DNA from: Streptomyces sp. PCS3-D2 | GTDB taxonomy: Bacteria > Actinomycetota > Actinomycetes > Streptomycetales > Streptomycetaceae | NCBI RefSeq assembly: GCF_000612545.2 | Contig: NZ_CP097800.1 | Coordinates: forward strand, 5,158,501-5,222,500 | Direction: 5' to 3' | Length of the DNA: 64,000 nt | In this document: positions 1-64,000 of the stretch, piece by piece | Layout of the letters: every line of letters begins with the position of its first letter | How positions within the stretch are numbered: position 1 is the stretch's first letter | Position numbers and translations under genes: made by a program | Notes under the pieces: generated by a model | The model's input: only the letters and a program-made list of their open reading frames with translations | Told to the model about the DNA's origin: nothing | Database searches by the model: none

Positions 1-1095
1 CATGCCCTCGAAGGCCGCCCGGGCCAGGTGCTCGGGCTTCATCGAGTCCCGGCGCAGCCCGGTGAGGGTCCCGGCGGAGTGCGGCAGATTCGGCGTCCGC
101 TCGCCTTCCAGATACGGCAGGAGTACGAGGCCGTGCGCGCCCGGCGTCGACTTCAGCGCGAGCCCGGACAGCCCCTCCAGGTCGGTGCCGAGCAGTTCGG
201 CGGTGCCGCGCAGGGTCCGTACGGCGTTGGAGGTGTTCACCACGGGCAGGTGCATGCCGGTGGCGTCGGCCAGGGAGGTGATCAGCCCGCCCGGCTCCGA
301 CAGCGCCTCGCGGTGCACCGCCATCACCGAACCGGACGCGCCCAGCGAGACCACCGCGTCGCCGGGGCCCAGTCCCAGGCCGAGGGCCGCGGCCATGGTC
401 TCGCCGGTACCGGCCGATATCAGCAGCCCCTCGGGCGTGGTCCCGGCCGCGTCGGCCGGGCCGAGCACCTCGGGCAGCAGGGCCCGGTGTCCGAGCGCCA
501 GCTCGACCAGGTCGGGCCGCCAGGCCCCGGCGGCCGCCGACCAGTAGCCGGTGCCGGAGGCCCCGCCGCGGTCGGTGGTGCGGCGAGCCGGACGGCCCAG
601 CAGCTGCCAGACCAGCCAGTCGTGCGCGGACATCAGCACGGCCACCCGGCGGGCCGCCTCGGGCTCGGTGCGGGCCAGCCAGGCGAGCTTGGCGACGGGC
701 TGCGCGGAGTGCGGGACCGAGCCCACCGCCTCGGCCCAGGCGTGCCGTCCGCCGAGGGCCTCCGTGAGCTCGGCGGCCGCGACCTGACCGCGCTTGTCGT
801 TCCCGACGAGGGCCGGGCGCACCAGGGCGCCCTGCGGGTCCAGCGGCAGCAGGCCGTGCTGCTGCGCGGAGACGCCGATGGCCTGGACGCCCTCCAGGAT
901 CCCGCCGCCGGCGGCCTCGCCGAGCGAGAGCAGCCAGGCCTGTGGATCGGTCTCGTGGGGGTTGGCACCGTCCGGTTCGCCCGCCGGCTGCGGATGGGGC
1001 GCGTACCCCTGGCGCAGCACGGCGCCGGTCTCGGTGTCACAGACGACGATGCGTGTGAAGGCGGAAGAGCTGTCCAGCCCGGCGACTATCCCCAT
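1..1095 (-). CDS. xylB: Xylulokinase (FGGY carbohydrate kinase), 3' end outside the window
   Basis: The reading frame starts with ATG and stays open for 365 codons to the window edge, so the C-terminal part is missing. It begins MGIVAGLDSSSAFTRIVV, the phosphate-binding strand of FGGY kinases (GxDSS/T), and continues with a xylulokinase-like SAQQHGLLPLD segment and a GASGSVMAVH segment further on. The family phosphorylates D-xylulose to xylulose 5-phosphate in the cytoplasm. The exact sugar is inferred from overall resemblance; another pentulose kinase is possible. No xylose isomerase or repressor gene is visible here, so the operon partner, if any, lies beyond the left edge or elsewhere. Confidence 0.85.
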   Translation of the reverse strand, partial: MGIVAGLDSSSAFTRIVVCDTETGAVLRQGYAPHPQPAGEPDGANPHETDPQAWLLSLGEAAGGGILEGVQAIGVSAQQHGLLPLDPQGALVRPALVGNDKRGQVAAAELTEALGGRHAWAEAVGSVPHSAQPVAKLAWLARTEPEAARRVAVLMSAHDWLVWQLLGRPARRTTDRGGASGTGYWSAAAGAWRPDLVELALGHRALLPEVLGPADAAGTTPEGLLISAGTGETMAAALGLGLGPGDAVVSLGASGSVMAVHREALSEPGGLITSLADATGMHLPVVNTSNAVRTLRGTAELLGTDLEGLSGLALKSTPGAHGLVLLPYLEGERTPNLPHSAGTLTGLRRDSMKPEHLARAAFEGM

Positions 1096-1134
1096 GCGGA
1101 GAATTCTGCCGCACCCGGGGCCGGTCCTGACCGC

Positions 1135-1175
1135 CCCGGAGCCCCTGGAACCACACGGGTTCCAGGGGCTCCGGG
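1135..1175 (-). terminator. Strong hairpin between the YtxH-like gene and the xylulokinase gene
   Basis: Two perfectly complementary 18-nt arms (1135-1152 and 1158-1175) enclose a 5-nt loop. The hairpin sits just after the stop of the YtxH-like gene and before the kinase start on the same strand, so it should separate the two transcripts. There is no clear U-tract, which is common in Streptomyces. Confidence 0.75.
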
Positions 1176-1191
1176 TACGGCCGGTGGCGCC

Positions 1192-1497
1192 TCAGGTGTT
1201 GCTCGTGCCCCAGTCGTCGTCGGCGGCCTGGCCGCCGGCCCGGCCGCGCAGTCCGCGCACCCGTCCGGCGAGCGAGTCCGGCACGGCGTCGCCGACCTTC
1301 TCACTGACGACCGCGAAGGCCTTCCCGGCATACTCGCGCCCGGTGTGGCCGGCGGTCTCGGCGGCGTTGCGCACCGCCGGGTTCTGCGCGATCTGCCGGG
1401 CGGACTTCTTCAGCTGCTCGTAGCGCTCGCGCCCGGCCCGCGTCCCGAGCACGTACCCGAGGGCCAGTCCGACCACGAACGTGACCTTGTACCGCAT
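1192..1497 (-). CDS. Small YtxH-like membrane-anchored protein
   Basis: About 101 residues. An N-terminal hydrophobic glycine-rich helix (VTFVVGLALGYVLGTRAGRERYE) is followed by a charged, probably helical stretch and a polar tail. The GLALGYVLGTRAGRERYEQ pattern is typical of the YtxH domain found in short bacterial membrane proteins, some linked to stress. The ATG start is preferred because an AAGGG lies about 8 nt before it; a GTG nine bases upstream would touch that site directly. Function is unknown. Confidence 0.8.
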   Translation of the reverse strand: MRYKVTFVVGLALGYVLGTRAGRERYEQLKKSARQIAQNPAVRNAAETAGHTGREYAGKAFAVVSEKVGDAVPDSLAGRVRGLRGRAGGQAADDDWGTSNT

Positions 1498-1642
1498 GCC
1501 TGTCACCCTTCGTCGTGTGGTGCCCGGCCTGCTGTCGATACCGATTGGCGGAGCACCCCCCTGCTTGCGCTAATCTATGTCTCGCAGCGGGCGCCCGCCC
1601 CCCGGCAAGGCCGGAGGTGGGCTGTTCGATGCACCGCAGCAA

Positions 1643-1715
1643 TCCCCTGTAGCTCAATTGGCAGAGCAGCCGGCTGTTAACCGGCAGGTTACTGGTTCGA
1701 GTCCAGTCGGGGGAG
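1643..1715 (+). tRNA. tRNA-Asn (anticodon GTT)
   Basis: A 73-nt cloverleaf folds with a 7-bp acceptor stem TCCCCTG/CGGGGGA, a GCCGG/CCGGC anticodon stem and loop CTGTTAA presenting GTT, and the standard GGTTCGAGTCC T arm. Discriminator base is G. The 3' CCA is not encoded. It is the first of two nearly identical copies five bases apart. Confidence 0.97.
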
Positions 1716-1720
1716 CGCAG

Positions 1721-1793
1721 TCCCCTGTAGCTCAATTGGCAGAGCATTCGGCTGTTAACCGGAGGGTTGCTGGTTCGAGTCCAGCCGGGGGAG
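1721..1793 (+). tRNA. tRNA-Asn (anticodon GTT), second tandem copy
   Basis: Nearly identical to the copy just upstream, differing mainly in the anticodon stem (TTCGG/CCGGA) and the T-stem. The loop again presents GTT. The very short spacer and the single downstream terminator indicate co-transcription of the two tRNAs. Confidence 0.97.
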
Positions 1794-1800
1794 CAGGAAG

Positions 1801-1834
1801 AGAAGAGGGCCCTAAGGGGCCCTCTTCTTTCTTT
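1801..1834 (+). terminator. Rho-independent terminator of the tRNA-Asn pair
   Basis: A perfect 12-bp hairpin (arms 1801-1812 and 1817-1828, loop TAAG) is followed by TTCTTT. It begins eight bases after the second tRNA. Confidence 0.9.
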
Positions 1835-1980
1835 ATCGCCCGTCCAGGGAACCGGGCAGCCCTCGGCGCGGTCTCACTGGGCAGGCGAAGCCGATCATGC
1901 GAGGCATCCGAAGCAGGAGATCGTATGAGCGGCTATGCTGCGGCAGACGGCGCGCACAGATGTACGCGCCACGCCGTGAA

Positions 1981-2057
1981 GGGGCGGTAGCTCAGCCGGT
2001 TAGAGCAGCGGACTCATAATCCGTCGGCCGTGGGTTCGAGTCCCACCCGCCCCACCA
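1981..2057 (+). tRNA. tRNA with CAT anticodon (elongator Met or Ile2), CCA encoded; island integration site
   Basis: The cloverleaf has a 7-bp acceptor stem GGGGCGG/CCGCCCC, discriminator A, encoded CCA, and anticodon loop CTCATAA. The paired first base excludes the initiator tRNA, which has an unpaired 1-72 position. CAT could be read by elongator Met or by lysidine-modified Ile2, and I cannot decide between them by eye. Its 3' 26 bases recur as a direct repeat at 13667-13692, so this gene is the attachment site of the island to its right and has been kept intact by the insertion. Confidence 0.93.
2031..2056 (+). repeat. att core, tRNA-proximal copy (attL)
   Basis: The T-arm and acceptor end of the CAT tRNA. 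The same 26 bases occur without mismatch at 13667-13692 in the same orientation. Identity stops exactly at both edges, as expected for a tyrosine-recombinase crossover segment in a tRNA gene. Confidence 0.9.
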
Positions 2058-2582
2058 AGAAAAACGTTCTGACCTGCGAAAACGCCTTGAGAGGGGTCTC
2101 TTCGCGTGTGGCGATCGCCTCGCATTGGTGTGGCGAAACGGGTGCCTCTGGTCTGCCTTGCCGGGCTGGAACCGGCTTGACCTGGGGCTTTCGGTGGAAC
2201 GCGAGTGTGAAGTCATGAGGATGATCCCATGGTGATCCCACGGCTCCTGCGTGTGACACGCCGCACATCGGGTCGGGTACCCGCTTTCTGCCTGTCCGCT
2301 GGGTCAGGTTCTGCCGGCAGGCGTCGGGGACTGTCCTGCTTCTGTGTTGAGGCTGACGGGTAGATCATTTCCACAGCGCTCGTGCCCGGGAGCGCGAGTT
2401 CCGCTCTCGTGGTGGCGAACAGGTCGGACAGCTTGTCTCCCGTGGCATCCCCCGCGGTCGCGGGGATGTTCCGCCCGCGGTGTTTCGCCGGGGTCTCGAA
2501 CCCGATGTCGTTCTGTGGAAGGAGCTGGGGCGCATCGCTGCAGTTCGGTGACCCACAGGGGGCCCCTTAGTTCAAATCGGAC
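2058..2582. other. Gene-poor stretch at the left end of the island
   Basis: No convincing intact gene. Adjacent to the tRNA is a likely attachment-site arm region with a tandem 11-bp repeat at 2222-2243. On the minus strand around 2350-2570 one frame without a start reads ATAGDATGDKLSDLFATT, which resembles an FG-GAP/VCBS repeat (D-x-TGD-x-x-x-DL). This may be a fragment of a secreted VCBS gene, but the match is short. Confidence 0.4.
2222..2243 (+). repeat. Tandem 11-bp repeat TGATCCCAYGG, possible integrase arm-type site
   Basis: TGATCCCATGG is followed immediately by TGATCCCACGG. Short direct repeats about 150-250 bp from an att core are typical arm-type binding sites for tyrosine integrases. 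That role is inferred from position only. Confidence 0.4.
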
Positions 2583-2611
2583 TTGAGTCTTGACTCAATC
2601 TGGATTAGAAT
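2583..2611 (+). promoter_or_regulatory. hicA promoter with an overlapping palindromic operator
   Basis: A -35-like TTGAGT and a -10-like TAGAAT are separated by 17 bp. The palindrome TTGAGTC-TT-GACTCAA (2583-2598) covers the -35 box. The -10 box ends six bases before the GTG of hicA, so the transcript probably starts at or next to the start codon (leaderless). Autorepression by HicB binding the palindrome is the usual arrangement for hicAB and is inferred here. Confidence 0.65.
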
Positions 2612-2617
2612 CGCTTC

Positions 2618-2815
2618 GTGAAGCGAAGAGACCTCATGAAACGGCTGAAGCAGATCGCAGCTGAGAAGGAGGTTGACTTCACGGGGCCGGAAGGTAGCGG
2701 ACGCGGTCGGCACGAGACGTACAGGATCGGCGCCGTCAAGGTCCATGTCCCCCGGCACTCCGAGATCGCGGAGGGCACTGCCGCATCGATCATCCGGACG
2801 GCCGAGGGGGCGTGA
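2618..2815 (+). CDS. hicA: HicA-type mRNA interferase toxin
   Basis: 65 residues with the HicA double-stranded-RNA-binding-like fold pattern: an N-terminal KRRDLMKRLKQI helix, a G-x-G-R-H segment placing the catalytic histidine at about residue 32, then VKVHVPRHSEIAEGTAASII, the characteristic end of the family. HicA cleaves mRNA when its antitoxin is lost. Start GTG is chosen because it lies exactly where a leaderless transcript from the upstream promoter would begin. hicB follows after 67 bp on the same strand. Confidence 0.85.
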   Translation: MKRRDLMKRLKQIAAEKEVDFTGPEGSGRGRHETYRIGAVKVHVPRHSEIAEGTAASIIRTAEGA

Positions 2816-2882
2816 GTTCCCTCGGCCGTCCGGGCCAACCGTCTCCATATCATCGAACTGAGCGGAAAAAGGGGCGCACTGA

Positions 2883-3311
2883 ATGACCACGCACAAGGCA
2901 ACAGCAGAGCGTCAGGGACGCTTCTGGGTCGTGACCATCGACGGCCTTCCAAAGGGAGAGCAGAACGTCACGCAGGGCCTGACCTGGACCGAGGCGCACG
3001 AGAACGCACGAGATCTGGTCAGCCTCGTTCTGGACATCGAGGACGATCCGGTCGTCTACACCGTCGACCTGATCCCGGCCGACCCTGCGATGTTCGAGGT
3101 CGTGCGGGAGGCTGAAGAGGCCGACGCTGCCGTACAGGAGGCGGAGACCCGCCGCCGCGCCGCAATGACACGAGCAGCAAAGACACTCGTCGGCCTTGGG
3201 CTGACGCAGGCCGAGGCTGGTCGCATGCTCGGCGTCACACACCAGCGGATTGCACAGCTCGCGCCCAAGGCGTCGAGCAAGGGCGTCAAGAAGAAGACCG
3301 TTGCCGCTTGA
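2883..3311 (+). CDS. hicB: HicB-type antitoxin with C-terminal helix-turn-helix
   Basis: 142 residues. The N-terminal half (GRFWVVTIDGLP...TWTEAHENARDLVSLVLDI) is the degraded RNase H-like fold of HicB that covers HicA. The C-terminal part (TLVGLGLTQAEAGRMLGV) is a helix-turn-helix that should bind the operator in front of hicA. The basic tail ends KKKTVAA. Together with hicA it forms a complete type II module, commonly an addiction or phage-defence unit on mobile DNA. Confidence 0.85.
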   Translation: MTTHKATAERQGRFWVVTIDGLPKGEQNVTQGLTWTEAHENARDLVSLVLDIEDDPVVYTVDLIPADPAMFEVVREAEEADAAVQEAETRRRAAMTRAAKTLVGLGLTQAEAGRMLGVTHQRIAQLAPKASSKGVKKKTVAA

Positions 3312-3709
3312 CTGGCAGGACGTGAGAGGTGGTTCTGCTGGCATATCCGACTCGCCGCTTGGCTGACGAGTTCGACTGGCTTATTCGGTATGCATCGGCC
3401 CGTCGGTGGTCGTACGGCTCTCGGGGACGCACGCATGCGACTTCATGCAGTTGCCAGCAGGGCTCTCTTGTGGAGCCCGACGACTCCGCTTCGACTTCGC
3501 CCACTTCGCGCCCCCACCACGGAGCAGCTCACCGCCATCGAGCAGGCCGTCAGAGGCCACGAGCCCTTGATGCCCCGCCGTCCGAGTTGAGGCCGAAGCC
3601 GCCAGAGCTATCGCCCTGTTCGGTGAGCAACAAGGTGAGCAGGTCTGCGTCGTGGACGTGGATTCATCAGCCCTATCGCGGCGGTCGCGTGGGGTGAGAG
3701 GAGTTGCCC
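3312..3709. other. Non-coding or decayed stretch between hicB and the NLR pair
   Basis: No intact gene seen. One short plus-strand frame (about 3329-3450, ...WLIRYASARRWSYGSRGRTHA) followed by a different frame (…TTEQLTAIEQAVRGHE) could be the two halves of a frameshifted small ORF, but this is weak. The last bases hold GAGAGGAG, the ribosome-binding site of the next gene. Confidence 0.35.
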
Positions 3710-4063
3710 ATGTCGCAGGGATGGAAGATCACGGTCATCGTGGTGGCGGCGGCCGGAGTCCTCTCCACGCCGCTGATCTGGCTGCTGAACAGCCCCGATG
3801 CGGGACAGCTGACGGGGGCCTCTATCCAGGCCGCCGTAGGCATCGCAGCCTTGGTCTGGGCGCTGCTCCAACCCGGAGGCAACCACACGGATGACACCGC
3901 GGTGGATACCGGACAAGCCCGGGCGAGTGGTGGGGGCACGGCCGTGACGGGTGTTCGGCGACCGAAGGGACGGGGCAGTGGGTCCGCGAAGGCGGAAGGT
4001 ACGGGGAATGCCACCGCCACGGGCAATGACAGCAGCGCCATCAGTGGTATCGACTACAGCTGA
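3710..4063 (+). CDS. Small two-helix membrane protein with DTGxAxA repeats; partner of the NLR
   Basis: 117 residues from the ATG six bases after GAGAGGAG; a TTG two codons earlier is a poorer start. Residues about 7-28 (WKITVIVVAAAGVLSTPLIWLL) and 38-55 are hydrophobic helices. The polar C-terminal half carries two repeats, DTGQARASGGGTAVTGVRRP and a shorter GTGNATATG...SGIDYS. The same motif occurs twice at the N-terminus of the next protein. The stop lies 36 bp before the NLR start, so the two are probably co-transcribed. Inference: a membrane-targeting effector or anchor recruited by the NLR through motif-motif contact. No family is recognised for the membrane domain. Confidence 0.75.
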   Translation: MSQGWKITVIVVAAAGVLSTPLIWLLNSPDAGQLTGASIQAAVGIAALVWALLQPGGNHTDDTAVDTGQARASGGGTAVTGVRRPKGRGSGSAKAEGTGNATATGNDSSAISGIDYS

Positions 4064-4099
4064 CAGACCAGCTGGGCCGCGGAAAGAGGGAACGGTCGC

Positions 4100-7084
4100 G
4101 TGACCACTGGGGGCAAGCGCGCAGAGGACCCCATCGGAGCCGCAGATACGCACGTGGTGGTTACCGATACGGGGAACGCCACGGCTGCGGCTGGCGCCAT
4201 GGCGGTGACCGGCTACCGAGGGCCGACGCCAGGGGCGGACGGCATCCCGACTGATCCGATATGGGTATCCGACACAGGGGACGCGCAGGCTGCTGAGGGC
4301 GGTTTCGCAAATAGTGGCTACATCTACCAGGTGAGTGCCGGCCATTTGACCATGGTGCAGCAGCGCGCGCCCCGCGAGCCGGCCTCTTGGCCGCACCAGG
4401 TGGGCGTGCTCCCTTCCCGCGCTCACTCCTTCCAATACCGTGCCGAGTCCGACCAGCTGCGGGCGGTGGTCGCCAACGGTGGCACGGCTGTGCTGGGGCA
4501 GGTGCTCACCGGTATGGGAGGGGTAGGCAAGACCCAGCTCGCCGCCGATTACGCTCGCACCGCATGGCAGGACGGCAGCCTGGACGTCCTGGTCTGGGTC
4601 ACCGCGAGCGCCCGCTCGTCCGTCGTGACCGGATACGCGCAGGCCGGCGTCGAACTGTGCAGGGCCGACCCCGATGACCCAGAAGGGGCTGCGCAGACGT
4701 TTCTGGCGTGGCTGACACCGAAAGCCGGGGCGACGCCATGCCGGTGGATGATCGTCCTGGACGACGTAGCTGACCCGAATGACCTACGCGACTTGTGGCC
4801 GCAGGCCAGCCCTCACGGCCGCCTCCTGGTTACAACCCGCCGTCGTGACGCAGCCCTGGCTGGAGACGGCCGTCACCTCATCCATGTCGGCCTGTTCACT
4901 GAAGCGCAGGCAGTTGCCTACTTGGTCCGGTCTCTATCCGTCTGTGGCCGACAAGAACCCGTTGAACAGCTCACGGCCTTGGCACGTGATCTCGGACTTC
5001 TCCCTCTTGCCCTGGCCCAGGCCGCCGCGTACCTCATCGACACTGGCCTCGGCTGTGCCGCATACCGTGCGCTCCTGGCCAATCGGGCAACCAACCTCGC
5101 GGATACCGCCCCTGACGCTTTGCCCGATGACCACGCTGCCCCCGTCAGCGCCGCATGGTCGCTGTCCATCGACCGTGCCGATACGCTCCGCCCCATAGCT
5201 CTTGCCCGACCTATGCTTCACTTGGTGGCCATGCTCGGGACAGACGGCATTCCCGGCAGCGTCCTGACTGGTCCACCGGCCATCGCCTATCTCGCCCAAC
5301 ACCGCACCACCGGGCAAGAAGGCACCACAGAGTCTCCAGGAAGTGTGTCGGCTCAGGACGCGATCCTCGTCCTCAGAGCTCTGCACCGGCTCAGCCTGAT
5401 CGAGCATGTTCCTCAGACACCACATCAAGCTGTCCGCGCCCACCAGTTGATCCAACGCGCCGTTCGTGATGATCTCACTCGCGAACAACACGCTCAGGCC
5501 GCAAGAGCAGCCGCTGATGCGCTGGTATCGGCGTGGCTCGGCGTGCCCCGTGATATTCGGCTTGAGGAATCCCTGCGAGCCAGCAGCAAGGCGCTGAGCC
5601 AGTGCGCCGAAGAGGCTCTCTTTTACCGCGATGCACACGACGTATTGTTCCGGGTCGGGAGGAGTCTTGGAGAGACCGGCCAGGTAAGGGCTGCCCGCGA
5701 CTACTTCGAGCACCTCGTTCAGACCGTCACCGGTCGTCTGGGCCCCGATCACCGCAGCACCCTGGCCGCCAGGGGCAACCAGGCCCAGTGGCAAGGACAG
5801 GCCGGCGATGCCGCGGGCGCCGCAGACGCCTTCCGGCAACTAATGGAGCAGATGTTGCAGTCCATCGGTGCCGACCACCCATACACCCTAACCTCCCGTG
5901 ATCACCTCGCCATGTTTCAAGGGGCGGCAGGGGACGCGGCTGGCGCCGTTGCTGTGGCAGAAGCTCTCCTCCAGGACCGGCTGCGCGTGCAGGGGCCGGA
6001 CCACCCTCATACCCTCACGACACGCGGTGCCCTCGCTCACTGGAAGGGTGAAGCCGGAAATCCGGCTGGCGCGGCAGACGCTCTTGAATCCCTATTGAAG
6101 GACCAACTGCGCCTTTTCGGCCCAGACGACCCAGACACTCTGGCCACACGCGGCGCCCTCGCGCACTCTTGGGGCTTGGCGGGGGACCCAGCTAGAGCTG
6201 CAGATGACATGGAGCAGCTGCTTCAGCACATGCTGCGAGTCTTTGGAGCTGATCACCCCGAATTCATGGCTGCCACTTACAACTTGGCGCACTGGAGAGG
6301 TGAAGCGGGCGACCCTGCTGGCGCTGCAGAAGCCATTGAGCAATCGCTAGGGCAGACGCTGCGAGTGCTGGGCCCCGACCACCCGTCGACGCTCATCGCC
6401 CGAGGCGTGATGGCCAATTGGAAGGGGCAGATAGCGGATCCAGCAGCCGCCGCAGACGACTTGGAGAATCTGCTCGATCACATGCTTCGGGTACTGGGCA
6501 AAGACCACCCCCACACGCTTACTTGCCGAGGCAATCTTGCCTTCATGCGGAGTCTGGCGGGAGACCTGCACGCTGCTGTGGATGCCCTGGAAAAGCTACT
6601 CGAAGATCAGCTTCGTACTATTGGCCCTGCCCACCCTTCCACACTCACTTGTCGCAACAACCTCGCTAGATGGAGAGGGCAAGCCGGGGATCCAGTCAGC
6701 GCAGTCGCTGCTCTTGAGCTGTTGCTGGAGGACAGGCTGCGAATCCTGGGACCGGACCACCCCGACCTATTGATCACTCGCCACGATCTCGCCGTCATGC
6801 AAGGACTGGCAGGGGAGCCGGCCAGTGCAGTCGCTGCTCTTGAGGTGTTGCTGGAGGAAAGACTGCGAATCCTGGGACCGGACCACCCTGACCCATTGAC
6901 CACTCGTCACGATCTCGCGGTTATGCAAGGACTGGCAGGAAATCCAACCGCCGCAGTGGACGCTCTCGTAAGGTTGCTGAAGGATGAGGCACGGATCCTT
7001 GGCCCCGATCATCCTGACACCCAGACAGTTCAGTACAGCTTGGAACAGTGGCGCAGGATGGCGAAACAGCGGCCCTTGGGATGA
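4100..7084 (+). CDS. NB-ARC/TPR STAND ATPase (bacterial NLR-like protein)
   Basis: 994 residues from GTG. Residues 23-42 and 58-77 are two DTGxAxA...G repeats (DTGNATAAAGAMAVTGYRGP; DTGDAQAAEGGFANSGYIYQ). The NB-ARC ATPase follows: Walker A GMGGVGKTQ (about 138-146), Walker B MIVLDDV (217-223), a sensor GRLLVTTRR (240-248) and a GLLPLALAQ motif (near 300). From about residue 516 to the end are eleven kinesin-light-chain-type TPRs of 42 residues, each with a G-P-D-H-P-type signature. This is the classic tripartite STAND design: TPR sensor, ATPase switch, N-terminal signalling module. Such proteins often act in phage defence; that role is inferred from architecture and island context. Confidence 0.88.
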   Translation: MTTGGKRAEDPIGAADTHVVVTDTGNATAAAGAMAVTGYRGPTPGADGIPTDPIWVSDTGDAQAAEGGFANSGYIYQVSAGHLTMVQQRAPREPASWPHQVGVLPSRAHSFQYRAESDQLRAVVANGGTAVLGQVLTGMGGVGKTQLAADYARTAWQDGSLDVLVWVTASARSSVVTGYAQAGVELCRADPDDPEGAAQTFLAWLTPKAGATPCRWMIVLDDVADPNDLRDLWPQASPHGRLLVTTRRRDAALAGDGRHLIHVGLFTEAQAVAYLVRSLSVCGRQEPVEQLTALARDLGLLPLALAQAAAYLIDTGLGCAAYRALLANRATNLADTAPDALPDDHAAPVSAAWSLSIDRADTLRPIALARPMLHLVAMLGTDGIPGSVLTGPPAIAYLAQHRTTGQEGTTESPGSVSAQDAILVLRALHRLSLIEHVPQTPHQAVRAHQLIQRAVRDDLTREQHAQAARAAADALVSAWLGVPRDIRLEESLRASSKALSQCAEEALFYRDAHDVLFRVGRSLGETGQVRAARDYFEHLVQTVTGRLGPDHRSTLAARGNQAQWQGQAGDAAGAADAFRQLMEQMLQSIGADHPYTLTSRDHLAMFQGAAGDAAGAVAVAEALLQDRLRVQGPDHPHTLTTRGALAHWKGEAGNPAGAADALESLLKDQLRLFGPDDPDTLATRGALAHSWGLAGDPARAADDMEQLLQHMLRVFGADHPEFMAATYNLAHWRGEAGDPAGAAEAIEQSLGQTLRVLGPDHPSTLIARGVMANWKGQIADPAAAADDLENLLDHMLRVLGKDHPHTLTCRGNLAFMRSLAGDLHAAVDALEKLLEDQLRTIGPAHPSTLTCRNNLARWRGQAGDPVSAVAALELLLEDRLRILGPDHPDLLITRHDLAVMQGLAGEPASAVAALEVLLEERLRILGPDHPDPLTTRHDLAVMQGLAGNPTAAVDALVRLLKDEARILGPDHPDTQTVQYSLEQWRRMAKQRPLG
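6702..6953 (+). repeat. Recently duplicated 126-bp TPR unit
   Basis: Bases 6702-6827 and 6828-6953 are direct repeats with only about a dozen differences, while other TPR units of the gene are much more diverged. Each encodes one 42-residue TPR, so the sensor domain has recently gained a unit. Confidence 0.8.
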
Positions 7085-7487
7085 CGAACTGGCCGTCCGT
7101 CCCGCTGGAATGGTGTGGCTCGACTGCCTTCTTCACCGCGTTCGACGAGCGCGCACCGTCGCCGATGCCGCAGGAGGCCCGCCGCCCCTGCCTCCCGGCT
7201 CCGCAGCCGGTCCTCGCTCACGAGCACGCCAGCAAGGCCATGCCCGGCGCGGCCATCACGGCCGATCTGCTTGACCAGGGCCATGCCGCGCGACTCATGG
7301 CCAGAGCCGCGAAGACAGTCGGCGGCGGTACCGGCGCCATTGCCAGCGCTGGCGGACGCCATCCAGAGCGCTTGGAACAAGCCCTTGCCAGTCGCGGCCG
7401 CCGCCATCCTCGGCTCTCGCCAGCCGGACGTGGGTGAAGCCCTGGCTGGTGACGACACTGGCCAGGGTCTTCCGACATCTGACGCGG
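7085..7487. other. Stretch without an assignable gene between the NLR and the CBASS operon
   Basis: Open frames exist on both strands but none shows a recognisable domain, good ribosome-binding site or conserved-looking composition. It separates two convergent transcription units and may hold gene remnants. Confidence 0.4.
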
Positions 7488-8129
7488 TCAGTTGTCTGAG
7501 TGCTCAGGATCGGCGGCCTGCGCCTCGGCGAAGGTGCCGTAGTCGGTGGAGTGGTTGAGTAGGGTGAAGTCCATGTCGCCGGCGGTGAATCGGCTGGTGT
7601 AGTAGTGCCCGGTAGCGGCCTTGGGCCTGAGGCCGGTCACTGCTATGCGGCAGGCCCCTTCGTGCCGTGGGCTCCGGTTCTGATGCTCCACGCGGGGCGT
7701 GTTGTCGTATAGGAAACCGATCTCGGCAGATCCGGAGTTCTCGGGCGCCCCGACGGTGGCGTTGCTCGACCGCGAGGTGCTCTCCTTCGTGCGGAGCGTC
7801 GCGTGCAAGCTCCAGTACGTCTGCTCGATCGTCATGTACGTGGTGATCGGGCCCCGGTTTCCCCCCTCGGGGATGTGGCTTTCCGGACTTGGGGAGAGGA
7901 TCACGCGCCAGGTACCAGTGACCCAGGGGCGGCCGGTGAGGCGGTGGATGACAGGCCAGTGCCAGGCCCACTTGTCGAAGACGAGTACGCCGTAGCCGAC
8001 GACGGCCGGGATGTACGCGAAGAGGTACCGGAACTCGGACGGGTACAGGCCCAGTACGACCAGTACGACCGTGTAGAGGGTGGCAGCGATGGTGGCGCCG
8101 GTGCGGATGGTGGTCGCTGTGTTCATCAT
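7488..8129 (-). CDS. Cap15-like CBASS effector (two TM helices plus beta-barrel domain)
   Basis: 213 residues. Two N-terminal transmembrane helices (TIAATLYTVVLVVLGLY; YLFAYIPAVVGYGVLVF) are followed by a soluble domain that starts VTGTWRV and contains QTYWSLHATL, FLYDNTP, RHEGACRIAV and GHYYTSRFTAGDM. This order matches Cap15, the membrane effector whose beta-barrel binds the cyclic nucleotide and triggers inner-membrane disruption. The start ATG overlaps the stop of the CD-NTase gene (TGATG), so translation is coupled. The symbol cap15 is withheld because the call rests on motif reading alone. Confidence 0.8.
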   Translation of the reverse strand: MMNTATTIRTGATIAATLYTVVLVVLGLYPSEFRYLFAYIPAVVGYGVLVFDKWAWHWPVIHRLTGRPWVTGTWRVILSPSPESHIPEGGNRGPITTYMTIEQTYWSLHATLRTKESTSRSSNATVGAPENSGSAEIGFLYDNTPRVEHQNRSPRHEGACRIAVTGLRPKAATGHYYTSRFTAGDMDFTLLNHSTDYGTFAEAQAADPEHSDN

Positions 8130-9031
8130 CAGCTCCCGTAGCCGAGGTAGTGCCAGGCGCCCTCGATTAGCTCGCGTGCGTCCTTCGTGTCCCACTTCTG
8201 GCCTTCGCCGAAGACCTTCTTCACGCCGTTCGGCTCCATCATGCCCTGAGCGCCGAACCAGGTGCTCGTAAGCTGGCGGTGTACTTCCCGCAGGCTCGCC
8301 TGGATGGCGTCGTCGAAGCCGCCGTTGAGGAAGGCGTGGTCTGGCACGTTGTAGATCAGGCACTCCGAGAAGTACGACGGCAGTGCCTTGATCACCCCCT
8401 GAGCCGCAAGGTCGTTCTCGACGTTCTTCAGAACTCGGACGACGAACTTGTACCGCAGCTTGGTGTTGGTGTTCTTCGTACGACCGTTGGTCAGCTGGAG
8501 CTCGGGCCAGTTGACGATCTTCTTGCCGTCGCGTCCGTAGACGACACTCCCCTCGTAGTGCCCGCCGACGGCGGTGCTGTCGTAGAGGACGTACTTGAAG
8601 CACGGGACGACGTCGGTGCTGGGGCGGCTGCCGGCGACCTCCGGCACGTTGAAGGCGATGTTGTGGTCCGTGTCGATGGCACCGAAGTGCTGGACAAGCG
8701 CCTGTTCCACCTCAGCCCGGAGCTTCTCCGGCGTCCATTGCCCCGAATACCGGTCGGGCTTGGCGAGCCATGAAGCACCGTCGTAGAAGAAGCACTCGTT
8801 CATCTGCACCTTGATGTCCACGTCGCTGTCGCTGCGGACGTTGGTGTTGTTGGGGTATGAGCCCTTCGGGTCGACCGTGATCGCGAGCCCCTGGAAGGGC
8901 GCGTACCGGGCGATCGCGTCGCGCACCATGCGTTCCGCACGATCCAGCCGGAGCTTCTCGGACGGACCCGGCGGGTTCTTCCACTTGTTGAGCAGAGCTA
9001 TCCGCTGCTCGTATGTCAGCTGGTGTGCCAT
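8129..9031 (-). CDS. CBASS CD-NTase (cGAS/DncV-like nucleotidyltransferase)
   Basis: 300 residues, the usual CD-NTase length. The active site is intact: G57-S58 in PKGSYPNNTNVRSDSDVD, metal-binding aspartates D70 and D72, and a third aspartate at D140 (SRPSTDVVP). The enzyme makes a cyclic di- or trinucleotide on phage infection to activate the adjacent effector. The ATG is preceded by AGGGAGG at good spacing; a longer frame upstream lacks any match. With the Cap15-like gene it forms a minimal two-gene (type I) CBASS. The clade and product cannot be told by eye. Confidence 0.88.
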   Translation of the reverse strand: MAHQLTYEQRIALLNKWKNPPGPSEKLRLDRAERMVRDAIARYAPFQGLAITVDPKGSYPNNTNVRSDSDVDIKVQMNECFFYDGASWLAKPDRYSGQWTPEKLRAEVEQALVQHFGAIDTDHNIAFNVPEVAGSRPSTDVVPCFKYVLYDSTAVGGHYEGSVVYGRDGKKIVNWPELQLTNGRTKNTNTKLRYKFVVRVLKNVENDLAAQGVIKALPSYFSECLIYNVPDHAFLNGGFDDAIQASLREVHRQLTSTWFGAQGMMEPNGVKKVFGEGQKWDTKDARELIEGAWHYLGYGS

Positions 9032-9356
9032 GAAGCCCTCCCTGCACCCGATGCACCGATGACAGCCTATGAGCCGGGTCCGACAATCCGGCCTCACAGC
9101 GCAGATGGACTGGAGCTGTATCCCGTGTCGCCGATGACGTGTTCGGGCCTGGTCCTCGACTGGCCGGCCCAAGGAGGGGGCGCCAGGATCGCATCCAGCC
9201 CGCAATGATCTGGGTGCAGTCGCGGGTGTTCCCTCGTCAGCACGAAGGCGAGCGCGGCCGGACTTGTCGCAGGCAGTTGGCCGGTCTGCCTCGGGATAGG
9301 TCGAGGAAAGATGCCACACGCGACGGTCGTGCAATTGAAAATCTTACGGTTGTCGT
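9032..9356. other. Intergenic region upstream of the CBASS operon
   Basis: About 325 bp with no gene. It must carry the CBASS promoter on the minus strand; a TAGGCT at about 9066-9071 is a possible -10 box, but no good -35 box is evident. The ribosome-binding site of the CD-NTase lies at the left edge. Confidence 0.4.
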
Positions 9357-11105
9357 CTAATCACCCTCCGGGCTCCAGTACGTACTATTCATCCTTGAAT
9401 CGGGACGCAGTGGCGGGTGCTGAAGCCTAATTTCAGTGTTCTCCATACGCCAGTCTTCGATCCCTTCGCGGGCTTGATTAAGCGCCTCGCACTGCTCGGC
9501 GGAGAGGTAGAAACTTACGGCGTCAACCGATTTCCAGAGTCGGTTGACGCGCTCCAGGTCAGGTGGACGTTGCGCGGAAAGCGCGAGGTAGGCAGTCACG
9601 GCTGCATTTACCTCACTCTGCAGTACGCGCGGATGCAGCTTCGGCAAGATGTCGATACCGCCATCGGCGCTATAAACCACCACAATGGCTGGCGGGTGTT
9701 CACTACCGAGATAGCGCACGGCGTTGTTGAACCTACTGCCGCGAGCTGGATCACCTTCACCCCTGGCCGAACCGTCAAGAATGACTCCGATTGCATGGCA
9801 ACGTCCTTGAGGGTCAAGGAGGACGGCACCATCCATGTCGGTGAGCTGGGTGAGGAAGTTATCGGATAGCAGGGTGGGCTCGACTGCCCATGATTGAGGA
9901 GAAAGCCTACGCGATTCACCTTTCGCGTCGGCGGAAATTACAAGCATCGCCCCATGACGGTGCTTTCCGATTGCTTGTGCTGCCTGTGTCAAGGCGTCAT
10001 CGTCTGGCTCGGAGAAGAGTCGATCCGAGAGGTCGCGAAAATAGCTCTCATCGAGCACGTGTTTGGGCAGGCTAGTGATTCCGTCTCGGGCAGCGAGAAG
10101 CGCCGTGCCGGCGTGGGAAAGTTCCCAATATCCGCGCCTCAAGAACGTGACAACAAACACCGAATCGGAAGCAGGGTCGTAGTTCGGCCGTACGGTTCCG
10201 AGGCCGTAGACAAATTCACCGTTAGATAGCACGTCGGCGGTTGGACCGCTTCCCTCAAGAAGCTTGCGGACTGCTGGCGTATTGCGGTTCTTGACGGGCG
10301 CCGCTAGCTTCAAATTCACCTCAACGGCCGGATCTTCTGCTCTCGCCAAGACCAAGCGCCCAGCGCCCTCGCGCCCTTCGTAGGGCAAGGATGACAGCTG
10401 ATTCATCAGCAAGTGAAAGTCGCTGGCAAACCAATATCCGGCGCAGTAGATCATGGTGCGCAGCATGTGCTCTGTGGCGCTACGTACGATTTCATCCGTT
10501 GATGCACCCAAGATGCGAAGATCGGAACCGGCATCTGGTAGATAGAGAGTTCGTCGAGCTCGACCAAGGATATCCCAGATTACTGCGTGTACGAGCGATG
10601 GAACAATCGCCATTCGGTCACGCGAGGTTGTGGAAATCCGGGGCACCTCGCCAAGCCTGTCTTTTGGGATTCCGGCGACAATGTGAACTTCGTAGTCCCC
10701 GACTCTGACTGATTTGCCCACAAAGAAGGTCCAGGCTTTCTGCTCCTCCAGTGAGGAAAGTCTGTCCCCAAGCGCTTCGGCCCTCATTTCATCCATGAGC
10801 GATTCTTGATGGAGTCTGTGTCCTCTCGGGTCGGAGATAAGGAATTCACTTTCAGGGTTTTTGTTGTATTTTCTGATTGCGGTGCGCTGTACGTCAGAAA
10901 AATCTTCCGGAGTGTAGAGCTTCTCTCCCTGCTCTACGCAGATATCGAATGGGTGATCGCCGGCCACCTTGAACCCTACAAGCAGGCACCTGACTTCGGC
11001 TGGGAATCCAATATGCTCAAACGCCCGCTCGAATTCCATTTTAAGTGAAATGCGGAAGGTGTCTTGAAACCCCCACATGAACTGTTCGATGAAGCGTTTT
11101 CCCAC
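9357..11105 (-). CDS. DisA_N-like (DACN-type) predicted nucleotide-sensor protein
   Basis: 582 residues. The C-terminal third contains a diadenylate-cyclase-like fold: DGAVLLDPQGRCHAIGVIL (DGA at residues 425-427), then GSRFNNAVRYL, then AIVVVYSADGGIDILPKL. In active DisA/CdaA enzymes the second motif is GTRHR; here the RHR is replaced by R-F-N, so cyclase activity is doubtful. Related catalytically dead domains have been predicted to be nucleotide sensors (the DACN families) in prokaryotic conflict systems. The first 400 residues match nothing I recognise. Codon use is clearly less GC-rich than the neighbours, a sign of transfer. It lies upstream of the CBASS operon on the same strand. The GTG start follows GGGGAAG. 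Confidence 0.72.
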   Translation of the reverse strand: MGKRFIEQFMWGFQDTFRISLKMEFERAFEHIGFPAEVRCLLVGFKVAGDHPFDICVEQGEKLYTPEDFSDVQRTAIRKYNKNPESEFLISDPRGHRLHQESLMDEMRAEALGDRLSSLEEQKAWTFFVGKSVRVGDYEVHIVAGIPKDRLGEVPRISTTSRDRMAIVPSLVHAVIWDILGRARRTLYLPDAGSDLRILGASTDEIVRSATEHMLRTMIYCAGYWFASDFHLLMNQLSSLPYEGREGAGRLVLARAEDPAVEVNLKLAAPVKNRNTPAVRKLLEGSGPTADVLSNGEFVYGLGTVRPNYDPASDSVFVVTFLRRGYWELSHAGTALLAARDGITSLPKHVLDESYFRDLSDRLFSEPDDDALTQAAQAIGKHRHGAMLVISADAKGESRRLSPQSWAVEPTLLSDNFLTQLTDMDGAVLLDPQGRCHAIGVILDGSARGEGDPARGSRFNNAVRYLGSEHPPAIVVVYSADGGIDILPKLHPRVLQSEVNAAVTAYLALSAQRPPDLERVNRLWKSVDAVSFYLSAEQCEALNQAREGIEDWRMENTEIRLQHPPLRPDSRMNSTYWSPEGD

Positions 11106-11825
11106 TTGCTTCCCCGTGCTCGTCGAAGGATGAATTGGCGGGATGAAATATTGTAGGCGGAGCGAGGCTGCTCTCTACTTGTACTGATGAATTCGCGTGA
11201 CTTCGCCGCCGGCCAGACCAAGGATGGCTGGCCCGCATCGCGCACCGGCCTCCGAGGTCGGCATTGCCAGAGCCCCGTACCCATGACCACCATCGTCCTC
11301 ATACTCACCACGCTGAAGAGCCGGGCCGATGGCCTCTGATTCACGGCAGGCCAGGCCCTGTCCTTACCGTACTTGTCATCGTGATCGTGTTGGCTGGCTT
11401 TGGTGCGGACGCCTCCGATGGCGATCAGCCCGCCATCTGATCGCTCTGGCTCGGCTTGGACCTCTGAGTGATCTTCCTTCTCGCGGCCCGGCGGTGGAGA
11501 GGCCCGCCAGGGAGGGCCGGGAGCGAACCCGCCCGGCTGGATGAAGGCCATGGACCGTGTCGGCTTCACCGCCGCCCTGGCTTTCGCAACCCGAAGACCT
11601 CGCCCTGGCCATCGGTGCCGCCGCTCCATGACCTCCAACACCACGTCTACCGACAGCAGGATCGTTCGGTGGCCGTCCGTTCTCAGTAGCTGTTGTCGTT
11701 CCGATCTTGAGGGGTGGGCGTCGAACGGGAGTCTCGATCGGGTGATCGCGGCTGGCCGCGGGCATGAAGGCAGGGCCTCTTGGTAGCTCGGGGTTGCGAA
11801 GCCAACCGAGATCCAGGAGACCCTG
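11106..11825. other. Gene-poor stretch with probable remnants
   Basis: About 720 bp. A long minus-strand frame crosses it but has no recognisable domain and contradicts local codon bias. On the plus strand, very short pieces (MTTIVLILTTLK; VLVIVIVLAGFGADAS) look like fragments of a small membrane protein interrupted by stops. Probably decayed DNA at the edge of the insertion sequence. Confidence 0.4.
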
Positions 11826-12743
11826 TTGCCGCAGTTGTACGTGCTCACGCCGGTGAAGTCCAACTCGGCTGCACCGTCGTGTGATTGTGTCGCTCACAGG
11901 TTCGGGAATGCGGCCGATCATCCGGAGCGTGTTCGGCGGTATCCCTCGGACATGACGGACGCGGAGTGGGCCGTGGTCCGGCCACTGTTGCCGGTGCCGG
12001 GCTGGATGCGCGGCCGCGGCGGGCAGCCGGAGGCGTACTGCCACCGGGCGATACTGGACGCGATCCGCTATCTCGTGGACAACGGGATCAAGTGGCGGGC
12101 GATGCCCGGCGACTTCCCGCCGTGGGACCGGGTCTATGCATTCTTCCGCCGCTGGCGCGACCACGTGCTGGTCCAGGAGTTTCATGACCGGCTGCGTGGC
12201 CGGGTCCGCCAGGAGGCGGGTCGGGATGCGGAGCCGACGGCCGGCGTGATCGACTCGCAGTCGGTCAAGGCGGACGCCGTGGTCGGCGCCGACAGCCGCG
12301 GGTTCGACGGCGGGAAGCTGATCAACGGGCGCAAGCGGCATGTCGTGGTCGACACCCTCGGCCTGCTGCTGGGCGTGATGGTCACGAGCGCGGACATCGG
12401 CGACCGCGCCGCCGCGAAGGTGCTGCTTGAGCGGGCGGCCGATGCCCACCACCGGCTGGAACTCGTCTGGGCCGACGGCGGCTACACCGGCAGCCTCGTC
12501 GAGCACTGCCTGGCCACGCTCGCCCTGGTCCTGGCGATCGTCAAGCGCAGCGACGACAGGCGCGGCTTCGTGGTGCTGCCCAAGCGGTGGATCGTCGAGC
12601 GGCTCTTCGCCCACCTGATGCGAAGCCGCCGCCTGGTCCGCGACTTCGAACGCCGCACCACCAGCGCCGAGGCGATGATCTACTGGTCGATGACCATGGT
12701 CATGACCCGCCGCCTGACCCGCTCACGTTCCGCGCGAGCGTGA
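11826..12743 (+). CDS. IS5-family DDE transposase
   Basis: The conserved protein begins near MTDAEWAVVRPLLP (ATG at 11952); the open frame extends 42 codons further upstream and the true start is uncertain. DDE residues are visible in GVIDSQSVKAD, LVWADGGYTG and IVERLFAHLMRSRR. The N-terminal DUF4096-type region (RGRGGQPEAYCHRAILDAIRYL) is present and there is no internal stop, so the enzyme looks complete. I could not identify terminal inverted repeats, so the limits of the element are unknown. The gene ends overlapping the convergent ORF downstream by 44 bp. Confidence 0.9.
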   Translation: MPQLYVLTPVKSNSAAPSCDCVAHRFGNAADHPERVRRYPSDMTDAEWAVVRPLLPVPGWMRGRGGQPEAYCHRAILDAIRYLVDNGIKWRAMPGDFPPWDRVYAFFRRWRDHVLVQEFHDRLRGRVRQEAGRDAEPTAGVIDSQSVKADAVVGADSRGFDGGKLINGRKRHVVVDTLGLLLGVMVTSADIGDRAAAKVLLERAADAHHRLELVWADGGYTGSLVEHCLATLALVLAIVKRSDDRRGFVVLPKRWIVERLFAHLMRSRRLVRDFERRTTSAEAMIYWSMTMVMTRRLTRSRSARA

Positions 12744-13248
12744 ACCGGCCCGGCGCAGGCTCGGCCAGCCAGCCCCGCGCGGCCAGGCGTTTCGCCTTCG
12801 ACCGCAGGGCCTCCACCTTGGCCGGCACCGTCTCCATGCCGAAGGCGGAGGCCATCTCCTGGCAGGTCAGCGGGCCCTGACCGAGACGGACCCGGTCCGC
12901 GAGCGCGGCCAGGATGCGCTGATAGTCCGCCGACAATGCCGTCACGGCCAGCCCCTCGCGCCACACCGGAACCTGCGACTTCGCCTTCGCCGCCACCGGC
13001 ACGGACGCCTGCACCCCGGCATCCGTCCCGGCACCGCCCGGTCGTTCGGCGGCCACCGCGTCGGCCGGACACCCGCCCGGCGCGGACAGCACGGCACCCA
13101 CACGCTCACGGGCGATCGTCCACTCCAGCCACTCCTGCTCGGCCGCCGCGAGCTCGGCCTGGATCCGGTCGGCTTCCTCGCGCAGCCCGTCCACGCGACG
13201 ACGGGCGGCAAGCTCGTGCTGTTCCAGCAGTCCGACAACCGACGGCAT
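12700..13248 (-). CDS. IS-associated hypothetical protein (coiled coil plus winged-helix-like end)
   Basis: 182 residues from ATG. An N-terminal coiled coil (MPSVVGLLEQHELAARRRVDGLREEADRIQ and on) is followed by a variable linker and a C-terminal DNA-binding-like part (GQGPLTCQEMASAFGMETVP, KVEALRSKAKRLAARGWLAE). I remember proteins like this beside transposase genes in Streptomyces, but their function is not known to me. The last 14 codons run antisense through the transposase end, so the natural C-terminus may have been replaced when the IS inserted. Confidence 0.65.
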   Translation of the reverse strand: MPSVVGLLEQHELAARRRVDGLREEADRIQAELAAAEQEWLEWTIARERVGAVLSAPGGCPADAVAAERPGGAGTDAGVQASVPVAAKAKSQVPVWREGLAVTALSADYQRILAALADRVRLGQGPLTCQEMASAFGMETVPAKVEALRSKAKRLAARGWLAEPAPGRFTLARNVSGSGGGS

Positions 13249-13666
13249 CCGCGACCTCCACGAGAGCGACGAAAACAACGATCCATCACTCCCACACGGA
13301 CGCCACCACTACCCCTGACCAGCGAAAACGCCGTCATCAAACTCGGAAAGACAACAGCCTCTCAGGCGCCTGAGCCTCAGCTCGCCTGCATGGGGAGGTG
13401 TAGGCGAGGGGCGGAGGCGGAAGGCTATGTGCTACAGAACGTAACTGGCGACTGTTGTCGAAGAGGGGGCATGGGGATGGGAACTCAGACAGCAACATTG
13501 CTGTGATCCGGGGCGACAGCGTGGGGAGCAAGTCCTGGAAGGGGCTGGTGTGGCGAACGCCTAACGGCCCCCGATCGAGCGGGATCGAGGGGGGACGCAG
13601 CCGGACGGAGTCGGATGGATATGTCCGGTCTTTCGGCATCGTCGCAGGTGAGACGCGTCACTGAAA
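13249..13666. other. Right end of the island without a recognisable gene
   Basis: About 420 bp between the IS-associated ORF and the right att repeat. No convincing coding region, RNA or repeat is seen. Confidence 0.4.
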
Positions 13667-13692
13667 TGGGTTCGAGTCCCACCCGCCCCACC
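13667..13692 (+). repeat. att core, distal copy (attR of the island)
   Basis: Perfect 26-bp copy of the 3' end of the CAT tRNA, same orientation. The rest of the tRNA is absent, so this is the displaced att half and not a gene. Confidence 0.9.
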
Positions 13693-13779
13693 GCAAGCCG
13701 CAGGTGCAGAAACGATCGCACCTGCGGCTTCGGCGTTTCTGGGTCTGCCGTGCCATCAGGCGAGCCGAGCTCTGGCCTT

Positions 13780-14300
13780 TGGCCGGGAACCGCCTCGCAC
13801 CCGGCCCACCGGGCAGGCGTCCCCACAGGGCTGTGGTGACCGTCACGGTGGCGTGCCCGAGGAGCCCTGGCGCGGCCCGCATGCCACCCCTGGCGGCGAG
13901 CACCAGCAACGCCCACCCGTGCCGCAGCCGCAGCCGTCCGGGCTTCCCGTCGGGCGGGTGCGCGTCGTCCTCGAGCGGGACGGCGTCGATCAGTCCACCG
14001 AAGAGCTTGGAGACGTGATCCGGGCGCAGGGCGTCGCCGTCCTCATGGGCGAACACGAGCCCGTGGTCCCGGTACGCCGACTTCCACTTGCGGCGCTCCT
14101 CCCCCCTGCCGCAGCTTGTGACCCAGGAGCGCACCGACGGTCAGCTCGTCGAGATCGACGATCCGATCCTCACCGCTCGCCGTCTTGGGCCGGTAGAACA
14201 TCAGAGCGACGTGTCCCTCTTCGCCTTGCGGGCACGCCACGTCGCCCGGTGGGTGATCGTCGTGTGGCAGCAGATCGTGCAGGTGTCCGCGCTCAAGAAG
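13780..14300 (-). pseudogene. Decayed tyrosine-recombinase (phage-type) integrase
   Basis: Two minus-strand frames together read like the catalytic domain of an actinobacterial integrase: MFYRPKTASGEDRIVDLDE, then, after a frameshift near 14095, YRDHGLVFAHEDGDALRPD, HVSKLFGGLID, a damaged LHDLRHG box (only RLRHGWALLVLAARGG remains) and LLGHATVTVT. Frameshift, box damage and loss of the N-terminal part make it non-functional. It points with its C-terminal end at the att repeat about 90 bp away, the normal int-att geometry, but lies outside the island. Limits are approximate. Confidence 0.75.
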
Positions 14301-14444
14301 CGGGACATGGGCCGGCCCCGGCTGGACCGGAGCGGAACCGGCCGCAGCGCTGCCATCGGTTCGCGAACAGGTGGGGCTCAGGGCCGGTGGCATCCATACG
14401 GCCAAGAGAGGAACCGCGTAGGGCGATCGCACTGGGATTCGGTG

Positions 14445-15257
14445 CTAAGCGCTGTGCACGTCCTGACGGCTGCGATGCATGGTCCAGGCTCGGGCGGCAG
14501 CGATCAGGGGGGCACGGTGCGGCGCCGGGTCGCTGGCAGCGCGGCTCTCCCAGACACCGCACAGCGTGGCTGCGAAGGTGGTGACGGCCGAGGGCTCGGC
14601 GGTGCTGTAGGCGGGCACCGCTTGGGCGAGGGCTTCGGCCTGCTCCGCGGTGTGGCCGGCGTGAATGAACCGCGGGATGGCGAACGCTGCGTCAGCCCAC
14701 GCCGGGCCGGGGCAGGCAAGAGCCCAGTCCAGTACGCGGATGCCGTCTCCGGTGACAAGCATGTTCAGCGGTGACACGTCGGAGTGGACGAGAGCCCGGC
14801 CTTCGAGATCGGGGGAGCGGTCGGCAGGGAAGAACCCGGACCAGCGGAGGTGCAGGGGCTTCTTGCGGACCTGCTCGGGCCACGGTGCCTCGGACATGGT
14901 GGTGAGCGCGTCGAGGAAGGGGCCGAGGTCGGGTGAGCCGGGGCTGAGGTCTGGGTGGGGACCGACGAGGTACTCGTACCCGGTGAGCAGCCAGCCGCCG
15001 ACGTCGACCTGCCAGAGCACGCGGGGGGCGAGCGGTGCGACGCGGGTCACGCGTGCTTCGTAGTCGTACATCCACGCTGTGGGCTCGTCGCTCCGGGTGC
15101 CCTTGACGAAGACGGGCCCGGTGGCGGTGTGGAGGGTGCAGGCGAGGCGGGCCATGACGCCGGTCTCTGCGGTCTCGGCGTGCTCGACGGGGCCGGTGTA
15201 AGTCTCGACGGCGCTACGGGCCTCGGGCGGGAGTTCAAGCCATGCGGTGCGGTCCAC
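14445..15257 (-). CDS. Aminoglycoside-phosphotransferase-family kinase
   Basis: 270 residues from a GTG with GAGGAG seven bases upstream. Kinase-like motifs are present: an HSDVSPLN catalytic loop (HxDxxxxN) and the VLDWALACPG metal-binding DW motif, preceded by a GPVFVKG lysine strand. The family covers antibiotic, choline, homoserine and other small-molecule kinases; the substrate cannot be predicted. It is the last gene of a run of minus-strand accessory genes starting at the XRE regulator. Confidence 0.82.
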   Translation of the reverse strand: MDRTAWLELPPEARSAVETYTGPVEHAETAETGVMARLACTLHTATGPVFVKGTRSDEPTAWMYDYEARVTRVAPLAPRVLWQVDVGGWLLTGYEYLVGPHPDLSPGSPDLGPFLDALTTMSEAPWPEQVRKKPLHLRWSGFFPADRSPDLEGRALVHSDVSPLNMLVTGDGIRVLDWALACPGPAWADAAFAIPRFIHAGHTAEQAEALAQAVPAYSTAEPSAVTTFAATLCGVWESRAASDPAPHRAPLIAAARAWTMHRSRQDVHSA

Positions 15258-15283
15258 CCGCGTACTCCTCGTGCAGAACGGAA

Positions 15284-15329
15284 GCCGGTCCCCGGCTCGG
15301 CCACAGAGTGGCACAAGCCGAGGACCGGC
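15284..15329 (-). terminator. Probable hairpin after the glycine-rich-domain-like gene
   Basis: Arms of 13 nt with one mismatch (15284-15296 and 15317-15329) lie just downstream of a minus-strand stop codon and before the kinase start. The loop is long (about 20 nt) and there is no U-tract, so efficiency is uncertain. Confidence 0.45.
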
Positions 15330-15342
15330 CGCAGGCGGTACG

Positions 15343-15804
15343 TCAGGCGTACTTGGGGCTGTTGTGGCAGTTGGCGTGGCACTGCGAGCAGTCGGCGAGG
15401 TCCAGCTCGGGCCAGAACTCCATGTCGATCACGAACCCGGCCTCGACGATCGCGTCGACAGTCCGGGCGCGCAGGGCCTTGCCGCCGCCGTGCTCCTCCT
15501 TGTCGAGGAACCCGGGCTGGTGGTGGACGAACGTGCCGATCGTGCCCGAGCAGAAGTCCTGGTACGCCTGCGTGTGCAGCAGGAAGGCGTGCCAGAAATC
15601 GTCGACGAGCGGGGACGGGCTGAGTGGGGTGTCGCTGTGCGCGCCGGCCGCGAGGAAGGCGAGCATCTGTCCGACGCCGCGGTCGGCCTTGTCGTCGGTC
15701 AGCTCGGGGAACTTGGCCTGCATGGTGGACACGAGCGTCGCGCGCAGCTTGGCGCCGATGAGATTCCGCGCGTCGGTCGCGGGACGTTCCTGGACTACGG
15801 TCAC
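15343..15804 (-). CDS. Glycine-rich-domain-protein-like (DUF1399-like) protein with a CxxCHxxCH tail
   Basis: 153 residues from GTG, with AAGGAGG eight bases upstream. The central segment LVDDFWHAFLLHTQAYQDFC resembles the D-x-x-WH-x-H-x-L...Y motif of the plant-like glycine-rich-domain protein family. Two further histidines (FVHHQPGF) follow. The C-terminus ends DCSQCHANCHNSPKYA, a tight Cys/His cluster that could bind metal. Function is unknown. It lies between an APH-like kinase and small conserved genes on the same strand. Confidence 0.7.
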   Translation of the reverse strand: MTVVQERPATDARNLIGAKLRATLVSTMQAKFPELTDDKADRGVGQMLAFLAAGAHSDTPLSPSPLVDDFWHAFLLHTQAYQDFCSGTIGTFVHHQPGFLDKEEHGGGKALRARTVDAIVEAGFVIDMEFWPELDLADCSQCHANCHNSPKYA

Positions 15805-15938
15805 GGTCCTTGCCTCCTTGGTCAGTGGTGCATGGGACGTGCTGTGAAGCGCCTCGGCCGGCGCGACTGGGGACGGTGCCAGCCGAGGCGTGCCCCGCTC
15901 GCCCGGGATCTGTCGGGTCATCCGGGAGAACAGGGAGA

Positions 15939-16130
15939 TCAGCGCGCCGGGAATCCGGCGTCGGGGACGGTCATGGCCGACAGCGCGTCGCGGTGGCCGA
16001 GCTCAGCGGTGGTCGTGGTGGCGAGCGTGGCCAATCCGGCGGCAGTGCCGAGCGCCCATATCCAGCTCAGGAAGCGGCCCACCGGATCGCCGCCTGCGAT
16101 CCCGCTCGGCGCAGCCTGGCGCGCGGTCAT
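15939..16130 (-). CDS. Small single-pass membrane protein
   Basis: 63 residues. One hydrophobic segment (FLSWIWALGTAAGLATLA) follows a short polar N-terminus. Its ATG overlaps the TGA of the upstream gene by four bases (ATGA), strong evidence of coupled translation. No family recognised. Confidence 0.6.
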   Translation of the reverse strand: MTARQAAPSGIAGGDPVGRFLSWIWALGTAAGLATLATTTTAELGHRDALSAMTVPDAGFPAR

Positions 16131-16567
16131 GCGGCGTTCCCCTGCGCCTGTTCGCGCTGGGAGATGAGCCGCGCGAACTGGATTGCGTACAACTCGACCT
16201 GGTCCGGGGTGAGGACGAGCAGGGACTCGGCCGTACCGCCGTCGTCGTAGTGGACCAGGACCGGCAGCGCGCTCTGCTGGGCCCGGTGGTCGTACACGGC
16301 GTCGCGCCGCATCGGGGTCACGTACGTGGTCTGCGCCGGGACGGGGCGCAGGGTGGTTCCGTCAGCGGGCGCCGACCACTCGTCGCCGCCGCCCGGCGGA
16401 CGCAGGTGGTACGTGCTGGCGCCCACTCTGGGCAGCGTCACGATGACGCCGATTCGCCCATCCTTGGCGGTGTCGCGGGCGAGGTCGCCGAGTCGTGGGC
16501 AGAACGGCCCGGCCGTCCCTAACTTGCCTCCCTGTGAAGGGAGATGGGGTGTTGGTCGTCCTGTCAT
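16127..16567 (-). CDS. Conserved actinobacterial hypothetical protein
   Basis: 146 residues. The core reads RIGVIVTLPRVGASTYHLRPPGGGDEWSAPADG and then VLTPDQVELYAIQFARLI. I have the impression of similar proteins near XRE-TPR regulator genes in Streptomyces, but no function is known to me. The ribosome-binding site before the chosen ATG is weak, so the start is uncertain. It is translationally coupled to the small membrane protein downstream. Confidence 0.65.
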   Translation of the reverse strand: MTGRPTPHLPSQGGKLGTAGPFCPRLGDLARDTAKDGRIGVIVTLPRVGASTYHLRPPGGGDEWSAPADGTTLRPVPAQTTYVTPMRRDAVYDHRAQQSALPVLVHYDDGGTAESLLVLTPDQVELYAIQFARLISQREQAQGNAA

Positions 16568-16622
16568 GCCCCAGAAGTTAGGGGCGCGTCAGGGGCCCAA
16601 TATGAATCGGAGGAATACCGCC

Positions 16623-17510
16623 TCATCCGTCCAGGTGGAAGCGGTCTGACATGCGGCGCAGCTTCTCGCGGGTGGCGATCCGCTCGGCGTAGACGATGCT
16701 TCGGAGGGTTGACCGGGCGATCGGATGGTTCCTTACGAGCTGTGGGGCGATCCGCTCCGCGGTCTCCAGCTCGGTGAGCGCGCGGTCGCGGTTGCCATCC
16801 CACAGCCACGCGCGGGCGAGGTCCATGTGGTGGTGACCCTGGCGGGAGTTGGGAAGGGCCGCGACAAGCTCGGGGGCCGTGCGGCGGTTTATGGCGAGAG
16901 CCTTGGTCTGCTCGCCGGTCTCCAGGGCGACGCTGATCGCGTGGATCTGCACGTTGCCGGGGGAGAAGGTGACCGAGTGGCGGTCGTAGATCGGCGGGTT
17001 GTGGTGGCCTGCCATTCGGCGGGCAGCGGCTCGGGCGTGGTTGATCCGCTCGTCGGCCTCGGCCGGTCGGCCGGCACGGGCCGCGGCGACGGCGGCGCGC
17101 AGGTGGAGCGTGCCCCACATCCGTAGGGCGAGCGGCTCGCCGAGCTCATACTCGCGCTGCACGCTGGCGATGGCCTTGTCGGACAGGGTGAGCGAGTCGT
17201 CCCAATCGGCCGTCGCCCACATGTCCCAGACACGCATCCAGTCGGCGAGCGCGGGCATGACGGGGTCGGCCGAGAGGCGCGCCGCCCATGCAGCGCGCTC
17301 CGCGGCCATCGCGACGAGTTCGGGGTGCCCCAAGGCGTGCGCGGCGGTGTGGGCGAACTTGCACGCGACGGCATAGATCGCGAATGCCTCCTCGCGTTCG
17401 TGACCGGTCGCGGCCTCGGCCAGGGCGCGGGCCTCGCGCAGGAGGTCGGGCAGGGTGGCGAGGATCGCCGTGTTGGCCGCGGCGTCCCGCAGGCGGTGCA
17501 GGCGGGTCAT
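16623..17510 (-). CDS. TPR-like C-terminal part of a split XRE-family regulator
   Basis: 295 residues, helical and TPR-like throughout (REARALAEAATGHEREEAF; HHHMDLARAWLWDGNRDRAL). It opens MTRLHRLRDAAANTAILATL, a segment normally internal to XRE-TPR proteins of about 400 residues. The upstream DNA-binding part is in the same frame and ends in TAG only two codons before this ATG. The two pieces are therefore one gene broken by a single stop, most simply TGG (Trp) to TAG. No ribosome-binding site supports independent initiation; termination-reinitiation is possible. Confidence 0.75.
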   Translation of the reverse strand: MTRLHRLRDAAANTAILATLPDLLREARALAEAATGHEREEAFAIYAVACKFAHTAAHALGHPELVAMAAERAAWAARLSADPVMPALADWMRVWDMWATADWDDSLTLSDKAIASVQREYELGEPLALRMWGTLHLRAAVAAARAGRPAEADERINHARAAARRMAGHHNPPIYDRHSVTFSPGNVQIHAISVALETGEQTKALAINRRTAPELVAALPNSRQGHHHMDLARAWLWDGNRDRALTELETAERIAPQLVRNHPIARSTLRSIVYAERIATREKLRRMSDRFHLDG

Positions 17511-17516
17511 GTCCCG

Positions 17517-17852
17517 CTACAGCTCGCCGGACGCGCGGGGGGCGCCGTCGAAGATCGGCGCGAGGTCGTAGCGGCGCAGCTCGTGCAGGATGGCTGCTGC
17601 CGAGACCTGCCACTGATTCTCGGCGGGGCTGCTCGCGTACGGCCGGCCGATCAGGTTGTTGGGATGCACGTGCAACTCGGCGGCGACGAGGTTCAGCAGC
17701 CCGACCCGGTCGAGCTCGATCAGGCCGCGTTCCATCTTGGACACCCAGCCCTGCGTCTTCCCCAGAGCGGCAGCGAGGTCGGCCTGTGGCATCCCAAGTC
17801 GCAGCCGTGCCCGCCGTACGCGACGGCCGATCTCCTCGGCTTCCTCCAACAT
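17517..17852 (-). CDS. XRE-family helix-turn-helix N-terminal part of a split regulator
   Basis: 111 residues. The helix-turn-helix is clear: ARLRLGMPQADLAAALGKTQ, then GWVSKMERGLIELD. The frame ends ...APRASGEL-stop and is continuous with the downstream TPR part apart from that TAG. Intact relatives in Streptomyces regulate neighbouring clusters and sense through the TPR region. If this truncated form is made, it would bind DNA without its sensor half. The ATG is preceded by a weak GGGGG. A plus-strand gene starts 125 bp away, so the interval may contain a shared control region. Confidence 0.78.
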   Translation of the reverse strand: MLEEAEEIGRRVRRARLRLGMPQADLAAALGKTQGWVSKMERGLIELDRVGLLNLVAAELHVHPNNLIGRPYASSPAENQWQVSAAAILHELRRYDLAPIFDGAPRASGEL

Positions 17853-17977
17853 CAATGCACCCCCAAGGTGGTGGTGGGCCGCAGACGCGAGGCAGGAGCC
17901 GGGCGTCACGGCTCATTCGTTCGGGCTCATCTCCCAGAACCGTACCGATGCGTGCGGCCGAGTGGGGAGCGAGCGAG

Positions 17978-18322
17978 ATGCGCGCGAGCACATCCATGAG
18001 AATGCCCGGCGTGGACTACTTCACTGAGACAGGCTGGATGGCCTTCTTTTCCGGCACTGAAACCGCGGTGGGCCGGCAGCGTGGTGTCGAGGCGTGGCAC
18101 CCGACCACCGGCGCTGCTCTCATCGTGGACCCAGAACGAGGTGCGCTCAGGCCCGTAACGGACTTCGAGGGCTTCTCTCATCTGGAGCGCGTCCACCGGA
18201 TAGCGGGAGTGGTTCCCGGTGGTGGGTGGCGGGCGCACTGGGAGGGCGAAGCTGGTGCTCCGCTCACTCAGCCGGTGTTGGCGTGGGTCATCAGCTCGCA
18301 GGGCGGCGCGCGACGCCGGTGA
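17978..18322 (+). CDS. Small hypothetical protein, divergent from the XRE regulator
   Basis: 114 residues from an ATG eight bases after GGGGAG; ATGs at 17996 and 18002 are alternatives. The body reads GVDYFTETGWMAFFSGTETA and PTTGAALIVDPERGALRPVT, with well-distributed hydrophobics and a sensible composition. It ends before a strong terminator. No family recognised. Confidence 0.6.
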   Translation: MRASTSMRMPGVDYFTETGWMAFFSGTETAVGRQRGVEAWHPTTGAALIVDPERGALRPVTDFEGFSHLERVHRIAGVVPGGGWRAHWEGEAGAPLTQPVLAWVISSQGGARRR

Positions 18323-18433
18323 CCGTGGAGCCGAACGGAGACACCGACTCCTCTGGGACCGCGGACCGACTACTTGCCCCGGGGCAAGAACTTCGCTGAC
18401 GGGGAGGCGCCCGGCCGCCCTCCGATCCGCCCT

Positions 18434-18467
18434 GAGGGGGGCGGGGGACCGGGCCCCCGCCCCCCTC
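18434..18467. terminator. Bidirectional terminator between convergent genes
   Basis: Perfect 14-bp G/C hairpin (arms 18434-18447 and 18454-18467, loop ACCGGG) between the plus-strand hypothetical gene and the minus-strand VCBS gene. Confidence 0.85.
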
Positions 18468-18501
18468 GGCGGCGTCGTGTCGCGTGTGCGGCCGGTGTCG
18501 G

Positions 18502-21500
18502 TCAGCTCAGCGCGGAGAAGTTCTGCCAGCCGCCGGTGCCGACCTCGGTCCCGGTGCCCTTGATGTCGCTGTAGAAGTACAGCTTGGCATCGCCGCCGGA
18601 GGACCAGATGTCGGTCTTGCCGTCGCCGTTGCCGTCCGGCAGCGCAGTGATCAGCGGGCGGTGCGAGACCGTCCAGCCGGTGCCGATGACGATCGCGGCC
18701 GGACCGCTGCCGAGGCCGCCGCCGGCGGCGTCGGTGCCCGTGTAGAGGCGCAGGTCACCGTTGATGCGGCTGCGGGCGAGCATGTCGACCCGGCCGTCGC
18801 CGGTGCGGTCGCCGGGGGCGGCGATGTCGTAGTTCGACCAGGAGCCGTTGCCCACCAGGACCGGCTCGGCGTACTCGTCGAGGTAGCCGGAGGCATGGCC
18901 GAAGTAGAGCCACAGGTGGTCGCCCTCCTTGACCAGCAGGTCGGGGTAGGACGGCAGGTCCCATTCGCCGATGGTGCCGTCGCCGTCGAGGTCGGTGGGA
19001 CCGTCGACGTCGCCGATCGCCAGGATCTGGTCGGCGTTCTTGAAGTGGTTGTTGGGCTCCTCGTACACCTGGAGGTCCCGGCGCTCGTCCGCGCAGTCCC
19101 CGCCCTCGGCGGTCTCACCGAACGCGGTGCAGGCGTGCCCGTAGCCGTTGTTCGGGAAGACCTGGATCTGGCGGGAGCCCTTCGGCCCGGTGGCGGCGAC
19201 CAGGTCCTCGTAGCCGTCACCGGTCCAGTCGCCGCGGTGCGTGATGGACGCGCCGGCGAGGTTGGTGACGCCCGCCTCCTGGTACCGGCCGACGGTGCCG
19301 TTGCCGTTGCCCGCGTACATCCACAGCTCACCCGTGGTGCGCAGGGCGTACATGTCCGATGTGCCGTCGCCGTTGAGGTCGCCCGGCTTGTCCTTCAGCG
19401 CGGGGCTGTTGGCGTAGAAGAGGTAGGTCTGGATGGCCGTGCGGTTGCCGCCCTTGCTCAGCGAGCGGGCGTAGACCCGCAGCGGACCGGCGACGGGGGG
19501 CGTCAGCTTCACGTCGACGGGGGCGTCCACGGCGGCCGGCGTGGCGGTCCGGACGGTGGGGGACCACTCGGTCCAGTACTCGTACGAGGCGACACCGGTG
19601 GCCAGGCCGCGGGAGAGGGTGAAGACACCCTCGGAGCGCGCGGTGCCGGTCTGGGTCGGCCAGCCGTCGTCACCGTCGGGGAACTGCTGGGAGCTGATGC
19701 CGGGCGGGTGGTTGGGTACGTTCTGGTCGACGTGGAAGCGGCACGTGCCGCTCCACGCGGAGCTGGCCCTGCCGTCCTCGGCCCGGACCTGCCAGGAGTG
19801 CTGCTTGCCGTCGACGAAGGAGCCCTTGGGCACCGTGACCCGGGCGATGTTGCCGGAGGTCACGGCCTGGGTCTTCTCGTAGAGCACCTTGCTGGTGCCG
19901 GTCTCCCAGACCTTGAAGCGGGCGGTCACCGTCCCGCCGTCGCCGTCCGTGACCTTCGCCGAGAGCTGGACGTCGGTGTTGCCGACGGTGGTGCCGGGCG
20001 AGGCGGTGCAGGCGGTGGCGGGGCTGGTGGCCAGGCCGGACGGAGTGGACGGGGTGGTGTTGTAGGTGGTGGAGAACACGGCCGACTTCGCGTCGAACTT
20101 CTTCCAGCCGTAGGTGTCCGACTCCGAGGCGCGCAGGCCGAGGGTGGCGGTCGGCCACTTGTTCGCGGCGGCGAGATCGGCGACCGATTTGGTCTTGAAC
20201 TCCAGGTTGCCGGCCGGGCAGCCGGAGCCCCAGCCCTTGGCCTCGGTCAGGGTCTGGACCCTGGCCACCCACGACGGCTGCTTGGCCCAGGTGGTGGCGG
20301 AGGAGATCGGGTTGATCCGCCACAGCTCCACGGGCTTCTTGGTGCAGGACCAGGAGTGGGTGTTCTTGATGCGGAAGACCGAGTCGATGATCTGCTTGCC
20401 GTGCAGCTTCTTGGTGTCCATGGTGAACATGGACCGCCAGGTGCCGCCGGTGTCGGACTCGTAGCCCACCCGGGCCACGCCGGAGGAGTGGTTCCAGTAC
20501 GAGGTGGTGCTGTACTTCTTGGCGACCGAGGTCCAGTTGAGCCGGGCGCCGCTGACCGTCGGGTCGATGTAGACCGGGTACACGGTGTCCTTGGACGTGA
20601 GGACGGACGCGTCCGGCTTCAGCGCCATTTCGCCGCCCTTGACCGCGATCGGCATGCGCTTCTCGACGGCGCCGTGCCGGGGTTCGAACACGTCCTCGGC
20701 CGGGGTGGCCGGCAGGCCGCCGAGTTCGCGGGCGGCGGTGGCGGCGTCGGGCGCGGCCGTCGGGGCGTCCGGTGCAGCCACGAGTGAGCGAGGGGCGCCC
20801 TTCAGGAAGCGTGGCGACGCGGCCGGCGCGGCCGGTGCCGCCTCACCGGTGGGGATGCCCGCCGAGTCCCACATGGTCGGGGTGGGGGCGGTGAACACCT
20901 CCTGGCCGGCCGGGTTGAGCGCCTTGAGGTTGCCCGCCTCGTCGGTGGAGAGGGCGACGCCCGAGGCGGCCACGCCGAACGTGACGGTCTTCAGGGCGGG
21001 GTTCTTCGCAGCCTCGGCGTTCTTGACGACGAGCAGCTGCTGGAAGCCCCCGACGGAAGCCCGCATCTTGAGGTCGACTCCGGGCAGGACCTCGGGATAG
21101 GTGGCGGTGTCGCCCTCCACGACCGGTGCGGGGAGCTTGCCCGGCCAGTCAACGGTCATCGACCGGCCGTCACGGGTGATGGTCGCCAGCGGGGCGTCGC
21201 CACCAGCGGAGAACTCCAGCCCTACCGCGGCAGCCCTGGGCCTGACCGTGCCGTTGCCGGTGGGCTGGAGCGTCGCATCGGCCGGTACCAGCTTGCCGCC
21301 CTGGCGCACCCGGACCGGGGCGACGGCGGATTCCATCGTGAAAGTGCCGTTCGGGTTCGCGAACACGGTGTCGTATTCGGTCCGTTGGGACACCACTTCG
21401 ACGGGCTTGCCCGAGTCGGCCGCCCGCTGGGCCGCAGTGGTCTCCTCAGGCGTGCCGGCGGTGCTCCCGGAGGCCGGTGAGGTGCTGCCGGAAGGGGTGG

Positions 21501-21615
21501 AAGCGGAAGCCGGGGCGGCTGCCAGAAAAGGCATGCTCAGAGCGGTGATTACCGCCGAGGCGGTGGCTATTCGGAACTTTCCTCGGGATCTCGTCGGTGG
21601 TTTCGGATGTGGCAT
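18502..21615 (-). CDS. Large secreted FG-GAP/VCBS-repeat protein
   Basis: 1037 residues. A signal peptide (RGKFRIATASAVITALSM followed by PFLAAAPASAS) is followed by a long N-terminal domain, a middle region with a LamG/DNRLRE-like appearance (WTSVAKKYSTTSYWNHSSG), an Ig-like part, and C-terminal FG-GAP repeats (GDLNGDGTSDMYALRTTGEL; GDWTGDGYEDLVAAT; GDRTGDGRVDMLA; PDGNGDGKTDIW). Such proteins are exported and calcium-binding, often cell-surface. The ATG with GGGGGAG seven bases upstream is preferred to one eight codons earlier. It is transcribed divergently from the RHS gene across a 249-bp gap. Confidence 0.88.
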   Translation of the reverse strand: MPHPKPPTRSRGKFRIATASAVITALSMPFLAAAPASASTPSGSTSPASGSTAGTPEETTAAQRAADSGKPVEVVSQRTEYDTVFANPNGTFTMESAVAPVRVRQGGKLVPADATLQPTGNGTVRPRAAAVGLEFSAGGDAPLATITRDGRSMTVDWPGKLPAPVVEGDTATYPEVLPGVDLKMRASVGGFQQLLVVKNAEAAKNPALKTVTFGVAASGVALSTDEAGNLKALNPAGQEVFTAPTPTMWDSAGIPTGEAAPAAPAASPRFLKGAPRSLVAAPDAPTAAPDAATAARELGGLPATPAEDVFEPRHGAVEKRMPIAVKGGEMALKPDASVLTSKDTVYPVYIDPTVSGARLNWTSVAKKYSTTSYWNHSSGVARVGYESDTGGTWRSMFTMDTKKLHGKQIIDSVFRIKNTHSWSCTKKPVELWRINPISSATTWAKQPSWVARVQTLTEAKGWGSGCPAGNLEFKTKSVADLAAANKWPTATLGLRASESDTYGWKKFDAKSAVFSTTYNTTPSTPSGLATSPATACTASPGTTVGNTDVQLSAKVTDGDGGTVTARFKVWETGTSKVLYEKTQAVTSGNIARVTVPKGSFVDGKQHSWQVRAEDGRASSAWSGTCRFHVDQNVPNHPPGISSQQFPDGDDGWPTQTGTARSEGVFTLSRGLATGVASYEYWTEWSPTVRTATPAAVDAPVDVKLTPPVAGPLRVYARSLSKGGNRTAIQTYLFYANSPALKDKPGDLNGDGTSDMYALRTTGELWMYAGNGNGTVGRYQEAGVTNLAGASITHRGDWTGDGYEDLVAATGPKGSRQIQVFPNNGYGHACTAFGETAEGGDCADERRDLQVYEEPNNHFKNADQILAIGDVDGPTDLDGDGTIGEWDLPSYPDLLVKEGDHLWLYFGHASGYLDEYAEPVLVGNGSWSNYDIAAPGDRTGDGRVDMLARSRINGDLRLYTGTDAAGGGLGSGPAAIVIGTGWTVSHRPLITALPDGNGDGKTDIWSSGGDAKLYFYSDIKGTGTEVGTGGWQNFSALS

Positions 21616-21864
21616 GGCGTGCTCCCCCGCATTCTTCATGGGACGTCAGATCGGCAAAGCGAAGGTATAGCACGGATAAATCCGGCCAGGGGACGGGGTC
21701 TTCGCGCTGTCGTCTGCGAGGAGGGCGAAGTGCCTCGGAACAGCGCATTCGGTTCTCGGGCGTGGTCCCCGGACGAGGGTGCCGCGATGGCGGAAGGTTC
21801 GGCGCAGGTAATGGACTTGCATAATGCGTGGCCGATAGTGGATCGTTCGACTCAAGGGGGAAGT

Positions 21865-24800
21865 GTGCGCTTCAGACATGCGCCAAGCATTCCCGCCGAC
21901 GGTGACCCGTCGGCGGAGCACATATCAAAAACCAGGTCAGGCAGGCGCCGTGGGCTCGCCAGATCGGTGACCGTCATCACCTCCACGGCGCTGCTCGCGG
22001 GCCTCGTCTCGGCAGAGGCGCTGGCGCTGACCCCGCTGTCCCTGCCCGCGCTGCAGCAGACCAAGCCGGTACCCGTCACAGAAGTGAAGTCCGGCAAGGA
22101 CACGGTGGCTTCATCCACCTTTAACCCCCAGGACGCCGACTGGCCGTCCGCGGGGTCCGAACGGCTCAAGCTCGCCGGCCACGGAGCCGCCGCACGGGCC
22201 AAGCCGGGCGGACTGCCGGTGGAGTTGGCGCCCAAGGCCGCCGCCGGGGCCAGGCCGGCGTCAGGCGACGTTCGGGTACGCGTGCTCGACCGGGCGCAGA
22301 CCGAGAAGGCCGGCGTGGACGGAGTGGTCCTCGCGGTCGAGGGCGCGCGCGGGGCCGCCGACGTCAAGGTGGACTACTCCGCCTTCCAGAACGCCTACGG
22401 CGGCGGCTGGGCCTCCCGGCTCACCCTCGCCGAACTGCCCGGTTGCGCGCTCACCACACCGGACCGCGCCGAATGCAAGCCCAAGCCCCTCGGCAACGTC
22501 CGCAACCGGCCCGAGGACGGCACGGTCACCGCGGAGGCCACCTTCGGCACGGCCACGGCGACCCCGGGGACGGACCCGGCCGGGCCTACGGCCGGAGACG
22601 GCGGGCGGGCCGCCACGGGCGCCGGTCCGGCGACGGGCACGGCTTCCTTCGCCTCCTACGCCGCCGCCCCCGCGGCCGCGTCCGCCGGCTCCTCGACCCT
22701 GCTGGCGGTCGGCTCCACCCCCGCCGGATCCGAGGGCGACTTCACGGCCACCCCGCTCGCACCCTCCGCGAGCTGGGAGTCCGGTGGCCCTTCCGGCGCC
22801 TTCACCTGGTCGTACGACCTCCAGACCCCCACGGTTCCCGGCGGTCTCGGCCCGAAGCTCGCGCTGAGCTACAACTCCTCCTCGCTGGACGGCCGTACGG
22901 CCGCCACCAACAACCAGGCCAACAACATCGGTGACGGCTGGGGCCTGGAGCCCGGCTTCGTCGAACGCCGCTACCGGCCGTGCAACAACGACATGACCGG
23001 CGGCAACAACAAGGCCAAGACCGGTGACCTCTGCTGGGGCAGCGACAACGCCGTACTCTCCCTGGGCGGCAAGACCAGCGAACTCGTCAAGGACGACAAG
23101 ACCGGCGTCTGGAAGCTGGCCGGCGACGACGGCACGAAGGTCGAACGCCTCACCGACACCGGACGCGGCAACGGCGACGACAACGGCGAGTACTGGCGCG
23201 TCACCGACACCAGCGGCGTGCAGTACTACTTCGGCTACCACCGGCTGCCCGGCTGGTCCTCCGGCAAGGCGGTGACGGATTCCACCTGGACCGTCCCCGT
23301 CTACGGCAACCAGTCCGCGGAGCCCTGCCACAAGAGCGCCTTCGCCGACTCCTGGTGCCAGCAGGGCTGGCGCTGGAACCTGGACTACGTCGTCAGCCCG
23401 CACGGGGACGCGATGGCGTACTACTGGGGCAAGGAGACCAACCACTACGGGCGCAACGTCAACACGTCCACCGGAGCCTCCACCGCCACCCCCTACATCC
23501 GCGGCGGCCACCTCAAGCGCATCGAGTACGGCCTGCGCGCCGGCAACCTCTACACCGGCACCCCGGCAGCGAAGATCACCTTCAAGGAGGCCGAGCGCTG
23601 CCTGCCCGGCTCCTCGTTCGACTGCGCCGAGTCCAAGTTCACCAAGGACAACGCCAAGCACTGGCCCGACGTGCCGTTCGACCAGTACTGCGCACCGGGC
23701 ACCGAGTGCAAGAGCCGCTACAGCCCGTCCTTCTGGTCCCGCAAGCGGATCACGGACATCACCACCGAGGTCCGGGTGGGCACCGGCTACCAGAAGGTCG
23801 ACTCCTGGAAGCTGACGCACCAGTTCCCGTCGACCGGTGACGGCTCCAGCCCCGCCCTGTGGCTGGCCTCGGTCACCCGCACCGGCCACACCGGGGGCAC
23901 GCCCGTCTCGCTCCCTCCGGTGACCTTCATGGGAACCCAGCTCCAGAACCGGGTGGACGCCACCGGCGACGGCATTCCGCCGCTGATCCGCTACCGGGTG
24001 AACGCCGTCAACACCGAGTCCGGCGGCACCATCGCGGTCACCTACTCGGCGCCCGAGTGCACCCCCGGATCGCTGCCCTCGGAATCCTCCAACACCAAGC
24101 GCTGCTATCCGGTGTTCTGGTCCTCGCCCGACTCGCCGGCCGCTGAGTACAAGCCGGTGAAGGACTGGTTCCACACCTACGTCGTCACCCAGGTGCGGGA
24201 AGAGGACCGGTGGGGCGGCGCGCCGCCCAAGCAGACCAACTACACCTACCTCGGCGGCGCGGCCTGGGCGAAGGCCGAGACCGAGTTCGCCAAGCCGGAG
24301 CACCTCACGTACGCGGACTTCCGCGGCTACGGTCACGTGCGCACCACGGTCGGCAGCGGTACCGACGGCCCCAGGCTGCACACCGAGAACCGCTACTTCC
24401 GCGGCATCGCGGGCGCCGACGTCGCCGACTCCGAGGGCAACAAGGTCACCGACCAGGCGGTGTTCTCCGGTATGACCCGCGAGGAGGGCACCTTCCTCGA
24501 CGGCAAGCTGATCGAGGCCGGCACCTTCACCCCCTGGCAGTCCGCCGTGACGGCCAGCCGGGCCCGGCCGGGGCTGCCCGCCCTGACCGCGCGGAGGTCC
24601 GCCGCCGAGCAGACGGAGACCACCCGCACCCAGGTCGGCGGAGGCTGGCGCCGCACCAAGGTGGAGCGCGCCTACGACGCGCACGGCATGCTCGCGACCG
24701 AGTCCGACCACGGCGACACCGGCAAGAGCGGTGACGAGAGCTGCACGGCCACCACGTACGCCCGCAACACCGGGGCGAACCTGCTGGCGACCACCGCGTC

Positions 24801-27800
24801 GGTGAAGAAGACGGCCGCGCTCTGCGGCTCCGCCCTCACGCTGCCGCGTGACCTGATCTCCGAGAGGCGCACCTACTTCGACGGCTCCACCACCCTGGGC
24901 GCCGCCCCCACCAAGGGCGACGTGACCCGCGTGGACGAGCAGGACGCGGCCGGCACCGGCTTCGTCACCGTCGAGACCAACAAGACCGACCAGCACGGCC
25001 GGACCGTCGAGACGGTGAACGGGGCGGGCGAGAAGACCACCACGACCTTCACCCCCGCCACCCAGTACGTGCCCACCAAGACGGTCACCGCGAACGCGCT
25101 GGGCCACTCCTCCAGCGTCGAGTCGGACCCGGGCCGCGGCGAGGAGACCGCCAAGACCGATGTCAACGGACGGCGCACCGACGCCGAACGGGACGGCCTG
25201 GGCCGGGTCGTCAAGGCGTGGGAGCCCGGCTGGACCAAGTCCGAGCACCCCAAGGAACCGAGCAGGGAGTACACGTACGCGGTCTCCCGTACGGCGCCCA
25301 CCGTGGTGACCACGAAGACCCTGCGTCACACCGGTGACTACCGGAGCGAGTACACCTTCTACGACGGTCTGCTGCGTGAGCGCGAGACGCAGGTGCCCTC
25401 CGGCACCGGCATCGGCCGGATCATCTCCGAGAAGAAGTACGACTCCCGCGGCCTGGAGTGGAAGACCTACAACGGCTACTACGCCACGGGTGACCCGTCC
25501 CCGACCCTGGTGACCGGCGACGACACCAAGGTGGCGGACCTGGTCCGCACGGAGTACGACGGGGCCGGCCGCCCCACCGTGCAGATCGCGGAGAAGAACA
25601 CCGTCGAGCAGCGGCGCACCTCGACGCGCTATGACGGTGACCGGACGACGATCATCCCGCCCAAGGGGGAGACCGCGACCACCACGGTCAAGGACGTCGA
25701 CGACCGCACGGTCGAGCTGATCCAGTACACCGACGACGCCCGTACCACCTGGCAGTCCACGAAGTACACCTACACCCCGGCCGGCCTGAAGGAGACCGCG
25801 ACCGATCCGGTCGGCTCCGTCTGGCGCTACCACTACGACCACCGGGGGCGCGTCACACGGACCGAGGACCCGGACAAGGGCCCGATCGAGACGGCCTACG
25901 ACCAGGCCGACCGGCCGGTGTCGGCCAAGGACGCCAACGGCGTCACCATCACCACGGCCTATGACGCGCTGGGTCGCAAGACCGAGATCAAGCAGGGCGG
26001 CACCACGCTCTCCCGCTGGATCTACGACTCCGTGGCCAAGGGGCAGGTCGCCAAGTCCGTCCGCTACCTGGACGGACAGGAGTACGTCTTCGAGACCACC
26101 GGGCTCAACCAGCGCTACCAGCCCACCGGAACCAGGATCACCATTCCCGGCCGTGAGGGTGCGCTGGCCGGAACCTACGAGTGGACGTACGGCTACGGAG
26201 AGCGCACCGGGCAACTGGAGTGGACCCGCCACCCGGCCCTCGGCGGCCAGGCCGCCGAGCGGGTCAGCCACCGCTACTCCACCTCGCTGCCGTACGACCA
26301 GGTCGTCGGCACGAGCAGCCTGGCGGGCCCGCTGGTCAACAACGTGACGTACGACGCCTTCAAGCGTCCGCTGCGCACCGAGTTCGGCCAGGCCGGTCTG
26401 CGTGTGTGGGAGACCAAGGAGTACGACGAGCACACCGGCAACCTGACCCGTACGGTCACCGACCGTGAGACGGGCCCGGCGCGCATCGACGACACCACGT
26501 ACGCCTATGACCTGGCGGGCAACATCACCCGCCTGGCCACGGCCTCGGGCCAGGACCAGCAGAAGTCGGTGGACACCCAGTGCTTCACCACCGACGCGCT
26601 GCGCCGGATCACCAACGCCTGGACGGCGACGGACGGCTGCGCCGCCAAGCCCAACGCCGACGGCACCGCCGGCGGCACCGCGCCGAAGGTCGGCGGTCCC
26701 GACGCCTACTGGCACTCCTTCACCTACGACCCGATCGGCAACCGCAAGACTGAGGTCCAGCACAAGGTCGCCGGTGACGTGGTGGCGACCAAGGACATCA
26801 CCCGTACCTACGGCTACGGCGAGAACGGCGCCGGCAAGCGGGCCCTGACCTCCGTGACCAGCCAGGCCGAGGGAGAGGCCGACGCGAAGAAGGACACCTA
26901 CGGCTACGACAAGACGGGCAACACCACCTCCCGCAAGGTCGGAGCGAGCGCCCAGGACCTGATCTGGGACGCCGAGGGGCGTCTGGCCAAGGTCGTCGAG
27001 GGAGGTCGCACCACCGAGTACGGCTACGACCCCGACGGCAACCGCGTCGTGGCCAAGGACGCGACCGGGACCACCCTCTACCTGCCGGCCGGCAACGAGC
27101 TGAAGCTCGACACGGCAGGCAAGATGACGGGCACCCGCCACTACGTCCAGGACGGCAAGACCGTCGCCACCAAGGTGAGCGGTCAGACCAGCGTCATGCT
27201 GGCCGACCACCACGGCACGGCCACCGTCGCCGTCCTCATGGGCATGGGCCAGGCGGTCACCCGCCGCAAGCAGCACGTCTTCGGCGGCCAGCGCGTCGCG
27301 CAGCCGTCCCACTGGCCGGGCAGCAAGGGCTTCGTGGGGGGTACGGCGGATGCCACCGGCCTGACGCACCTGGGCGCGCGCGAGTACGATCCGACGCTCG
27401 GCCGCTTCATCTCCGTGGACCCCGTCATGGACACCGGGGATCCGCAACAGATGCACGGCTACACCTACGGCAACAACAATCCGCTGGTGTACGCGGACCC
27501 CGACGGCAAGTTCTTCGGGAGCTTCATCCGCACGATCATCAACCTCGTGCGTCTGGTCGTCCGGGTCGTCATGGCTTGGCGGCGGACCGTGTTCAGCCGG
27601 TCCTCGTACTTCGGCGGCCGCAGTCCCGTCCTCGGCCCGTACCGGCCGGCGACCACCCCGAGGGTGTATGGCCCGTTCGTCTCCGACAACGCACGCGCCC
27701 AGGCGCAGGCGCGGGCGGACGCGGCGGCCCGCGAGGCCCAGCGCAAGGCGGACGAGCAGCGCGCCCGGGAGAACGACGTCAAGAAGAACACCAAGGACAA

Positions 27801-28284
27801 CCGGTCCGGCTGGCAGAAGTTCTGGGACGGCACGAAGGAGACCTTCGGCACCTGGGACGGCTGGAAGAACCGGGTGCTTCCGGCGGCGGGCTTCGCGACG
27901 TGTGTGATCGCCTCGGCGGGCGTCTGCGGTGTCGCCGGCGTCGTGAGCGCGGGCGTGGTCCTGGTCGGTGACCGGGTCACGACCGGCGAGTGGGACTTCA
28001 AGACCGCCGGGAAGAGCCTGGCCTGGACCGCCGTCGGGACGGGTGCCGCCATCAAGTACGCTCAGTGGGGCGGCGCCACCCTCAAGCAGGCCACCTGGGG
28101 CAGCGCGATCTCCCGGACCTCCGTCGTCGTCAAACCGGCGACCACGACCAGCGGGGCGATCAGACAACCAGGACCGATCAACTGGGCTGTCACCCGCGGA
28201 AACTCGGTGAGCAACGCCAACTTCGCCCTGGGATTCTGTGGCGCCGGCCCTGCGAGTCCCGGATTGCTGGTGGGCTCCTGCTGA
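21865..28284 (+). CDS. RHS-repeat secreted polymorphic-toxin-like protein
   Basis: About 2139 residues from a GTG four bases after AAGGGGG. A signal-like segment (VTVITSTALLAGLVSAEALA) leads into a SpvB/RHS-type barrel domain (YDLQTPTVPGGLGPKLALSY) and dozens of YD repeats (YDxxGR, Y-x-YDxxGN). The RHS core ends GLTHLGAREYDPTLGRFIS, then YGNNNPLVYADPDGK, after which about 255 residues form the variable tip. The tip has two hydrophobic stretches and no toxin domain I recognise, and ends in NANFALGFCGAGPASPGLLV and a few more residues. RHS shells usually encapsulate a C-terminal toxin; whether this one is active is unknown. Confidence 0.9.
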   Translation: MRFRHAPSIPADGDPSAEHISKTRSGRRRGLARSVTVITSTALLAGLVSAEALALTPLSLPALQQTKPVPVTEVKSGKDTVASSTFNPQDADWPSAGSERLKLAGHGAAARAKPGGLPVELAPKAAAGARPASGDVRVRVLDRAQTEKAGVDGVVLAVEGARGAADVKVDYSAFQNAYGGGWASRLTLAELPGCALTTPDRAECKPKPLGNVRNRPEDGTVTAEATFGTATATPGTDPAGPTAGDGGRAATGAGPATGTASFASYAAAPAAASAGSSTLLAVGSTPAGSEGDFTATPLAPSASWESGGPSGAFTWSYDLQTPTVPGGLGPKLALSYNSSSLDGRTAATNNQANNIGDGWGLEPGFVERRYRPCNNDMTGGNNKAKTGDLCWGSDNAVLSLGGKTSELVKDDKTGVWKLAGDDGTKVERLTDTGRGNGDDNGEYWRVTDTSGVQYYFGYHRLPGWSSGKAVTDSTWTVPVYGNQSAEPCHKSAFADSWCQQGWRWNLDYVVSPHGDAMAYYWGKETNHYGRNVNTSTGASTATPYIRGGHLKRIEYGLRAGNLYTGTPAAKITFKEAERCLPGSSFDCAESKFTKDNAKHWPDVPFDQYCAPGTECKSRYSPSFWSRKRITDITTEVRVGTGYQKVDSWKLTHQFPSTGDGSSPALWLASVTRTGHTGGTPVSLPPVTFMGTQLQNRVDATGDGIPPLIRYRVNAVNTESGGTIAVTYSAPECTPGSLPSESSNTKRCYPVFWSSPDSPAAEYKPVKDWFHTYVVTQVREEDRWGGAPPKQTNYTYLGGAAWAKAETEFAKPEHLTYADFRGYGHVRTTVGSGTDGPRLHTENRYFRGIAGADVADSEGNKVTDQAVFSGMTREEGTFLDGKLIEAGTFTPWQSAVTASRARPGLPALTARRSAAEQTETTRTQVGGGWRRTKVERAYDAHGMLATESDHGDTGKSGDESCTATTYARNTGANLLATTASVKKTAALCGSALTLPRDLISERRTYFDGSTTLGAAPTKGDVTRVDEQDAAGTGFVTVETNKTDQHGRTVETVNGAGEKTTTTFTPATQYVPTKTVTANALGHSSSVESDPGRGEETAKTDVNGRRTDAERDGLGRVVKAWEPGWTKSEHPKEPSREYTYAVSRTAPTVVTTKTLRHTGDYRSEYTFYDGLLRERETQVPSGTGIGRIISEKKYDSRGLEWKTYNGYYATGDPSPTLVTGDDTKVADLVRTEYDGAGRPTVQIAEKNTVEQRRTSTRYDGDRTTIIPPKGETATTTVKDVDDRTVELIQYTDDARTTWQSTKYTYTPAGLKETATDPVGSVWRYHYDHRGRVTRTEDPDKGPIETAYDQADRPVSAKDANGVTITTAYDALGRKTEIKQGGTTLSRWIYDSVAKGQVAKSVRYLDGQEYVFETTGLNQRYQPTGTRITIPGREGALAGTYEWTYGYGERTGQLEWTRHPALGGQAAERVSHRYSTSLPYDQVVGTSSLAGPLVNNVTYDAFKRPLRTEFGQAGLRVWETKEYDEHTGNLTRTVTDRETGPARIDDTTYAYDLAGNITRLATASGQDQQKSVDTQCFTTDALRRITNAWTATDGCAAKPNADGTAGGTAPKVGGPDAYWHSFTYDPIGNRKTEVQHKVAGDVVATKDITRTYGYGENGAGKRALTSVTSQAEGEADAKKDTYGYDKTGNTTSRKVGASAQDLIWDAEGRLAKVVEGGRTTEYGYDPDGNRVVAKDATGTTLYLPAGNELKLDTAGKMTGTRHYVQDGKTVATKVSGQTSVMLADHHGTATVAVLMGMGQAVTRRKQHVFGGQRVAQPSHWPGSKGFVGGTADATGLTHLGAREYDPTLGRFISVDPVMDTGDPQQMHGYTYGNNNPLVYADPDGKFFGSFIRTIINLVRLVVRVVMAWRRTVFSRSSYFGGRSPVLGPYRPATTPRVYGPFVSDNARAQAQARADAAAREAQRKADEQRARENDVKKNTKDNRSGWQKFWDGTKETFGTWDGWKNRVLPAAGFATCVIASAGVCGVAGVVSAGVVLVGDRVTTGEWDFKTAGKSLAWTAVGTGAAIKYAQWGGATLKQATWGSAISRTSVVVKPATTTSGAIRQPGPINWAVTRGNSVSNANFALGFCGAGPASPGLLVGSC

Positions 28285-28304
28285 ACCGAAGGACACCATG
28301 ACAT

Positions 28305-28341
28305 CCCGCCGAGGGGGCCGCTCCCCGGCCCCCTCGGCGGG
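28305..28341 (+). terminator. Hairpin between the RHS and PH-domain genes
   Basis: Perfect 16-bp stem (28305-28320 with 28326-28341) and a CTCCC loop, 20 bp after the RHS stop. It should limit read-through into the PH-domain gene. Confidence 0.8.
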
Positions 28342-28371
28342 CTCCACCGCACACGAAGGACGGGAAGCCGA

Positions 28372-28941
28372 ATGGAATACGGCCGTGTGACGGGCGGACG
28401 GGTACTCCGCCGCCGCTCCTTCCGGGTGCTCGCCCTGCTCGTCCTTGCGCTGTTCTGCGGTGGGTCCGTGCTGGGGCTCTACGACGGGCTGTGGAAGGAC
28501 GAACGGGACGGCTGGTTCGCGGCGGCGCTGCTGCTGGCCGCCGGATCGTTCGCCTACCGCATCACCCGCTCCCGGGTCCATGCCGGTGAGAGCTCTCTCA
28601 CCGTGGTCAACCCGCTCTTCAGCTATGAGGTGCCCTACGGCTCGATCCACAGGATCGAGGTCAGCGGGTCCGGGAGCCTGACCGTGCTCCCGAAGGAGCG
28701 GGTCGTGGACACCGAGGGCGAGGGGTACCTCGTGGTCGGGTTCGCGGGCTCTCTGCTGGACCGGTTCTTCAAGACTTCCGACAAGGCGGCCGCCGAGCTC
28801 AAGAAGTACCGCAGCCGGGGACGACGCGCCCCCGGGGCGGACGGCCCGGTGCACCGCAAGGTGGTTGCCGACGTCGTCGCGGACGCCATGCTGCTGACGG
28901 CGGCTGTCTGCGCAGTGTGTGCCCTGGTCTTCGGCCGGTAG
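28372..28941 (+). CDS. Membrane protein with bacterial PH-like domain
   Basis: 189 residues: two N-terminal TM helices (VLALLVLALFCGGSVLGLY; WFAAALLLAAGSFAY), a PH-like beta domain (ESSLTVVNPLFSYEVPYGSI, HRIEVSGSGSLTVLPKERV) and a C-terminal TM helix (AMLLTAAVCAVCALVFG). It follows the RHS gene directly, the usual place of an immunity gene, but the fold is a general one and the terminator between them argues for partial independence. Confidence 0.75.
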   Translation: MEYGRVTGGRVLRRRSFRVLALLVLALFCGGSVLGLYDGLWKDERDGWFAAALLLAAGSFAYRITRSRVHAGESSLTVVNPLFSYEVPYGSIHRIEVSGSGSLTVLPKERVVDTEGEGYLVVGFAGSLLDRFFKTSDKAAAELKKYRSRGRRAPGADGPVHRKVVADVVADAMLLTAAVCAVCALVFGR

Positions 28942-29011
28942 CCGGAGCAGCAGCGGTTGCTGCGGTCGACCGGGCGCGGACCCGGTGGGCCGGTTCCCGG
29001 ACCCACGCCTC

Positions 29012-29052
29012 CGATCGGCCCTGACCGGCATCCCGCCGGTCAGGGCCGATCG
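29012..29052. terminator. Bidirectional terminator
   Basis: Perfect 18-bp stem (29012-29029 and 29035-29052) with a 5-nt loop between two convergent genes. Confidence 0.85.
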
Positions 29053-29125
29053 CTGCTCGTGGCCCGATCTGAACGGACCGACCTGTTCCGTCGGGGCGGG
29101 ACCGCGGGCCGGGGCCGGGGACCGG

Positions 29126-30283
29126 CTAGAAGTCCTCCGTTTCGTCCACGAGGTGGCGCAGTACGTCCGTCAGGTCCTGGCGGCGGGCGTAGGCGGCGCG
29201 CTGGCGGTGGGCGCCCGAGCCGTCGCGCAGGAGGCCGGCCAGGGTCTTGGCGGCGTGGTCGAGGTCGCCGGCGGCCGCCAGTTCCGGGGCGACCAGGTCC
29301 AGCAGGGCCTCCGCCAGGTCGGCCGCCGGGAGTTCCGTTCCCGTGTACGGGTCGAGGCCGAAGCCCTCCAGGCCGTCGTGGGCCGCGCGCCATCGCGCGA
29401 GGCGCAGTACGTCGTCCCGTGCCGCCGGCTCGGGCCGCCGCTCGGCCGTCTCGCGCAGCGCCGTGGAGACCAGGGCGCGGGCCAGTTCGGCCTGGAGGAC
29501 GGCCGTGTCGACGGACGGGGACATGTCCGGCGCGCGGAACTCCAGCGTCGGCCAGTGTCCGGACGGCCGGAGGTCCCAGTAGACCATCTTGGTGTCCAGG
29601 GCCGCCCCCGAGCCGAGCAGGGTCTGGACGGAGCGCCGGAAGTGGGCCGTGGACGTGAAGTGCGGAGGCGGGCCCGCCGAGGGCCAGCCGGACCAGGCCA
29701 TCGCCCGCCAGCTGGAGTGACCGGTGTCACGTCCGCCCCAGAACGGCGAGTTGGCGGCCAGCGCGATCATCGTGGGCAGCCACGGTCTGATCCGGTTGGA
29801 CACGGCCACCGCCGTGTCCACGTCGAGCGTGCCGATGTGGATGTGGCGGCCGCAGCTGACCAGGGTGTCGGTGAGCGCGCCGAAGCGGCGGTGCTGCTCG
29901 CGCTGGCGCGGCTCGTCGTCCGTCAGGTGCAACGGCCCCTCCACCGCGACCACCGGTGAGGGCGCGGCCAGGAGCCGGCAGCCGTGGGCGCGGGCCGCCC
30001 GCCCGAGGGTGCGCCGCAGCGCGACGAGTTCGGCGCGCAGCGAGGCGGCCGAGTCGGCGACCGGGGTGGATATCTCCACCTGGTAGCGGGTGCCTTCGGG
30101 GTGCATCTCGCCCGGCAGCCCGGCAGCCGTCGCCAGGACCAGCGGGGCGGCGGGGACCACCCGGAGGGTGCGGGCGTCGACGAGCAGGAACTCCTCCTCG
30201 ACGCCTACGGTGAGGGGCACGGTGGGGCGCACCGTGTTCTGCGTCGTGCCGGTGCTCGTGGTGCTGTTGCCAGGTTCGATCAC
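29126..30283 (-). CDS. Carboxylate-amine ligase, glutamate-cysteine ligase family 2 (YbdK-like)
   Basis: 385 residues from GTG after GGGAGG. The family signature TVGVEEEFLLVD opens the domain; MHPEGTRYQVEISTPVA, CGRHIHIGTLD and PTLEFRAPDM follow in order. These ATP-grasp-like enzymes (GCS2) have weak glutamate-cysteine ligase activity in E. coli YbdK; the physiological substrate in Streptomyces, which uses mycothiol, is not established. Monocistronic by context. Confidence 0.88.
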   Translation of the reverse strand: MIEPGNSTTSTGTTQNTVRPTVPLTVGVEEEFLLVDARTLRVVPAAPLVLATAAGLPGEMHPEGTRYQVEISTPVADSAASLRAELVALRRTLGRAARAHGCRLLAAPSPVVAVEGPLHLTDDEPRQREQHRRFGALTDTLVSCGRHIHIGTLDVDTAVAVSNRIRPWLPTMIALAANSPFWGGRDTGHSSWRAMAWSGWPSAGPPPHFTSTAHFRRSVQTLLGSGAALDTKMVYWDLRPSGHWPTLEFRAPDMSPSVDTAVLQAELARALVSTALRETAERRPEPAARDDVLRLARWRAAHDGLEGFGLDPYTGTELPAADLAEALLDLVAPELAAAGDLDHAAKTLAGLLRDGSGAHRQRAAYARRQDLTDVLRHLVDETEDF

Positions 30284-30498
30284 TACGCCTCCCTGGACAT
30301 ACGAGTCGTTTCATCATGAGCTGAACGAGAGGTGAGGAGCGCACGCCGATTCAGTCAAATGTGCGGTGATAGTGGCGAGTTAGCGGCAACCGTCCGCCTG
30401 CTCCGGAAGCACGGGGCAGGGTGGGACGGCTGGTGCCGATGGGTGGAAGGGCCGGAAAACCCCGCGGACCGCAAGGGGGCCGCTGGTTATCATCCGAT

Positions 30499-31761
30499 GT
30501 GACTCGTACGACCGTTCGGACCGCTCCGAGGCGGCGCATATTCGCCGACCTCACCCCGCTGCGCACCTCGGCCGACTACCAGAGGTTGTGGATCGGCGGG
30601 ACCATCTCCTGGGTCGGCCAGGCCATGACCACCCTGGCGATCTCCCTCCAGGTCTACGACATCACCGGCTCCAGCTTCTCGGTCGGGCTGGTCGGCCTCT
30701 TCTCGCTCGTCCCGCTCGTCGTCTTCGGCCTGTACGGCGGCGCCATCGCCGACACCGTCGACCGGCGCAAGCTCGGCCTGTACAGCTCCCTCGGCGCGGC
30801 CCTCCTGTCCGTCACGCTCGCCGCGGCCGCGCTGCTCGGCTTCCACCGGGTCTGGTTCCTGTACGCCGTCGTCGCGCTCCAGGCAGTCTGCGGGGCGCTC
30901 ACCGGACCTGCGCGGTCCGCCATGGTCCCCAGGCTGCTGCCGACCGAGCAGCTGCCCGCCGCCAACGCCCTCAACTCCGTGACCATGACCTTCGGGACGA
31001 TGGTCGGTCCCGCGCTGGGCGGATTCGTCGTCGCGGCCGGGGGGTACGAGTGGGCGTACCTGATCGACGCCGTGACCTTCACCGCCGCGCTCTACGCGAT
31101 GTGGCGGCTGCCGTCGATGAAGCCGGACCGGGCCGCAGACGCGCGGGGGAGGGCTTCGGTCGTCGACGGGCTGCGTTTCCTCGGCACCCGGCCCAACATC
31201 CGGATGACCTTCTTCACCGACCTGGCCGCCATGGTGCTGGCTCAGCCGAAGGCACTGTTCCCCGCCGTCGCCGTGCTCTGGTACGGCGACGACGCGAAGA
31301 CGGTCGGCCTGATGGTGGCCGCGATCGCCGCCGGGGCGCTGCTGGGCGGGCTGTTCTCCGGCTGGCAGGCCCGCGTCCGGCGGCACGGGCTGGCGATCTT
31401 GCTGGCGGTCGCGGCCTGGGGGCTGGCCATCGCGGTGTTCGGGCTCACGCGGAACCTCTGGCTGGGGCTGTTCTTCCTGGCCGTGGCCGGGTACGCGGAC
31501 ACCGTCTCGATGGTGTTCCGTACCACCATGCTCCAGGCCGCCACGCCGGACGACATGCGCGGGCGGCTCCAGGGCGTCTTCATCGTGGTCGTTGCGGGCG
31601 GCCCCCGGCTCGGGGACTTCCTCGCCGGGACCGCCGCCGACCTGACCTCGCCCGCCGTCGCCTTCACGGGCGGCGGGCTCGCCTGTGTCCTGGTGGTGGG
31701 CCTGCTCGCACTGCGCTGGCGGAACTTCGCCCGCTACGACGCCCGCGCGCCCCGGGCCTAA
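30499..31761 (+). CDS. Major facilitator superfamily transporter (MFS_3, EntS-like)
   Basis: About 420 residues with some ten to twelve hydrophobic helices. After a short basic N-terminus (FADLTPLRTSADYQRLWIGG) the motif-A loop reads GGAIADTVDRRKLG. The relation to enterobactin-exporter-type MFS_3 proteins is by overall look; the substrate is unknown. GTG is chosen because a TATCAT sits six bases before it, suggesting a leaderless transcript; an in-frame ATG at 30439 would add a low-complexity extension. The 3' end overlaps the convergent gene by four bases. Confidence 0.85.
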   Translation: MTRTTVRTAPRRRIFADLTPLRTSADYQRLWIGGTISWVGQAMTTLAISLQVYDITGSSFSVGLVGLFSLVPLVVFGLYGGAIADTVDRRKLGLYSSLGAALLSVTLAAAALLGFHRVWFLYAVVALQAVCGALTGPARSAMVPRLLPTEQLPAANALNSVTMTFGTMVGPALGGFVVAAGGYEWAYLIDAVTFTAALYAMWRLPSMKPDRAADARGRASVVDGLRFLGTRPNIRMTFFTDLAAMVLAQPKALFPAVAVLWYGDDAKTVGLMVAAIAAGALLGGLFSGWQARVRRHGLAILLAVAAWGLAIAVFGLTRNLWLGLFFLAVAGYADTVSMVFRTTMLQAATPDDMRGRLQGVFIVVVAGGPRLGDFLAGTAADLTSPAVAFTGGGLACVLVVGLLALRWRNFARYDARAPRA

Positions 31762-33155
31762 TGCGGTGACCTGGCCGGCCCTGATCCGCCGGACAGGCCC
31801 CGGCCGTCCGCCGGTCGCGCCGGGCCGACGATGCCGCGGGCCACGCCCAGGGCCACCAGGTCCTGGGGGCGGATGCGGAGCTGGTCCGCCGTGGCCGCGG
31901 CGGCCGAGGTCGGGCGTTTGAGGATGGCCGCGGCCAGCTCCGGGGCGATGACGGAGAAGTAGCTGTCCGGGGTGACCCAGGTATTTCCCGGCGCGGCCAG
32001 GGCGAGGGCGCCGCCCGAGCCGCCCTCGCCGATCAGGAGGGTGGTGACCGGGACGGTGGCCGCCGCCAGCGCCGCGAAGGTGTCGGCGATGGCCGCTCCG
32101 GCGCCCGCCTGCTCGGCGGCGGCGTCGTTGGCCGCGCCCGGGGTGTCCACCAGGGTGAGCACGGGGATGCCGAGCCGGTCCGCGAGGCGGACCACGCGGG
32201 CTGCCGTGCGGTATCCCGCCGGGCGGGTGGCCGTGCCGCACTGGGCGGCGTAGGCGACGGCCCGGCCCTCCCGCAGTCCGAACCCGCACAGCATCCCCGG
32301 GTCCGTACCGCCGGCCCGGTCGCCCGAGAGGTGCAGGCGGAGCTCGAAGTACGCGTCCAGATACGCCTCGGCGCGCGGCCGGTCGGGGTCGCGGGCCAGC
32401 CGCACCGCGTCCCAGCCGGTGTCCGGCGGGCGTACACCGGCCAGCGCTGACGGGGGCTTGACGGGCCCGTCCGGGCGGGGCGCGGCCAGCACGCGGAGCC
32501 AGTCGGCGAGGGTGCCCGCCAGGTGGGCGGCGGGGACCACGGCGTCCACGTGACCGGCGGCGTACTGCCCTTCGGCGCAGTACGCCGCCGGGTCCGCGTC
32601 CGCCGGGCGGACCCGGGACCCGGCGAAGCCGACCTGGGCACCGGGCAGTGCGAGGACCACGTCGGCACCGGCCCCGAGGGTGGCCCAGCCGCCGCCGGTG
32701 GTCGGATCGCGCAGGACGGCGAGCTGGGGGAGCCCGGCGGCGCGGGTCAGGACGCTCTGGCGGGCCACGCGCTGCAGCTGGGTCAGGGCGAGCATGCCCT
32801 CCTGCATCCGGGAGCCGCCCGTGGCGATGAGTGAGACCAGAGGGAGGCGGTGCGTGCGGGCGTGTGCGTACGCGGCTTCGAGCCGGTCTCCCGTGCGCTG
32901 CCCGAGGGAGCCGCCGAGGAACCCGAACTCGAAGGAGATCAGGACGGCTTCGCGGCCGCCGAGGCGGGCGGTGCCGGTGACGACGGACTCCTGCTCACCC
33001 GTGCGCTCGGTGGCGCGGGCGCGGGCTGAGCCGTAGCCGGCCCAGGCCAGCGGGCCGTCGGCGGGGGACTCCCCTCGGGGGGCGGGCAGTTCGGTGAAGC
33101 TGCCGGCGTCGGACACGGAGGCGATGGCCGCGCGGGCCGAGAGGCGGGTCGTCAC
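31758..33155 (-). CDS. Acyl-CoA carboxylase carboxyltransferase (fused AccD/AccA-type)
   Basis: 465 residues from GTG. An N-terminal half with the crotonase-like carboxyltransferase core (ATGGSRMQEGMLALTQLQRV; DPTTGGGWATLGAGADVVLA) is followed by a second half (LGIPVLTLVDTPGAANDAAA; LLIGEGGSGGALALAAPGNT) typical of AccA. It should transfer carboxyl from biotin to an acyl-CoA, most likely acetyl-CoA. It is shorter than the 530-residue PccB-type subunits common in Streptomyces. No biotin carboxylase or carrier gene is next to it, so partners must be encoded elsewhere. Confidence 0.85.
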   Translation of the reverse strand: MTTRLSARAAIASVSDAGSFTELPAPRGESPADGPLAWAGYGSARARATERTGEQESVVTGTARLGGREAVLISFEFGFLGGSLGQRTGDRLEAAYAHARTHRLPLVSLIATGGSRMQEGMLALTQLQRVARQSVLTRAAGLPQLAVLRDPTTGGGWATLGAGADVVLALPGAQVGFAGSRVRPADADPAAYCAEGQYAAGHVDAVVPAAHLAGTLADWLRVLAAPRPDGPVKPPSALAGVRPPDTGWDAVRLARDPDRPRAEAYLDAYFELRLHLSGDRAGGTDPGMLCGFGLREGRAVAYAAQCGTATRPAGYRTAARVVRLADRLGIPVLTLVDTPGAANDAAAEQAGAGAAIADTFAALAAATVPVTTLLIGEGGSGGALALAAPGNTWVTPDSYFSVIAPELAAAILKRPTSAAAATADQLRIRPQDLVALGVARGIVGPARPADGRGLSGGSGPARSPH

Positions 33156-33310
33156 ACGGTCACCCTAGGTCCTGTCGCCGAGGCGGCGCCGGGTCGTGTC
33201 CGCCGGGTCCACGGCCCGCACCGCACGACTCGGGGGCGTTTCGGTCCGGGACGTGCCCGGCCGTCCCGATCGTCCCGACCGTGCGGTCCGGCAGCCGGGA
33301 CCGACGGCCG

Positions 33311-33973
33311 TCAGGGCAGCGGCAGGGCGATCCCCACCGCGTAGGCGGCGACCAGGCCGTAGCCCAGGCGGAAGGTCCACACGCGGGCGGTGGCGGAGAT
33401 GCGGGCGCCCGCGAGGGAGCCGAGGGCCACGAGGGCCTGCTGCCAGAGGAGGGAGGCCGCCCCGACGCCGAGGAGGAAGGCGGCCCCGGCCGGGCCGCTG
33501 CTCAGGCGCGCCCCCTGGGCGGTGGTCAGGGCGGCGAAGTACAGGGCGGTGGTGGGGTTGATCGCCGTGAGGGCGACGTAGCGGGCGAAGGCCCCGGCCG
33601 GCCGCAGGGCGGTGGCGGTCCGCGCGGCACCCGCGGCGCCGGTGTCCGGTGTCGGGCCCGGCCCGGGCGGAGCCGCGGCGCCGGTACGGGCCCTGGAGAG
33701 GCCGTGGGCCGCGATGGCCAGCAGGATCGCCGCCGAGGCCAGCCGGACCCATGCCTCGACGGGGGAGATGTGGGAGGCCACCCGGGGGCCGACGGCGGTG
33801 GCGAGGGCCGCGTAGCCGAGGTCGACCACGGCGACGCCCGCGGCCGCGGCCACCGCCGTCCGGCGGTGCCGCATCGCCTCCTGGAGCAGCAGCACGCTCA
33901 TCGCACCCATCGGCATCGCCACGCCCAGGCCGGCGGCGGCGCCCGCCAGCGCCGGGGTCATCAGTTCGCTCAT
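33311..33973 (-). CDS. LysE-family amino-acid exporter
   Basis: 220 residues, six hydrophobic helices with the LysE/RhtB opening GVAMPMGAMSVLLLQEAMRH and the conserved LTAINPTTALYFAAL. It exports amino acids or related metabolites across the cytoplasmic membrane. It is divergent from an Lrp/AsnC-type regulator 70 bp away; such LysE-Lrp pairs usually form a sensing and export unit with the regulator activating the exporter. Confidence 0.88.
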   Translation of the reverse strand: MSELMTPALAGAAAGLGVAMPMGAMSVLLLQEAMRHRRTAVAAAAGVAVVDLGYAALATAVGPRVASHISPVEAWVRLASAAILLAIAAHGLSRARTGAAAPPGPGPTPDTGAAGAARTATALRPAGAFARYVALTAINPTTALYFAALTTAQGARLSSGPAGAAFLLGVGAASLLWQQALVALGSLAGARISATARVWTFRLGYGLVAAYAVGIALPLP

Positions 33974-34043
33974 GCGGTCGAGGGTCGGCCCTCACCTCCG
34001 CGGTGTGAGCACGAATACCGGGCTCGACTGCGACAATCGCGGT

Positions 34044-34484
34044 ATGGACCGCCTCGACAGGGAAATCCTCGGGATCCTGCAGCAGGACGCGCGGATCTCG
34101 TACCGGGACCTCGGGGTCCGCGTCGGCCTCAGCGCCAACGCCACCGCCGACCGGGTGCGGCGGATGCGCCGGGACGGCGTGATCCGCGGGTTCACCGTCG
34201 TGGTGGACCCGTCCGCCGACACCGCCGGCGGTCTCGTCGTCTTCATCGACGTCACCCTGCGCCAGGACACCACCAACGAGGAGTTCGAGCGGCGGGTCGG
34301 CACGCTCTCCGGGATCACCGAGGCGGTCCACGTGACCGGCGCGCACGACTACCTCCTGCGGGCGCGAGCCGCCGATCCCGCCGCCCTCGACGCCCTGCTG
34401 CGCCGCCTGAAGCGGGACGCGGGGGTGGCCCAGTCCAACACCCGCATCGCCCTGCGCACTGCCGACCGCGCCGGACGGCCCTGA
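34044..34484 (+). CDS. Lrp/AsnC-family transcriptional regulator
   Basis: 146 residues. Helix-turn-helix DREILGILQQDARISYRDLG followed by VGLSANATADRVRRMRRDG, then the RAM ligand-binding domain (VFIDVTLRQ; VHVTGAHDYLLRARAADP). A GACAAT box ends six bases before the ATG and no ribosome-binding site is present, so the mRNA may be leaderless. Probably controls the divergent LysE exporter in response to an amino acid. The stop codon lies inside the first unit of an 18-bp tandem repeat. Confidence 0.9.
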   Translation: MDRLDREILGILQQDARISYRDLGVRVGLSANATADRVRRMRRDGVIRGFTVVVDPSADTAGGLVVFIDVTLRQDTTNEEFERRVGTLSGITEAVHVTGAHDYLLRARAADPAALDALLRRLKRDAGVAQSNTRIALRTADRAGRP

Positions 34485-34550
34485 CGACACCGAAGGCCCT
34501 GACGACGCCAAAGGCCCTGACGACACCGAAGGCCCTGATGGCGCTGAAGG
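34479..34550 (+). repeat. Four tandem 18-bp repeats at the end of the Lrp gene
   Basis: Unit CCCTGACGACACCGAAGG occurs at 34479, 34497, 34515 and 34533; the second and fourth copies carry substitutions. The array begins over the Lrp stop codon and continues into the space before the convergent kinase gene. It is a likely VNTR. Confidence 0.9.
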
Positions 34551-34590
34551 CCCTCGGGCCACCGGGCCGGGGCGCAGCGCGCCGCCGAGG

Positions 34591-36261
34591 TCACAGCGCC
34601 GACTCCCAGGTCACCGTCGTGCCCCGGGCACCCCGTTCCGCTCGGCCGTCGTCGATGACGGTCAGCCGGACCCGTTCGGGCGAGGCGTCCACCACCACCT
34701 CGATCGCCGTGACCTGCTCGCGCCGGTGCGCCGCGGCCAGGGCGCCGCGCAGGGCGGTGAGCAGGCCGCCCACGACAGCCTCCGGGACCAGGGCGTCCAC
34801 GGCGCCCGCGAACTGCACCGACGGCTGGAAGCCGAGCAGGACCGCCGCACCACCCGTCTCGCGCAGGACCCGCCCCCGGAAGGTGGCCGGGGCTTCGGTC
34901 GGAGGCTGCTGGAGGGCGAAGATGGCGGTGCGGACCTCCTGGATGGTGGAGTCCAGCTCGTCCACGGCGCGGGTGAGCTCGTCGCCGACCACGTCCCCCG
35001 AAGGGGCGTTGGCGGCCCGCCTGCGCGTGCTCTCCAGCATCATCCCGGTGGCGAAGAGCCGCTGGACGACCAGGTCGTGCAGGTCCCGGGCGATCCGGTC
35101 GCGGTCCTCGTACACCGCGAGCTGCTCCCGGTCGTGCTGGGCGTCCGCCAGCACCAGGGCCAGCGCGGCCTGGGAGGCGAACTGCGAGGCGAGCAGCCGG
35201 TCGACCGCGTCGTACGCCGGCCCGCCCCGCGCGCGGGGCAGGGCCAGGGTGCCGATCAGCTGGCCGCCGCTCTGCAGCGGGAGCATCATGCTCGGCCCGA
35301 ACCGCTCGCGGACGTGGGTGGTCATCCGGGGGTCGGTGGCCGAATCGTCGACGAAGACGGGTTCGCCGCCGAGGAGTTGTTCCAGCACCGGCGATCCGGG
35401 GGCGATCGCGGTCCCGATCAGGTCCCCGGGGTCCCCCGGGGTGGAGGCGGCCACGATCTCCATGCCGCCCTCGGGGGTCGGCTGGAGCACCACCCCGGCC
35501 GCGGCGTCGGCGAGCAGCCGGGCCCGCTCGGCCACGCACTTCAGTGCGTCCGCCGCCGGACGCCCCGCCAGCAGGGTCGTGGTCACGGCGGCGGCCCCGT
35601 CGATCCAGCGCTCCCGGCGGCGCGCGGTCTCGTACAGCTTGGCGTTGCCGATCGCTATGCCCGCCTGCGCGGCCAGGACGCGGACCAGGGCGAGGTCCTC
35701 CTCGGTGAAGGGGCCGCCGCCGTGCTTCTCGGTGAGGTAGAGGGTGCCGAACACCTCGTTGTGCACCCGGATCGGGACGCCGAGCGGGCTGTGCACGGGC
35801 GGGTGGCCGGGCGGGAGGCCGACGTTCCGGGGGTCCTGGGCGAGGTCGTCCAGCAGCAGTGGCCGCGGGTCCTCGACGAAGGCTCCGAGCAGGCCGGAGC
35901 GGCCGTCGGGCAGGTGGGGGATGGCTGCCCGCTGCTCCTCGGTCAGCCCTGCGGTGAACAGCTGGGTCACCAGGGCGCGCTCGGGGTCGAGGATCCCGAG
36001 CGCGCCGTACCGGGCCGAGCACAGCTCGGCCGCCGATTCCACGATGTGCTGGAGGGTGGCGCGCAGTTCGAGCTCGGAGCCGACGCTCAGTACGGCCTCC
36101 AGCAGCACGGGAAGGCTCACCGCGTCCTCGCCGGACGGGTCGGCGCGCCTCCCGTGCGCTTCTCCGAGTGCTTCTCCCGGTGCTTCTCGGTGTCTTTCGG
36201 AGGGTTCCGTCCGGGGACCGTGTGCGGGCCTCCCGGCCGGGTCCCGGCCGGGATCCGTCAT
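34591..36261 (-). CDS. GAF-domain histidine-kinase-like protein with a degenerate ATPase domain
   Basis: 556 residues. Two GAF domains (about 40-190 and 210-370) precede a HisKA_3 dimerisation helix with the phospho-acceptor histidine in DRIARDLHDLVVQRLFATGM, the DevS/NarL-type arrangement. The ATPase domain looks damaged: the N-box (normally EAL-x-NAxxH) reads RGALAAAHRREQ, and after the single VIDDG motif the protein jumps to GTTVTWESAL without the second glycine box. Autophosphorylation is doubtful. The ATG overlaps the stop of the MreB-like gene (ATGA), so the two are made together. No response regulator is adjacent. Confidence 0.85.
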   Translation of the reverse strand: MTDPGRDPAGRPAHGPRTEPSERHREAPGEALGEAHGRRADPSGEDAVSLPVLLEAVLSVGSELELRATLQHIVESAAELCSARYGALGILDPERALVTQLFTAGLTEEQRAAIPHLPDGRSGLLGAFVEDPRPLLLDDLAQDPRNVGLPPGHPPVHSPLGVPIRVHNEVFGTLYLTEKHGGGPFTEEDLALVRVLAAQAGIAIGNAKLYETARRRERWIDGAAAVTTTLLAGRPAADALKCVAERARLLADAAAGVVLQPTPEGGMEIVAASTPGDPGDLIGTAIAPGSPVLEQLLGGEPVFVDDSATDPRMTTHVRERFGPSMMLPLQSGGQLIGTLALPRARGGPAYDAVDRLLASQFASQAALALVLADAQHDREQLAVYEDRDRIARDLHDLVVQRLFATGMMLESTRRRAANAPSGDVVGDELTRAVDELDSTIQEVRTAIFALQQPPTEAPATFRGRVLRETGGAAVLLGFQPSVQFAGAVDALVPEAVVGGLLTALRGALAAAHRREQVTAIEVVVDASPERVRLTVIDDGRAERGARGTTVTWESAL

Positions 36262-37295
36262 CCGGCCATCGGGTTGAGGACCATGGGGGCGATCTTCCCT
36301 TCGAGCATCGCGCCGAGACCCATCACGGCGCACACGTCCGGCCGTTCCGCGATGGCGACGGGCATTCCGGTGGCGTCCCGCAGCATCTGGTCCAGGCCCG
36401 GCAGCAGGGCGCTGCCACCCACCATCATGATTCCCCGGTCCGTCAGGTCGGCCACCAGGTCGGGCGGGCAGTCCCGCAGCACCTTGCCCATCCCGTCGAG
36501 GACCGCGGTCAGCGGCGTGTGGATGGCGTCCCGTACGGCCGCGGTGTCCACGTGGACGGAACGCGCCAGGCCGGTGGCCACGTCACGGCCGTGGATGAGG
36601 GTGGAGGCGGGGCCTCCGGAGGTGAGGCCGTTGCCGTGCAGGGCCAACTGGAGCGGCCGGACGGCCTGGCTGGGCAGCATCAGCTCGTGCGCGTGGCGCA
36701 GGTGCTGGACGACGGCGTGGTCGATGGCCTCGCCGCCGACGGGGATCCGCTGGGCGGTGACGATCGAACCGAGGGAGAGGACGGCGACCTGGGTGGCCGC
36801 GGCCCCGCACACCATGATCATCGTCGCGGTCGGCTGCTCCACGGGCAGTCCGCAGCCGACGGCCGCCGCGATCAGGGTGTCGACGAGTTCGACGCGCCGC
36901 GCCCCGAGTCCGACCAGTGTCTCCACGGCCGCCCGCTGGGCGAGGGGGTCCGCGTCGTGCGGGGTGCAGGCGGCGGCCCGCAGCCGCGGCTTGCGCCGCA
37001 GGGCGCGTCGCAGCTTCTCGCCGAGGAGATGGCGCAGCATCCGCTGGGCCATCTCGATGTCGACGACGGTGCCGCCGGAGACGGGGCGCACGACCCTGAT
37101 GTAGTCCGGCGTGCGTCCGGTCATCCGCTCGGCGAAGGTTCCGACGGCGATGAGTGCGCCGGTGCGCGTGTTGACCGCGGCGACGCTGGGCTCGTCGACC
37201 ACGAGGCCGGCGCCCTTGACGTACACGCGGGTCCTGGCCGCCCCCAGGTCGACGGCGACGTGGCAGCGGCGCAACTGCTCAAGACTGACGGTCAC
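36258..37295 (-). CDS. MreB/Mbl-like actin-family protein with an altered phosphate-2 loop
   Basis: 345 residues from GTG eight bases after GGGAGG. Phosphate-1 motif VAVDLGAARTRVYVKGAG, the downstream DEPSVAAV, a connect region (VGGEAIDHAVV) and the adenosine motif GIMMVGGSALLPGLDQML are recognisable. The phosphate-2 loop, normally D-x-GGGT, reads VCGAAATQVAVLSL, so nucleotide hydrolysis is probably lost. Streptomyces encode extra MreB homologues with roles in spore-wall integrity; this could be one of them. It is the first gene of a two-gene unit with the GAF kinase-like protein. Confidence 0.85.
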   Translation of the reverse strand: MTVSLEQLRRCHVAVDLGAARTRVYVKGAGLVVDEPSVAAVNTRTGALIAVGTFAERMTGRTPDYIRVVRPVSGGTVVDIEMAQRMLRHLLGEKLRRALRRKPRLRAAACTPHDADPLAQRAAVETLVGLGARRVELVDTLIAAAVGCGLPVEQPTATMIMVCGAAATQVAVLSLGSIVTAQRIPVGGEAIDHAVVQHLRHAHELMLPSQAVRPLQLALHGNGLTSGGPASTLIHGRDVATGLARSVHVDTAAVRDAIHTPLTAVLDGMGKVLRDCPPDLVADLTDRGIMMVGGSALLPGLDQMLRDATGMPVAIAERPDVCAVMGLGAMLEGKIAPMVLNPMAG

Positions 37296-37506
37296 GGCAG
37301 AACCTCCCGAGAGCGCTGACGCAAGAGGACCGGCGGAGGTGCCGGTCGCTTGTCCTATCATCTCGGGCATTTAGGGCTATCCGCCCGTTGGAATGCTCCG
37401 GCCGTGGGTGTGTCGCGCCTGCAAGGGGGTGGATTTCTGTACCGACAGGCAGCACCATGCCCGCACCGCACGCGCTACTCGCGCGTAACAAGGTAAGGGG
37501 GACCCG

Positions 37507-38220
37507 ATGCTGACGGCCCGACAGGCCTTGGCCGCGCTCCTGACGCTCTGCCTGGCGTCGCTCGCGCCGCCCGCCGCCGCCCGTGCCTCCGACCGGGCCC
37601 CGGCTGGCGCCGCTGACCGGGCATCACCGCGCAGCCCGGTGGTCCTCGTGCACGGGTACAACGCCGACCCGGGTGTCTGGGGGTCCCTCCGTGCCGATCT
37701 GCGTGCCGACGGCTACACCGATGCGGAGCTCTTCTCCTTCGGCTACGACACCCACCGGTCCGTCAACGAGGTGCTCGCCGGGCGGCTCGGCGCCTATGTC
37801 GAGCAGGTCCGCCGGGAGACCGGCGCCGCCAGGGTCGACATCGTGGCGCACTCCTTCGGTTCGCTGGTCAGCCGCTGGTACGTCAGGTTCGGCGGGGGCA
37901 CGGCCACCGTGGACCACTGGGTCTCGCTGGCCGGCCCCAACCGGGGCACCTCCACCGCGTGGGCCTGCGCCCTGTGGGACCAGGCCTGCCGCGACATGAC
38001 CCCCGGGTCGTACGTGGTGAGGCGCCTGGGCGACGGGGACCCCACCCCGGGCACCGTGAAGTACGCGACCTTCTGGTCGCACTGCGACGAGGTGATCAAC
38101 CCCGACGACAGCGTGCCGCTGGAGGGGGCCGCCAACACGCCGGTCGGCTGCCTGAAGCACAACGACCTGCTCGGCGACGACGGCACCTCGGCCGGAGTGC
38201 GGGCCTTCCTAGCCTCGTAG
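37507..38220 (+). CDS. Secreted alpha/beta-hydrolase lipase (class 2 lipase, EstA/LipB-like)
   Basis: 237 residues with a signal peptide (LAALLTLCLASLAPPAAARA). The oxyanion strand PVVLVHGYNADPGVW is followed by the nucleophile elbow AHSFG (Ser116) and a late histidine region near CLKHNDLL. It hydrolyses acyl esters outside the cell; substrate range unknown. AAGGGGG lies seven bases before the ATG. Monocistronic. Confidence 0.85.
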   Translation: MLTARQALAALLTLCLASLAPPAAARASDRAPAGAADRASPRSPVVLVHGYNADPGVWGSLRADLRADGYTDAELFSFGYDTHRSVNEVLAGRLGAYVEQVRRETGAARVDIVAHSFGSLVSRWYVRFGGGTATVDHWVSLAGPNRGTSTAWACALWDQACRDMTPGSYVVRRLGDGDPTPGTVKYATFWSHCDEVINPDDSVPLEGAANTPVGCLKHNDLLGDDGTSAGVRAFLAS

Positions 38221-38301
38221 GTGTCGAGCCGAGGCGCGGCGAACGGCGCCGGCCGCCCGCCGGACCGCGGCCGGGCCCGCCCCCGATCCGCCGGACAGTG
38301 C

Positions 38302-38862
38302 CTACCGGGACGTCCGGGGGCCGACGCGCTGGAGCAGGCCGTAGGTGAACTCCGCCACGCACGCCCGTCCCTGCGCGGTGAAGGCGAGGCGCCAGCGGGT
38401 CGGCGCGGTTCCCTCCATCGGCCGCACCGGCGCGAAGGCCCGCGCCACCTCGTCCACGGTCGCCGACCAGGGCAGCAGGTCGTCCGGTGACCGGAGTACG
38501 GGCCCCCGCGCCCCCGGGGCCCGCACCAGCCACTCGTTCCACACCGCCCCGTCCGGCGCGGCCAGCACCTCGAAGCGCAAGTCCGGCCAGAGCGGCAGCA
38601 GCCACAGCAGGGCCTCGCACTCCAGGTCGCCGATCGTGCGGCGCCCGGCGGACTCCGGCGGCCCGAGCACCGAGCGGTACCGGGCCAGCGCCCCGCGGGA
38701 GCGCGGCGAGCGCACCATCGCCTGCCAGTGCCTGTTCGCCTCCCGCTGGTCCGCGAGCGAGGCGCCCAGCCGGCGGCGGGCCTCGTCGGCGAGGTCGGGC
38801 TGGAAGTCGGCCATCCGCCGCAACAGCACCAACTGGAACGCGTTCGACCCGAAGGGTGTCAT
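38302..38862 (-). CDS. Conserved hypothetical protein
   Basis: 186 residues from ATG (MTPFGSNAFQLVLLRRMADF). It contains SVLGPPESAGRRTIGDLECE, ALLWLLPLWPDLRFEVL and a C-terminal EFTYGLLQRVGPRTSR. Composition and codon pattern look genuine, but no domain is recognised and no good ribosome-binding site precedes the start. It is divergent from a zinc-ribbon protein gene. Confidence 0.6.
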   Translation of the reverse strand: MTPFGSNAFQLVLLRRMADFQPDLADEARRRLGASLADQREANRHWQAMVRSPRSRGALARYRSVLGPPESAGRRTIGDLECEALLWLLPLWPDLRFEVLAAPDGAVWNEWLVRAPGARGPVLRSPDDLLPWSATVDEVARAFAPVRPMEGTAPTRWRLAFTAQGRACVAEFTYGLLQRVGPRTSR

Positions 38863-38940
38863 GGGGGGAACGATTCCACACAGGATCCTTACGTTCGCGG
38901 GAACCGGCTGCCGCCGTGCGGCGCGTAGCCGGCGGGCGTC

Positions 38941-39237
38941 ATGAACCCTTGCCACGCCTGCCGGAGGCACCTCAACGGCGCGCTGGCGTGCGCCGGATGC
39001 GGAACGCCCGCCGCCGGGTCGCGTGCCGCCGCCGCACCGTGCTCACCCCCCGCTCCGACCCTGTCGGGCCCGCCGCCGACCACCGTCGGGTGGGGGCCCT
39101 CCGTCCTGGCGCCCGGAACGGGCACGCCCTCGCAGGGCGCCACCAGCGCCACCGGAGCCACCGAGGCGCCGCTCCCGGTCCCGCCGCCCCCGCCCGAGCC
39201 GACCAGGAGCTGTGTGTTCTGGATCTTCTGTTCGTGA
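38941..39237 (+). CDS. Small zinc-ribbon-like proline-rich protein
   Basis: 98 residues. Two Cys pairs (MNPCHACRRHLNGALACAGC) form a rubredoxin-like zinc knuckle, followed by a long Pro/Ala/Thr-rich linker and a terminal RSCVFWIFCS. The function is unknown; the knuckle suggests a structural zinc site. Confidence 0.55.
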   Translation: MNPCHACRRHLNGALACAGCGTPAAGSRAAAAPCSPPAPTLSGPPPTTVGWGPSVLAPGTGTPSQGATSATGATEAPLPVPPPPPEPTRSCVFWIFCS

Positions 39238-39288
39238 TCCGCGGTACGTGATCCGCGGTATGTGGTCCCGCGTCCGGGACCGGCCCGA

Positions 39289-39711
39289 TCAGGCCAGCAT
39301 CCGCTTGAGCAGGTCCCGCAGTACGGCTCGCTCGGCCGGGGACAGGCCGGCCAGCGGCTCGCGCGCGAAGTCCAGCGATTCGCGCAGCCGCTCCGCCGTC
39401 CGCAGCCCCTCTTCGGTGGGGGCGGCCAGCTTGACCCGCCGGTCGGCGGGGTCGGGGCGGCGCTCCACCAGGCCGCGGCCCTCCAGCCGGTCGATGATGC
39501 CCGTCACGTTCGAGGGCTCGCACCGGAGCTTCTGCGCGATGCGGCGCATGGGCGTCGGCTCCAGGGAGAGCAGGTTGAGCACCTTGGCCTGGGCGCCGGT
39601 CAGCTGATGGCTGGCGGCCGCGTGCTCGTATTCCATGTGGTACCGGCTCACGACGTCACCGATGAGTTCGACGACCTCGACGGTCACTGGGTCTACACGA
39701 CGACTGGGCAT
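39289..39711 (-). CDS. MarR-family transcriptional regulator
   Basis: 140 residues. The winged helix reads QAKVLNLLSLEPTPMRRIAQ, then KLRCEPSNVTGIIDRLEGRG and the wing DPADRRVKLAAPTEEG. It has one cysteine in the recognition region and lacks the N-terminal cysteine of OhrR, so it is probably not the organic-peroxide sensor despite the nearby ohr gene. It is divergent from a medium-chain oxidoreductase, and a palindrome in the gap is its likely operator. Confidence 0.87.
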   Translation of the reverse strand: MPSRRVDPVTVEVVELIGDVVSRYHMEYEHAAASHQLTGAQAKVLNLLSLEPTPMRRIAQKLRCEPSNVTGIIDRLEGRGLVERRPDPADRRVKLAAPTEEGLRTAERLRESLDFAREPLAGLSPAERAVLRDLLKRMLA

Positions 39712-39761
39712 GGATCCAGCGTACCCCTTTACTTGACAACATGAAATATCCAGGCGCATGG

Positions 39762-39782
39762 TTGTTTCACCTAGTGAAGCAA
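39762..39782. promoter_or_regulatory. Palindromic operator in the MarR/oxidoreductase gap
   Basis: TTGTTTCAC-CTA-GTGAAGCAA, nine-base arms with one mismatch. It lies 24 bp before the oxidoreductase ATG and just downstream of a TTGACA (39733-39738) with a weak -10-like CATGGT, where a repressor would block initiation. Confidence 0.6.
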
Positions 39783-39806
39783 TTCGTTCTGACCAGGAGC
39801 GCCGCA

Positions 39807-40829
39807 ATGTCTGAGATTCCCGCCGTGAGCCGCGAGTGGCACCTCGTCCGTCGCCCCCAGGGCTGGCCCGTCGCCGAGGACTTCGCCCTGCGCGAGGTGC
39901 CTGTCGACGCCGAGCCCGCCGCCGGCCGGATCCTCGTCCGCAACCTGCACATGTCCGTAGACCCCTACATGCGCGGCCGGATGAACGACGTGAAGTCCTA
40001 CATCCCGCCCTTCCAGCTGGACCGCCCGATGGACGGCGGCGCGGTCGGCGAGGTCGTCGCCTCCGGCGCCGAGGGATTCGCCGTCGGCGACCACGTCCTG
40101 CACGGCCTGGGGTGGCGCGAGTACGCGGAGCTCGACGCGGAGCACGCCACCAAGGTCGACGCCTCCCTCGCCCCGCTCTCCGCCTACCTCGGCGTCCTCG
40201 GCATGCCGGGCCTGACCGCCTACGCCGGGCTCTTCGAGGTCGCCTCCTTCGCCGAGGGCGACTCCGTCTTCGTCTCCGGTGCCGCGGGCGCGGTCGGCGG
40301 CCTCGTCGGCCAGTTCGCGAAGATCAGGGGCGCGTCCCGGGTGATCGGCTCCGCCGGCTCGGACGAGAAGGTGACGCTCCTCACGGAGAAGTACGGCTTC
40401 GACGCCGCCTTCAACTACAAGAACGGCCCCGTCGCCGAGCAGCTGCGCGCCGCCGCCCCCGAAGGCGTCGACGTCTACTTCGACAACGTCGGCGGCGACC
40501 ACCTGGAGGCCGCCATCTCCTCCATGAACGTGAACGGCCGCGCCACCCTGTGCGGCGCGATCGCCCACTACAACGACACCGAGGCCGCCCCCGGCCCGCG
40601 CAACCTGATGCAGGTCATCGGCAAGCGGCTGCGGCTCCAGGGCATCCTGGTCAACGACCACGCCGGACTCCAGCAGCAGTTCGTCCAGGACGTGGCCGGC
40701 TGGCTGCGCTCCGGTGAGCTGCGCTACGACGAGACCGTCGTCGAGGGCGTCGAGAACGCCGCCGCGGCCTTCCTCGGCATGCTCCGCGGAGAGAACACCG
40801 GAAAGATGATCGTTTCCTTCACCGGCTAG
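39807..40829 (+). CDS. Zinc-independent medium-chain NADP-dependent oxidoreductase (CurA-like)
   Basis: 340 residues from ATG seven bases after AGGAG. The family start SREWHLVRRPQGWPVAEDF, the MSVDPYMRGRMND signature and the Rossmann motif VSGAAGAVGGLVGQFAK are clear, as is the FDNVGGDHLEAA that follows. These enzymes reduce alpha,beta-unsaturated carbonyls such as 2-alkenals, a detoxification step. Control by the divergent MarR protein is likely. Confidence 0.9.
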   Translation: MSEIPAVSREWHLVRRPQGWPVAEDFALREVPVDAEPAAGRILVRNLHMSVDPYMRGRMNDVKSYIPPFQLDRPMDGGAVGEVVASGAEGFAVGDHVLHGLGWREYAELDAEHATKVDASLAPLSAYLGVLGMPGLTAYAGLFEVASFAEGDSVFVSGAAGAVGGLVGQFAKIRGASRVIGSAGSDEKVTLLTEKYGFDAAFNYKNGPVAEQLRAAAPEGVDVYFDNVGGDHLEAAISSMNVNGRATLCGAIAHYNDTEAAPGPRNLMQVIGKRLRLQGILVNDHAGLQQQFVQDVAGWLRSGELRYDETVVEGVENAAAAFLGMLRGENTGKMIVSFTG

Positions 40830-40894
40830 GCTCACCCCACGACCGTCGTGACCGTGGGCGCGAGTCGCGGCGATTACCAGGAGGAACATTCTTC

Positions 40895-41317
40895 ATGTCC
40901 ATCCAGCAGTCCGACGTCGCGTACACCGCCGTGGCCACCGCCGAGAACGGTCGTGACGGTCGCGTCGCCACCAACGACGGCCAGCTCGACGTCGTCGTGA
41001 ACCCGCCCAAGGAGCTCGGTGGCTCCGGTGCCGGCACCAACCCGGAGCAGCTCTTCGCCGCCGGCTACAGCGCCTGCTTCCAGGGCGCCCTCGGCGTCGT
41101 CGCCAAGAACGTGAACGCCGACATCTCGGGCTCCACGGTCACCGCCGAGGTCGGCATCGGCAAGAACGACGAGGGCTTCGGCCTGATCGTCAAGATCTCC
41201 GCCGTGATCCCGAACGTGGACGCCGCCACCGCCAAGGAGCTCATCGAGAAGGCCCACCAGGTCTGCCCCTACTCCAAGGCCACCCGCGGCAACATCACCG
41301 TCGAGCTCGCCGTCTGA
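40895..41317 (+). CDS. ohr: Organic hydroperoxide resistance protein (Ohr, OsmC superfamily)
   Basis: 140 residues. The redox pair is intact: Cys61 in SACFQGAL and Cys124 in QVCPYSKATRGN. Ohr reduces organic peroxides using lipoyl or thiol donors in the cytoplasm. The ribosome-binding site is AGGAGG ten bases upstream. It follows the oxidoreductase by 65 bp and could be co-transcribed, which would join carbonyl and peroxide detoxification. Confidence 0.93.
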   Translation: MSIQQSDVAYTAVATAENGRDGRVATNDGQLDVVVNPPKELGGSGAGTNPEQLFAAGYSACFQGALGVVAKNVNADISGSTVTAEVGIGKNDEGFGLIVKISAVIPNVDAATAKELIEKAHQVCPYSKATRGNITVELAV

Positions 41318-41334
41318 TCCGGCAGCCGCACCCT

Positions 41335-41366
41335 GAAGGCCGCACCCCGATCGGGGTGCGGCCTTC
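41335..41366 (+). terminator. Terminator after ohr
   Basis: A perfect 32-base palindrome (16-bp arms meeting at GATC) beginning 17 bp after the ohr stop. Confidence 0.85.
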
Positions 41367-41382
41367 GCCGTAGACTGGCGCC

Positions 41383-42183
41383 ATGCACGATCTTGCGGGG
41401 GGCTTCCGGTATCTGCTGTCCGGACAGCGATGGGTGTTGCGGCACGGCCGGTGGCTGGGCTTCGGTCTGCTGCCCGGGCTCGTCTCCTTCGCCCTCTACC
41501 TCGGCGCCCTCGTCGGGCTCGGCTACGGCGCCGACGACCTGACCGCCTGGGCGACCCCCTTCGCCGACGACTGGTCCGCCCCGTGGCTCGGCCTCTTCCG
41601 CGGCTTCCTCACCGCCCTGCTGTTCTGCCTCGGGCTCTTCCTCGCGGTGATCACCTTCACCGCCGTCACCCTGCTGATCGGCCAGCCCTTCTACGAGTCG
41701 CTCTCGGAGCAGGTCGACCGCAGCGAGGGCGGCGACGTCCCGCAGTCCGGCCTCCCGCTCTGGCGGGAGCTGTGGATCTCGGCCCGGGACAGTGTGAAGG
41801 TCCTCGGGCGGGTGGCGTTGTACGGCATTCTGCTCTTCGCCCTCGGCTTCGTCCCCGTGATCGGCCAGACGGTCGTCCCGGTGCTCGGGTTCTGCGTCTC
41901 CGGTTACTTCCTGACCCAGGAGCTCACCTCCGTGGCCCTCCAGCGCCGCACGATGGAGCTGCCCGAGCGGCTGGTGCTGCTGCGTTCGCGGCGGCTGCTG
42001 GCGCTGGGCTTCGGAGTGCCGCTGGTGCTGGCGTTCCTGGTGCCGCTCGTCGCGGTGCTCCTGATGCCGGGCGCGGTGGCGGGGGCCACGCTGATGGCCC
42101 GCGACCTGACGCGCACCGACAAGACCCCCGCCGCCGAGGCCGCACCGGCCGGCTTCGGACCGCCGCCGCCGGCGTTCCCGTAA
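41383..42183 (+). CDS. EI24/CysZ-like membrane protein
   Basis: 266 residues. The N-terminus (DLAGGFRYLLSGQRWVLRHG) and four or more TM helices with the conserved LLIGQPFYESLSEQVDR and GYFLTQELTS are typical of the EI24 family, which includes the sulfate transporter CysZ. Transport of sulfate is not shown here, as no cysteine-synthesis gene is close. The tail is proline-rich. Confidence 0.82.
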   Translation: MHDLAGGFRYLLSGQRWVLRHGRWLGFGLLPGLVSFALYLGALVGLGYGADDLTAWATPFADDWSAPWLGLFRGFLTALLFCLGLFLAVITFTAVTLLIGQPFYESLSEQVDRSEGGDVPQSGLPLWRELWISARDSVKVLGRVALYGILLFALGFVPVIGQTVVPVLGFCVSGYFLTQELTSVALQRRTMELPERLVLLRSRRLLALGFGVPLVLAFLVPLVAVLLMPGAVAGATLMARDLTRTDKTPAAEAAPAGFGPPPPAFP

Positions 42184-42201
42184 CCACCGCGTCGCCGGTT
42201 C

Positions 42202-43092
42202 CTACCGCTCCTTCAGCAGCAGCAGGGCCCCCGCCGCGTCCTCCCCGCCGTGGGCGGCCGGGTCCGCTGTCAGCCGCCGGCGCATCAGGTCCAGGTACGG
42301 GGAGATCAGCTCGGCGCTGACCCCCTGTTCCTCGGCGGTGCGCAGCAGGGTGCCGCTCGCCGCGACCTGCATGGCCAGGTTGGACACCACTCCGGTGGTG
42401 AAGTCACGCGAAGTGAGCCGCTCGGCGGCGTTGCCGACGAAGAAGCCCATCGCGCCCAGCCACTCGGACAGCAGCGGAGCCAGGTCCCGGGGAGCGATGC
42501 CCTCGCCCTCGGTCAACGCGTAGGCGTGCGAGACGCCGGCGAACAGTCCGTACATCGCGCTGAGCAGCGCCACGTCGTGCAGGGCGGCGTGCCCGGGGTC
42601 CTCCCCGACGAAGCGGGCCCCGGCCGGCACCTCCAGCGTTGCCCGGTGGGTGTCGAAGAGGGCCCGCGAGCCGCTGTAGAAGACGTACCCGCCGGCCTCC
42701 GGCACGCCGATCATGTCGGGAGTCGCCATGATTCCGCCGTCCGCGCAGCGGGCACCGCGGGACCCGGCCCAGGCGGCCCGGGCGCGGGCCTGCGCCGGGG
42801 TGCCGGTGGTGAGGTCGACGAGGTCCTTGCCGGTCAGGTCGATGCCGTCCAGGGTGGAGCGGACGCTCGCGTCGTCCAGCAGGCAGGTCACGACCAGCGT
42901 GTTCGCCGCGACCGCCGCGGCGGCGCTCGGGGCGACGGCGGCCCCCTCGGCCGCGAGTGGTCCGGCCTTGGCGGGAGTGCGGTTCCAGACGGTCAGGGAA
43001 TGCCCGGCGGCGAGCCATGCACGGGCGAGGGCGGTGCCCATGTCGCCGAGTCCGAGCAGGGTGAGCGATTTCCGCGGTGTGGTGTCGGTCAT
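42202..43092 (-). CDS. Imine-reductase-like NADP-dependent dehydrogenase (6-phosphogluconate dehydrogenase-type fold)
   Basis: 296 residues. Rossmann motif LLGLGDMGTALARAWLAAGH, then TVWNRTPAKAG (NADP-preferring Arg), DGGIMATPDMIGVP and HDVALLSAMYGLFAGVSHAY. The run of these motifs fits imine reductases more than 3-hydroxyisobutyrate dehydrogenases. It reduces cyclic imines in characterised relatives; the natural substrate is unknown. Divergent from an HxlR regulator 96 bp away, which probably controls it. Confidence 0.85.
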   Translation of the reverse strand: MTDTTPRKSLTLLGLGDMGTALARAWLAAGHSLTVWNRTPAKAGPLAAEGAAVAPSAAAAVAANTLVVTCLLDDASVRSTLDGIDLTGKDLVDLTTGTPAQARARAAWAGSRGARCADGGIMATPDMIGVPEAGGYVFYSGSRALFDTHRATLEVPAGARFVGEDPGHAALHDVALLSAMYGLFAGVSHAYALTEGEGIAPRDLAPLLSEWLGAMGFFVGNAAERLTSRDFTTGVVSNLAMQVAASGTLLRTAEEQGVSAELISPYLDLMRRRLTADPAAHGGEDAAGALLLLKER

Positions 43093-43188
43093 GGCGTTTA
43101 GCCTGGTGGCAGGCAGTGCGGTGCTCAAGTACGCACTTCGGAGTGGGTGGTTACCCCGAGGTGAGCGAGCAGGTGGGGAGGGTGCGCG

Positions 43189-43524
43189 ATGGCGGTGGCA
43201 CGAAGGCCCGGTGCGGACCACTGCGGGATCGCCGCGGCGATGTCCGTGATCGACGGCAAATGGAAGGTGTCGCTCCTGTGGGAGCTGGAGCAGCGCCCGC
43301 GCCGCTTCGGCGAGCTGCGCCGGCTCGTCCCCGGTGTCTCCGAAAAGGTGCTCGCCGCCCAGCTGCGAGAGCTGGAGACCGACGGCATCGTGCACCGCGA
43401 GGTGTACGACGAGGTCCCGCCGCGCGTCGAGTACTCCCTGACCGCGCTCGGCCAGGACCTGAACGCGGCCCTGGAACCGCTCGGCGCCTGGGGTGCCCGG
43501 CACCTCCTGCCGGACCCGGTGTAG
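43189..43524 (+). CDS. HxlR-family transcriptional regulator
   Basis: 111 residues with the family signature CGIAAAMSVIDGKWKVSLLW, the winged helix RRFGELRRLVPGVSEKVLAA, QLRELETDGIVHREVY and PPRVEYSLTALGQDL. HxlR proteins respond to aldehydes, quinones or disulfide stress. It probably regulates the divergent imine-reductase-like gene. Confidence 0.9.
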   Translation: MAVARRPGADHCGIAAAMSVIDGKWKVSLLWELEQRPRRFGELRRLVPGVSEKVLAAQLRELETDGIVHREVYDEVPPRVEYSLTALGQDLNAALEPLGAWGARHLLPDPV

Positions 43525-43736
43525 CGGGCCGGTGATCGGCCACCCGCCCCCGCCCGCCCGGGGCGGGCCCGTAGGATGCAGGGCAGCAAGTGCCAAGGCT
43601 GTCTCTCACTGCCCTTGAGTTCGCCCCGGTTCGGAGCTTCGGCGGGGGGCCGGAGTCGTGCAGCGGCTTGCGGAGCCACGACCGGCCACCGGGCCGAGGA
43701 CCGACCAGCAGCGACCAGCAGTAGGGATACAGAGCA

Positions 43737-45428
43737 GTGACAGTCAGTACCGAGGGCCCGGCGACCGTGCTGCCCCCGGGCGGACCGGCCGCGCCCGCCC
43801 GCTCGATACCGGCCGCCCGGCGGGGCGTCGGCTCACGCGGTGGGCTCCTGCTCATCGAGGCACTCGTCGCGTTCGCCGCGGCGCTGGTGCTCCCGCTGCT
43901 CGCCCGCGGCTTCAAGCTCAACCCCCTGGACCGGATCGCGCAGGTCAGCGGCCTCGCCGCGATCCAGCTTCGGTTCGTTCTCCTCGGTCTGGTCTTCGTG
44001 GGCGCGGTGGCACTGGCCGTGCGGCTGCGCAAGGGCCGGCACTTCGACCTCGCCACCCGGTTCGCCTCCGCCGCACTCGCCGGTCTGGCCAGCGGCTTCG
44101 TCGCCGCCGGTGCCGTCGTCGCCCTCCACGGGACGCCCTGGCCGATGTTCGGCCTCAACGGCGACAGCGGCCGCATCGTCGAGTGGGCCCAGGCCGTGGC
44201 CAACGGCCGCCCCTCCGGTTCCCCCGTGTACCCGCCGGCCCCGCTCTACACCCTCGGCTACTACGCCGAGTGGTTCCGCGGCGGCAACACCGCATACGCC
44301 TTCAAGGACCTCCAGATCCTCGGCGCCGCGGCCTTCGGACCGCTGGTCTACCTGTGCTGGCGCATGCTGCTCGGCCCGCTCCGGGCCCTCGCCTTCGGCG
44401 TGGCCCCCGCCTTCGCGCTGATCGACGCCTACAAGCCCTATAGCCAGACCGTCCTCGTCGTACTGGTCCCGGTCCTGGTGGCGATGGTGGTCTCGCTCAG
44501 CCGCAGCGGCACCCAGGGCTGGCGGCCGCTCCTGCTCAAGGGCGCCGGCTTCGGCGCACTGCTCGGCGTCATGTTCCTCACCTACTCGGGCTGGTTCCTG
44601 TGGAGCGCGGCGGGCGTGCTGTTCGCCGCGCTGCTGTACTTCCCGTGGAGGGAGGGCCGGCTCGGCCGGATCAAGGGCGTGGCCTTCCTCGGCGCCAGCC
44701 TGGCGGCGTTCCTCGTGGTCGCCGGCCGCTACCTCGTGGTCATGCTGACCGAGGGGCAGACCACCAAGGACTACAACTTCCGGTTCGACAACTTCACCGA
44801 CCCGGCGTACTACCTGATGTGGCGCACGGACATGCCCGGCAAGGTCGGCGAGTGGCCGCTGCCCGGCGAGTACGGTGGCGTCGGACTGTTCGCCCTGGTC
44901 ACCTTCGTCGGCCTCGGCGCCGCGATCTGGCTGGGCATCCGCAAGCCGATGGTGGTCACCATCGCCGCCATGTTCATCAGCGCGTGGGTGATGCGCATGT
45001 ACATCGCCTCGCACATGTACGAGACGCAGACCGTCCAGCTCTACACCCGCACGAACAACCAGCTGCTCTACTGCGGGCTGCTGCTGTGCGCGCTGGTGGT
45101 CCACCTGGTCTCGCTGCGGATGGCCGCGCGCCGGTCGCTGCCCGGAGCGCAATCGGAGCCCGCGCACACCACGCCGCCCGGGGCGGGCACCGGCTTCCCC
45201 GCGCGCGAGGGCGCAGTGATCGGGGCCCTGTGCGCCCTGCTGCTGCTCCTCGGCACCGTCTCCTCCTCGATGGCCGACCGCTACATGCCGGTCAAGGAGA
45301 ACACGTACCGGATCCTGCCCTGGGTGTCGCACACCATCACGGAACAGGACGGCAGCTGCCCGAAGTACGCGCCCGGCGGGACGTGTTCCAAGGACGGCGA
45401 CCAGAGCTGGCTCGGCTTCATCCGATGA
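43737..45428 (+). CDS. Polytopic GT-C-type membrane glycosyltransferase-like protein (AftA-like)
   Basis: 563 residues and about 11-13 TM helices. The first extracytoplasmic region includes MFGLNGDSGRIVEWAQAVAN and PVYPPAPLYTLGYYAEWFRG, resembling the catalytic loop region of arabinofuranosyltransferase AftA. A polar soluble tail ends the protein. Streptomyces lacks mycobacterial arabinogalactan, so another wall or surface glycan is the probable product. The next gene starts in an ATGA overlap, so the two act together. Confidence 0.78.
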   Translation: MTVSTEGPATVLPPGGPAAPARSIPAARRGVGSRGGLLLIEALVAFAAALVLPLLARGFKLNPLDRIAQVSGLAAIQLRFVLLGLVFVGAVALAVRLRKGRHFDLATRFASAALAGLASGFVAAGAVVALHGTPWPMFGLNGDSGRIVEWAQAVANGRPSGSPVYPPAPLYTLGYYAEWFRGGNTAYAFKDLQILGAAAFGPLVYLCWRMLLGPLRALAFGVAPAFALIDAYKPYSQTVLVVLVPVLVAMVVSLSRSGTQGWRPLLLKGAGFGALLGVMFLTYSGWFLWSAAGVLFAALLYFPWREGRLGRIKGVAFLGASLAAFLVVAGRYLVVMLTEGQTTKDYNFRFDNFTDPAYYLMWRTDMPGKVGEWPLPGEYGGVGLFALVTFVGLGAAIWLGIRKPMVVTIAAMFISAWVMRMYIASHMYETQTVQLYTRTNNQLLYCGLLLCALVVHLVSLRMAARRSLPGAQSEPAHTTPPGAGTGFPAREGAVIGALCALLLLLGTVSSSMADRYMPVKENTYRILPWVSHTITEQDGSCPKYAPGGTCSKDGDQSWLGFIR

Positions 45429-47023
45429 CTTCCAGGAGACCGATGACCTCCGCCCTGACGCGGCTGGCCGACTGGTCGGCCAGGACGCCCAAGCGGCTCT
45501 GGCTGCTCTCGTTCGCGCTGTTCTTCACCCTCACGGGCTCGTGGGCGGCCGCCAGCCCCCTGGGCAGCTCCCCCGACGAGCACGCCCACTTCATCCGCGC
45601 CGCCGCCGTGGCCAGGGGCCAGATCGGCGGAACCGAGGTGATGGTCCCGCACACGGTGGCCGGCATCGAGGGGCACTTCGCCGAGACCGGGGTGCAGCTC
45701 CCGGAGTGGTACCGCCAGCTGCCCACGGTGCACGAGTGCTACTCGTGGCGGGAGGCACAGCCCGCGTCCTGCGCGCCGCCGCTCGGCACCTCCGAGAAGA
45801 CGGCGCAGGCCACCACGGCCGCAGGCCGCTACCACCCCGGCTACTACCTGGTGACCGGCTGGCCGAGCCTGCTCGTCGACGGCCCCAAGGGGCTGTATCT
45901 CATGCGCTTCATGTCGGCGCTGCTCTGCTCGGCGCTGCTGGCCAGTGCCGTGGTCACGGCCGCCGAATGGCGGCGGCGCTCGCTGGCGATGCTGGGCGTG
46001 TTCGCCGCGGCCACGCCCATGACGCTCTACATGTCCGGCATGGTCAACCCCAGCGGGGGCGAGATCGCCGCCGGGATCCTGGTGTGGACGGCCCTGCTGT
46101 CGATCGTCCTGTCGCCGGACCCCGCGCGGCTGAACCGCAGACTGGCCCGGCTCGGCATCGGCGGCCTGGTGCTGATCAACATCCGGCCACTCGGACTGAT
46201 CTGGTTCGGCGGGGCGGTCGTCTTCTGCCTGTTCCTGACACAGCGGCGCGGACTGCTGGGCCAGGTGCTGCGCCGCAAGGCCCTGTGGCTCTGGACCGCC
46301 CTGCTGGGCCTGGCGACGGCGGGCGCCCTGCTCTGGGCGGCGAGGCACCCCGACAACTCGAAGATCGACATCCCCGACTCGCTGACCACGGGCGTCGCCG
46401 CGAAGAAGACCCTCGGCAACACCGAGGTCTACATCAAGCAGATGCTCGGCTTCTTCGGCTGGCTGGACACCCCTGCCCCGGCCCTCATGTACCTGGTGTG
46501 GATGGCCGTGCTCGCCACCGTCGTCGTGCTGGCACTCGTCCACGGCCGCGCACGCGAGGTGGTGGCGATGCTCGGCATGCTGGCCGCCGTCGTGATGGTG
46601 CCGGTGGTCGCGCAGGCCTCGCAGGCAGAGCGGATCGGCATGGTGTGGCAGGGCCGCTACCTGCTGCCCTTCGCCGTCGGCCTGCCGCTGATGGCCGTGG
46701 CCGTCTGCGCCACGCGCGCTCCCGACCGGGGCCTGCCGTGGCGGCGCCTGGTGGGCCTGTCCGTCGCCGCCCTCGCACTGGCCGACCTGGCCGCCTTCTA
46801 CTGGACGCTGCGCCGGTTCGCCGTCGGCACCAAGGGGTCGTGGGTGGCCACCTCGGCGCACTGGGCCCCGCCCGGCGGCTGGGTCCTGTGGACCTGCGTG
46901 TACGCGGTGGCGGCCTTCGCCGTGCTGCTGCCCGCCCTGCTGCCCGACCGCGGGGCCGCGGCGCTGCCGGACCTCGACGCCCCGCGTCCGGACCGTCGCC
47001 GGCCCGTGCCCGAGCCGGCCTGA
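45425..47023 (+). CDS. DUF2142-family polytopic membrane protein
   Basis: 532 residues. The domain opens with GSWAAASPLGSSPDEHAHFI, the conserved P-x-DE-x-x-H of DUF2142, and includes YHPGYYLVTGWPSLL and the late VWQGRYLLPFAVGLPLMAV. The family is thought to comprise GT-C-like enzymes in surface polysaccharide assembly. Overlap of start and upstream stop indicates translational coupling with the AftA-like protein. Confidence 0.85.
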   Translation: MTSRRPMTSALTRLADWSARTPKRLWLLSFALFFTLTGSWAAASPLGSSPDEHAHFIRAAAVARGQIGGTEVMVPHTVAGIEGHFAETGVQLPEWYRQLPTVHECYSWREAQPASCAPPLGTSEKTAQATTAAGRYHPGYYLVTGWPSLLVDGPKGLYLMRFMSALLCSALLASAVVTAAEWRRRSLAMLGVFAAATPMTLYMSGMVNPSGGEIAAGILVWTALLSIVLSPDPARLNRRLARLGIGGLVLINIRPLGLIWFGGAVVFCLFLTQRRGLLGQVLRRKALWLWTALLGLATAGALLWAARHPDNSKIDIPDSLTTGVAAKKTLGNTEVYIKQMLGFFGWLDTPAPALMYLVWMAVLATVVVLALVHGRAREVVAMLGMLAAVVMVPVVAQASQAERIGMVWQGRYLLPFAVGLPLMAVAVCATRAPDRGLPWRRLVGLSVAALALADLAAFYWTLRRFAVGTKGSWVATSAHWAPPGGWVLWTCVYAVAAFAVLLPALLPDRGAAALPDLDAPRPDRRRPVPEPA

Positions 47024-47037
47024 CCCACCCTCTGAAC

Positions 47038-47082
47038 CGCCCCGACCGGTGCCCCCGTCGGACCGCTGGGACGATCGGGGCG
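47038..47082. terminator. Weak hairpin between convergent genes
   Basis: Eleven-base arms with one mismatch (CGCCCCGACCG and CGATCGGGGCG) and a long loop, between the DUF2142 and LysR genes. Confidence 0.4.
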
Positions 47083-47196
47083 CTCACCACCGGGGCCGTG
47101 CGGTCATCCGCTTCGGCCGGCCGCGTGCCGCCCGGCGCGTACACGGCGGAGCGGCCGCGGCCGGGGCGCGAATGTGCTGCGGCGATCTTCACCGGC

Positions 47197-48105
47197 TCAG
47201 GACGCCCATCCGTCCGCGGCCTCCTTCAGCAGGGTCAGCAGGGCCGCGGCGGCCGGTGAGGGGGCGGCCCCGCGCGGGGTGGCCGCGTAGACCCCGCGGC
47301 GTGGGGTGTCGTCCGGGTGCAGCGGGACCAGCGCCAGGTCGGGCCGGACCGAGGAGGCGGCGAGCGCCGGGACGAGGGTGATGCCGAGCCCGGCCGCGAC
47401 GAAGCCCTGCTTGGCGATCCAGTCGGCCGCGACGAAGCCGGTACGGGGGCGGAACCCGCCCGCCAGCGCGGAGTGCATGAGGGTCTCCTCGGGGCGGGTG
47501 CCGGCGGCGATCCACTCCTCGTCGGCCAGGTCGGCGAGCCGCACCCCGGCCCGGCCGGCCAGTCGGTGGCCGGCCGGCAGGGCCACGTACATCCCCTCGT
47601 CGAGCAGGTGGTGCGGGGTGCAGTCCCGGGGCGGCCGCCCGGAGGTCTCGGCGACGACGGCGAGGTCCAGCTCCCCGGTTGCGAGGAGGGCGAGGTGCTT
47701 GGCGGACGGCCCCTCGGTACGGGTGACCGTGACGGCGGGGTGGCGGGCCCGGAAAGCCGCCAGCGCACGCGGCAGCAGCGCGGCGTCCGCGGTGGAGAAG
47801 GAGCCGATCCGCAGCCGTCCGGCGCCCAGGGTGCGCAGCGCGTCGAGCTCGGCGCGGGCGGTCCGCAGGCGTTCCCCGACGGCCTCGGCGTGCGGGAGCA
47901 GGACGCGGCCGGCCTCGGTGAGGCGGACGCCGCGCGGAAGGCGGTCGAAGAGAGCGGCGCCCCACTCGTCCTCCAGGGTCTGGATCTGCCGGGAGACGGC
48001 GGACTGGGTGTAGCCCAGGGAGCGGGCGGCGGCGGTGAAGGAGGCCAGGCGGGCCACGCGCAGGAAGACCTCGTACAAGCTGTGCGGTGTCGGCATGTCA
48101 GCCAT
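47197..48105 (-). CDS. LysR-family transcriptional regulator
   Basis: 302 residues. Helix-turn-helix [20 protein letters not shown], then [20 protein letters not shown], followed by the periplasmic-binding-like effector domain ([29 protein letters not shown]). An ATG three codons downstream is an alternative start. It is divergent from the dehydrogenase gene across about 50 bp containing TAGACATTCGCTTGTC-like inverted half-sites, so it likely regulates that gene and itself. Confidence 0.88.
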
Positions 48106-48154
48106 GCTAGACATTCGCTTGTCGCATGGATGGCCCGCGCCTAGCGTCGTGGGC

Positions 48155-49000
48155 ATGGACACAACGCACCAGATCGCATTCCTCGGCCTCGGTCACATGG
48201 GCGCCCCGATGGCCCGTCACCTGCTGTCCCTGGGCTACGGGCTGACGGTGTGGAACCGGACGCCGCAGAAGGCGTGGCCGCTCGCGCGGGCCGGCGCGCA
48301 GTCCGCGGCGACACCCGCCGAGGCCGTCCGCCACGCGGACCTCGTCATCACGATGCTGGCCGATCCGGCGGCGCTGCGGGCCGTGGCGGAGGGCATGCTC
48401 CCCGCCCTGCGCCCCGGAGTCCACTGGATCGACGCCTCGACGGTCGGTCCGGAGGCGGTGGGGGAGCTCGCCGGGCGGCTGCCGGCAGGGGTGACGCTGA
48501 CCGACGCGCCCGTGATGGGGAGCGTCGACCGGGCGGCGGCGGGGGAGTTGTGGGTCCTGGCGGGCGGTGACCCGTTGCCGGGCCCGGTCCGACGGGTCCT
48601 CGAAGCCCTCGGCGAGGTCACCGTGTGCGGCCCGGCCGGTTCCGGCGCGGCACTGAAGCTGGTGCTGATCAACGCGGCGGTCGGCGGGGTGGCCCTGGTG
48701 GCCGAGGCGCTGCGGCTGGGTGGGGCCCTGGGGCTGCCGGAGGAACTGGTCCGCGCGCAACTGGCCCGCGGACCGCTGGCGGGCGCGGTGGCCCGGGCCT
48801 ATGCCGACACCGCGTACTTCCCGGTCGCCCTGGCCGCGAAGGACGTGGCCCTGGCCGCGGCCCACGCGCCGCTGCCGGTCTTGGAGTCCGTGCGCGCCGC
48901 GCTGGCGTCGCGCCCGGACCTCGCGGACCGTGACCTCTCCGCCCTGCGCCCCCGGCCGGTGGCGCAGGAGTTCGCCCGCGGTGCGAATCAGCGTGCATAA
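48155..49000 (+). CDS. 3-Hydroxyisobutyrate-dehydrogenase-like NAD(P)-dependent oxidoreductase
   Basis: 281 residues. Rossmann motif [24 protein letters not shown] after the second strand, the substrate-loop signature [20 protein letters not shown], and the catalytic lysine region [12 protein letters not shown]. The substrate is probably a beta-hydroxyacid but is not determinable. Divergent from the LysR gene and followed by a small monooxygenase gene. Confidence 0.87.
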
Positions 49001-49009
49001 AATGCCGGT

Positions 49010-49333
49010 GTGATCTTCATTGTGGTGAAATTCTCCGTCAAGCCCGAATACGTCGACGCGTGGCCCGACAAGGTCGCGCCCTTCACCCGTGCCACCCGCG
49101 CCGAACCGGGCAACCTCTGGTTCGAGTGGTCGCGCAGCCTGGAGGAGCCGAACAGCTACGTCCTGGTGGAGGCCTTCCAGGACGACGCCGCCGAAGCGCA
49201 CGTCAACTCCGCGCACTTCAGCGCCGCGCTGGAGACCATGCGGCCGATGCTGACCCGTACGCCCGAGATCGTCAGCACCACCATCGAGGGGGCGACCGGC
49301 TGGAGCGGGATGGGCGAGCTCCTGATCGACTAG
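49010..49333 (+). CDS. Antibiotic-biosynthesis-monooxygenase (ABM) domain protein
   Basis: 107 residues of a ferredoxin-like ABM fold (MIFIVVKFSVKPEYVDAW; EPGNLWFEWSRSLEEPNSYV; EAFQDDAAEAHVNSAHF). Members oxidise quinols or degrade reactive aromatics without cofactors. A TAAAAT box ends six bases before the GTG start and there is no ribosome-binding site, suggesting a leaderless transcript. The last four bases overlap the end of the convergent TetR gene. Confidence 0.87.
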   Translation: MIFIVVKFSVKPEYVDAWPDKVAPFTRATRAEPGNLWFEWSRSLEEPNSYVLVEAFQDDAAEAHVNSAHFSAALETMRPMLTRTPEIVSTTIEGATGWSGMGELLID

Positions 49334-49941
49334 TGCGGTGAGGTCGCGGACGGGCCCCGGGCGTCGGGGCCGCCCCGCAGCAGGGTCAGGAAGGCGCGGA
49401 AGGCGGCTGGCATGTCCACGGACTCGGGGGCCAGCAGCCACTGGTACTGCAGGCCGTCCATGACCGCCGTCAGCAGCGGGGCCGCCTGCTCCGGGGTGAG
49501 CCCCGAGGGCAGGCGGTCGCCGAACTCGGCGCGCAGTACCGCCGCCATCTCCCCGCGGACCTGGGCGTAGCGCTCGGTGAAGAACTCCCGGGCCGGGTGC
49601 CCGTCAGTGACGCTCTCGCCCAGCAGTGCCGAGAAGGTCTGCACGATGCCCGGGCGCATCGCGTTGTAGTCCACCAGGGAGGCCAGCAGGTCCAGGCGCC
49701 AGGTGTCCGCCGCGGCACGCGAGCCGCCGCCGGTGTCCCAGCGGTCGCGCTCCTCCAGCACGGCGACGAGCAGCGCCTCCTTGGTCGGGAAGTAGTGCAG
49801 CAGTCCCTGCTGGGTCAGGCCCACGCGCTCGGCGACCGTGCCCAGGGACGCCCCCCGGTATCCGCGCTCCGCGATCACCTCGACGGCGGCGCGGACGATC
49901 TCCCCGCGGCGCTCCTCACTCCTCGCCCTGGCCATGGCCAT
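49330..49941 (-). CDS. TetR-family transcriptional regulator
   Basis: 203 residues. Helix-turn-helix IVRAAVEVIAERGYRGASLG, then TVAERVGLTQQGLLHYFPTK, followed by an all-helical ligand domain with a C-terminal region typical of TetR_C. The ATG five bases after GGGG is taken; a second ATG follows two codons later. Divergent from the beta-glucosidase gene, which it probably represses in response to a sugar or glycoside. Confidence 0.88.
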   Translation of the reverse strand: MAMARARSEERRGEIVRAAVEVIAERGYRGASLGTVAERVGLTQQGLLHYFPTKEALLVAVLEERDRWDTGGGSRAAADTWRLDLLASLVDYNAMRPGIVQTFSALLGESVTDGHPAREFFTERYAQVRGEMAAVLRAEFGDRLPSGLTPEQAAPLLTAVMDGLQYQWLLAPESVDMPAAFRAFLTLLRGGPDARGPSATSPH

Positions 49942-50109
49942 GGCACCCCTTCCGTCCACTTCCTCGGCGGGACCGTAGGAGGACGGTACGGCATTCTGAA
50001 ATTACGAAAACATAACGAACCCTACCGCTTGCCAGGTAACAGGTCCACGATGGGGCTCCGCACAGCGCCGCACCGCGCAACCGCACGCTCTCGACGAGGA
50101 GGCACGGCC

Positions 50110-52587
50110 GTGACCGATGCCGATCAGGTCCGCGATCAGATACGGGACGCCGCCGTGGAGGCGGCGCTCGGCACGCTCGACCTCGACACCAAGACCCTGC
50201 TCCTGGCGGGTCAGGACATGTGGTCCCTGCCCGCGATCCCCGCCATCGGGCTTCAGTCCCTGGTCATGTCCGACGGGCCCGTCGGGGTCCGCGGTGTGCG
50301 CTGGACGGCCGACGACCCGTCCCTCGCCCTGCCGTCCCCGACATCCCTCGCCGCCGCCTGGGACCCCGAGCTCGCCCGCCGAGCGGGCCGGCTCCTCGCC
50401 CAGGAGGCCCGCCGCAAGGGCGTCCACGTCCTGCTCGCGCCCACCGTCAACCTGCACCGCTCGCCGCTGGGCGGCCGGCACTTCGAGTGCTACTCCGAGG
50501 ACCCGTACCTCACCGGGGCCGTCGGCAGCGGCTATGTCAGCGGCGTCCAGGACGGCGGCGTCGGCACCACCGTCAAACACTTCGTCGGCAACGACGCCGA
50601 GACCGAGCGGTTCACCGTCGACAGCGTCATCGCCCCGCGCCCGCTGCGCGAGCTCTACCTGGCGCCCTTCGAGGCCATCGTCGAGGGCGCCCGCCCGTGG
50701 GGCGTCATGACCGCCTACAACCAGGTCAACGGCACGACGATGACCGAGCACCGTCACCTGGTGAACGAGGTCCTGCGCGGTGAGTGGGGCTTCGACGGCT
50801 GCAACATCTCCGACTGGATGGCCGCCCGCTCCACCACCGGCGACATCACGGGCGGCATGGACGTGGCCATGCCCGGCCCGGCCACCGTCTACGGTCCCGC
50901 CCTCGCCGAGGCCGTCCGCGCCGGGGAGGTGCCCGAGTCCGCCGTCGACGACGCCGTGCGCAACGTCCTGCGGCTGGCCGCCCGGGTCGGAGCGCTGGAG
51001 GGCGCCCCGGCCGTCGTCGAGACCGCCCCGGCCCCGGTCGACGGACAGGCGCTGGCCCGGGAGCTCGCCACCCGCGGTTTCGTCCTCGTGCGCAACGAGG
51101 ACGGCGCCCTGCCGCTGGACGCCCCCTCCGGGCGCACCGTCGCCCTCCTCGGGGCCGCCGCGCGCGACGCCCGGGTGCTCGGCGGCGGCAGCGCCACCGT
51201 CTTCCCCGAACGCGTCGTCTCCCCCCTCGACGGACTGGCCGCGGCCCTCCCGGCGGGGGCCCTGACCTACGCCGTCGGAGCCGACCCCTCCGAGGAACCC
51301 ACCCCCGCGGACCAGGGATTCGAGCTCGTCGCCGTGTGCCGGGACGCCTCCGGGGCGATCCTCGGCGAGGGCCGCCTGCCCACCGGCCAGGTCCAGTGGA
51401 TCGGCGACGACCTGCCCGCGGGCGCCACGTACGCGACGATGGCCAGCATCGAGGTCCGCGGCACGTTCGTACCGCGCGAGAGCGGCGAGCACACCTTCGG
51501 CACCCGCGGACTCGGCGCCTTCTCCCTCGCGGTGGGCGGCCGGCGGCTCTGGAGCGGCGTTCAGGAGATGGGCGACGAGGCCGACCCCTTCGAGGCCTTC
51601 TTCGGGGCGCCCAGCGAGCGGGCCCGCGTCACCCTCGCCGAGGGCGAGCCCGTGGAGGTGTCGCTGACCTACCGGGTCCCCGACATGACCGCCATGCCGC
51701 TCAAGGCCGTCATGTTCTCCCTGCTCCACCTCGGCCCGCGGCGCGACCCCGACGAGCTGATCGCCGAGGCGGTGGCGGCCGCCCGCGCCGCCGACACCGC
51801 CGTCGTGGTCGTCGCCACCACCGAGCGCGTGGAGTCGGAGGGCTTCGACCGCGGCGACCTCGCCCTCCCGGGCCGCCAGGACGACCTGGTGCGGGCCGTC
51901 GCCGCCGCCAACCCCCGCACCGTGGTGGTCGTCAACGCCGGCTCCCCGGTGGAACTCCCGTGGCGCGAGGACGTCGCCGCCGTCCTGCTGACCTGGTTCC
52001 CCGGGCAGGAGGGCGGGGCCGCACTGGCCGACGTACTCCTCGGGGAGGCCGAGCCGGGCGGCCGGCTGCCCACCACCTGGCCCGCGCGGCTGGCGGACGC
52101 GCCCGTCACCGAGGTCGTCCCCACCGACGGGCGCCTGGAGTACGTCGAGGGCCTGTTCATCGGGTACCGGGCCTACGAGAAGCACGGCGTCGCTCCCGCC
52201 TACCCCTTCGGCCACGGCCTCGGCTACACCGACTGGGCGTACGAGTCCCTGGAGGCCACCGCCGACTCCGTACGGGTCCGCGTCACCAACACCGGCTTGC
52301 GGCCCGGCCGCGAGGTCGTCCAGGTCTACCTGGCGCCCGTCGCCACCGCGTCCGGTGGCGCGCAGAACACGACGCCGGAGCGTCCGGCGAGCTGGCTCGC
52401 CGGCTTCGCGAGCGTCGCAGCGGGCCCCGGCGAGAGCGTCGAGACCGAGATCCCGCTGCCCGCCCGGGCCTTCGAGATCTGGGACGAGGAGGCCCGCGGC
52501 TGGCGGCGGATCGGCGGCGCCTACGAGGTCCGCGTGAGCCACGCGCACGGCGACACGCGGCTCACGACGGTGCTCGACATCGCATGA
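50110..52587 (+). CDS. Family 3 glycoside hydrolase (beta-glucosidase) with inserted PA14 domain
   Basis: 825 residues from GTG after GAGGAGG. GH3 N-domain with VMSDGPVGVRG, KHFVGNDAETER and the nucleophile Asp in GFDGCNISDWMAARST; a second GH3 domain is interrupted by a PA14-like insert (RGTFVPRESGEHTFGTRGLG), and the end is an Fn3-like domain (VRVTNTGLRPGREVVQVYL). No signal peptide is seen, so it acts inside the cell on imported glycosides. Natural substrate unknown. Confidence 0.92.
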   Translation: MTDADQVRDQIRDAAVEAALGTLDLDTKTLLLAGQDMWSLPAIPAIGLQSLVMSDGPVGVRGVRWTADDPSLALPSPTSLAAAWDPELARRAGRLLAQEARRKGVHVLLAPTVNLHRSPLGGRHFECYSEDPYLTGAVGSGYVSGVQDGGVGTTVKHFVGNDAETERFTVDSVIAPRPLRELYLAPFEAIVEGARPWGVMTAYNQVNGTTMTEHRHLVNEVLRGEWGFDGCNISDWMAARSTTGDITGGMDVAMPGPATVYGPALAEAVRAGEVPESAVDDAVRNVLRLAARVGALEGAPAVVETAPAPVDGQALARELATRGFVLVRNEDGALPLDAPSGRTVALLGAAARDARVLGGGSATVFPERVVSPLDGLAAALPAGALTYAVGADPSEEPTPADQGFELVAVCRDASGAILGEGRLPTGQVQWIGDDLPAGATYATMASIEVRGTFVPRESGEHTFGTRGLGAFSLAVGGRRLWSGVQEMGDEADPFEAFFGAPSERARVTLAEGEPVEVSLTYRVPDMTAMPLKAVMFSLLHLGPRRDPDELIAEAVAAARAADTAVVVVATTERVESEGFDRGDLALPGRQDDLVRAVAAANPRTVVVVNAGSPVELPWREDVAAVLLTWFPGQEGGAALADVLLGEAEPGGRLPTTWPARLADAPVTEVVPTDGRLEYVEGLFIGYRAYEKHGVAPAYPFGHGLGYTDWAYESLEATADSVRVRVTNTGLRPGREVVQVYLAPVATASGGAQNTTPERPASWLAGFASVAAGPGESVETEIPLPARAFEIWDEEARGWRRIGGAYEVRVSHAHGDTRLTTVLDIA

Positions 52588-52621
52588 CACACCGGATGGC
52601 CGGAAATCACCCCTGAAAGCC

Positions 52622-52657
52622 GGTCCGGGGGCGGGCCCTGACTCCCGCCCCCGGACC
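52622..52657. terminator. Bidirectional terminator
   Basis: Perfect 14-bp stem (52622-52635 and 52644-52657) between the beta-glucosidase and the convergent SGNH gene. Confidence 0.85.
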
Positions 52658-52674
52658 CTGCGCGCACCGGAGGG

Positions 52675-53571
52675 TCAGCGCGGCGGTTCGGCCGCCGTCA
52701 CCTGGCGGTGCGCCAGTTCCGCCAGCCGCGCCTGCCCGTCCTTGCCCGGGTGGAACCAGTCCCAGCGACTCAACTGCTCGGCCGCGAAGGGGTACCGGAA
52801 CACCGCGCCGCCGTCGTAGCGGCACAGGGCGTCCCGGCCGCAGACCTCGCGCAGCACCTCGTTGTACTCCACGACCCGTGCCCGCACCTGCTCGCGCCTG
52901 GCCGTGGCCGCCGCGGCCGGCGACAGCGGATCGGCGAGCATCGACTGGCAGATGCCCAGCTTCCAGACCTGCCGCACCATCGGGAGGTCCTTGCCCTGCT
53001 CCCACAGCCGCTGCAGGTCGGGCACGCTGGAGACGTACACCTGGGTGGCCGGGGACGCGGCCCGCAGCTGTGTCATGGCCTGCTCGAAGCCGGACCGGAA
53101 CTCCGCCACCGGGGTCATCGACGAAGCAGTGGGCCGGCAGGCGTCGTTCGACCCCACCATCACCGTGACCAGGTCGGGCCTGTGCGCGGCGGCGGAGGTC
53201 AGCTGGGCCGGCAGGTCCGCCATGCGCGAGCCGGTCACCGCGTAGTTCCAGCTGCGCTCGGGCACCGCGGCCTCCCCGAGCAGCCGGGCGGCGAGGGAGC
53301 GGACGGCGGGGTCGCTGCCGGTGGCCCAGGAGACCTCGGGGCAGTCGGCGAGGACCGAACAGGCGTCGAAACCACGCGTGATGGAGTCCCCCGTGGCCGC
53401 GATCGAGGTGGGTGCCGTGTTCCACCGGGGGGCGGACCGCGATCCGCGCTCGCCCGGGTCGGCCGACCCGCCCGACTGGCACCCCGTCAGAGCCCCGGCC
53501 AGCACCGCGACCGCCGCGCCCGCGCCCGCGAGGGTGCGGCGCGCGCGGCAGCGTGCTGCGGTCCTGCGCAT
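52675..53571 (-). CDS. SGNH/GDSL-hydrolase lipoprotein
   Basis: 298 residues. A lipoprotein signal ends in the lipobox LTGC (Cys31). Catalytic blocks are in order: block I AATGDSITRG, block III MVGSNDAC and block V DWFHPG. Members hydrolyse acyl or acetyl esters at the cell surface. AAGGAGG precedes the ATG by ten bases. Substrate unknown. Confidence 0.9.
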   Translation of the reverse strand: MRRTAARCRARRTLAGAGAAVAVLAGALTGCQSGGSADPGERGSRSAPRWNTAPTSIAATGDSITRGFDACSVLADCPEVSWATGSDPAVRSLAARLLGEAAVPERSWNYAVTGSRMADLPAQLTSAAAHRPDLVTVMVGSNDACRPTASSMTPVAEFRSGFEQAMTQLRAASPATQVYVSSVPDLQRLWEQGKDLPMVRQVWKLGICQSMLADPLSPAAAATARREQVRARVVEYNEVLREVCGRDALCRYDGGAVFRYPFAAEQLSRWDWFHPGKDGQARLAELAHRQVTAAEPPR

Positions 53572-53820
53572 GGGAACGACCCCTCCTTGTCGCCCCCGTG
53601 CCGTCCAGGGGGTCCTGCTGAGTGAAAGCTCTGTGTTTACCGGCCCCGGAGCGACCGTACGTCACACCGGGACCCCTGACGCACGGTAGCTTTTTCCCGT
53701 GGCGTTTCGGCCGCAGGTCCCGTTGCGCAATGTCAAATAATTTCCGTTACATTACATCACGTCACAAACTGTCCGTTTTCTGGAGTTTATTCCCGACCTC
53801 GTCCACCACTGGAGGTCCCG

Positions 53821-54315
53821 GTGACGACACGTGGAGTTCTGTACGTGCATTCCGCACCGCGCGCGCTCTGCCCGCACGTGGAATGGGCCGTAGCGGGCGT
53901 GCTCGGGGTGCGGGTGAACCTCGACTGGATCAGGCAGCCCGCCTCCCCGGGCACCTGGAGAGCCGAGTTCTCCTGGCGGGCCGAAGCGGGCACCGCTTCG
54001 AAACTCGCCTCCGCGCTGCGCGGCTGGCACCTGCTGCGCTTCGAGGTGACCTCGGAGCCCTGCCCGACCGCCGAGGGCGAGCGCTACAGCTCCACACCGG
54101 AGCTCGGCATCTTCCACGCCGTCACCGGCCTGCACGGCGACATCCTGATCCCGGAGGACCGGCTGCGCGCCGCGCTGGCCCGGTCCGTCCGCGGTGAGAC
54201 CGATCTGGAGGCGGAGATCGCCGAACTGCTCGGCAAGCGGTGGGACGACGAACTGGAACCCTTCCGCCACGCGGGCGAGGGCGCGCCCGTCCGCTGGCTC
54301 CACCAGGTGGTCTGA
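53821..54315 (+). CDS. DUF3145 family protein
   Basis: 164 residues. The protein starts MTTRGVLYVHSAPRALCPHV and includes WAVAGVLGVRVNLDWIRQPA and FHAVTGLHGDILIPEDRLR, the full DUF3145 domain of actinobacteria. Function unknown. It sits next to fabF, as I recall for other Streptomyces. A ribosome-binding site (GGAGG) precedes the GTG, and the 250 bp upstream are unusually A/T-rich, probably holding its promoter. Confidence 0.88.
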   Translation: MTTRGVLYVHSAPRALCPHVEWAVAGVLGVRVNLDWIRQPASPGTWRAEFSWRAEAGTASKLASALRGWHLLRFEVTSEPCPTAEGERYSSTPELGIFHAVTGLHGDILIPEDRLRAALARSVRGETDLEAEIAELLGKRWDDELEPFRHAGEGAPVRWLHQVV

Positions 54316-54361
54316 CCCCTGCCCCTGCCCCTGCCCCGGCCCCCTGACCCGCTCCGTCCGA

Positions 54362-54403
54362 CGCGAAAGGCCCACCCGGAATCAACCGGGTGGGCCTTTC
54401 GCG
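54362..54403. terminator. Bidirectional terminator between the DUF3145 gene and fabF
   Basis: Perfect 18-bp stem (54362-54379 and 54386-54403) with loop AATCAA. It ends both the DUF3145 transcript and the fab operon. Confidence 0.9.
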
Positions 54404-54473
54404 GTGCTCGGACGGCGAGCACCGCGACCATCGGCCGGCAACCGCCGCGGCGGGCGGCGCCGGCTCGGACGTA

Positions 54474-55739
54474 CTAGACGGTGCGGAACGCCAGGGTGAC
54501 GTTGTGGCCGCCGAAGCCGAAGGAGTTGTTGATCGCGGAGATCGGGCCGTCGGCGGGCAGCTTGCGCGGCTCGCCCACGACGATGTCCGCGTCGATGTCG
54601 TCGTCCAGCGCGTCGACGTTGATCGTCGGCGGAGCGATGCGGTGGTACAGCGCCAGCACGGTGGCCACGGTCTCGATACCGCCGGCGCCGCCCAGCAGGT
54701 GACCGGTCATCGACTTGGTCGCGGAGATCGCGATGTGGTCGAGGTCGTCGCCGAGGACCTTGCGCAGGGCCTTGATCTCCGCCGTGTCACCCTGCGGGGT
54801 GGACGTGGCGTGCGCATTGACGTGGACCAGCTCGGCCGGGTCGAGACCCGTGTTGTCGAGCAGGTTCTGCACCGCGGCCGCGACGCCGCGGCCGGTCGGC
54901 TCCGGCTGCGCGATGTGGTGGCTGTCCGCGGACAGGCCCTGGCCCAGCACCTCGCAGTAGACCCGGGCACCGCGCTTCGCGGCGTGCTCGGCGGACTCCA
55001 GGATGACGACGCCCGCGCCCTCGCCCAGGACGAAGCCGTCACGGGCCTTGTCGTAGGGCCGGGAGGCAGTCTGGGGGCTCTCGTTGTTCTTCGACATCGC
55101 CATCATGTTGGCGAAGGCGGCGATCGGCAGCGGGTGGATCGCCGCTTCGGTGCCGCCCGCGACGACCACGTCGGCGCGGCCGGTGCGGATCATCTCGACG
55201 GCGTAGCCGATGGCCTCGGCGCCGGACGCGCAGGCGCTGACCGGAGTGTGCACGCCCGCCTGGGCGTTGACCTCCAGGCCGACGTTGGCCGACGGGCCGT
55301 TCGGCATGAGCATGGGGACCGTGTGCGGGGAGACCCGGCGCACGCCCTTTTCCTTCAGTACGTCGTACTGGTCGAGCAGAGTGGTGACACCGCCGATGCC
55401 GGAGGCGATCACGGTGCCCAGGCGGTCGGGCGCGACGGACTCGTCCTCGCCCGCCGGAGCGGTGTAGCCGGCGTCGGCCCACGCCTCGCGGGCCGCGATC
55501 ACGGCGAACTGCGCCGAGCGGTCCAGCTTGCGGGCCAGCGGCCGGGGCAGGACCTCACTGGGGTCCACGGCTACCGGAGCGGCGATGCGTACCGGGAGTT
55601 CGGCGAAGCGCTCGCCCTCCAGGGGCTTGACGCCGGAGCGGCCGGCGAGCAGACCTTCCCAGGTCGAAGCGCTGTCGCCACCCAGCGGAGTGGTTGCGCC
55701 GATACCGGTGACGACCACGGTGCGATTGGTCGGGCTCAC
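54474..55739 (-). CDS. fabF: 3-Oxoacyl-[acyl-carrier-protein] synthase II
   Basis: 421 residues from GTG. Start VVVTGIGATTPLGGD; catalytic triad in VSACASGAEAIG (Cys), VNAHATSTPQGDTAE (His) and KSMTGHLLGGAGG (His). It condenses malonyl-ACP with growing acyl-ACP in the type II fatty acid synthase. Last gene of the fabD-fabH-acpP-fabF operon. The ribosome-binding site is a moderate GGAG. Confidence 0.96.
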   Translation of the reverse strand: MSPTNRTVVVTGIGATTPLGGDSASTWEGLLAGRSGVKPLEGERFAELPVRIAAPVAVDPSEVLPRPLARKLDRSAQFAVIAAREAWADAGYTAPAGEDESVAPDRLGTVIASGIGGVTTLLDQYDVLKEKGVRRVSPHTVPMLMPNGPSANVGLEVNAQAGVHTPVSACASGAEAIGYAVEMIRTGRADVVVAGGTEAAIHPLPIAAFANMMAMSKNNESPQTASRPYDKARDGFVLGEGAGVVILESAEHAAKRGARVYCEVLGQGLSADSHHIAQPEPTGRGVAAAVQNLLDNTGLDPAELVHVNAHATSTPQGDTAEIKALRKVLGDDLDHIAISATKSMTGHLLGGAGGIETVATVLALYHRIAPPTINVDALDDDIDADIVVGEPRKLPADGPISAINNSFGFGGHNVTLAFRTV

Positions 55740-55818
55740 AGGAATTCTTTCTCCACGTCTCAGAGGGTGCTGAATTGTCACGGCGCCACCGCCGGGTGGC
55801 GACAAACGCTCGTCAGGC

Positions 55819-56067
55819 TCAGGCCTGGTGCTTCAGGATGTAGTCCGCGGCGTCGCCGACCGTCTTGAGGTTCTTGACGTCCTCGTCCGGGATCTTGACG
55901 TCGAAGCGCTCTTCGGCGGCGACGACGACCTCGACCATGGACAGGGAGTCGACGTCCAGGTCGTCGGTGAAGGACTTGTCGATCTCGACGTCCTCGACCG
56001 GGATGCCCGCGATCTCGTTGACGATCTCGGCGAGGCCCTCGACGATCTCCTGCTGCGTGGCGGCCAT
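55819..56067 (-). CDS. acpP: Acyl carrier protein
   Basis: 82 residues, acidic, with the 4'-phosphopantetheine site DVDSLSMVE (Ser41). It carries the acyl chain for the fatty acid synthase. It lies between fabH and fabF as in other Streptomyces; the standard size argues for the primary-metabolism ACP and not a polyketide ACP. Confidence 0.97.
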   Translation of the reverse strand: MAATQQEIVEGLAEIVNEIAGIPVEDVEIDKSFTDDLDVDSLSMVEVVVAAEERFDVKIPDEDVKNLKTVGDAADYILKHQA

Positions 56068-56122
56068 GTGGCGCTCCTTCTCTGGGTAACTGGGTAGAAA
56101 GACCGGGATGCGGATCCCGGCC

Positions 56123-57127
56123 CTAGGGGAGGGTAACGACCGTCGCGGCGTAGACGAGCCCCGCCCCGAAGCCGATGACGAGCGCGGTGTCGCCGCTCTT
56201 CGCCGCTCCGGTCGCCAGGAGCCGCTCCATGGCGAGCGGGATCGAGGCGGCCGACGTGTTGCCGGTGGTCTCCACGTCACGGGCGACCGTCACGTGCTCC
56301 GGCAGCTTCAGAGTCTTCACCATCGAGTCGATGATCCGCATGTTCGCCTGGTGCGGGATGAAGACGTCCAGGTCCTCTGCGGTGATCCCAGCGGCGTCGA
56401 GCGCCTGCTGGGCCACCTTGGCCATCTCGAAGACGGCCCAGCGGAAGACCGCCTGGCCCTCCTGCGTGATGGCCGGGAACTTCTCTCCGGCGTCCTTGCC
56501 GAGGTACTCGTCCCACGGCACGGTCTGCTTGATCGTCTCCGACTTGTCGCCCTCCGAACCCCACACCGTGGGGCCGATGGCCGGCTCGGCCGAGGGGCCG
56601 ACGACGACCGCGCCGGCTCCGTCGCCGAACAGGAAGGCCGTCGCGCGGTCCTCCAGGTCCGTGAGGTCCGAGAGCCGCTCCACGCCGATGACGAGGACGT
56701 ACTCCGCGGAACCCTCCACCACCATGCCCTTGGCAAGGGTCAGGCCGTAGCCGAAGCCGGCACAGCCCGCGGAGATGTCGAAGGCGGCAGGCTTGACCGC
56801 GCCGATCCGGTGCGCGATCTCGGTCGCGACGGCCGGGGTCTGCTTGAAGTGCGAGACCGTGGAGACGATCACCGCACCGATCTGCTCGGGTCCGACACCG
56901 GCGTCGGCCAGCGCCTTGCCCGCGGCTTCCACCGACATGGCCGAGACGGTCTCCTGGGGCGAGGCCCAGTGCCGGGTCGCGATGCCGGAGCGGGAGCGGA
57001 TCCACTCGTCGGAGGAGTCGATGGTCTCGAGGATGACCTCGTTGGGCACCACACGGGTCGGGCGGTAGCCGCCGACACCGAGGATGCGGGCGTAGGGGGA
57101 GCCCTTGGCCGGCTTGATCTTGGACAT
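56123..57127 (-). CDS. fabH: 3-Oxoacyl-ACP synthase III
   Basis: 334 residues. Catalytic residues Cys122 (DISAGCAGFGYG), His259 (IPHQANMRI) and Asn290 (TTGNTSAAS) are all present. It starts fatty acid synthesis by condensing a branched or straight acyl-CoA with malonyl-ACP. It follows fabD by 19 bp. Confidence 0.97.
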   Translation of the reverse strand: MSKIKPAKGSPYARILGVGGYRPTRVVPNEVILETIDSSDEWIRSRSGIATRHWASPQETVSAMSVEAAGKALADAGVGPEQIGAVIVSTVSHFKQTPAVATEIAHRIGAVKPAAFDISAGCAGFGYGLTLAKGMVVEGSAEYVLVIGVERLSDLTDLEDRATAFLFGDGAGAVVVGPSAEPAIGPTVWGSEGDKSETIKQTVPWDEYLGKDAGEKFPAITQEGQAVFRWAVFEMAKVAQQALDAAGITAEDLDVFIPHQANMRIIDSMVKTLKLPEHVTVARDVETTGNTSAASIPLAMERLLATGAAKSGDTALVIGFGAGLVYAATVVTLP

Positions 57128-57146
57128 GCTGTAGGGGCTCCTTCTC

Positions 57147-58070
57147 TCAGGCCGTCAGTTCGGCGACCAGCGCCGCGGCCTTCTCGAGATCGTCCGGGGT
57201 CTTCAGCGCCACGCTCGGTACGCCCTTCAGCGCGCGCTTGGCCAGACCCGTCAGAGTGCCGCCGGGGGACAGCTCGATGATCCCGGTGACACCCAGCTCG
57301 GCGAACGTCTCCATGCACAGGTCCCAGCGGACCGGGTTCGCGACCTGGCCGACCAGTCGGGCGACGACGTCGGCGCCCGTGGTGACGACGAGGCCGTCCT
57401 TGTTCGAGACGTACTTCAGGGCCGGGTCGGTCGGGGAGAGCGCCTCGGCGGCCTTCTCCAGCTCGGCGACCGCAGGGGCCATGTGGTGCGTGTGGAAGGC
57501 GCCCGCGACCTTGAGGGGAACGACCTTCATGGAACCCTCGGGCTTGTCGGCCTGCAGGGCTTCGATCTGCTCCATCGTGCCGGCGGCCACGATCTGGCCC
57601 GCGCCGTTGATGTTGGCCGGGGTCAGGCCGAGCTTCTCAAGGTGTGCGACGACGACGGCGGGTTCCCCGCCGAGCACCGCGGCCATGCCCGTCTCGATGA
57701 CGGCGGCGGCCTCCGCCATGCCCAGCCCGCGGGTCCGGACGAACGACAGCGCGTCCCTCTCGGGCAGCACGCCGGCGATGGCCGCGGCGGTGATCTCACC
57801 GACGCTGTGACCGGCGACGGCGCCGAAGGCCGAGGTCGACCCCAGCGCGGAGGCCGAGAGCAGACCGGCGGCGACCAGCAGGGGCTGGGCGACCGCGGTG
57901 TCGCGGATCTCCTCGGCGTCGGCCGTCGTGCCGTATCGGGCGAGGTCCAGGCTGATGGCCTCGGACCACTCGGCGACGCGGTCAGCGGCACCGGGGAGGT
58001 CGAGCCAGGGAGTCAAGAAGCCGGGCGTCTGAGCGCCTTGGCCGGGAGCGACGAGTACGAGCACCCTCAC
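57147..58070 (-). CDS. fabD: Malonyl-CoA:ACP acyltransferase
   Basis: 307 residues from GTG. The start VLVAPGQGAQTPGF, active-site serine in AGHSVGE (Ser89) and histidine in GAFHTHHM (His193) are clear. It loads malonyl onto ACP. First gene of the fab operon, 83 bp downstream of fasR on the same strand. Confidence 0.97.
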   Translation of the reverse strand: MRVLVLVAPGQGAQTPGFLTPWLDLPGAADRVAEWSEAISLDLARYGTTADAEEIRDTAVAQPLLVAAGLLSASALGSTSAFGAVAGHSVGEITAAAIAGVLPERDALSFVRTRGLGMAEAAAVIETGMAAVLGGEPAVVVAHLEKLGLTPANINGAGQIVAAGTMEQIEALQADKPEGSMKVVPLKVAGAFHTHHMAPAVAELEKAAEALSPTDPALKYVSNKDGLVVTTGADVVARLVGQVANPVRWDLCMETFAELGVTGIIELSPGGTLTGLAKRALKGVPSVALKTPDDLEKAAALVAELTA

Positions 58071-58086
58071 ACTCTCTCTTGTGGAT

Positions 58087-58115
58087 GGTCCCTGCCGCCC
58101 GTGGGGACAGGGACC
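58087..58115 (-). promoter_or_regulatory. Stem-loop or inverted repeat in the fabD leader
   Basis: GGTCCCTG and CAGGGACC, a perfect 8-bp inverted repeat with a 13-nt spacer, lies 17 bp before the fabD start. It could be an mRNA hairpin or a protein-binding dyad. FasR is known to activate the fabD operon promoter in S. coelicolor; that this element is its site is a guess. Confidence 0.4.
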
Positions 58116-58153
58116 AAGAACCGTCGGGGTAATTGTTGATGTCCCACAAAAGT

Positions 58154-59371
58154 CTAGGACTGTGTGTCACCGTCGGCCAGACGCCCCAGAATCAGGGCGA
58201 TCCGCAGGGTGAACGCCGATCGGACATCGGACGGCGACCAGCCGGTGACGTCGGTCACACGTCGCAGCCGGTAGCGCACCGTATTGGGGTGCACGAACAG
58301 CATCCGGGCCGCCCCTTCGAGGCTGCTCGCCTGCTCCAGATAGACGCTCAACGTCTCCAGCAGTGCTGACCCCGCCTCCTCAAGCGGTCTGTAGATCTCC
58401 TCCACCAGTTGTTCCCTGGCAGCCGGATCGGAGGCGATCGCGCGTTCCGGCAGGAGATCATCCGCCAGGACCGGCCGCGGAGCGTCCTGCCACGCCGTAC
58501 AGGCCTTCAGTCCGGCCGCCGCGGCCTGCGCCGACTTCGTCGCGTTCAGCAGATCGGCGACCACCGGACCGGCCACGACCGGACCCGCCGCGAACGGCCC
58601 GATCAGGGACTTCGCCACCTGCATCGGGTTGTCGCTGCCGCCCGCGATGACGACCAGACGGTCTCCGAGCACGCCCGTCAGGACCTGGAGCTTGTGGTGG
58701 CGGGCCGCCCGTCTGATCGCCTCGACCGTCAGCTCGCTGTCGCCCTCCGGCGCGGTGCCGAGCACCACGCACACGTGCTCCGGGGAGTTCCAGCCCAGCG
58801 CCGCCGCCCGCGACAGCGCGCCCTCGTCGGCCTCGCCGGACAGCACCGCGTTGACGACCAGGGACTCCAGCCGGGCGTCCCACGCGCCGCGTGCCTCGGC
58901 GGCCTGTGCGTACACCTGGGCCGTCGCGAAGGCGATCTCCCGCGCGTAGACCAGCAGCGCCTCGCGCAGGGTCGACTCGTCGCCGGGGGCGGCCACCTCC
59001 TCGATCGCGGCCTCCATGACCTCGATCGTGGTGCGGACCATCTCGACCGTCTGACGCAGGGTGATCGCCCGGGTCAGCTCGCGTGGAGCGGTACCGAAGA
59101 CGTCGGTGGAGATCGCCTGCGGGGTCTCCGGATGCCGGAACCACTCGGTGAAGGCGGCGATGCCGGCCTGCGCGACCAGACCGATCCACGAGCGGTTCTC
59201 GGGTGGCATGGCCCGGTACCACGGCAAGGTCTCGTCCATGCGCGCGATCGCGTTGGCGGCGAGTCGGCCGGAGGACTTCTCCAGGCGGCGCAGGGTCGCG
59301 GCGTGCGGATGGGCGGGAGCGGGATGCGCGGCGTGTGTGGCGGGCGAATGCTCACGTTCGGGTTGGGGCAC
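58154..59371 (-). CDS. fasR: PucR-type transcriptional activator of fatty acid synthesis
   Basis: 405 residues. N-terminal region with RMDETLPWYRAMPPENRSWI, GGDEF-like central PucR domain, and a C-terminal helix-turn-helix (LEGAARMLFVHPNTVRYRLR, then RVTDVTGWSP). Position immediately upstream of fabD is that of FasR, which in S. coelicolor activates the operon and is required for normal fatty acid supply. Assignment rests on order and domain type. Confidence 0.9.
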   Translation of the reverse strand: MPQPEREHSPATHAAHPAPAHPHAATLRRLEKSSGRLAANAIARMDETLPWYRAMPPENRSWIGLVAQAGIAAFTEWFRHPETPQAISTDVFGTAPRELTRAITLRQTVEMVRTTIEVMEAAIEEVAAPGDESTLREALLVYAREIAFATAQVYAQAAEARGAWDARLESLVVNAVLSGEADEGALSRAAALGWNSPEHVCVVLGTAPEGDSELTVEAIRRAARHHKLQVLTGVLGDRLVVIAGGSDNPMQVAKSLIGPFAAGPVVAGPVVADLLNATKSAQAAAAGLKACTAWQDAPRPVLADDLLPERAIASDPAAREQLVEEIYRPLEEAGSALLETLSVYLEQASSLEGAARMLFVHPNTVRYRLRRVTDVTGWSPSDVRSAFTLRIALILGRLADGDTQS

Positions 59372-59463
59372 GGGACAAGACTGCCTTATCGGGAGGGCTG
59401 CGCCGAGTCCGGTCCCGTGTCCGGGCCCGGGTCCGCCCCACCGCTGGGACTACCGTGGCCCTC

Positions 59464-60120
59464 ATGATTGATGTACGCCGCGGCGCCGACCGGTACGAGG
59501 GAGGGGACCCGGCCGCCGGGATCACCACCCGGCACGCCTTCTCCTTCGGCTCCTTCTACGATCCGGACAACCTGCGCTTCGGCCCCGTCCTGGCCTGCAA
59601 CGAGGAGGCCCTCGCGGCCGGCGCGGGCTTCGACGAGCACCCGCACAGCCACACCGAGATCGTGACCTGGGTGATCGAGGGCGAGCTCACCCACCAGGAC
59701 ACCACCGGCGAGGAGAGCGTGGTCCGGCCGGGGGACGTGCAGCGGCTCAGCGCCGGGTCCGGGGCACGCCACGTGGAGCGCAACGACGGCGACCGGCCGC
59801 TGCGCTTCGTGCAGATGTGGCTCTCGCCGCTCGCCGCGGGTGGCGAACCCTCCTACGAGGTGCTGCGGGACGTCTCCGACGGCACGCCCTACGAGGTCCC
59901 CGCCGCCGGCGCCGCCCTGCACGTACGCCGCCCCGGGGCGGGAGAGCGGGTCGCCGTACCGGCCGCCGAGCGGGTGTACCTGCACGTGGTCCGCGGCGAC
60001 CTGCGCCTGGACGGGACGGAGCTGGGCCCCGGCGACTCGGTGCGGATCACCGCCGAGAAGGGGCTGGAGATCGTCGCCGGGTCCCCGGGGGAGCTGCTGA
60101 TGTGGGAGCTGCCGGGCTAG
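59464..60120 (+). CDS. Pirin-family protein
   Basis: 218 residues of a bicupin. The metal site reads FDEHPHSHTEIVTWVIEG and further downstream LSAGSGARHVERN. Bacterial pirins can have quercetinase activity or act as redox regulators; which applies here cannot be told. Divergent from fasR by about 90 bp. Confidence 0.9.
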   Translation: MIDVRRGADRYEGGDPAAGITTRHAFSFGSFYDPDNLRFGPVLACNEEALAAGAGFDEHPHSHTEIVTWVIEGELTHQDTTGEESVVRPGDVQRLSAGSGARHVERNDGDRPLRFVQMWLSPLAAGGEPSYEVLRDVSDGTPYEVPAAGAALHVRRPGAGERVAVPAAERVYLHVVRGDLRLDGTELGPGDSVRITAEKGLEIVAGSPGELLMWELPG

Positions 60121-60127
60121 AGGCCGC

Positions 60128-60973
60128 TCAGGCGGAGCGCAGTTCGGTCAGGACCGCGTCGGTGAACGGGGTCCAGGCCTCGACCGCCCACGGGCCGAAG
60201 GGGCGGTCCGTCAGCGCCACGCACGCGGCGCCCGCGTCCGGGTCCACCCACAGGAAGGTGCCGGCCTGGCCGAAGTGGCCGAAGGTGCGCGGGGAGGAGG
60301 TCAGGCCCGTCCAGTGCGGGGACTTGCCGTCGCGGATCTCCATGCCGAGCCCCCAGTCGTTGGGGGACTGGCTCCCGTACCCCGGCAGGACGCCCCTGAG
60401 CCCCGGGTGGACGACCGAGGTGGCCTCGGCCACCGTGCGGACGTCGAGCAGCCGGGGCGCCTGCAGCTCGGCGGCGAAGCGCAGCAGGTCGGAGACGGTG
60501 GAAACGCCGTCCTTGGCGGGCGACCCGTCCAGCGTGGTCGAGGCCATGCCCAACGGCTCGAAGACGGCCTGGTGCACGTACTCCGCGAAGGGGATGCCGG
60601 TGGCCTTGGCGATGTGGTCGCCCAGCACCTCGAAGCCGGCGTTCGAGTACAGCCGGCGCGTACCGGGCGCGGCCGCCGCGCGGTGCTCGTCGAAGGCCAG
60701 GCCGCTGGTGTGCGCCAGCAGGTGACGGACCGTCGACCCCTCGGGTCCGGCCGGTTCGTCCAGCTCGATCGCCCCTTCCTCGTGGGCGACCAGGGCGGCG
60801 TACGCGGCCAGCGGCTTGGTGACCGAGGCCAGCGCGAAGCGGTGGCCGACGGGCCCGTGCGCGCCGGCGAGGCTCCCGTCGGCGCGCACGACGGCCGCCG
60901 CGGCGGTGTCCACGGGCCAGGTCTCGATGATCCGCAGGCTTTCCATGCCGCTCACGGCCTCCTTGCTGTCCAT
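60128..60973 (-). CDS. Beta-lactamase-family serine hydrolase
   Basis: 281 residues. Motifs of the class C/PBP-like family are present: SxxK in ALASVTKPL, YSN in RRLYSNAGFEVLG and HFGQAGTFLWVD near the end. No signal peptide, so probably cytoplasmic esterase or peptidase. Its end is seven bases from the pirin stop (convergent). Confidence 0.87.
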   Translation of the reverse strand: MDSKEAVSGMESLRIIETWPVDTAAAAVVRADGSLAGAHGPVGHRFALASVTKPLAAYAALVAHEEGAIELDEPAGPEGSTVRHLLAHTSGLAFDEHRAAAAPGTRRLYSNAGFEVLGDHIAKATGIPFAEYVHQAVFEPLGMASTTLDGSPAKDGVSTVSDLLRFAAELQAPRLLDVRTVAEATSVVHPGLRGVLPGYGSQSPNDWGLGMEIRDGKSPHWTGLTSSPRTFGHFGQAGTFLWVDPDAGAACVALTDRPFGPWAVEAWTPFTDAVLTELRSA

Positions 60974-61024
60974 GCGGCCGAGCCTACTTGCTTGGAGTGC
61001 ACTCAAGGGTTCTAGCGTGGGGCC

Positions 61025-61434
61025 ATGAGCGAGAGCCGGGGCCCGAGCCTGACGCAGACGCGGTACACGATCAGCGAGGTGGAGGCCCGGACCGGTCTGA
61101 GCCAGCACACCTTGCGCTGGTACGAGCGGATCGGCCTGATGCCGCACGTGGACCGCTCCCACTCGGGCCGGCGCCGGTTCACCGACAAGGACCTCGACTG
61201 GCTGGGCTTCGTGGGGAAGCTGCGCGCCACGGGATGTCGGTGGCGGACATGGTCCGCTACGCCGAGCTGGTCCGCGAGGGCGATCACACCGCCGAGGCAC
61301 GCCGTGAACTGCTGGAACGCACCCGGAGCGAGGTGCGGGCACGGCTGGCGGAGCTGACGGACGCACTGGCCGTACTGGACTACAAGATCGACATGTACGC
61401 GATGGAGAAGGTCTCGGGGAAGGGACGGCAATGA
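61025..61434 (+). pseudogene. MerR-family regulator interrupted by a frameshift
   Basis: The first frame encodes a typical MerR N-terminus (TRYTISEVEARTGLSQHTLR, then WYERIGLMPHVDRS) up to KLRATG. The continuation MSVADMVRYAELVREGDHT and a C-terminal coiled coil with LAVLDYKIDMYAMEK are in another frame. Adding one G to the GGG at 61231-61233 would restore ATG-GGG-style continuity (…RAT-G-MSVADM…). The gene overlaps the aldo/keto reductase start by ATGA. Either a true null allele, translational slippage, or a sequencing error. Confidence 0.85.
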
Positions 61435-62453
61435 CGGAGCACGGCGACGCCATGGCGCAGGTCGAGCTGGGCGGGGGCGGCCCGCTGGTCGGCGTCCAGG
61501 GCCTGGGGTGCATGGGCATGAGCGAGTTCTACGGGGACACCGACGAGGCGGCCGCCCGGGAGACCCTGGCGGCGGCGCTGGCCGCCGGTGTCACCCTCTT
61601 CGACACGGCGGACGTCTACGGCCGCGGCCGCAACGAGGAGTTCCTGGCCCCGTTCGTGGCCGCACACCGCGACGACATCACCCTGGCGACGAAGTTCGCC
61701 ATAGAGCGCACCGACGACCCCGCCCACCGGGGCGTCCGCAACGACCGCGGGTACGTCCGCGCCGCCGTCGAGGGCAGCCTGCGACGGCTCGGCGTGGACG
61801 TCATCGACCTCTACTACATGCACCGGCGCGATCCGGCCGTGCCGCTCGCCGAGTCGGTGGGGGCCATGGCCGAGCTGGTGCAGGAGGGCAAGGTGCGCCA
61901 CCTCGGACTCAGCGAGGTCACCGGCGCGGAGCTGCGCGAGGCACACGCCGTGCACCCGATCGCGGCGCTCCAGTCGGAGTGGTCGCTGTTCAGCCGGGAC
62001 GTGGAACGCAGCGCGGTGGCCGCGGCGGCGGAGCTGGGGGTGGCCTTCGTGCCCTACTCCCCGCTCGGCCGGGGCTTCCTGACCGGGGCCTTCACGGACG
62101 CCTCAGCGGAGCTGTCGCAGGACGACTTCCGCCGCCACCAGCCGCGGTTCACCGGCGGCAACGCGAAGGCCAACGCGGCGCTGCTGGCCCCGGTCCGGGA
62201 GATCGCGGCGCAGCTGGGCGCGAGTCCCGCGCAAGTCGCCCTCGCCTGGGTGCACGGGCGGGCGGCGGTGCACGGGCTGACCGTGGTCCCGATCCCGGGC
62301 ACCCGTCGGGCGGAGCGACTGCGCGAGAACACCGCGGCGGCCCGGATCACGCTCACGCCGGCGCAGCTGGCGTTGCTGGAGCCGATCGCGGCGCAGGTCG
62401 CGGGGGACCGCTATCCGGACATGACCTTCACCTCGGCGGCCCGGGAGGCGTAG
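61431..62453 (+). CDS. Aldo/keto reductase
   Basis: 340 residues. Catalytic tetrad recognisable: Asp in LFDTADVYG, Tyr in the same motif, Lys in LATKFA and His in LYYMHRRDP. NADPH site near PIPGTRRAERLREN. It reduces carbonyls to alcohols; the substrate is unknown. Start overlaps the MerR stop, so it probably belonged to one MerR-controlled unit; such MerR-AKR pairs are common. Confidence 0.92.
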   Translation: MTEHGDAMAQVELGGGGPLVGVQGLGCMGMSEFYGDTDEAAARETLAAALAAGVTLFDTADVYGRGRNEEFLAPFVAAHRDDITLATKFAIERTDDPAHRGVRNDRGYVRAAVEGSLRRLGVDVIDLYYMHRRDPAVPLAESVGAMAELVQEGKVRHLGLSEVTGAELREAHAVHPIAALQSEWSLFSRDVERSAVAAAAELGVAFVPYSPLGRGFLTGAFTDASAELSQDDFRRHQPRFTGGNAKANAALLAPVREIAAQLGASPAQVALAWVHGRAAVHGLTVVPIPGTRRAERLRENTAAARITLTPAQLALLEPIAAQVAGDRYPDMTFTSAAREA

Positions 62454-62465
62454 CGGCCGTCGGCC

Positions 62466-62552
62466 TCAGGGGTGTCGGGCCCGCAGCACCGCGAAGGCGC
62501 CCGAGAGGGCGAGCGCGGCCAGGACCGCCTCGATCACCGGATCGTCCGTCAC
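62466..62552 (-). CDS. 28-residue hydrophobic peptide coupled to the GntR remnant
   Basis: Starts at a GTG that overlaps the GntR stop (GTGA). Sequence DDPVIEAVLAALALSGAFAV is followed by a short basic end (LRARHP), like a single short membrane helix. The overlap is good evidence of translation in the ancestor, but the upstream gene now looks truncated. Function unknown. Confidence 0.45.
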   Translation of the reverse strand: MTDDPVIEAVLAALALSGAFAVLRARHP

Positions 62553-62836
62553 GTGTCGTCCCCCTCGAAGTGTTGGTCCAGTACGGAAGTGAAGAGCGCG
62601 GCCACGTCGTCTCGTTCCATCCCCGCGGCGCTCGCCCGCCGTGCCCAGTGGGCCAGTTCCCCGCGCAGGGGCGAGTCGGCCGGGGCGCCCGCCAGGGACC
62701 TGTGCACGAAGGTGCCCATGCCCCGGCGGGCCTCCACCAGGCCCTCGCGCTCCAGCTTCCGATAGGCCTTGAGCACCGTGTTCGGGTTGATGGCCGTCGC
62801 CTCGACGACCTCGCGCGCGGTGGGCCGGCGGATCAG
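62549..62836 (-). pseudogene. 5'-truncated GntR (YtrA-type) regulator
   Basis: What remains is PTAREVVEATAINPNTVLKA, then YRKLEREGLVEARRGMGTFV and an ordinary C-terminal part. The first helix of the winged helix and start region (normally about 35 residues before PTAREVV) are missing; the frame upstream is unrelated and has no plausible start before it runs into the next gene. The break is just downstream of the DUF4429 gene, suggesting a deletion that removed the GntR start. Confidence 0.7.
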
Positions 62837-62871
62837 GGGGTGGGCTCCGGCCGTGATCCGCCGGACACGCG

Positions 62872-63714
62872 CTAGCGGGACCCGGCGGTGAAGCGGTCCC
62901 GCAGGGTCGTGTACTCGCCGTCGGTCAGCAGGCCGGCCGAGTAGAGCTCGCTCAGGTGCCGGAGCCGTTCGTCCCCCGAGCGGCCGCGGGCGGCGCCGAC
63001 CGGGGTCCGGCCGCGTGTGGCGGCGAGGACGGCCGCGGCGAAGGGCAGCGACTCGTGCACCGCCCCGTAGCCCACGCCGAAGACGGCCGTCGCGAGGTCG
63101 TGGTCCGGGCGGGGGTCGGCCGGGGTCTGCTGGGGTTCCCGCAGCAGCAGCCGCAGGTGGCCGCCGGTGCCGCCGGGAGAGCGCCACTCGACGCCGGTGA
63201 GCTCGGCCAGCGGGTAGGACTGGTCGCCCGCCTTCCACTTCGTGCCGGTCGCGCCGGTGCGCGACCAGTGGAAGCCGACCGCGGAGCCGTCGAAGCCGAC
63301 CCTCGCGTCGTACGCCTTCAGCTGCAGCGGCGGCTGCGGTACGTCGACCAGGAAGCGCGGGGCCGGCTCGGCGGCCTCCGGCCCGAGTCGGGCGCGCAGG
63401 GCGGCGGCGAACGCCTCGGCCGATGCCGCCCGGTCACCGGGCAACACCATCCGGTACGGGTCGCACGCCTCCTTGAGCTGTCCGGCGGCGGCCTCCATGA
63501 GCGGGTCCGCACCCGGGCGCGGGACGGCGCGCAGGACCACCGTGTCCCGCCTTCCGGCGGCCACGGTCACGGCCGACACCGCTTCCAGGGGTATTCGGCG
63601 CGACCCCAGCGCCTGCCACAGCCTCGGTGTGCGCAGCCCCCGTGTGAAGCGGATGAGCACCGAGTCCGAGTCGAACTCCCAGACGGCATGATTTCCGGCC
63701 AGTACGTCACCCAT
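62872..63714 (-). CDS. DUF4429/SHOCT-domain protein
   Basis: 280 residues from MGDVLAGNHAVWEFDSDSVL. Two DUF4429 units (the second around KAYDARVGFDGSAVGF) and a C-terminal SHOCT motif (HLSELYSAGLLTDGEYTTLR) are recognisable. Function unknown; SHOCT segments mediate oligomerisation. An in-frame ATG three codons upstream is possible. Its stop is close to the truncated GntR. Confidence 0.82.
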   Translation of the reverse strand: MGDVLAGNHAVWEFDSDSVLIRFTRGLRTPRLWQALGSRRIPLEAVSAVTVAAGRRDTVVLRAVPRPGADPLMEAAAGQLKEACDPYRMVLPGDRAASAEAFAAALRARLGPEAAEPAPRFLVDVPQPPLQLKAYDARVGFDGSAVGFHWSRTGATGTKWKAGDQSYPLAELTGVEWRSPGGTGGHLRLLLREPQQTPADPRPDHDLATAVFGVGYGAVHESLPFAAAVLAATRGRTPVGAARGRSGDERLRHLSELYSAGLLTDGEYTTLRDRFTAGSR

Positions 63715-63780
63715 GCGCCACATGGTAAAGGGAGCCACCCCCGTGCGTCCCCCTCGATGCTGTGGCCGATTTCCGCACCT

Positions 63781-63999
63781 CTACGCGCGTCGGTCCTGCT
63801 CGGCCCCGGAAATTCCACGGCGGCACGCGTCGTCGCCGGTGGCGCACACGACGGAATCGAACGCGCCGGTTCCGATTCTGGCGAAGTTGGCCATCGACTC
63901 CGTACCTGGCGCGAAATAGCCGGTGTGGTTCCTGGCCCTGGCCGACGACAGCAGCCGCGCGCCGAACTCCGGGGACACCGGGTCGGCACCGTGGCCCAC
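63781..63999 (-). CDS. Hypothetical protein, possibly partial at the window edge
   Basis: An open minus-strand frame with a GTG at 63999 and possible continuation beyond the window: PEFGARLLSSARARNHTGYF, then MANFARIGTGAFDSVVCATG and a basic end. No family recognised; it could be the 3' end of a gene to the right. Confidence 0.3.
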   Translation of the reverse strand: MGHGADPVSPEFGARLLSSARARNHTGYFAPGTESMANFARIGTGAFDSVVCATGDDACRRGISGAEQDRRA

Positions 64000-64000
64000 G

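Follow-up and report, generated by a model that had tools for sequence, protein, structure and literature searches.

The BASS/Bell NLR signalosomes of multicellular bacteria were reportedly set out by Dyrka et al. in 2020.

Passages of four papers describe these signalosomes (PMC7889193, PMC8086366, PMC12261475, PMC9815663), with the motif at the NLR N-terminus and effector C-terminus being single or present in two or three copies (as stated in part of PMC9815663), and with CHAT and TIR domains also listed alongside BASS motifs (in part of PMC7889193). Sections of the latter paper further describe Podospora systems (HET-S/NWD2, HELLF, HELLP/PNT1), in which HET-s and HELLF carry two pseudo-repeats of ~21 aa at the effector C-terminus, the motif recurs on the NLR N-terminus, and PNT1 combines NB-ARC with TPR (PMC7889193). 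More distantly, STAND NTPase conflict systems, which carry effector-associated domains, combine NTPase and effector modules and are enriched among multicellular bacteria, and the passages of these sources that we searched describe no 2TM hairpin effector (PMC7159879, PMC8195603).

Composition of the gene pair and its closest relatives

Within the window (the whole 64,000-nucleotide stretch of Streptomyces sp. PCS3-D2 DNA analysed here), we evaluated two adjacent genes separated by 36 nt (Table 1). A preliminary description had placed two motif copies at the C-terminus of a small two-helix membrane protein and two at the N-terminus of the neighbouring NB-ARC/TPR protein, and both open reading frames and all four copies were indeed present. 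The effector start was taken as the ATG at 3710, the longest reading frame opening at a TTG at 3704. Aligning the effector tail with the receptor N-terminus gave a Smith-Waterman score of 60, compared to 33.9 +/- 6.0 when both were shuffled (at least 60 in 6 of 5000 shuffles), and the top motif-profile score on the receptor N-terminus was 12.3 bits. The receptor also matched NCBIfam NF040586 at 422 bits. For the effector, we found no family in Pfam, NCBIfam or PHROGs at E <= 1 and a single non-significant match in PADLOC (E 0.14), while a structure model of its tail yielded nothing usable. Beside the pair lies a CBASS locus, in which the PDLC00673 match covers residues 159-369 of a longer Cap15 reading frame.

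Table 1. Positions of the effector-receptor pair and the neighbouring CBASS genes in the window.
Feature	Position	Strand	Basis
2TM effector gene (117 aa), helix hairpin in the membrane followed by a C-terminal motif doublet	3710..4063	+	ORF
Effector transmembrane helix 1 (residues 6-27)	3725..3790	+	hydropathy; low-confidence model: helix 3-26
Effector transmembrane helix 2 (residues 34-55)	3809..3874	+	hydropathy; low-confidence model: helix 31-53
Effector motif repeat r1, DTGQARASGGGTAVTGVRRP	3905..3964	+	sequence; family conservation
Effector motif repeat r2, GTGNATATGNDSSAISGIDYS	3998..4060	+	sequence; family conservation
Receptor gene (994 aa), motif doublet at the N-terminus, then NB-ARC and TPR repeats	4100..7084 (start GTG 4100)	+	ORF, Pfam, NF040586
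Receptor motif repeat r1, DTGNATAAAGAMAVTGYRGP	4166..4225	+	sequence
Receptor motif repeat r2, DTGDAQAAEGGFANSGYIYQ	4271..4330	+	sequence
NB-ARC domain (residues 136-273), P-loop GMGGVGKT	4505..4918	+	PF00931 3.9e-10
TPR region (residues ~514-972), putative sensor	5639..7015	+	PF13424, other TPR models
CBASS effector Cap15, neighbouring defence system, outside the pair	7488..8129	-	PF18153 1.5e-12; PDLC00673 '2TM' effector 343 bits
CBASS CD-NTase, neighbouring defence system, outside the pair	8129..9334	-	PDLC00794 408 bits

Comparing this locus to the described systems, we found that it shares with BASS/Bell signalosomes, as far as the passages cited above describe them, adjacent genes, a motif at the NLR N-terminus and effector C-terminus, and occurrence in Actinobacteria, whereas its effector domain is not Bell but a two-helix membrane hairpin. 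The likeness in gene order and motif placement that had been proposed was thus borne out, with adjacency and a shared motif beyond chance both observed. The window genome also encodes a Bell-like/NLR pair bearing the same motif ('Bell-like' being assigned by architecture only, rather than by a Bell profile), and a profile comparison of the hairpin with six Bell-like proteins aligned just 7 columns at a probability of 2.7%, revealing no relation. The suggestion that a membrane hairpin unrelated to Bell may be a new variant holds. Since CHAT and TIR domains also occur with BASS motifs, the non-Bell hairpin bars the name 'Bell system' but not a BASS-like way of working, and our best reading is a BASS-type (bacterial amyloid signalling) pair in which a 2TM hairpin replaces Bell.

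With the Podospora systems, as covered by those passages, the pair shares the repeat layout (two pseudo-repeats of ~21 aa plus a linker, seen in sequence and family alignment), the NLR N-terminal motif and, for PNT1, NB-ARC with TPR; a HeLo/HELL domain is absent here, we detected no sequence relation, and a Foldseek match for HET-s fold similarity was non-significant. STAND NTPase conflict systems, in turn, couple by a folded Death-like/effector-associated domain, whereas the window pair does so by a short repeat motif.

Distribution and matched swapping of the motif

The preliminary description had named as a point against it the absence of the motif from neighbouring gene pairs elsewhere, and what we found was its recurrence. 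At effector-family loci, a motif profile built from 80 effector repeats scored at least 5 bits on the N-terminus of the downstream gene in 38/51 cases, as against 2/1020 shuffles and 0/89 internal segments (0/48 and 0/41), with the count rising to 47/51 once by-eye cases were included. The remaining four comprised two loci with a transposase-like neighbour (L004, L076), one with a broken neighbour (L079) and one whose neighbour showed nothing (L098). The window locus is not one of the 51 loci, although a near-identical relative of it (L058) is; where a genome had matches at either end of its chromosome, a single copy was taken, and the count leaves out duplicates of the same DNA (L053 and L055, identical to L003 and L002), a fragment (L006) and matches below 23 bits (L101-L104). 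Among held-out loci, the motif was found in 10/18 by profile and 15/18 by eye (internal segments 0/14), or in 10/20 by profile if two weak, partial, motif-less hits (L178, L179) are kept; four already-used loci and the window (L159) were set aside, and L180, L219 and L220 gave no usable reading frame. One equally weak-scoring locus (L177) was retained because nearly the whole profile matched and a doublet was present, so that this selection was outcome-aware.

Scanning all six-frame reading frames of the locus regions (n=6408) returned 63 with matches at E<=1, namely 42 effectors, 14 genes after effectors, 1 fragment from a broken effector gene and 6 others that bear the doublet or a motif of Bell-like/NLR type (one being L094), and no clearly unrelated reading frame was matched. 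The median intergenic gap was 16.5 nt across the 38 motif-positive loci, with starts chosen mechanically. The hairpin profile matched 49/393 Streptomyces genomes at E<=0.01, including two (G053, G190) with weak hits only that we judged false, and matches also appeared in 22 plasmid records.

We also evaluated relatives of the receptor, where a search gave 57 NB-ARC match rows with loci for part of them; scoring covered 39 entries, some of them fragments. NB-ARC relatives (39-63% identity) lacking this effector also lacked the TGxAxA motif, and seven carried other N-terminal motifs of the HGPV, SSIAA or GDIxQ type, each resembling the C-terminus of the small effector whose gene directly precedes it. 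In an effector-receptor matrix of 10 x 10, drawn from 10 of 13 receptors (L138, L140 and L141 being without a matching upstream gene), 9/10 effectors scored best with a receptor of their own motif class (permutation p 0.0004). Between two genomes, one helical effector domain differed in its motif, HGPV in the first and TGxAxA in the second, with the neighbour's motif matching each time. Conversely, the TGxAxA motif stayed constant while partners varied (NB-ARC, NACHT/AAA-like, apparently membrane-anchored) and effector domains included not just the 2TM hairpin but also Bell-like domains and a further helical one. Because one motif joins varied effectors to varied partners, it appears to act as a matched plug and socket; this matched swapping is the strongest evidence for what would be a motif-coupled pair, and there is strong support both for the motif being shared and for its serving as a coupling code. 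Matching of motif length between partners was rejected as a candidate feature: in the family alignment several effectors have shorter repeats, by ~4 residues as judged by eye, and their receptors do not.

A phage-encoded motif doublet

In seven Streptomyces phages and three viral contigs we found a gene for a protein of 72-78 aa, in which a brief, variable N-terminal stretch is followed by a motif doublet and the host effector hairpin is absent. Its first repeat is receptor-like and its second effector-like, by repeat-type regular expressions; among 51 effectors these retained 25 (E1) and 29 (E2), and among 51 partners 19 (N1) and 13 (N2). The protein showed dN<dS in 15/15 comparisons, and its gene was present in 7/7 collection phages that carry the flanking genes. 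A model of the doublet placed strands at 17-22, 26-29 and 33-36 and at 48-53, 57-60 and 65-68 (pLDDT about 70 there), while profiles of this protein and of the effector gave non-significant matches only against solved structures. Three other motif classes had no phage match at E<=1 with one query each, a plasmid search with the phage protein came up empty at E<=0.01, and a pattern scan of viral contigs did not find the full effector.

The phage protein thus bears the motif of the host but lacks its effector domain, as expected of a viral decoy. Viral RHIM decoys (MCMV M45/vIRA, VZV ORF20) are virus proteins with a host amyloid signalling motif, according to part of PMC7375649, and the phage protein shares this feature with them; it differs in belonging to tailed bacterial phages, in its unrelated motif and in consisting of little beyond the doublet, and its inhibition of the host pathway is predicted. 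Most simply read, the doublet protein may be a decoy or cap for the receptor-effector signal. The fuller version, in which it mimics both sides of the junction and blocks immune signalling, either by capping the receptor or by sequestering the effector, as a bacterial counterpart of the herpesvirus decoys, we hold to be evenly balanced between true and false. Less probable, if still worth weighing, is that the protein is a trigger sensed by receptor or effector, or a phage's tool against other phages that exploits the host effector: the likeness of its first repeat to the receptor's and of its second to the effector's speaks for this since it makes direct seeding of the effector possible, while dN below dS and the 7/7 presence with flanking genes would be odd for a pure liability.

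Proposed mechanism, alternatives and meaning

NB-ARC proteins oligomerise. We infer that the receptor detects a sign of infection and oligomerises in turn, which would align its N-terminal TGxAxA repeats. Cross-beta structure, most likely a HET-s-like beta-solenoid with two rungs, would then nucleate from these repeats onto the C-terminal doublet of the effector. The effector hairpins, predicted from hydropathy and charge to be membrane-embedded with both ends cytoplasmic, would then cluster and permeabilise the membrane, halting phage growth by compartment death or dormancy. That the receptor activates the membrane protein through their shared motif is very likely, and a two-gene immune signalling unit, with the receptor motif seeding the matching effector doublet and clustered hairpins permeabilising the membrane, is in our judgement a well-favoured account; its inferred parts are that the motif forms amyloid, that the membrane is damaged, that the pair defends against phages and that the phage protein inhibits the pathway.

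Among alternatives, we weighed a homotypic but non-amyloid coupling, in which a folded beta-rich domain or condensate joins receptor and effector without self-templating. The motif is Gly/Ala/Thr-rich and polar, and the phage doublet alone was modelled as a small beta structure, both of which suit such a coupling; its ~20 aa, two linked pseudo-repeats, terminal placement and Bell-like co-occurrence nevertheless match the published amyloid pairs as partly described in PMC7889193, and we consider the non-amyloid version rather unlikely. A regulatory or developmental module (e.g., sporulation-linked) seems more improbable again: the receptor's NCBIfam name refers to the FxSxx-COOH peptide system, but the patchy presence across genomes, the plasmid matches, the CBASS locus next door and the motif-bearing phage protein all point away from a non-immune role. 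As for chance similarity of Gly/Ala/Thr-rich Streptomyces tails, a high-GC genome and simple composition would favour it, yet the shuffles, internal segments and six-frame background speak strongly against it and both partners' motifs change in step, such that we rejected this explanation as having next to no likelihood.

To our knowledge, bacterial amyloid signalling has so far been inferred mainly from Bell-NLR pairs, and what is new here is a membrane-hairpin effector class together with non-NLR partners bearing the same motif. The matched swapping between relatives represents a natural experiment, indicating a short motif as the specificity code. With a phage protein that is nearly motif-only, whether such systems act against phages becomes testable with one small gene, and the decoy reading, if true, would carry the theme of viral decoys beyond animal necroptosis into bacteria.

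A two-gene pair with a shared repeat

Checking ORFs and sequence, we found in the window both genes and all four copies of the TGxAxA (DTGxAxA) motif that the preliminary description had reported. The effector, a 117-aa protein with a two-helix membrane hairpin (2TM; hydrophobic helices at residues 6-27 and 34-55 by hydropathy), carries C-terminal to the helices two repeats of 20-21 aa each, connected through a Gly/Ser/Arg-rich linker; a gap of 36 nt separates it from the receptor on its 3' side, which has two repeats (the doublet) preceding its NB-ARC and TPR parts. Compared directly, the two proteins scored 60 against 33.9 ± 6.0 for shuffles, with at least 60 reached in 6 of 5000. Among 51 family effectors, 32 satisfied a two-peak hydropathy rule, and because basic residues average 1.7 in the first eight residues versus 0.06 in the loop, the charge distribution favours a cytoplasmic placing of both hairpin ends.

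PMC7889193 places motifs of bacterial amyloid signalling (BASS) at the N-terminus of NLRs and the C-terminus of Bell proteins, with CHAT or TIR domains as rarer companions, and two-gene BASS clusters mainly in Actinobacteria and Cyanobacteria; BASS/Bell NLR signalosomes are further described in PMC8086366, PMC12261475 and PMC9815663, and STAND NTPase conflict systems in PMC8195603 and PMC7159879. Profile comparison showed no relation between the hairpin and Bell-like proteins, a label assigned from architecture (7 aligned columns, probability 2.7%), in line with the earlier view that the effector domain is not a recognised Bell domain. Neither a 2TM BASS effector nor a motif-only phage protein was found described in the literature searched, which left most subscription journals outside.

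Using a profile of the hairpin part only (A2), without the motif repeats, we obtained matches at E<=0.01 in 49 of 393 Streptomyces genomes, two of these (G053, G190) by weak matches alone that we judged false; the named relatives, five full-length and one fragment, are all Streptomyces. Order-level and class-level genome draws gave matches in 30/294 genomes (1/9 genera; part of these weak) and 8/296 genomes (4/114 genera), respectively. Three of the class-level genomes lie outside Streptomyces, with G704 alone convincing, where the effector bears the doublet (L218) and the next ORF starts with a TGxAxA repeat followed by an NB-ARC-like stretch. Matching plasmid records numbered 22 (21 Streptomyces, one Embleya). 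On a 100-kb contig the window genome holds a further 2TM pair, and it also encodes a Bell-like protein paired with an NLR, both bearing this doublet. In five genomes the effector gene occurs in two copies near both contig ends (G199:C1, G254:C1, G151:C1, G425:C1, G470:C1), in what look like the terminal repeats of linear chromosomes.

Removing duplicates, one fragment and weak matches left 51 loci, with the doublet visible by eye on 49 effectors (ORFs L079 and L099 stop after the first repeat). A 20-residue motif profile trained on 80 effector repeats matched 63 of 6408 six-frame ORFs of the family regions at E<=1. Of these, 42 are effectors, 15 were assigned to the position directly after an effector (that in L079 more likely the remainder of a broken effector) and 6 are others, namely a Bell-like protein and an NLR-like neighbour in each of L105 and L001, and one doublet-bearing ORF each in L097 (Bell-like, found again with the phage protein described below) and L094. 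Within its first 150 residues, the gene after the effector reached at least 5 bits in 38/51 loci, against 0/48 and 0/41 later segments of the same proteins and 2/1020 shuffles, so that the co-occurrence in neighbouring pairs elsewhere on which the preliminary description had staked its proposal was borne out. Among the 13 loci below 5 bits, the motif was seen by eye in eight downstream genes (L005, L066, L074, L084, L085, L089, L092, L100) and on a short broken receptor ORF (L003), the following gene resembles a transposase gene in L004 and L076, the receptor is broken in L079, and L098 shows by eye nothing related after the effector. For 18 effectors outside the training set, at least 5 bits was reached in 14 effectors, 10 downstream genes and 0/14 internal segments, with the motif by eye in 15/18 downstream genes; this set leaves out two weak matches without the motif, whose inclusion gives 14/20 effectors and 10/20 downstream genes.

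That following gene is an NB-ARC receptor in most loci. Others gave NACHT (L063) or AAA_16 (L089, L091) matches, all three under Pfam curated cut-offs, or are AAA_22/TPR partners (L094, and L097 alike). Four partners with no Pfam match at E<=0.01 (L078, L084, L096, L100; table) are possible membrane-anchored sensors plugging in through the same motif.

Matched exchange of motifs

We searched the receptor NB-ARC part in 41 genomes irrespective of effector presence, revealing matches in 31, and TGxAxA was absent from those relatives lacking this effector (52-63% identity, two at 39%). In L136 (60% identity) the receptor bears YIDFRRSTSHGPVLGKGTQNN and the small helical protein preceding it HVDFRHSPLHGPVVGKGTRHN. 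Receptors in L143 and L146 carry SIAA-type motifs, with a like motif on Bell-like proteins upstream (in L146 the end part only); L137 and L142 resemble this arrangement more weakly. L144 and L145 (39% identity) combine a receptor motif QSART-GDINQ/GNITQ with ARG-type repeats ending in GDVDQ/GDIDQ, which sit on a different protein with apparently two helices, and L139 (59% identity) pairs a TGxAxA variant on another apparently two-helix protein with a matching receptor motif. Receptor N-termini in L138, L140 and L141 are motif-like, with no matching gene seen upstream. As a side observation, HGPV (L136, L138, L140) and GDIxQ (L144, L145, L141; RHIM-like to the eye) types occur on NB-ARC receptors, matched by upstream small effectors in part of these loci, and may belong to BASS families already described or to new ones.

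Local alignment of 10 effectors with 10 receptors, with motif classes set by eye, gave 9/10 effectors their best score with a same-class receptor. In a class-free test of this 10 x 10 matrix, 42 of 100000 permutations equalled or passed the diagonal sum (p 0.0004); the individual cognate scores 38, 30 and 26 lie inside noise. The converse swap appears in G095, where the L136 helical domain (two sequences compared: 60 aa at 52% identity, E 7e-12) carries TGxAxA repeats and an adjoining ORF with two TGxAxA repeats resembles a broken receptor. Because relatives with other motifs are matched and this converse swap exists, the sequences indicate that the motif changes on both partners together, as expected of a coupling code.

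A phage protein bearing the doublet

Searching 50,697 phage records with the effector (tblastn) retrieved four Streptomyces phages through the motif part alone (residues 66-117). With the phage protein as query, seven records emerged (EhyElimayoE, Satis, Kradal, Quantum, JustBecause, Kela, Frankenweenie), plus three viral contigs. The protein, annotated as hypothetical in 7/7 records, has 72-78 aa: a variable N-terminus of ~18-24 residues, then a conserved doublet whose last residues are SGID[YW]T. On one side its gene adjoins that of a membrane protein and on the other a small gene, with a helicase gene close by, and the two flanking genes occur in the same 7 records and in no others. Among six phage doublets, dN < dS held in 15/15 comparisons.

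Of 150 Streptomyces genomes searched with it, 19 gave a total of 26 matches at E<=0.001. By our own reading one match (G063) is unrelated and 25 belong to these systems: hairpin effectors (14), receptors of such effectors (4), Bell-like proteins (3) and further effectors or partners (4). The phage first repeat scored higher with the receptor-first-repeat than the effector-first-repeat profile in 5/5 cases and best with it among four profiles in 4/5, on scores without composition correction and with a receptor profile selected for a GP ending, which favours that profile; the second repeat scored highest with the effector-second-repeat profile in 5/5. MCMV M45/vIRA is presented as a viral RHIM decoy in PMC7375649. 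We prefer to read the phage protein as a candidate decoy of amyloid signalling, which would inhibit signalling by the pair; it may instead act as a trigger or adaptor.

Genomic setting and proposed role

The pair is flanked by a tRNA cluster on one side and a CBASS locus on the other, and these defence genes may lie inside a tRNA-linked island. The two ORFs upstream of the effector are possibly a toxin-antitoxin pair, and the protein next to CBASS putatively combines a sensor with a DisA-like nucleotide-binding domain.

Positions of the pair, its neighbours, unusual partners and the phage protein
Feature	Position	Strand	Remark
Two tRNA-Asn and one tRNA-Met	window 1643-2057	+	just upstream of the pair
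Small ORF, sub-threshold HicA match; ORF, sub-threshold helix-turn-helix matches	window 2618-3311	+	
Effector	window 3710-4063	+	
Receptor	window 4100-7084	+	
CBASS locus: CD-NTase and Cap15	window 7488-9334	-	directly adjoins the pair, convergent
DACNG/DACNH/DAC protein	window 9357-11105	-	next to CBASS
Motif, one apparent membrane helix and presumed outer part	L078:4677-5702, L084:6360-7394, L096:4396-5664, L100:6321-7478		helices by eye
Phage doublet protein	L181:3941-4159, L182, L183, L184, L189, L190, L191; L186-L188 near 6001		Streptomyces phages

The motif is shared by both partners, conserved, and exchanged in matched fashion. In the mechanism we propose, the receptor would sense and then oligomerise, template the effector by a cross-beta fold, and the effector would damage the membrane. 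Taken together, the adjoining CBASS locus, the patchy distribution, the plasmid matches and the phage doublet protein argue for a role of the pair in phage defence.
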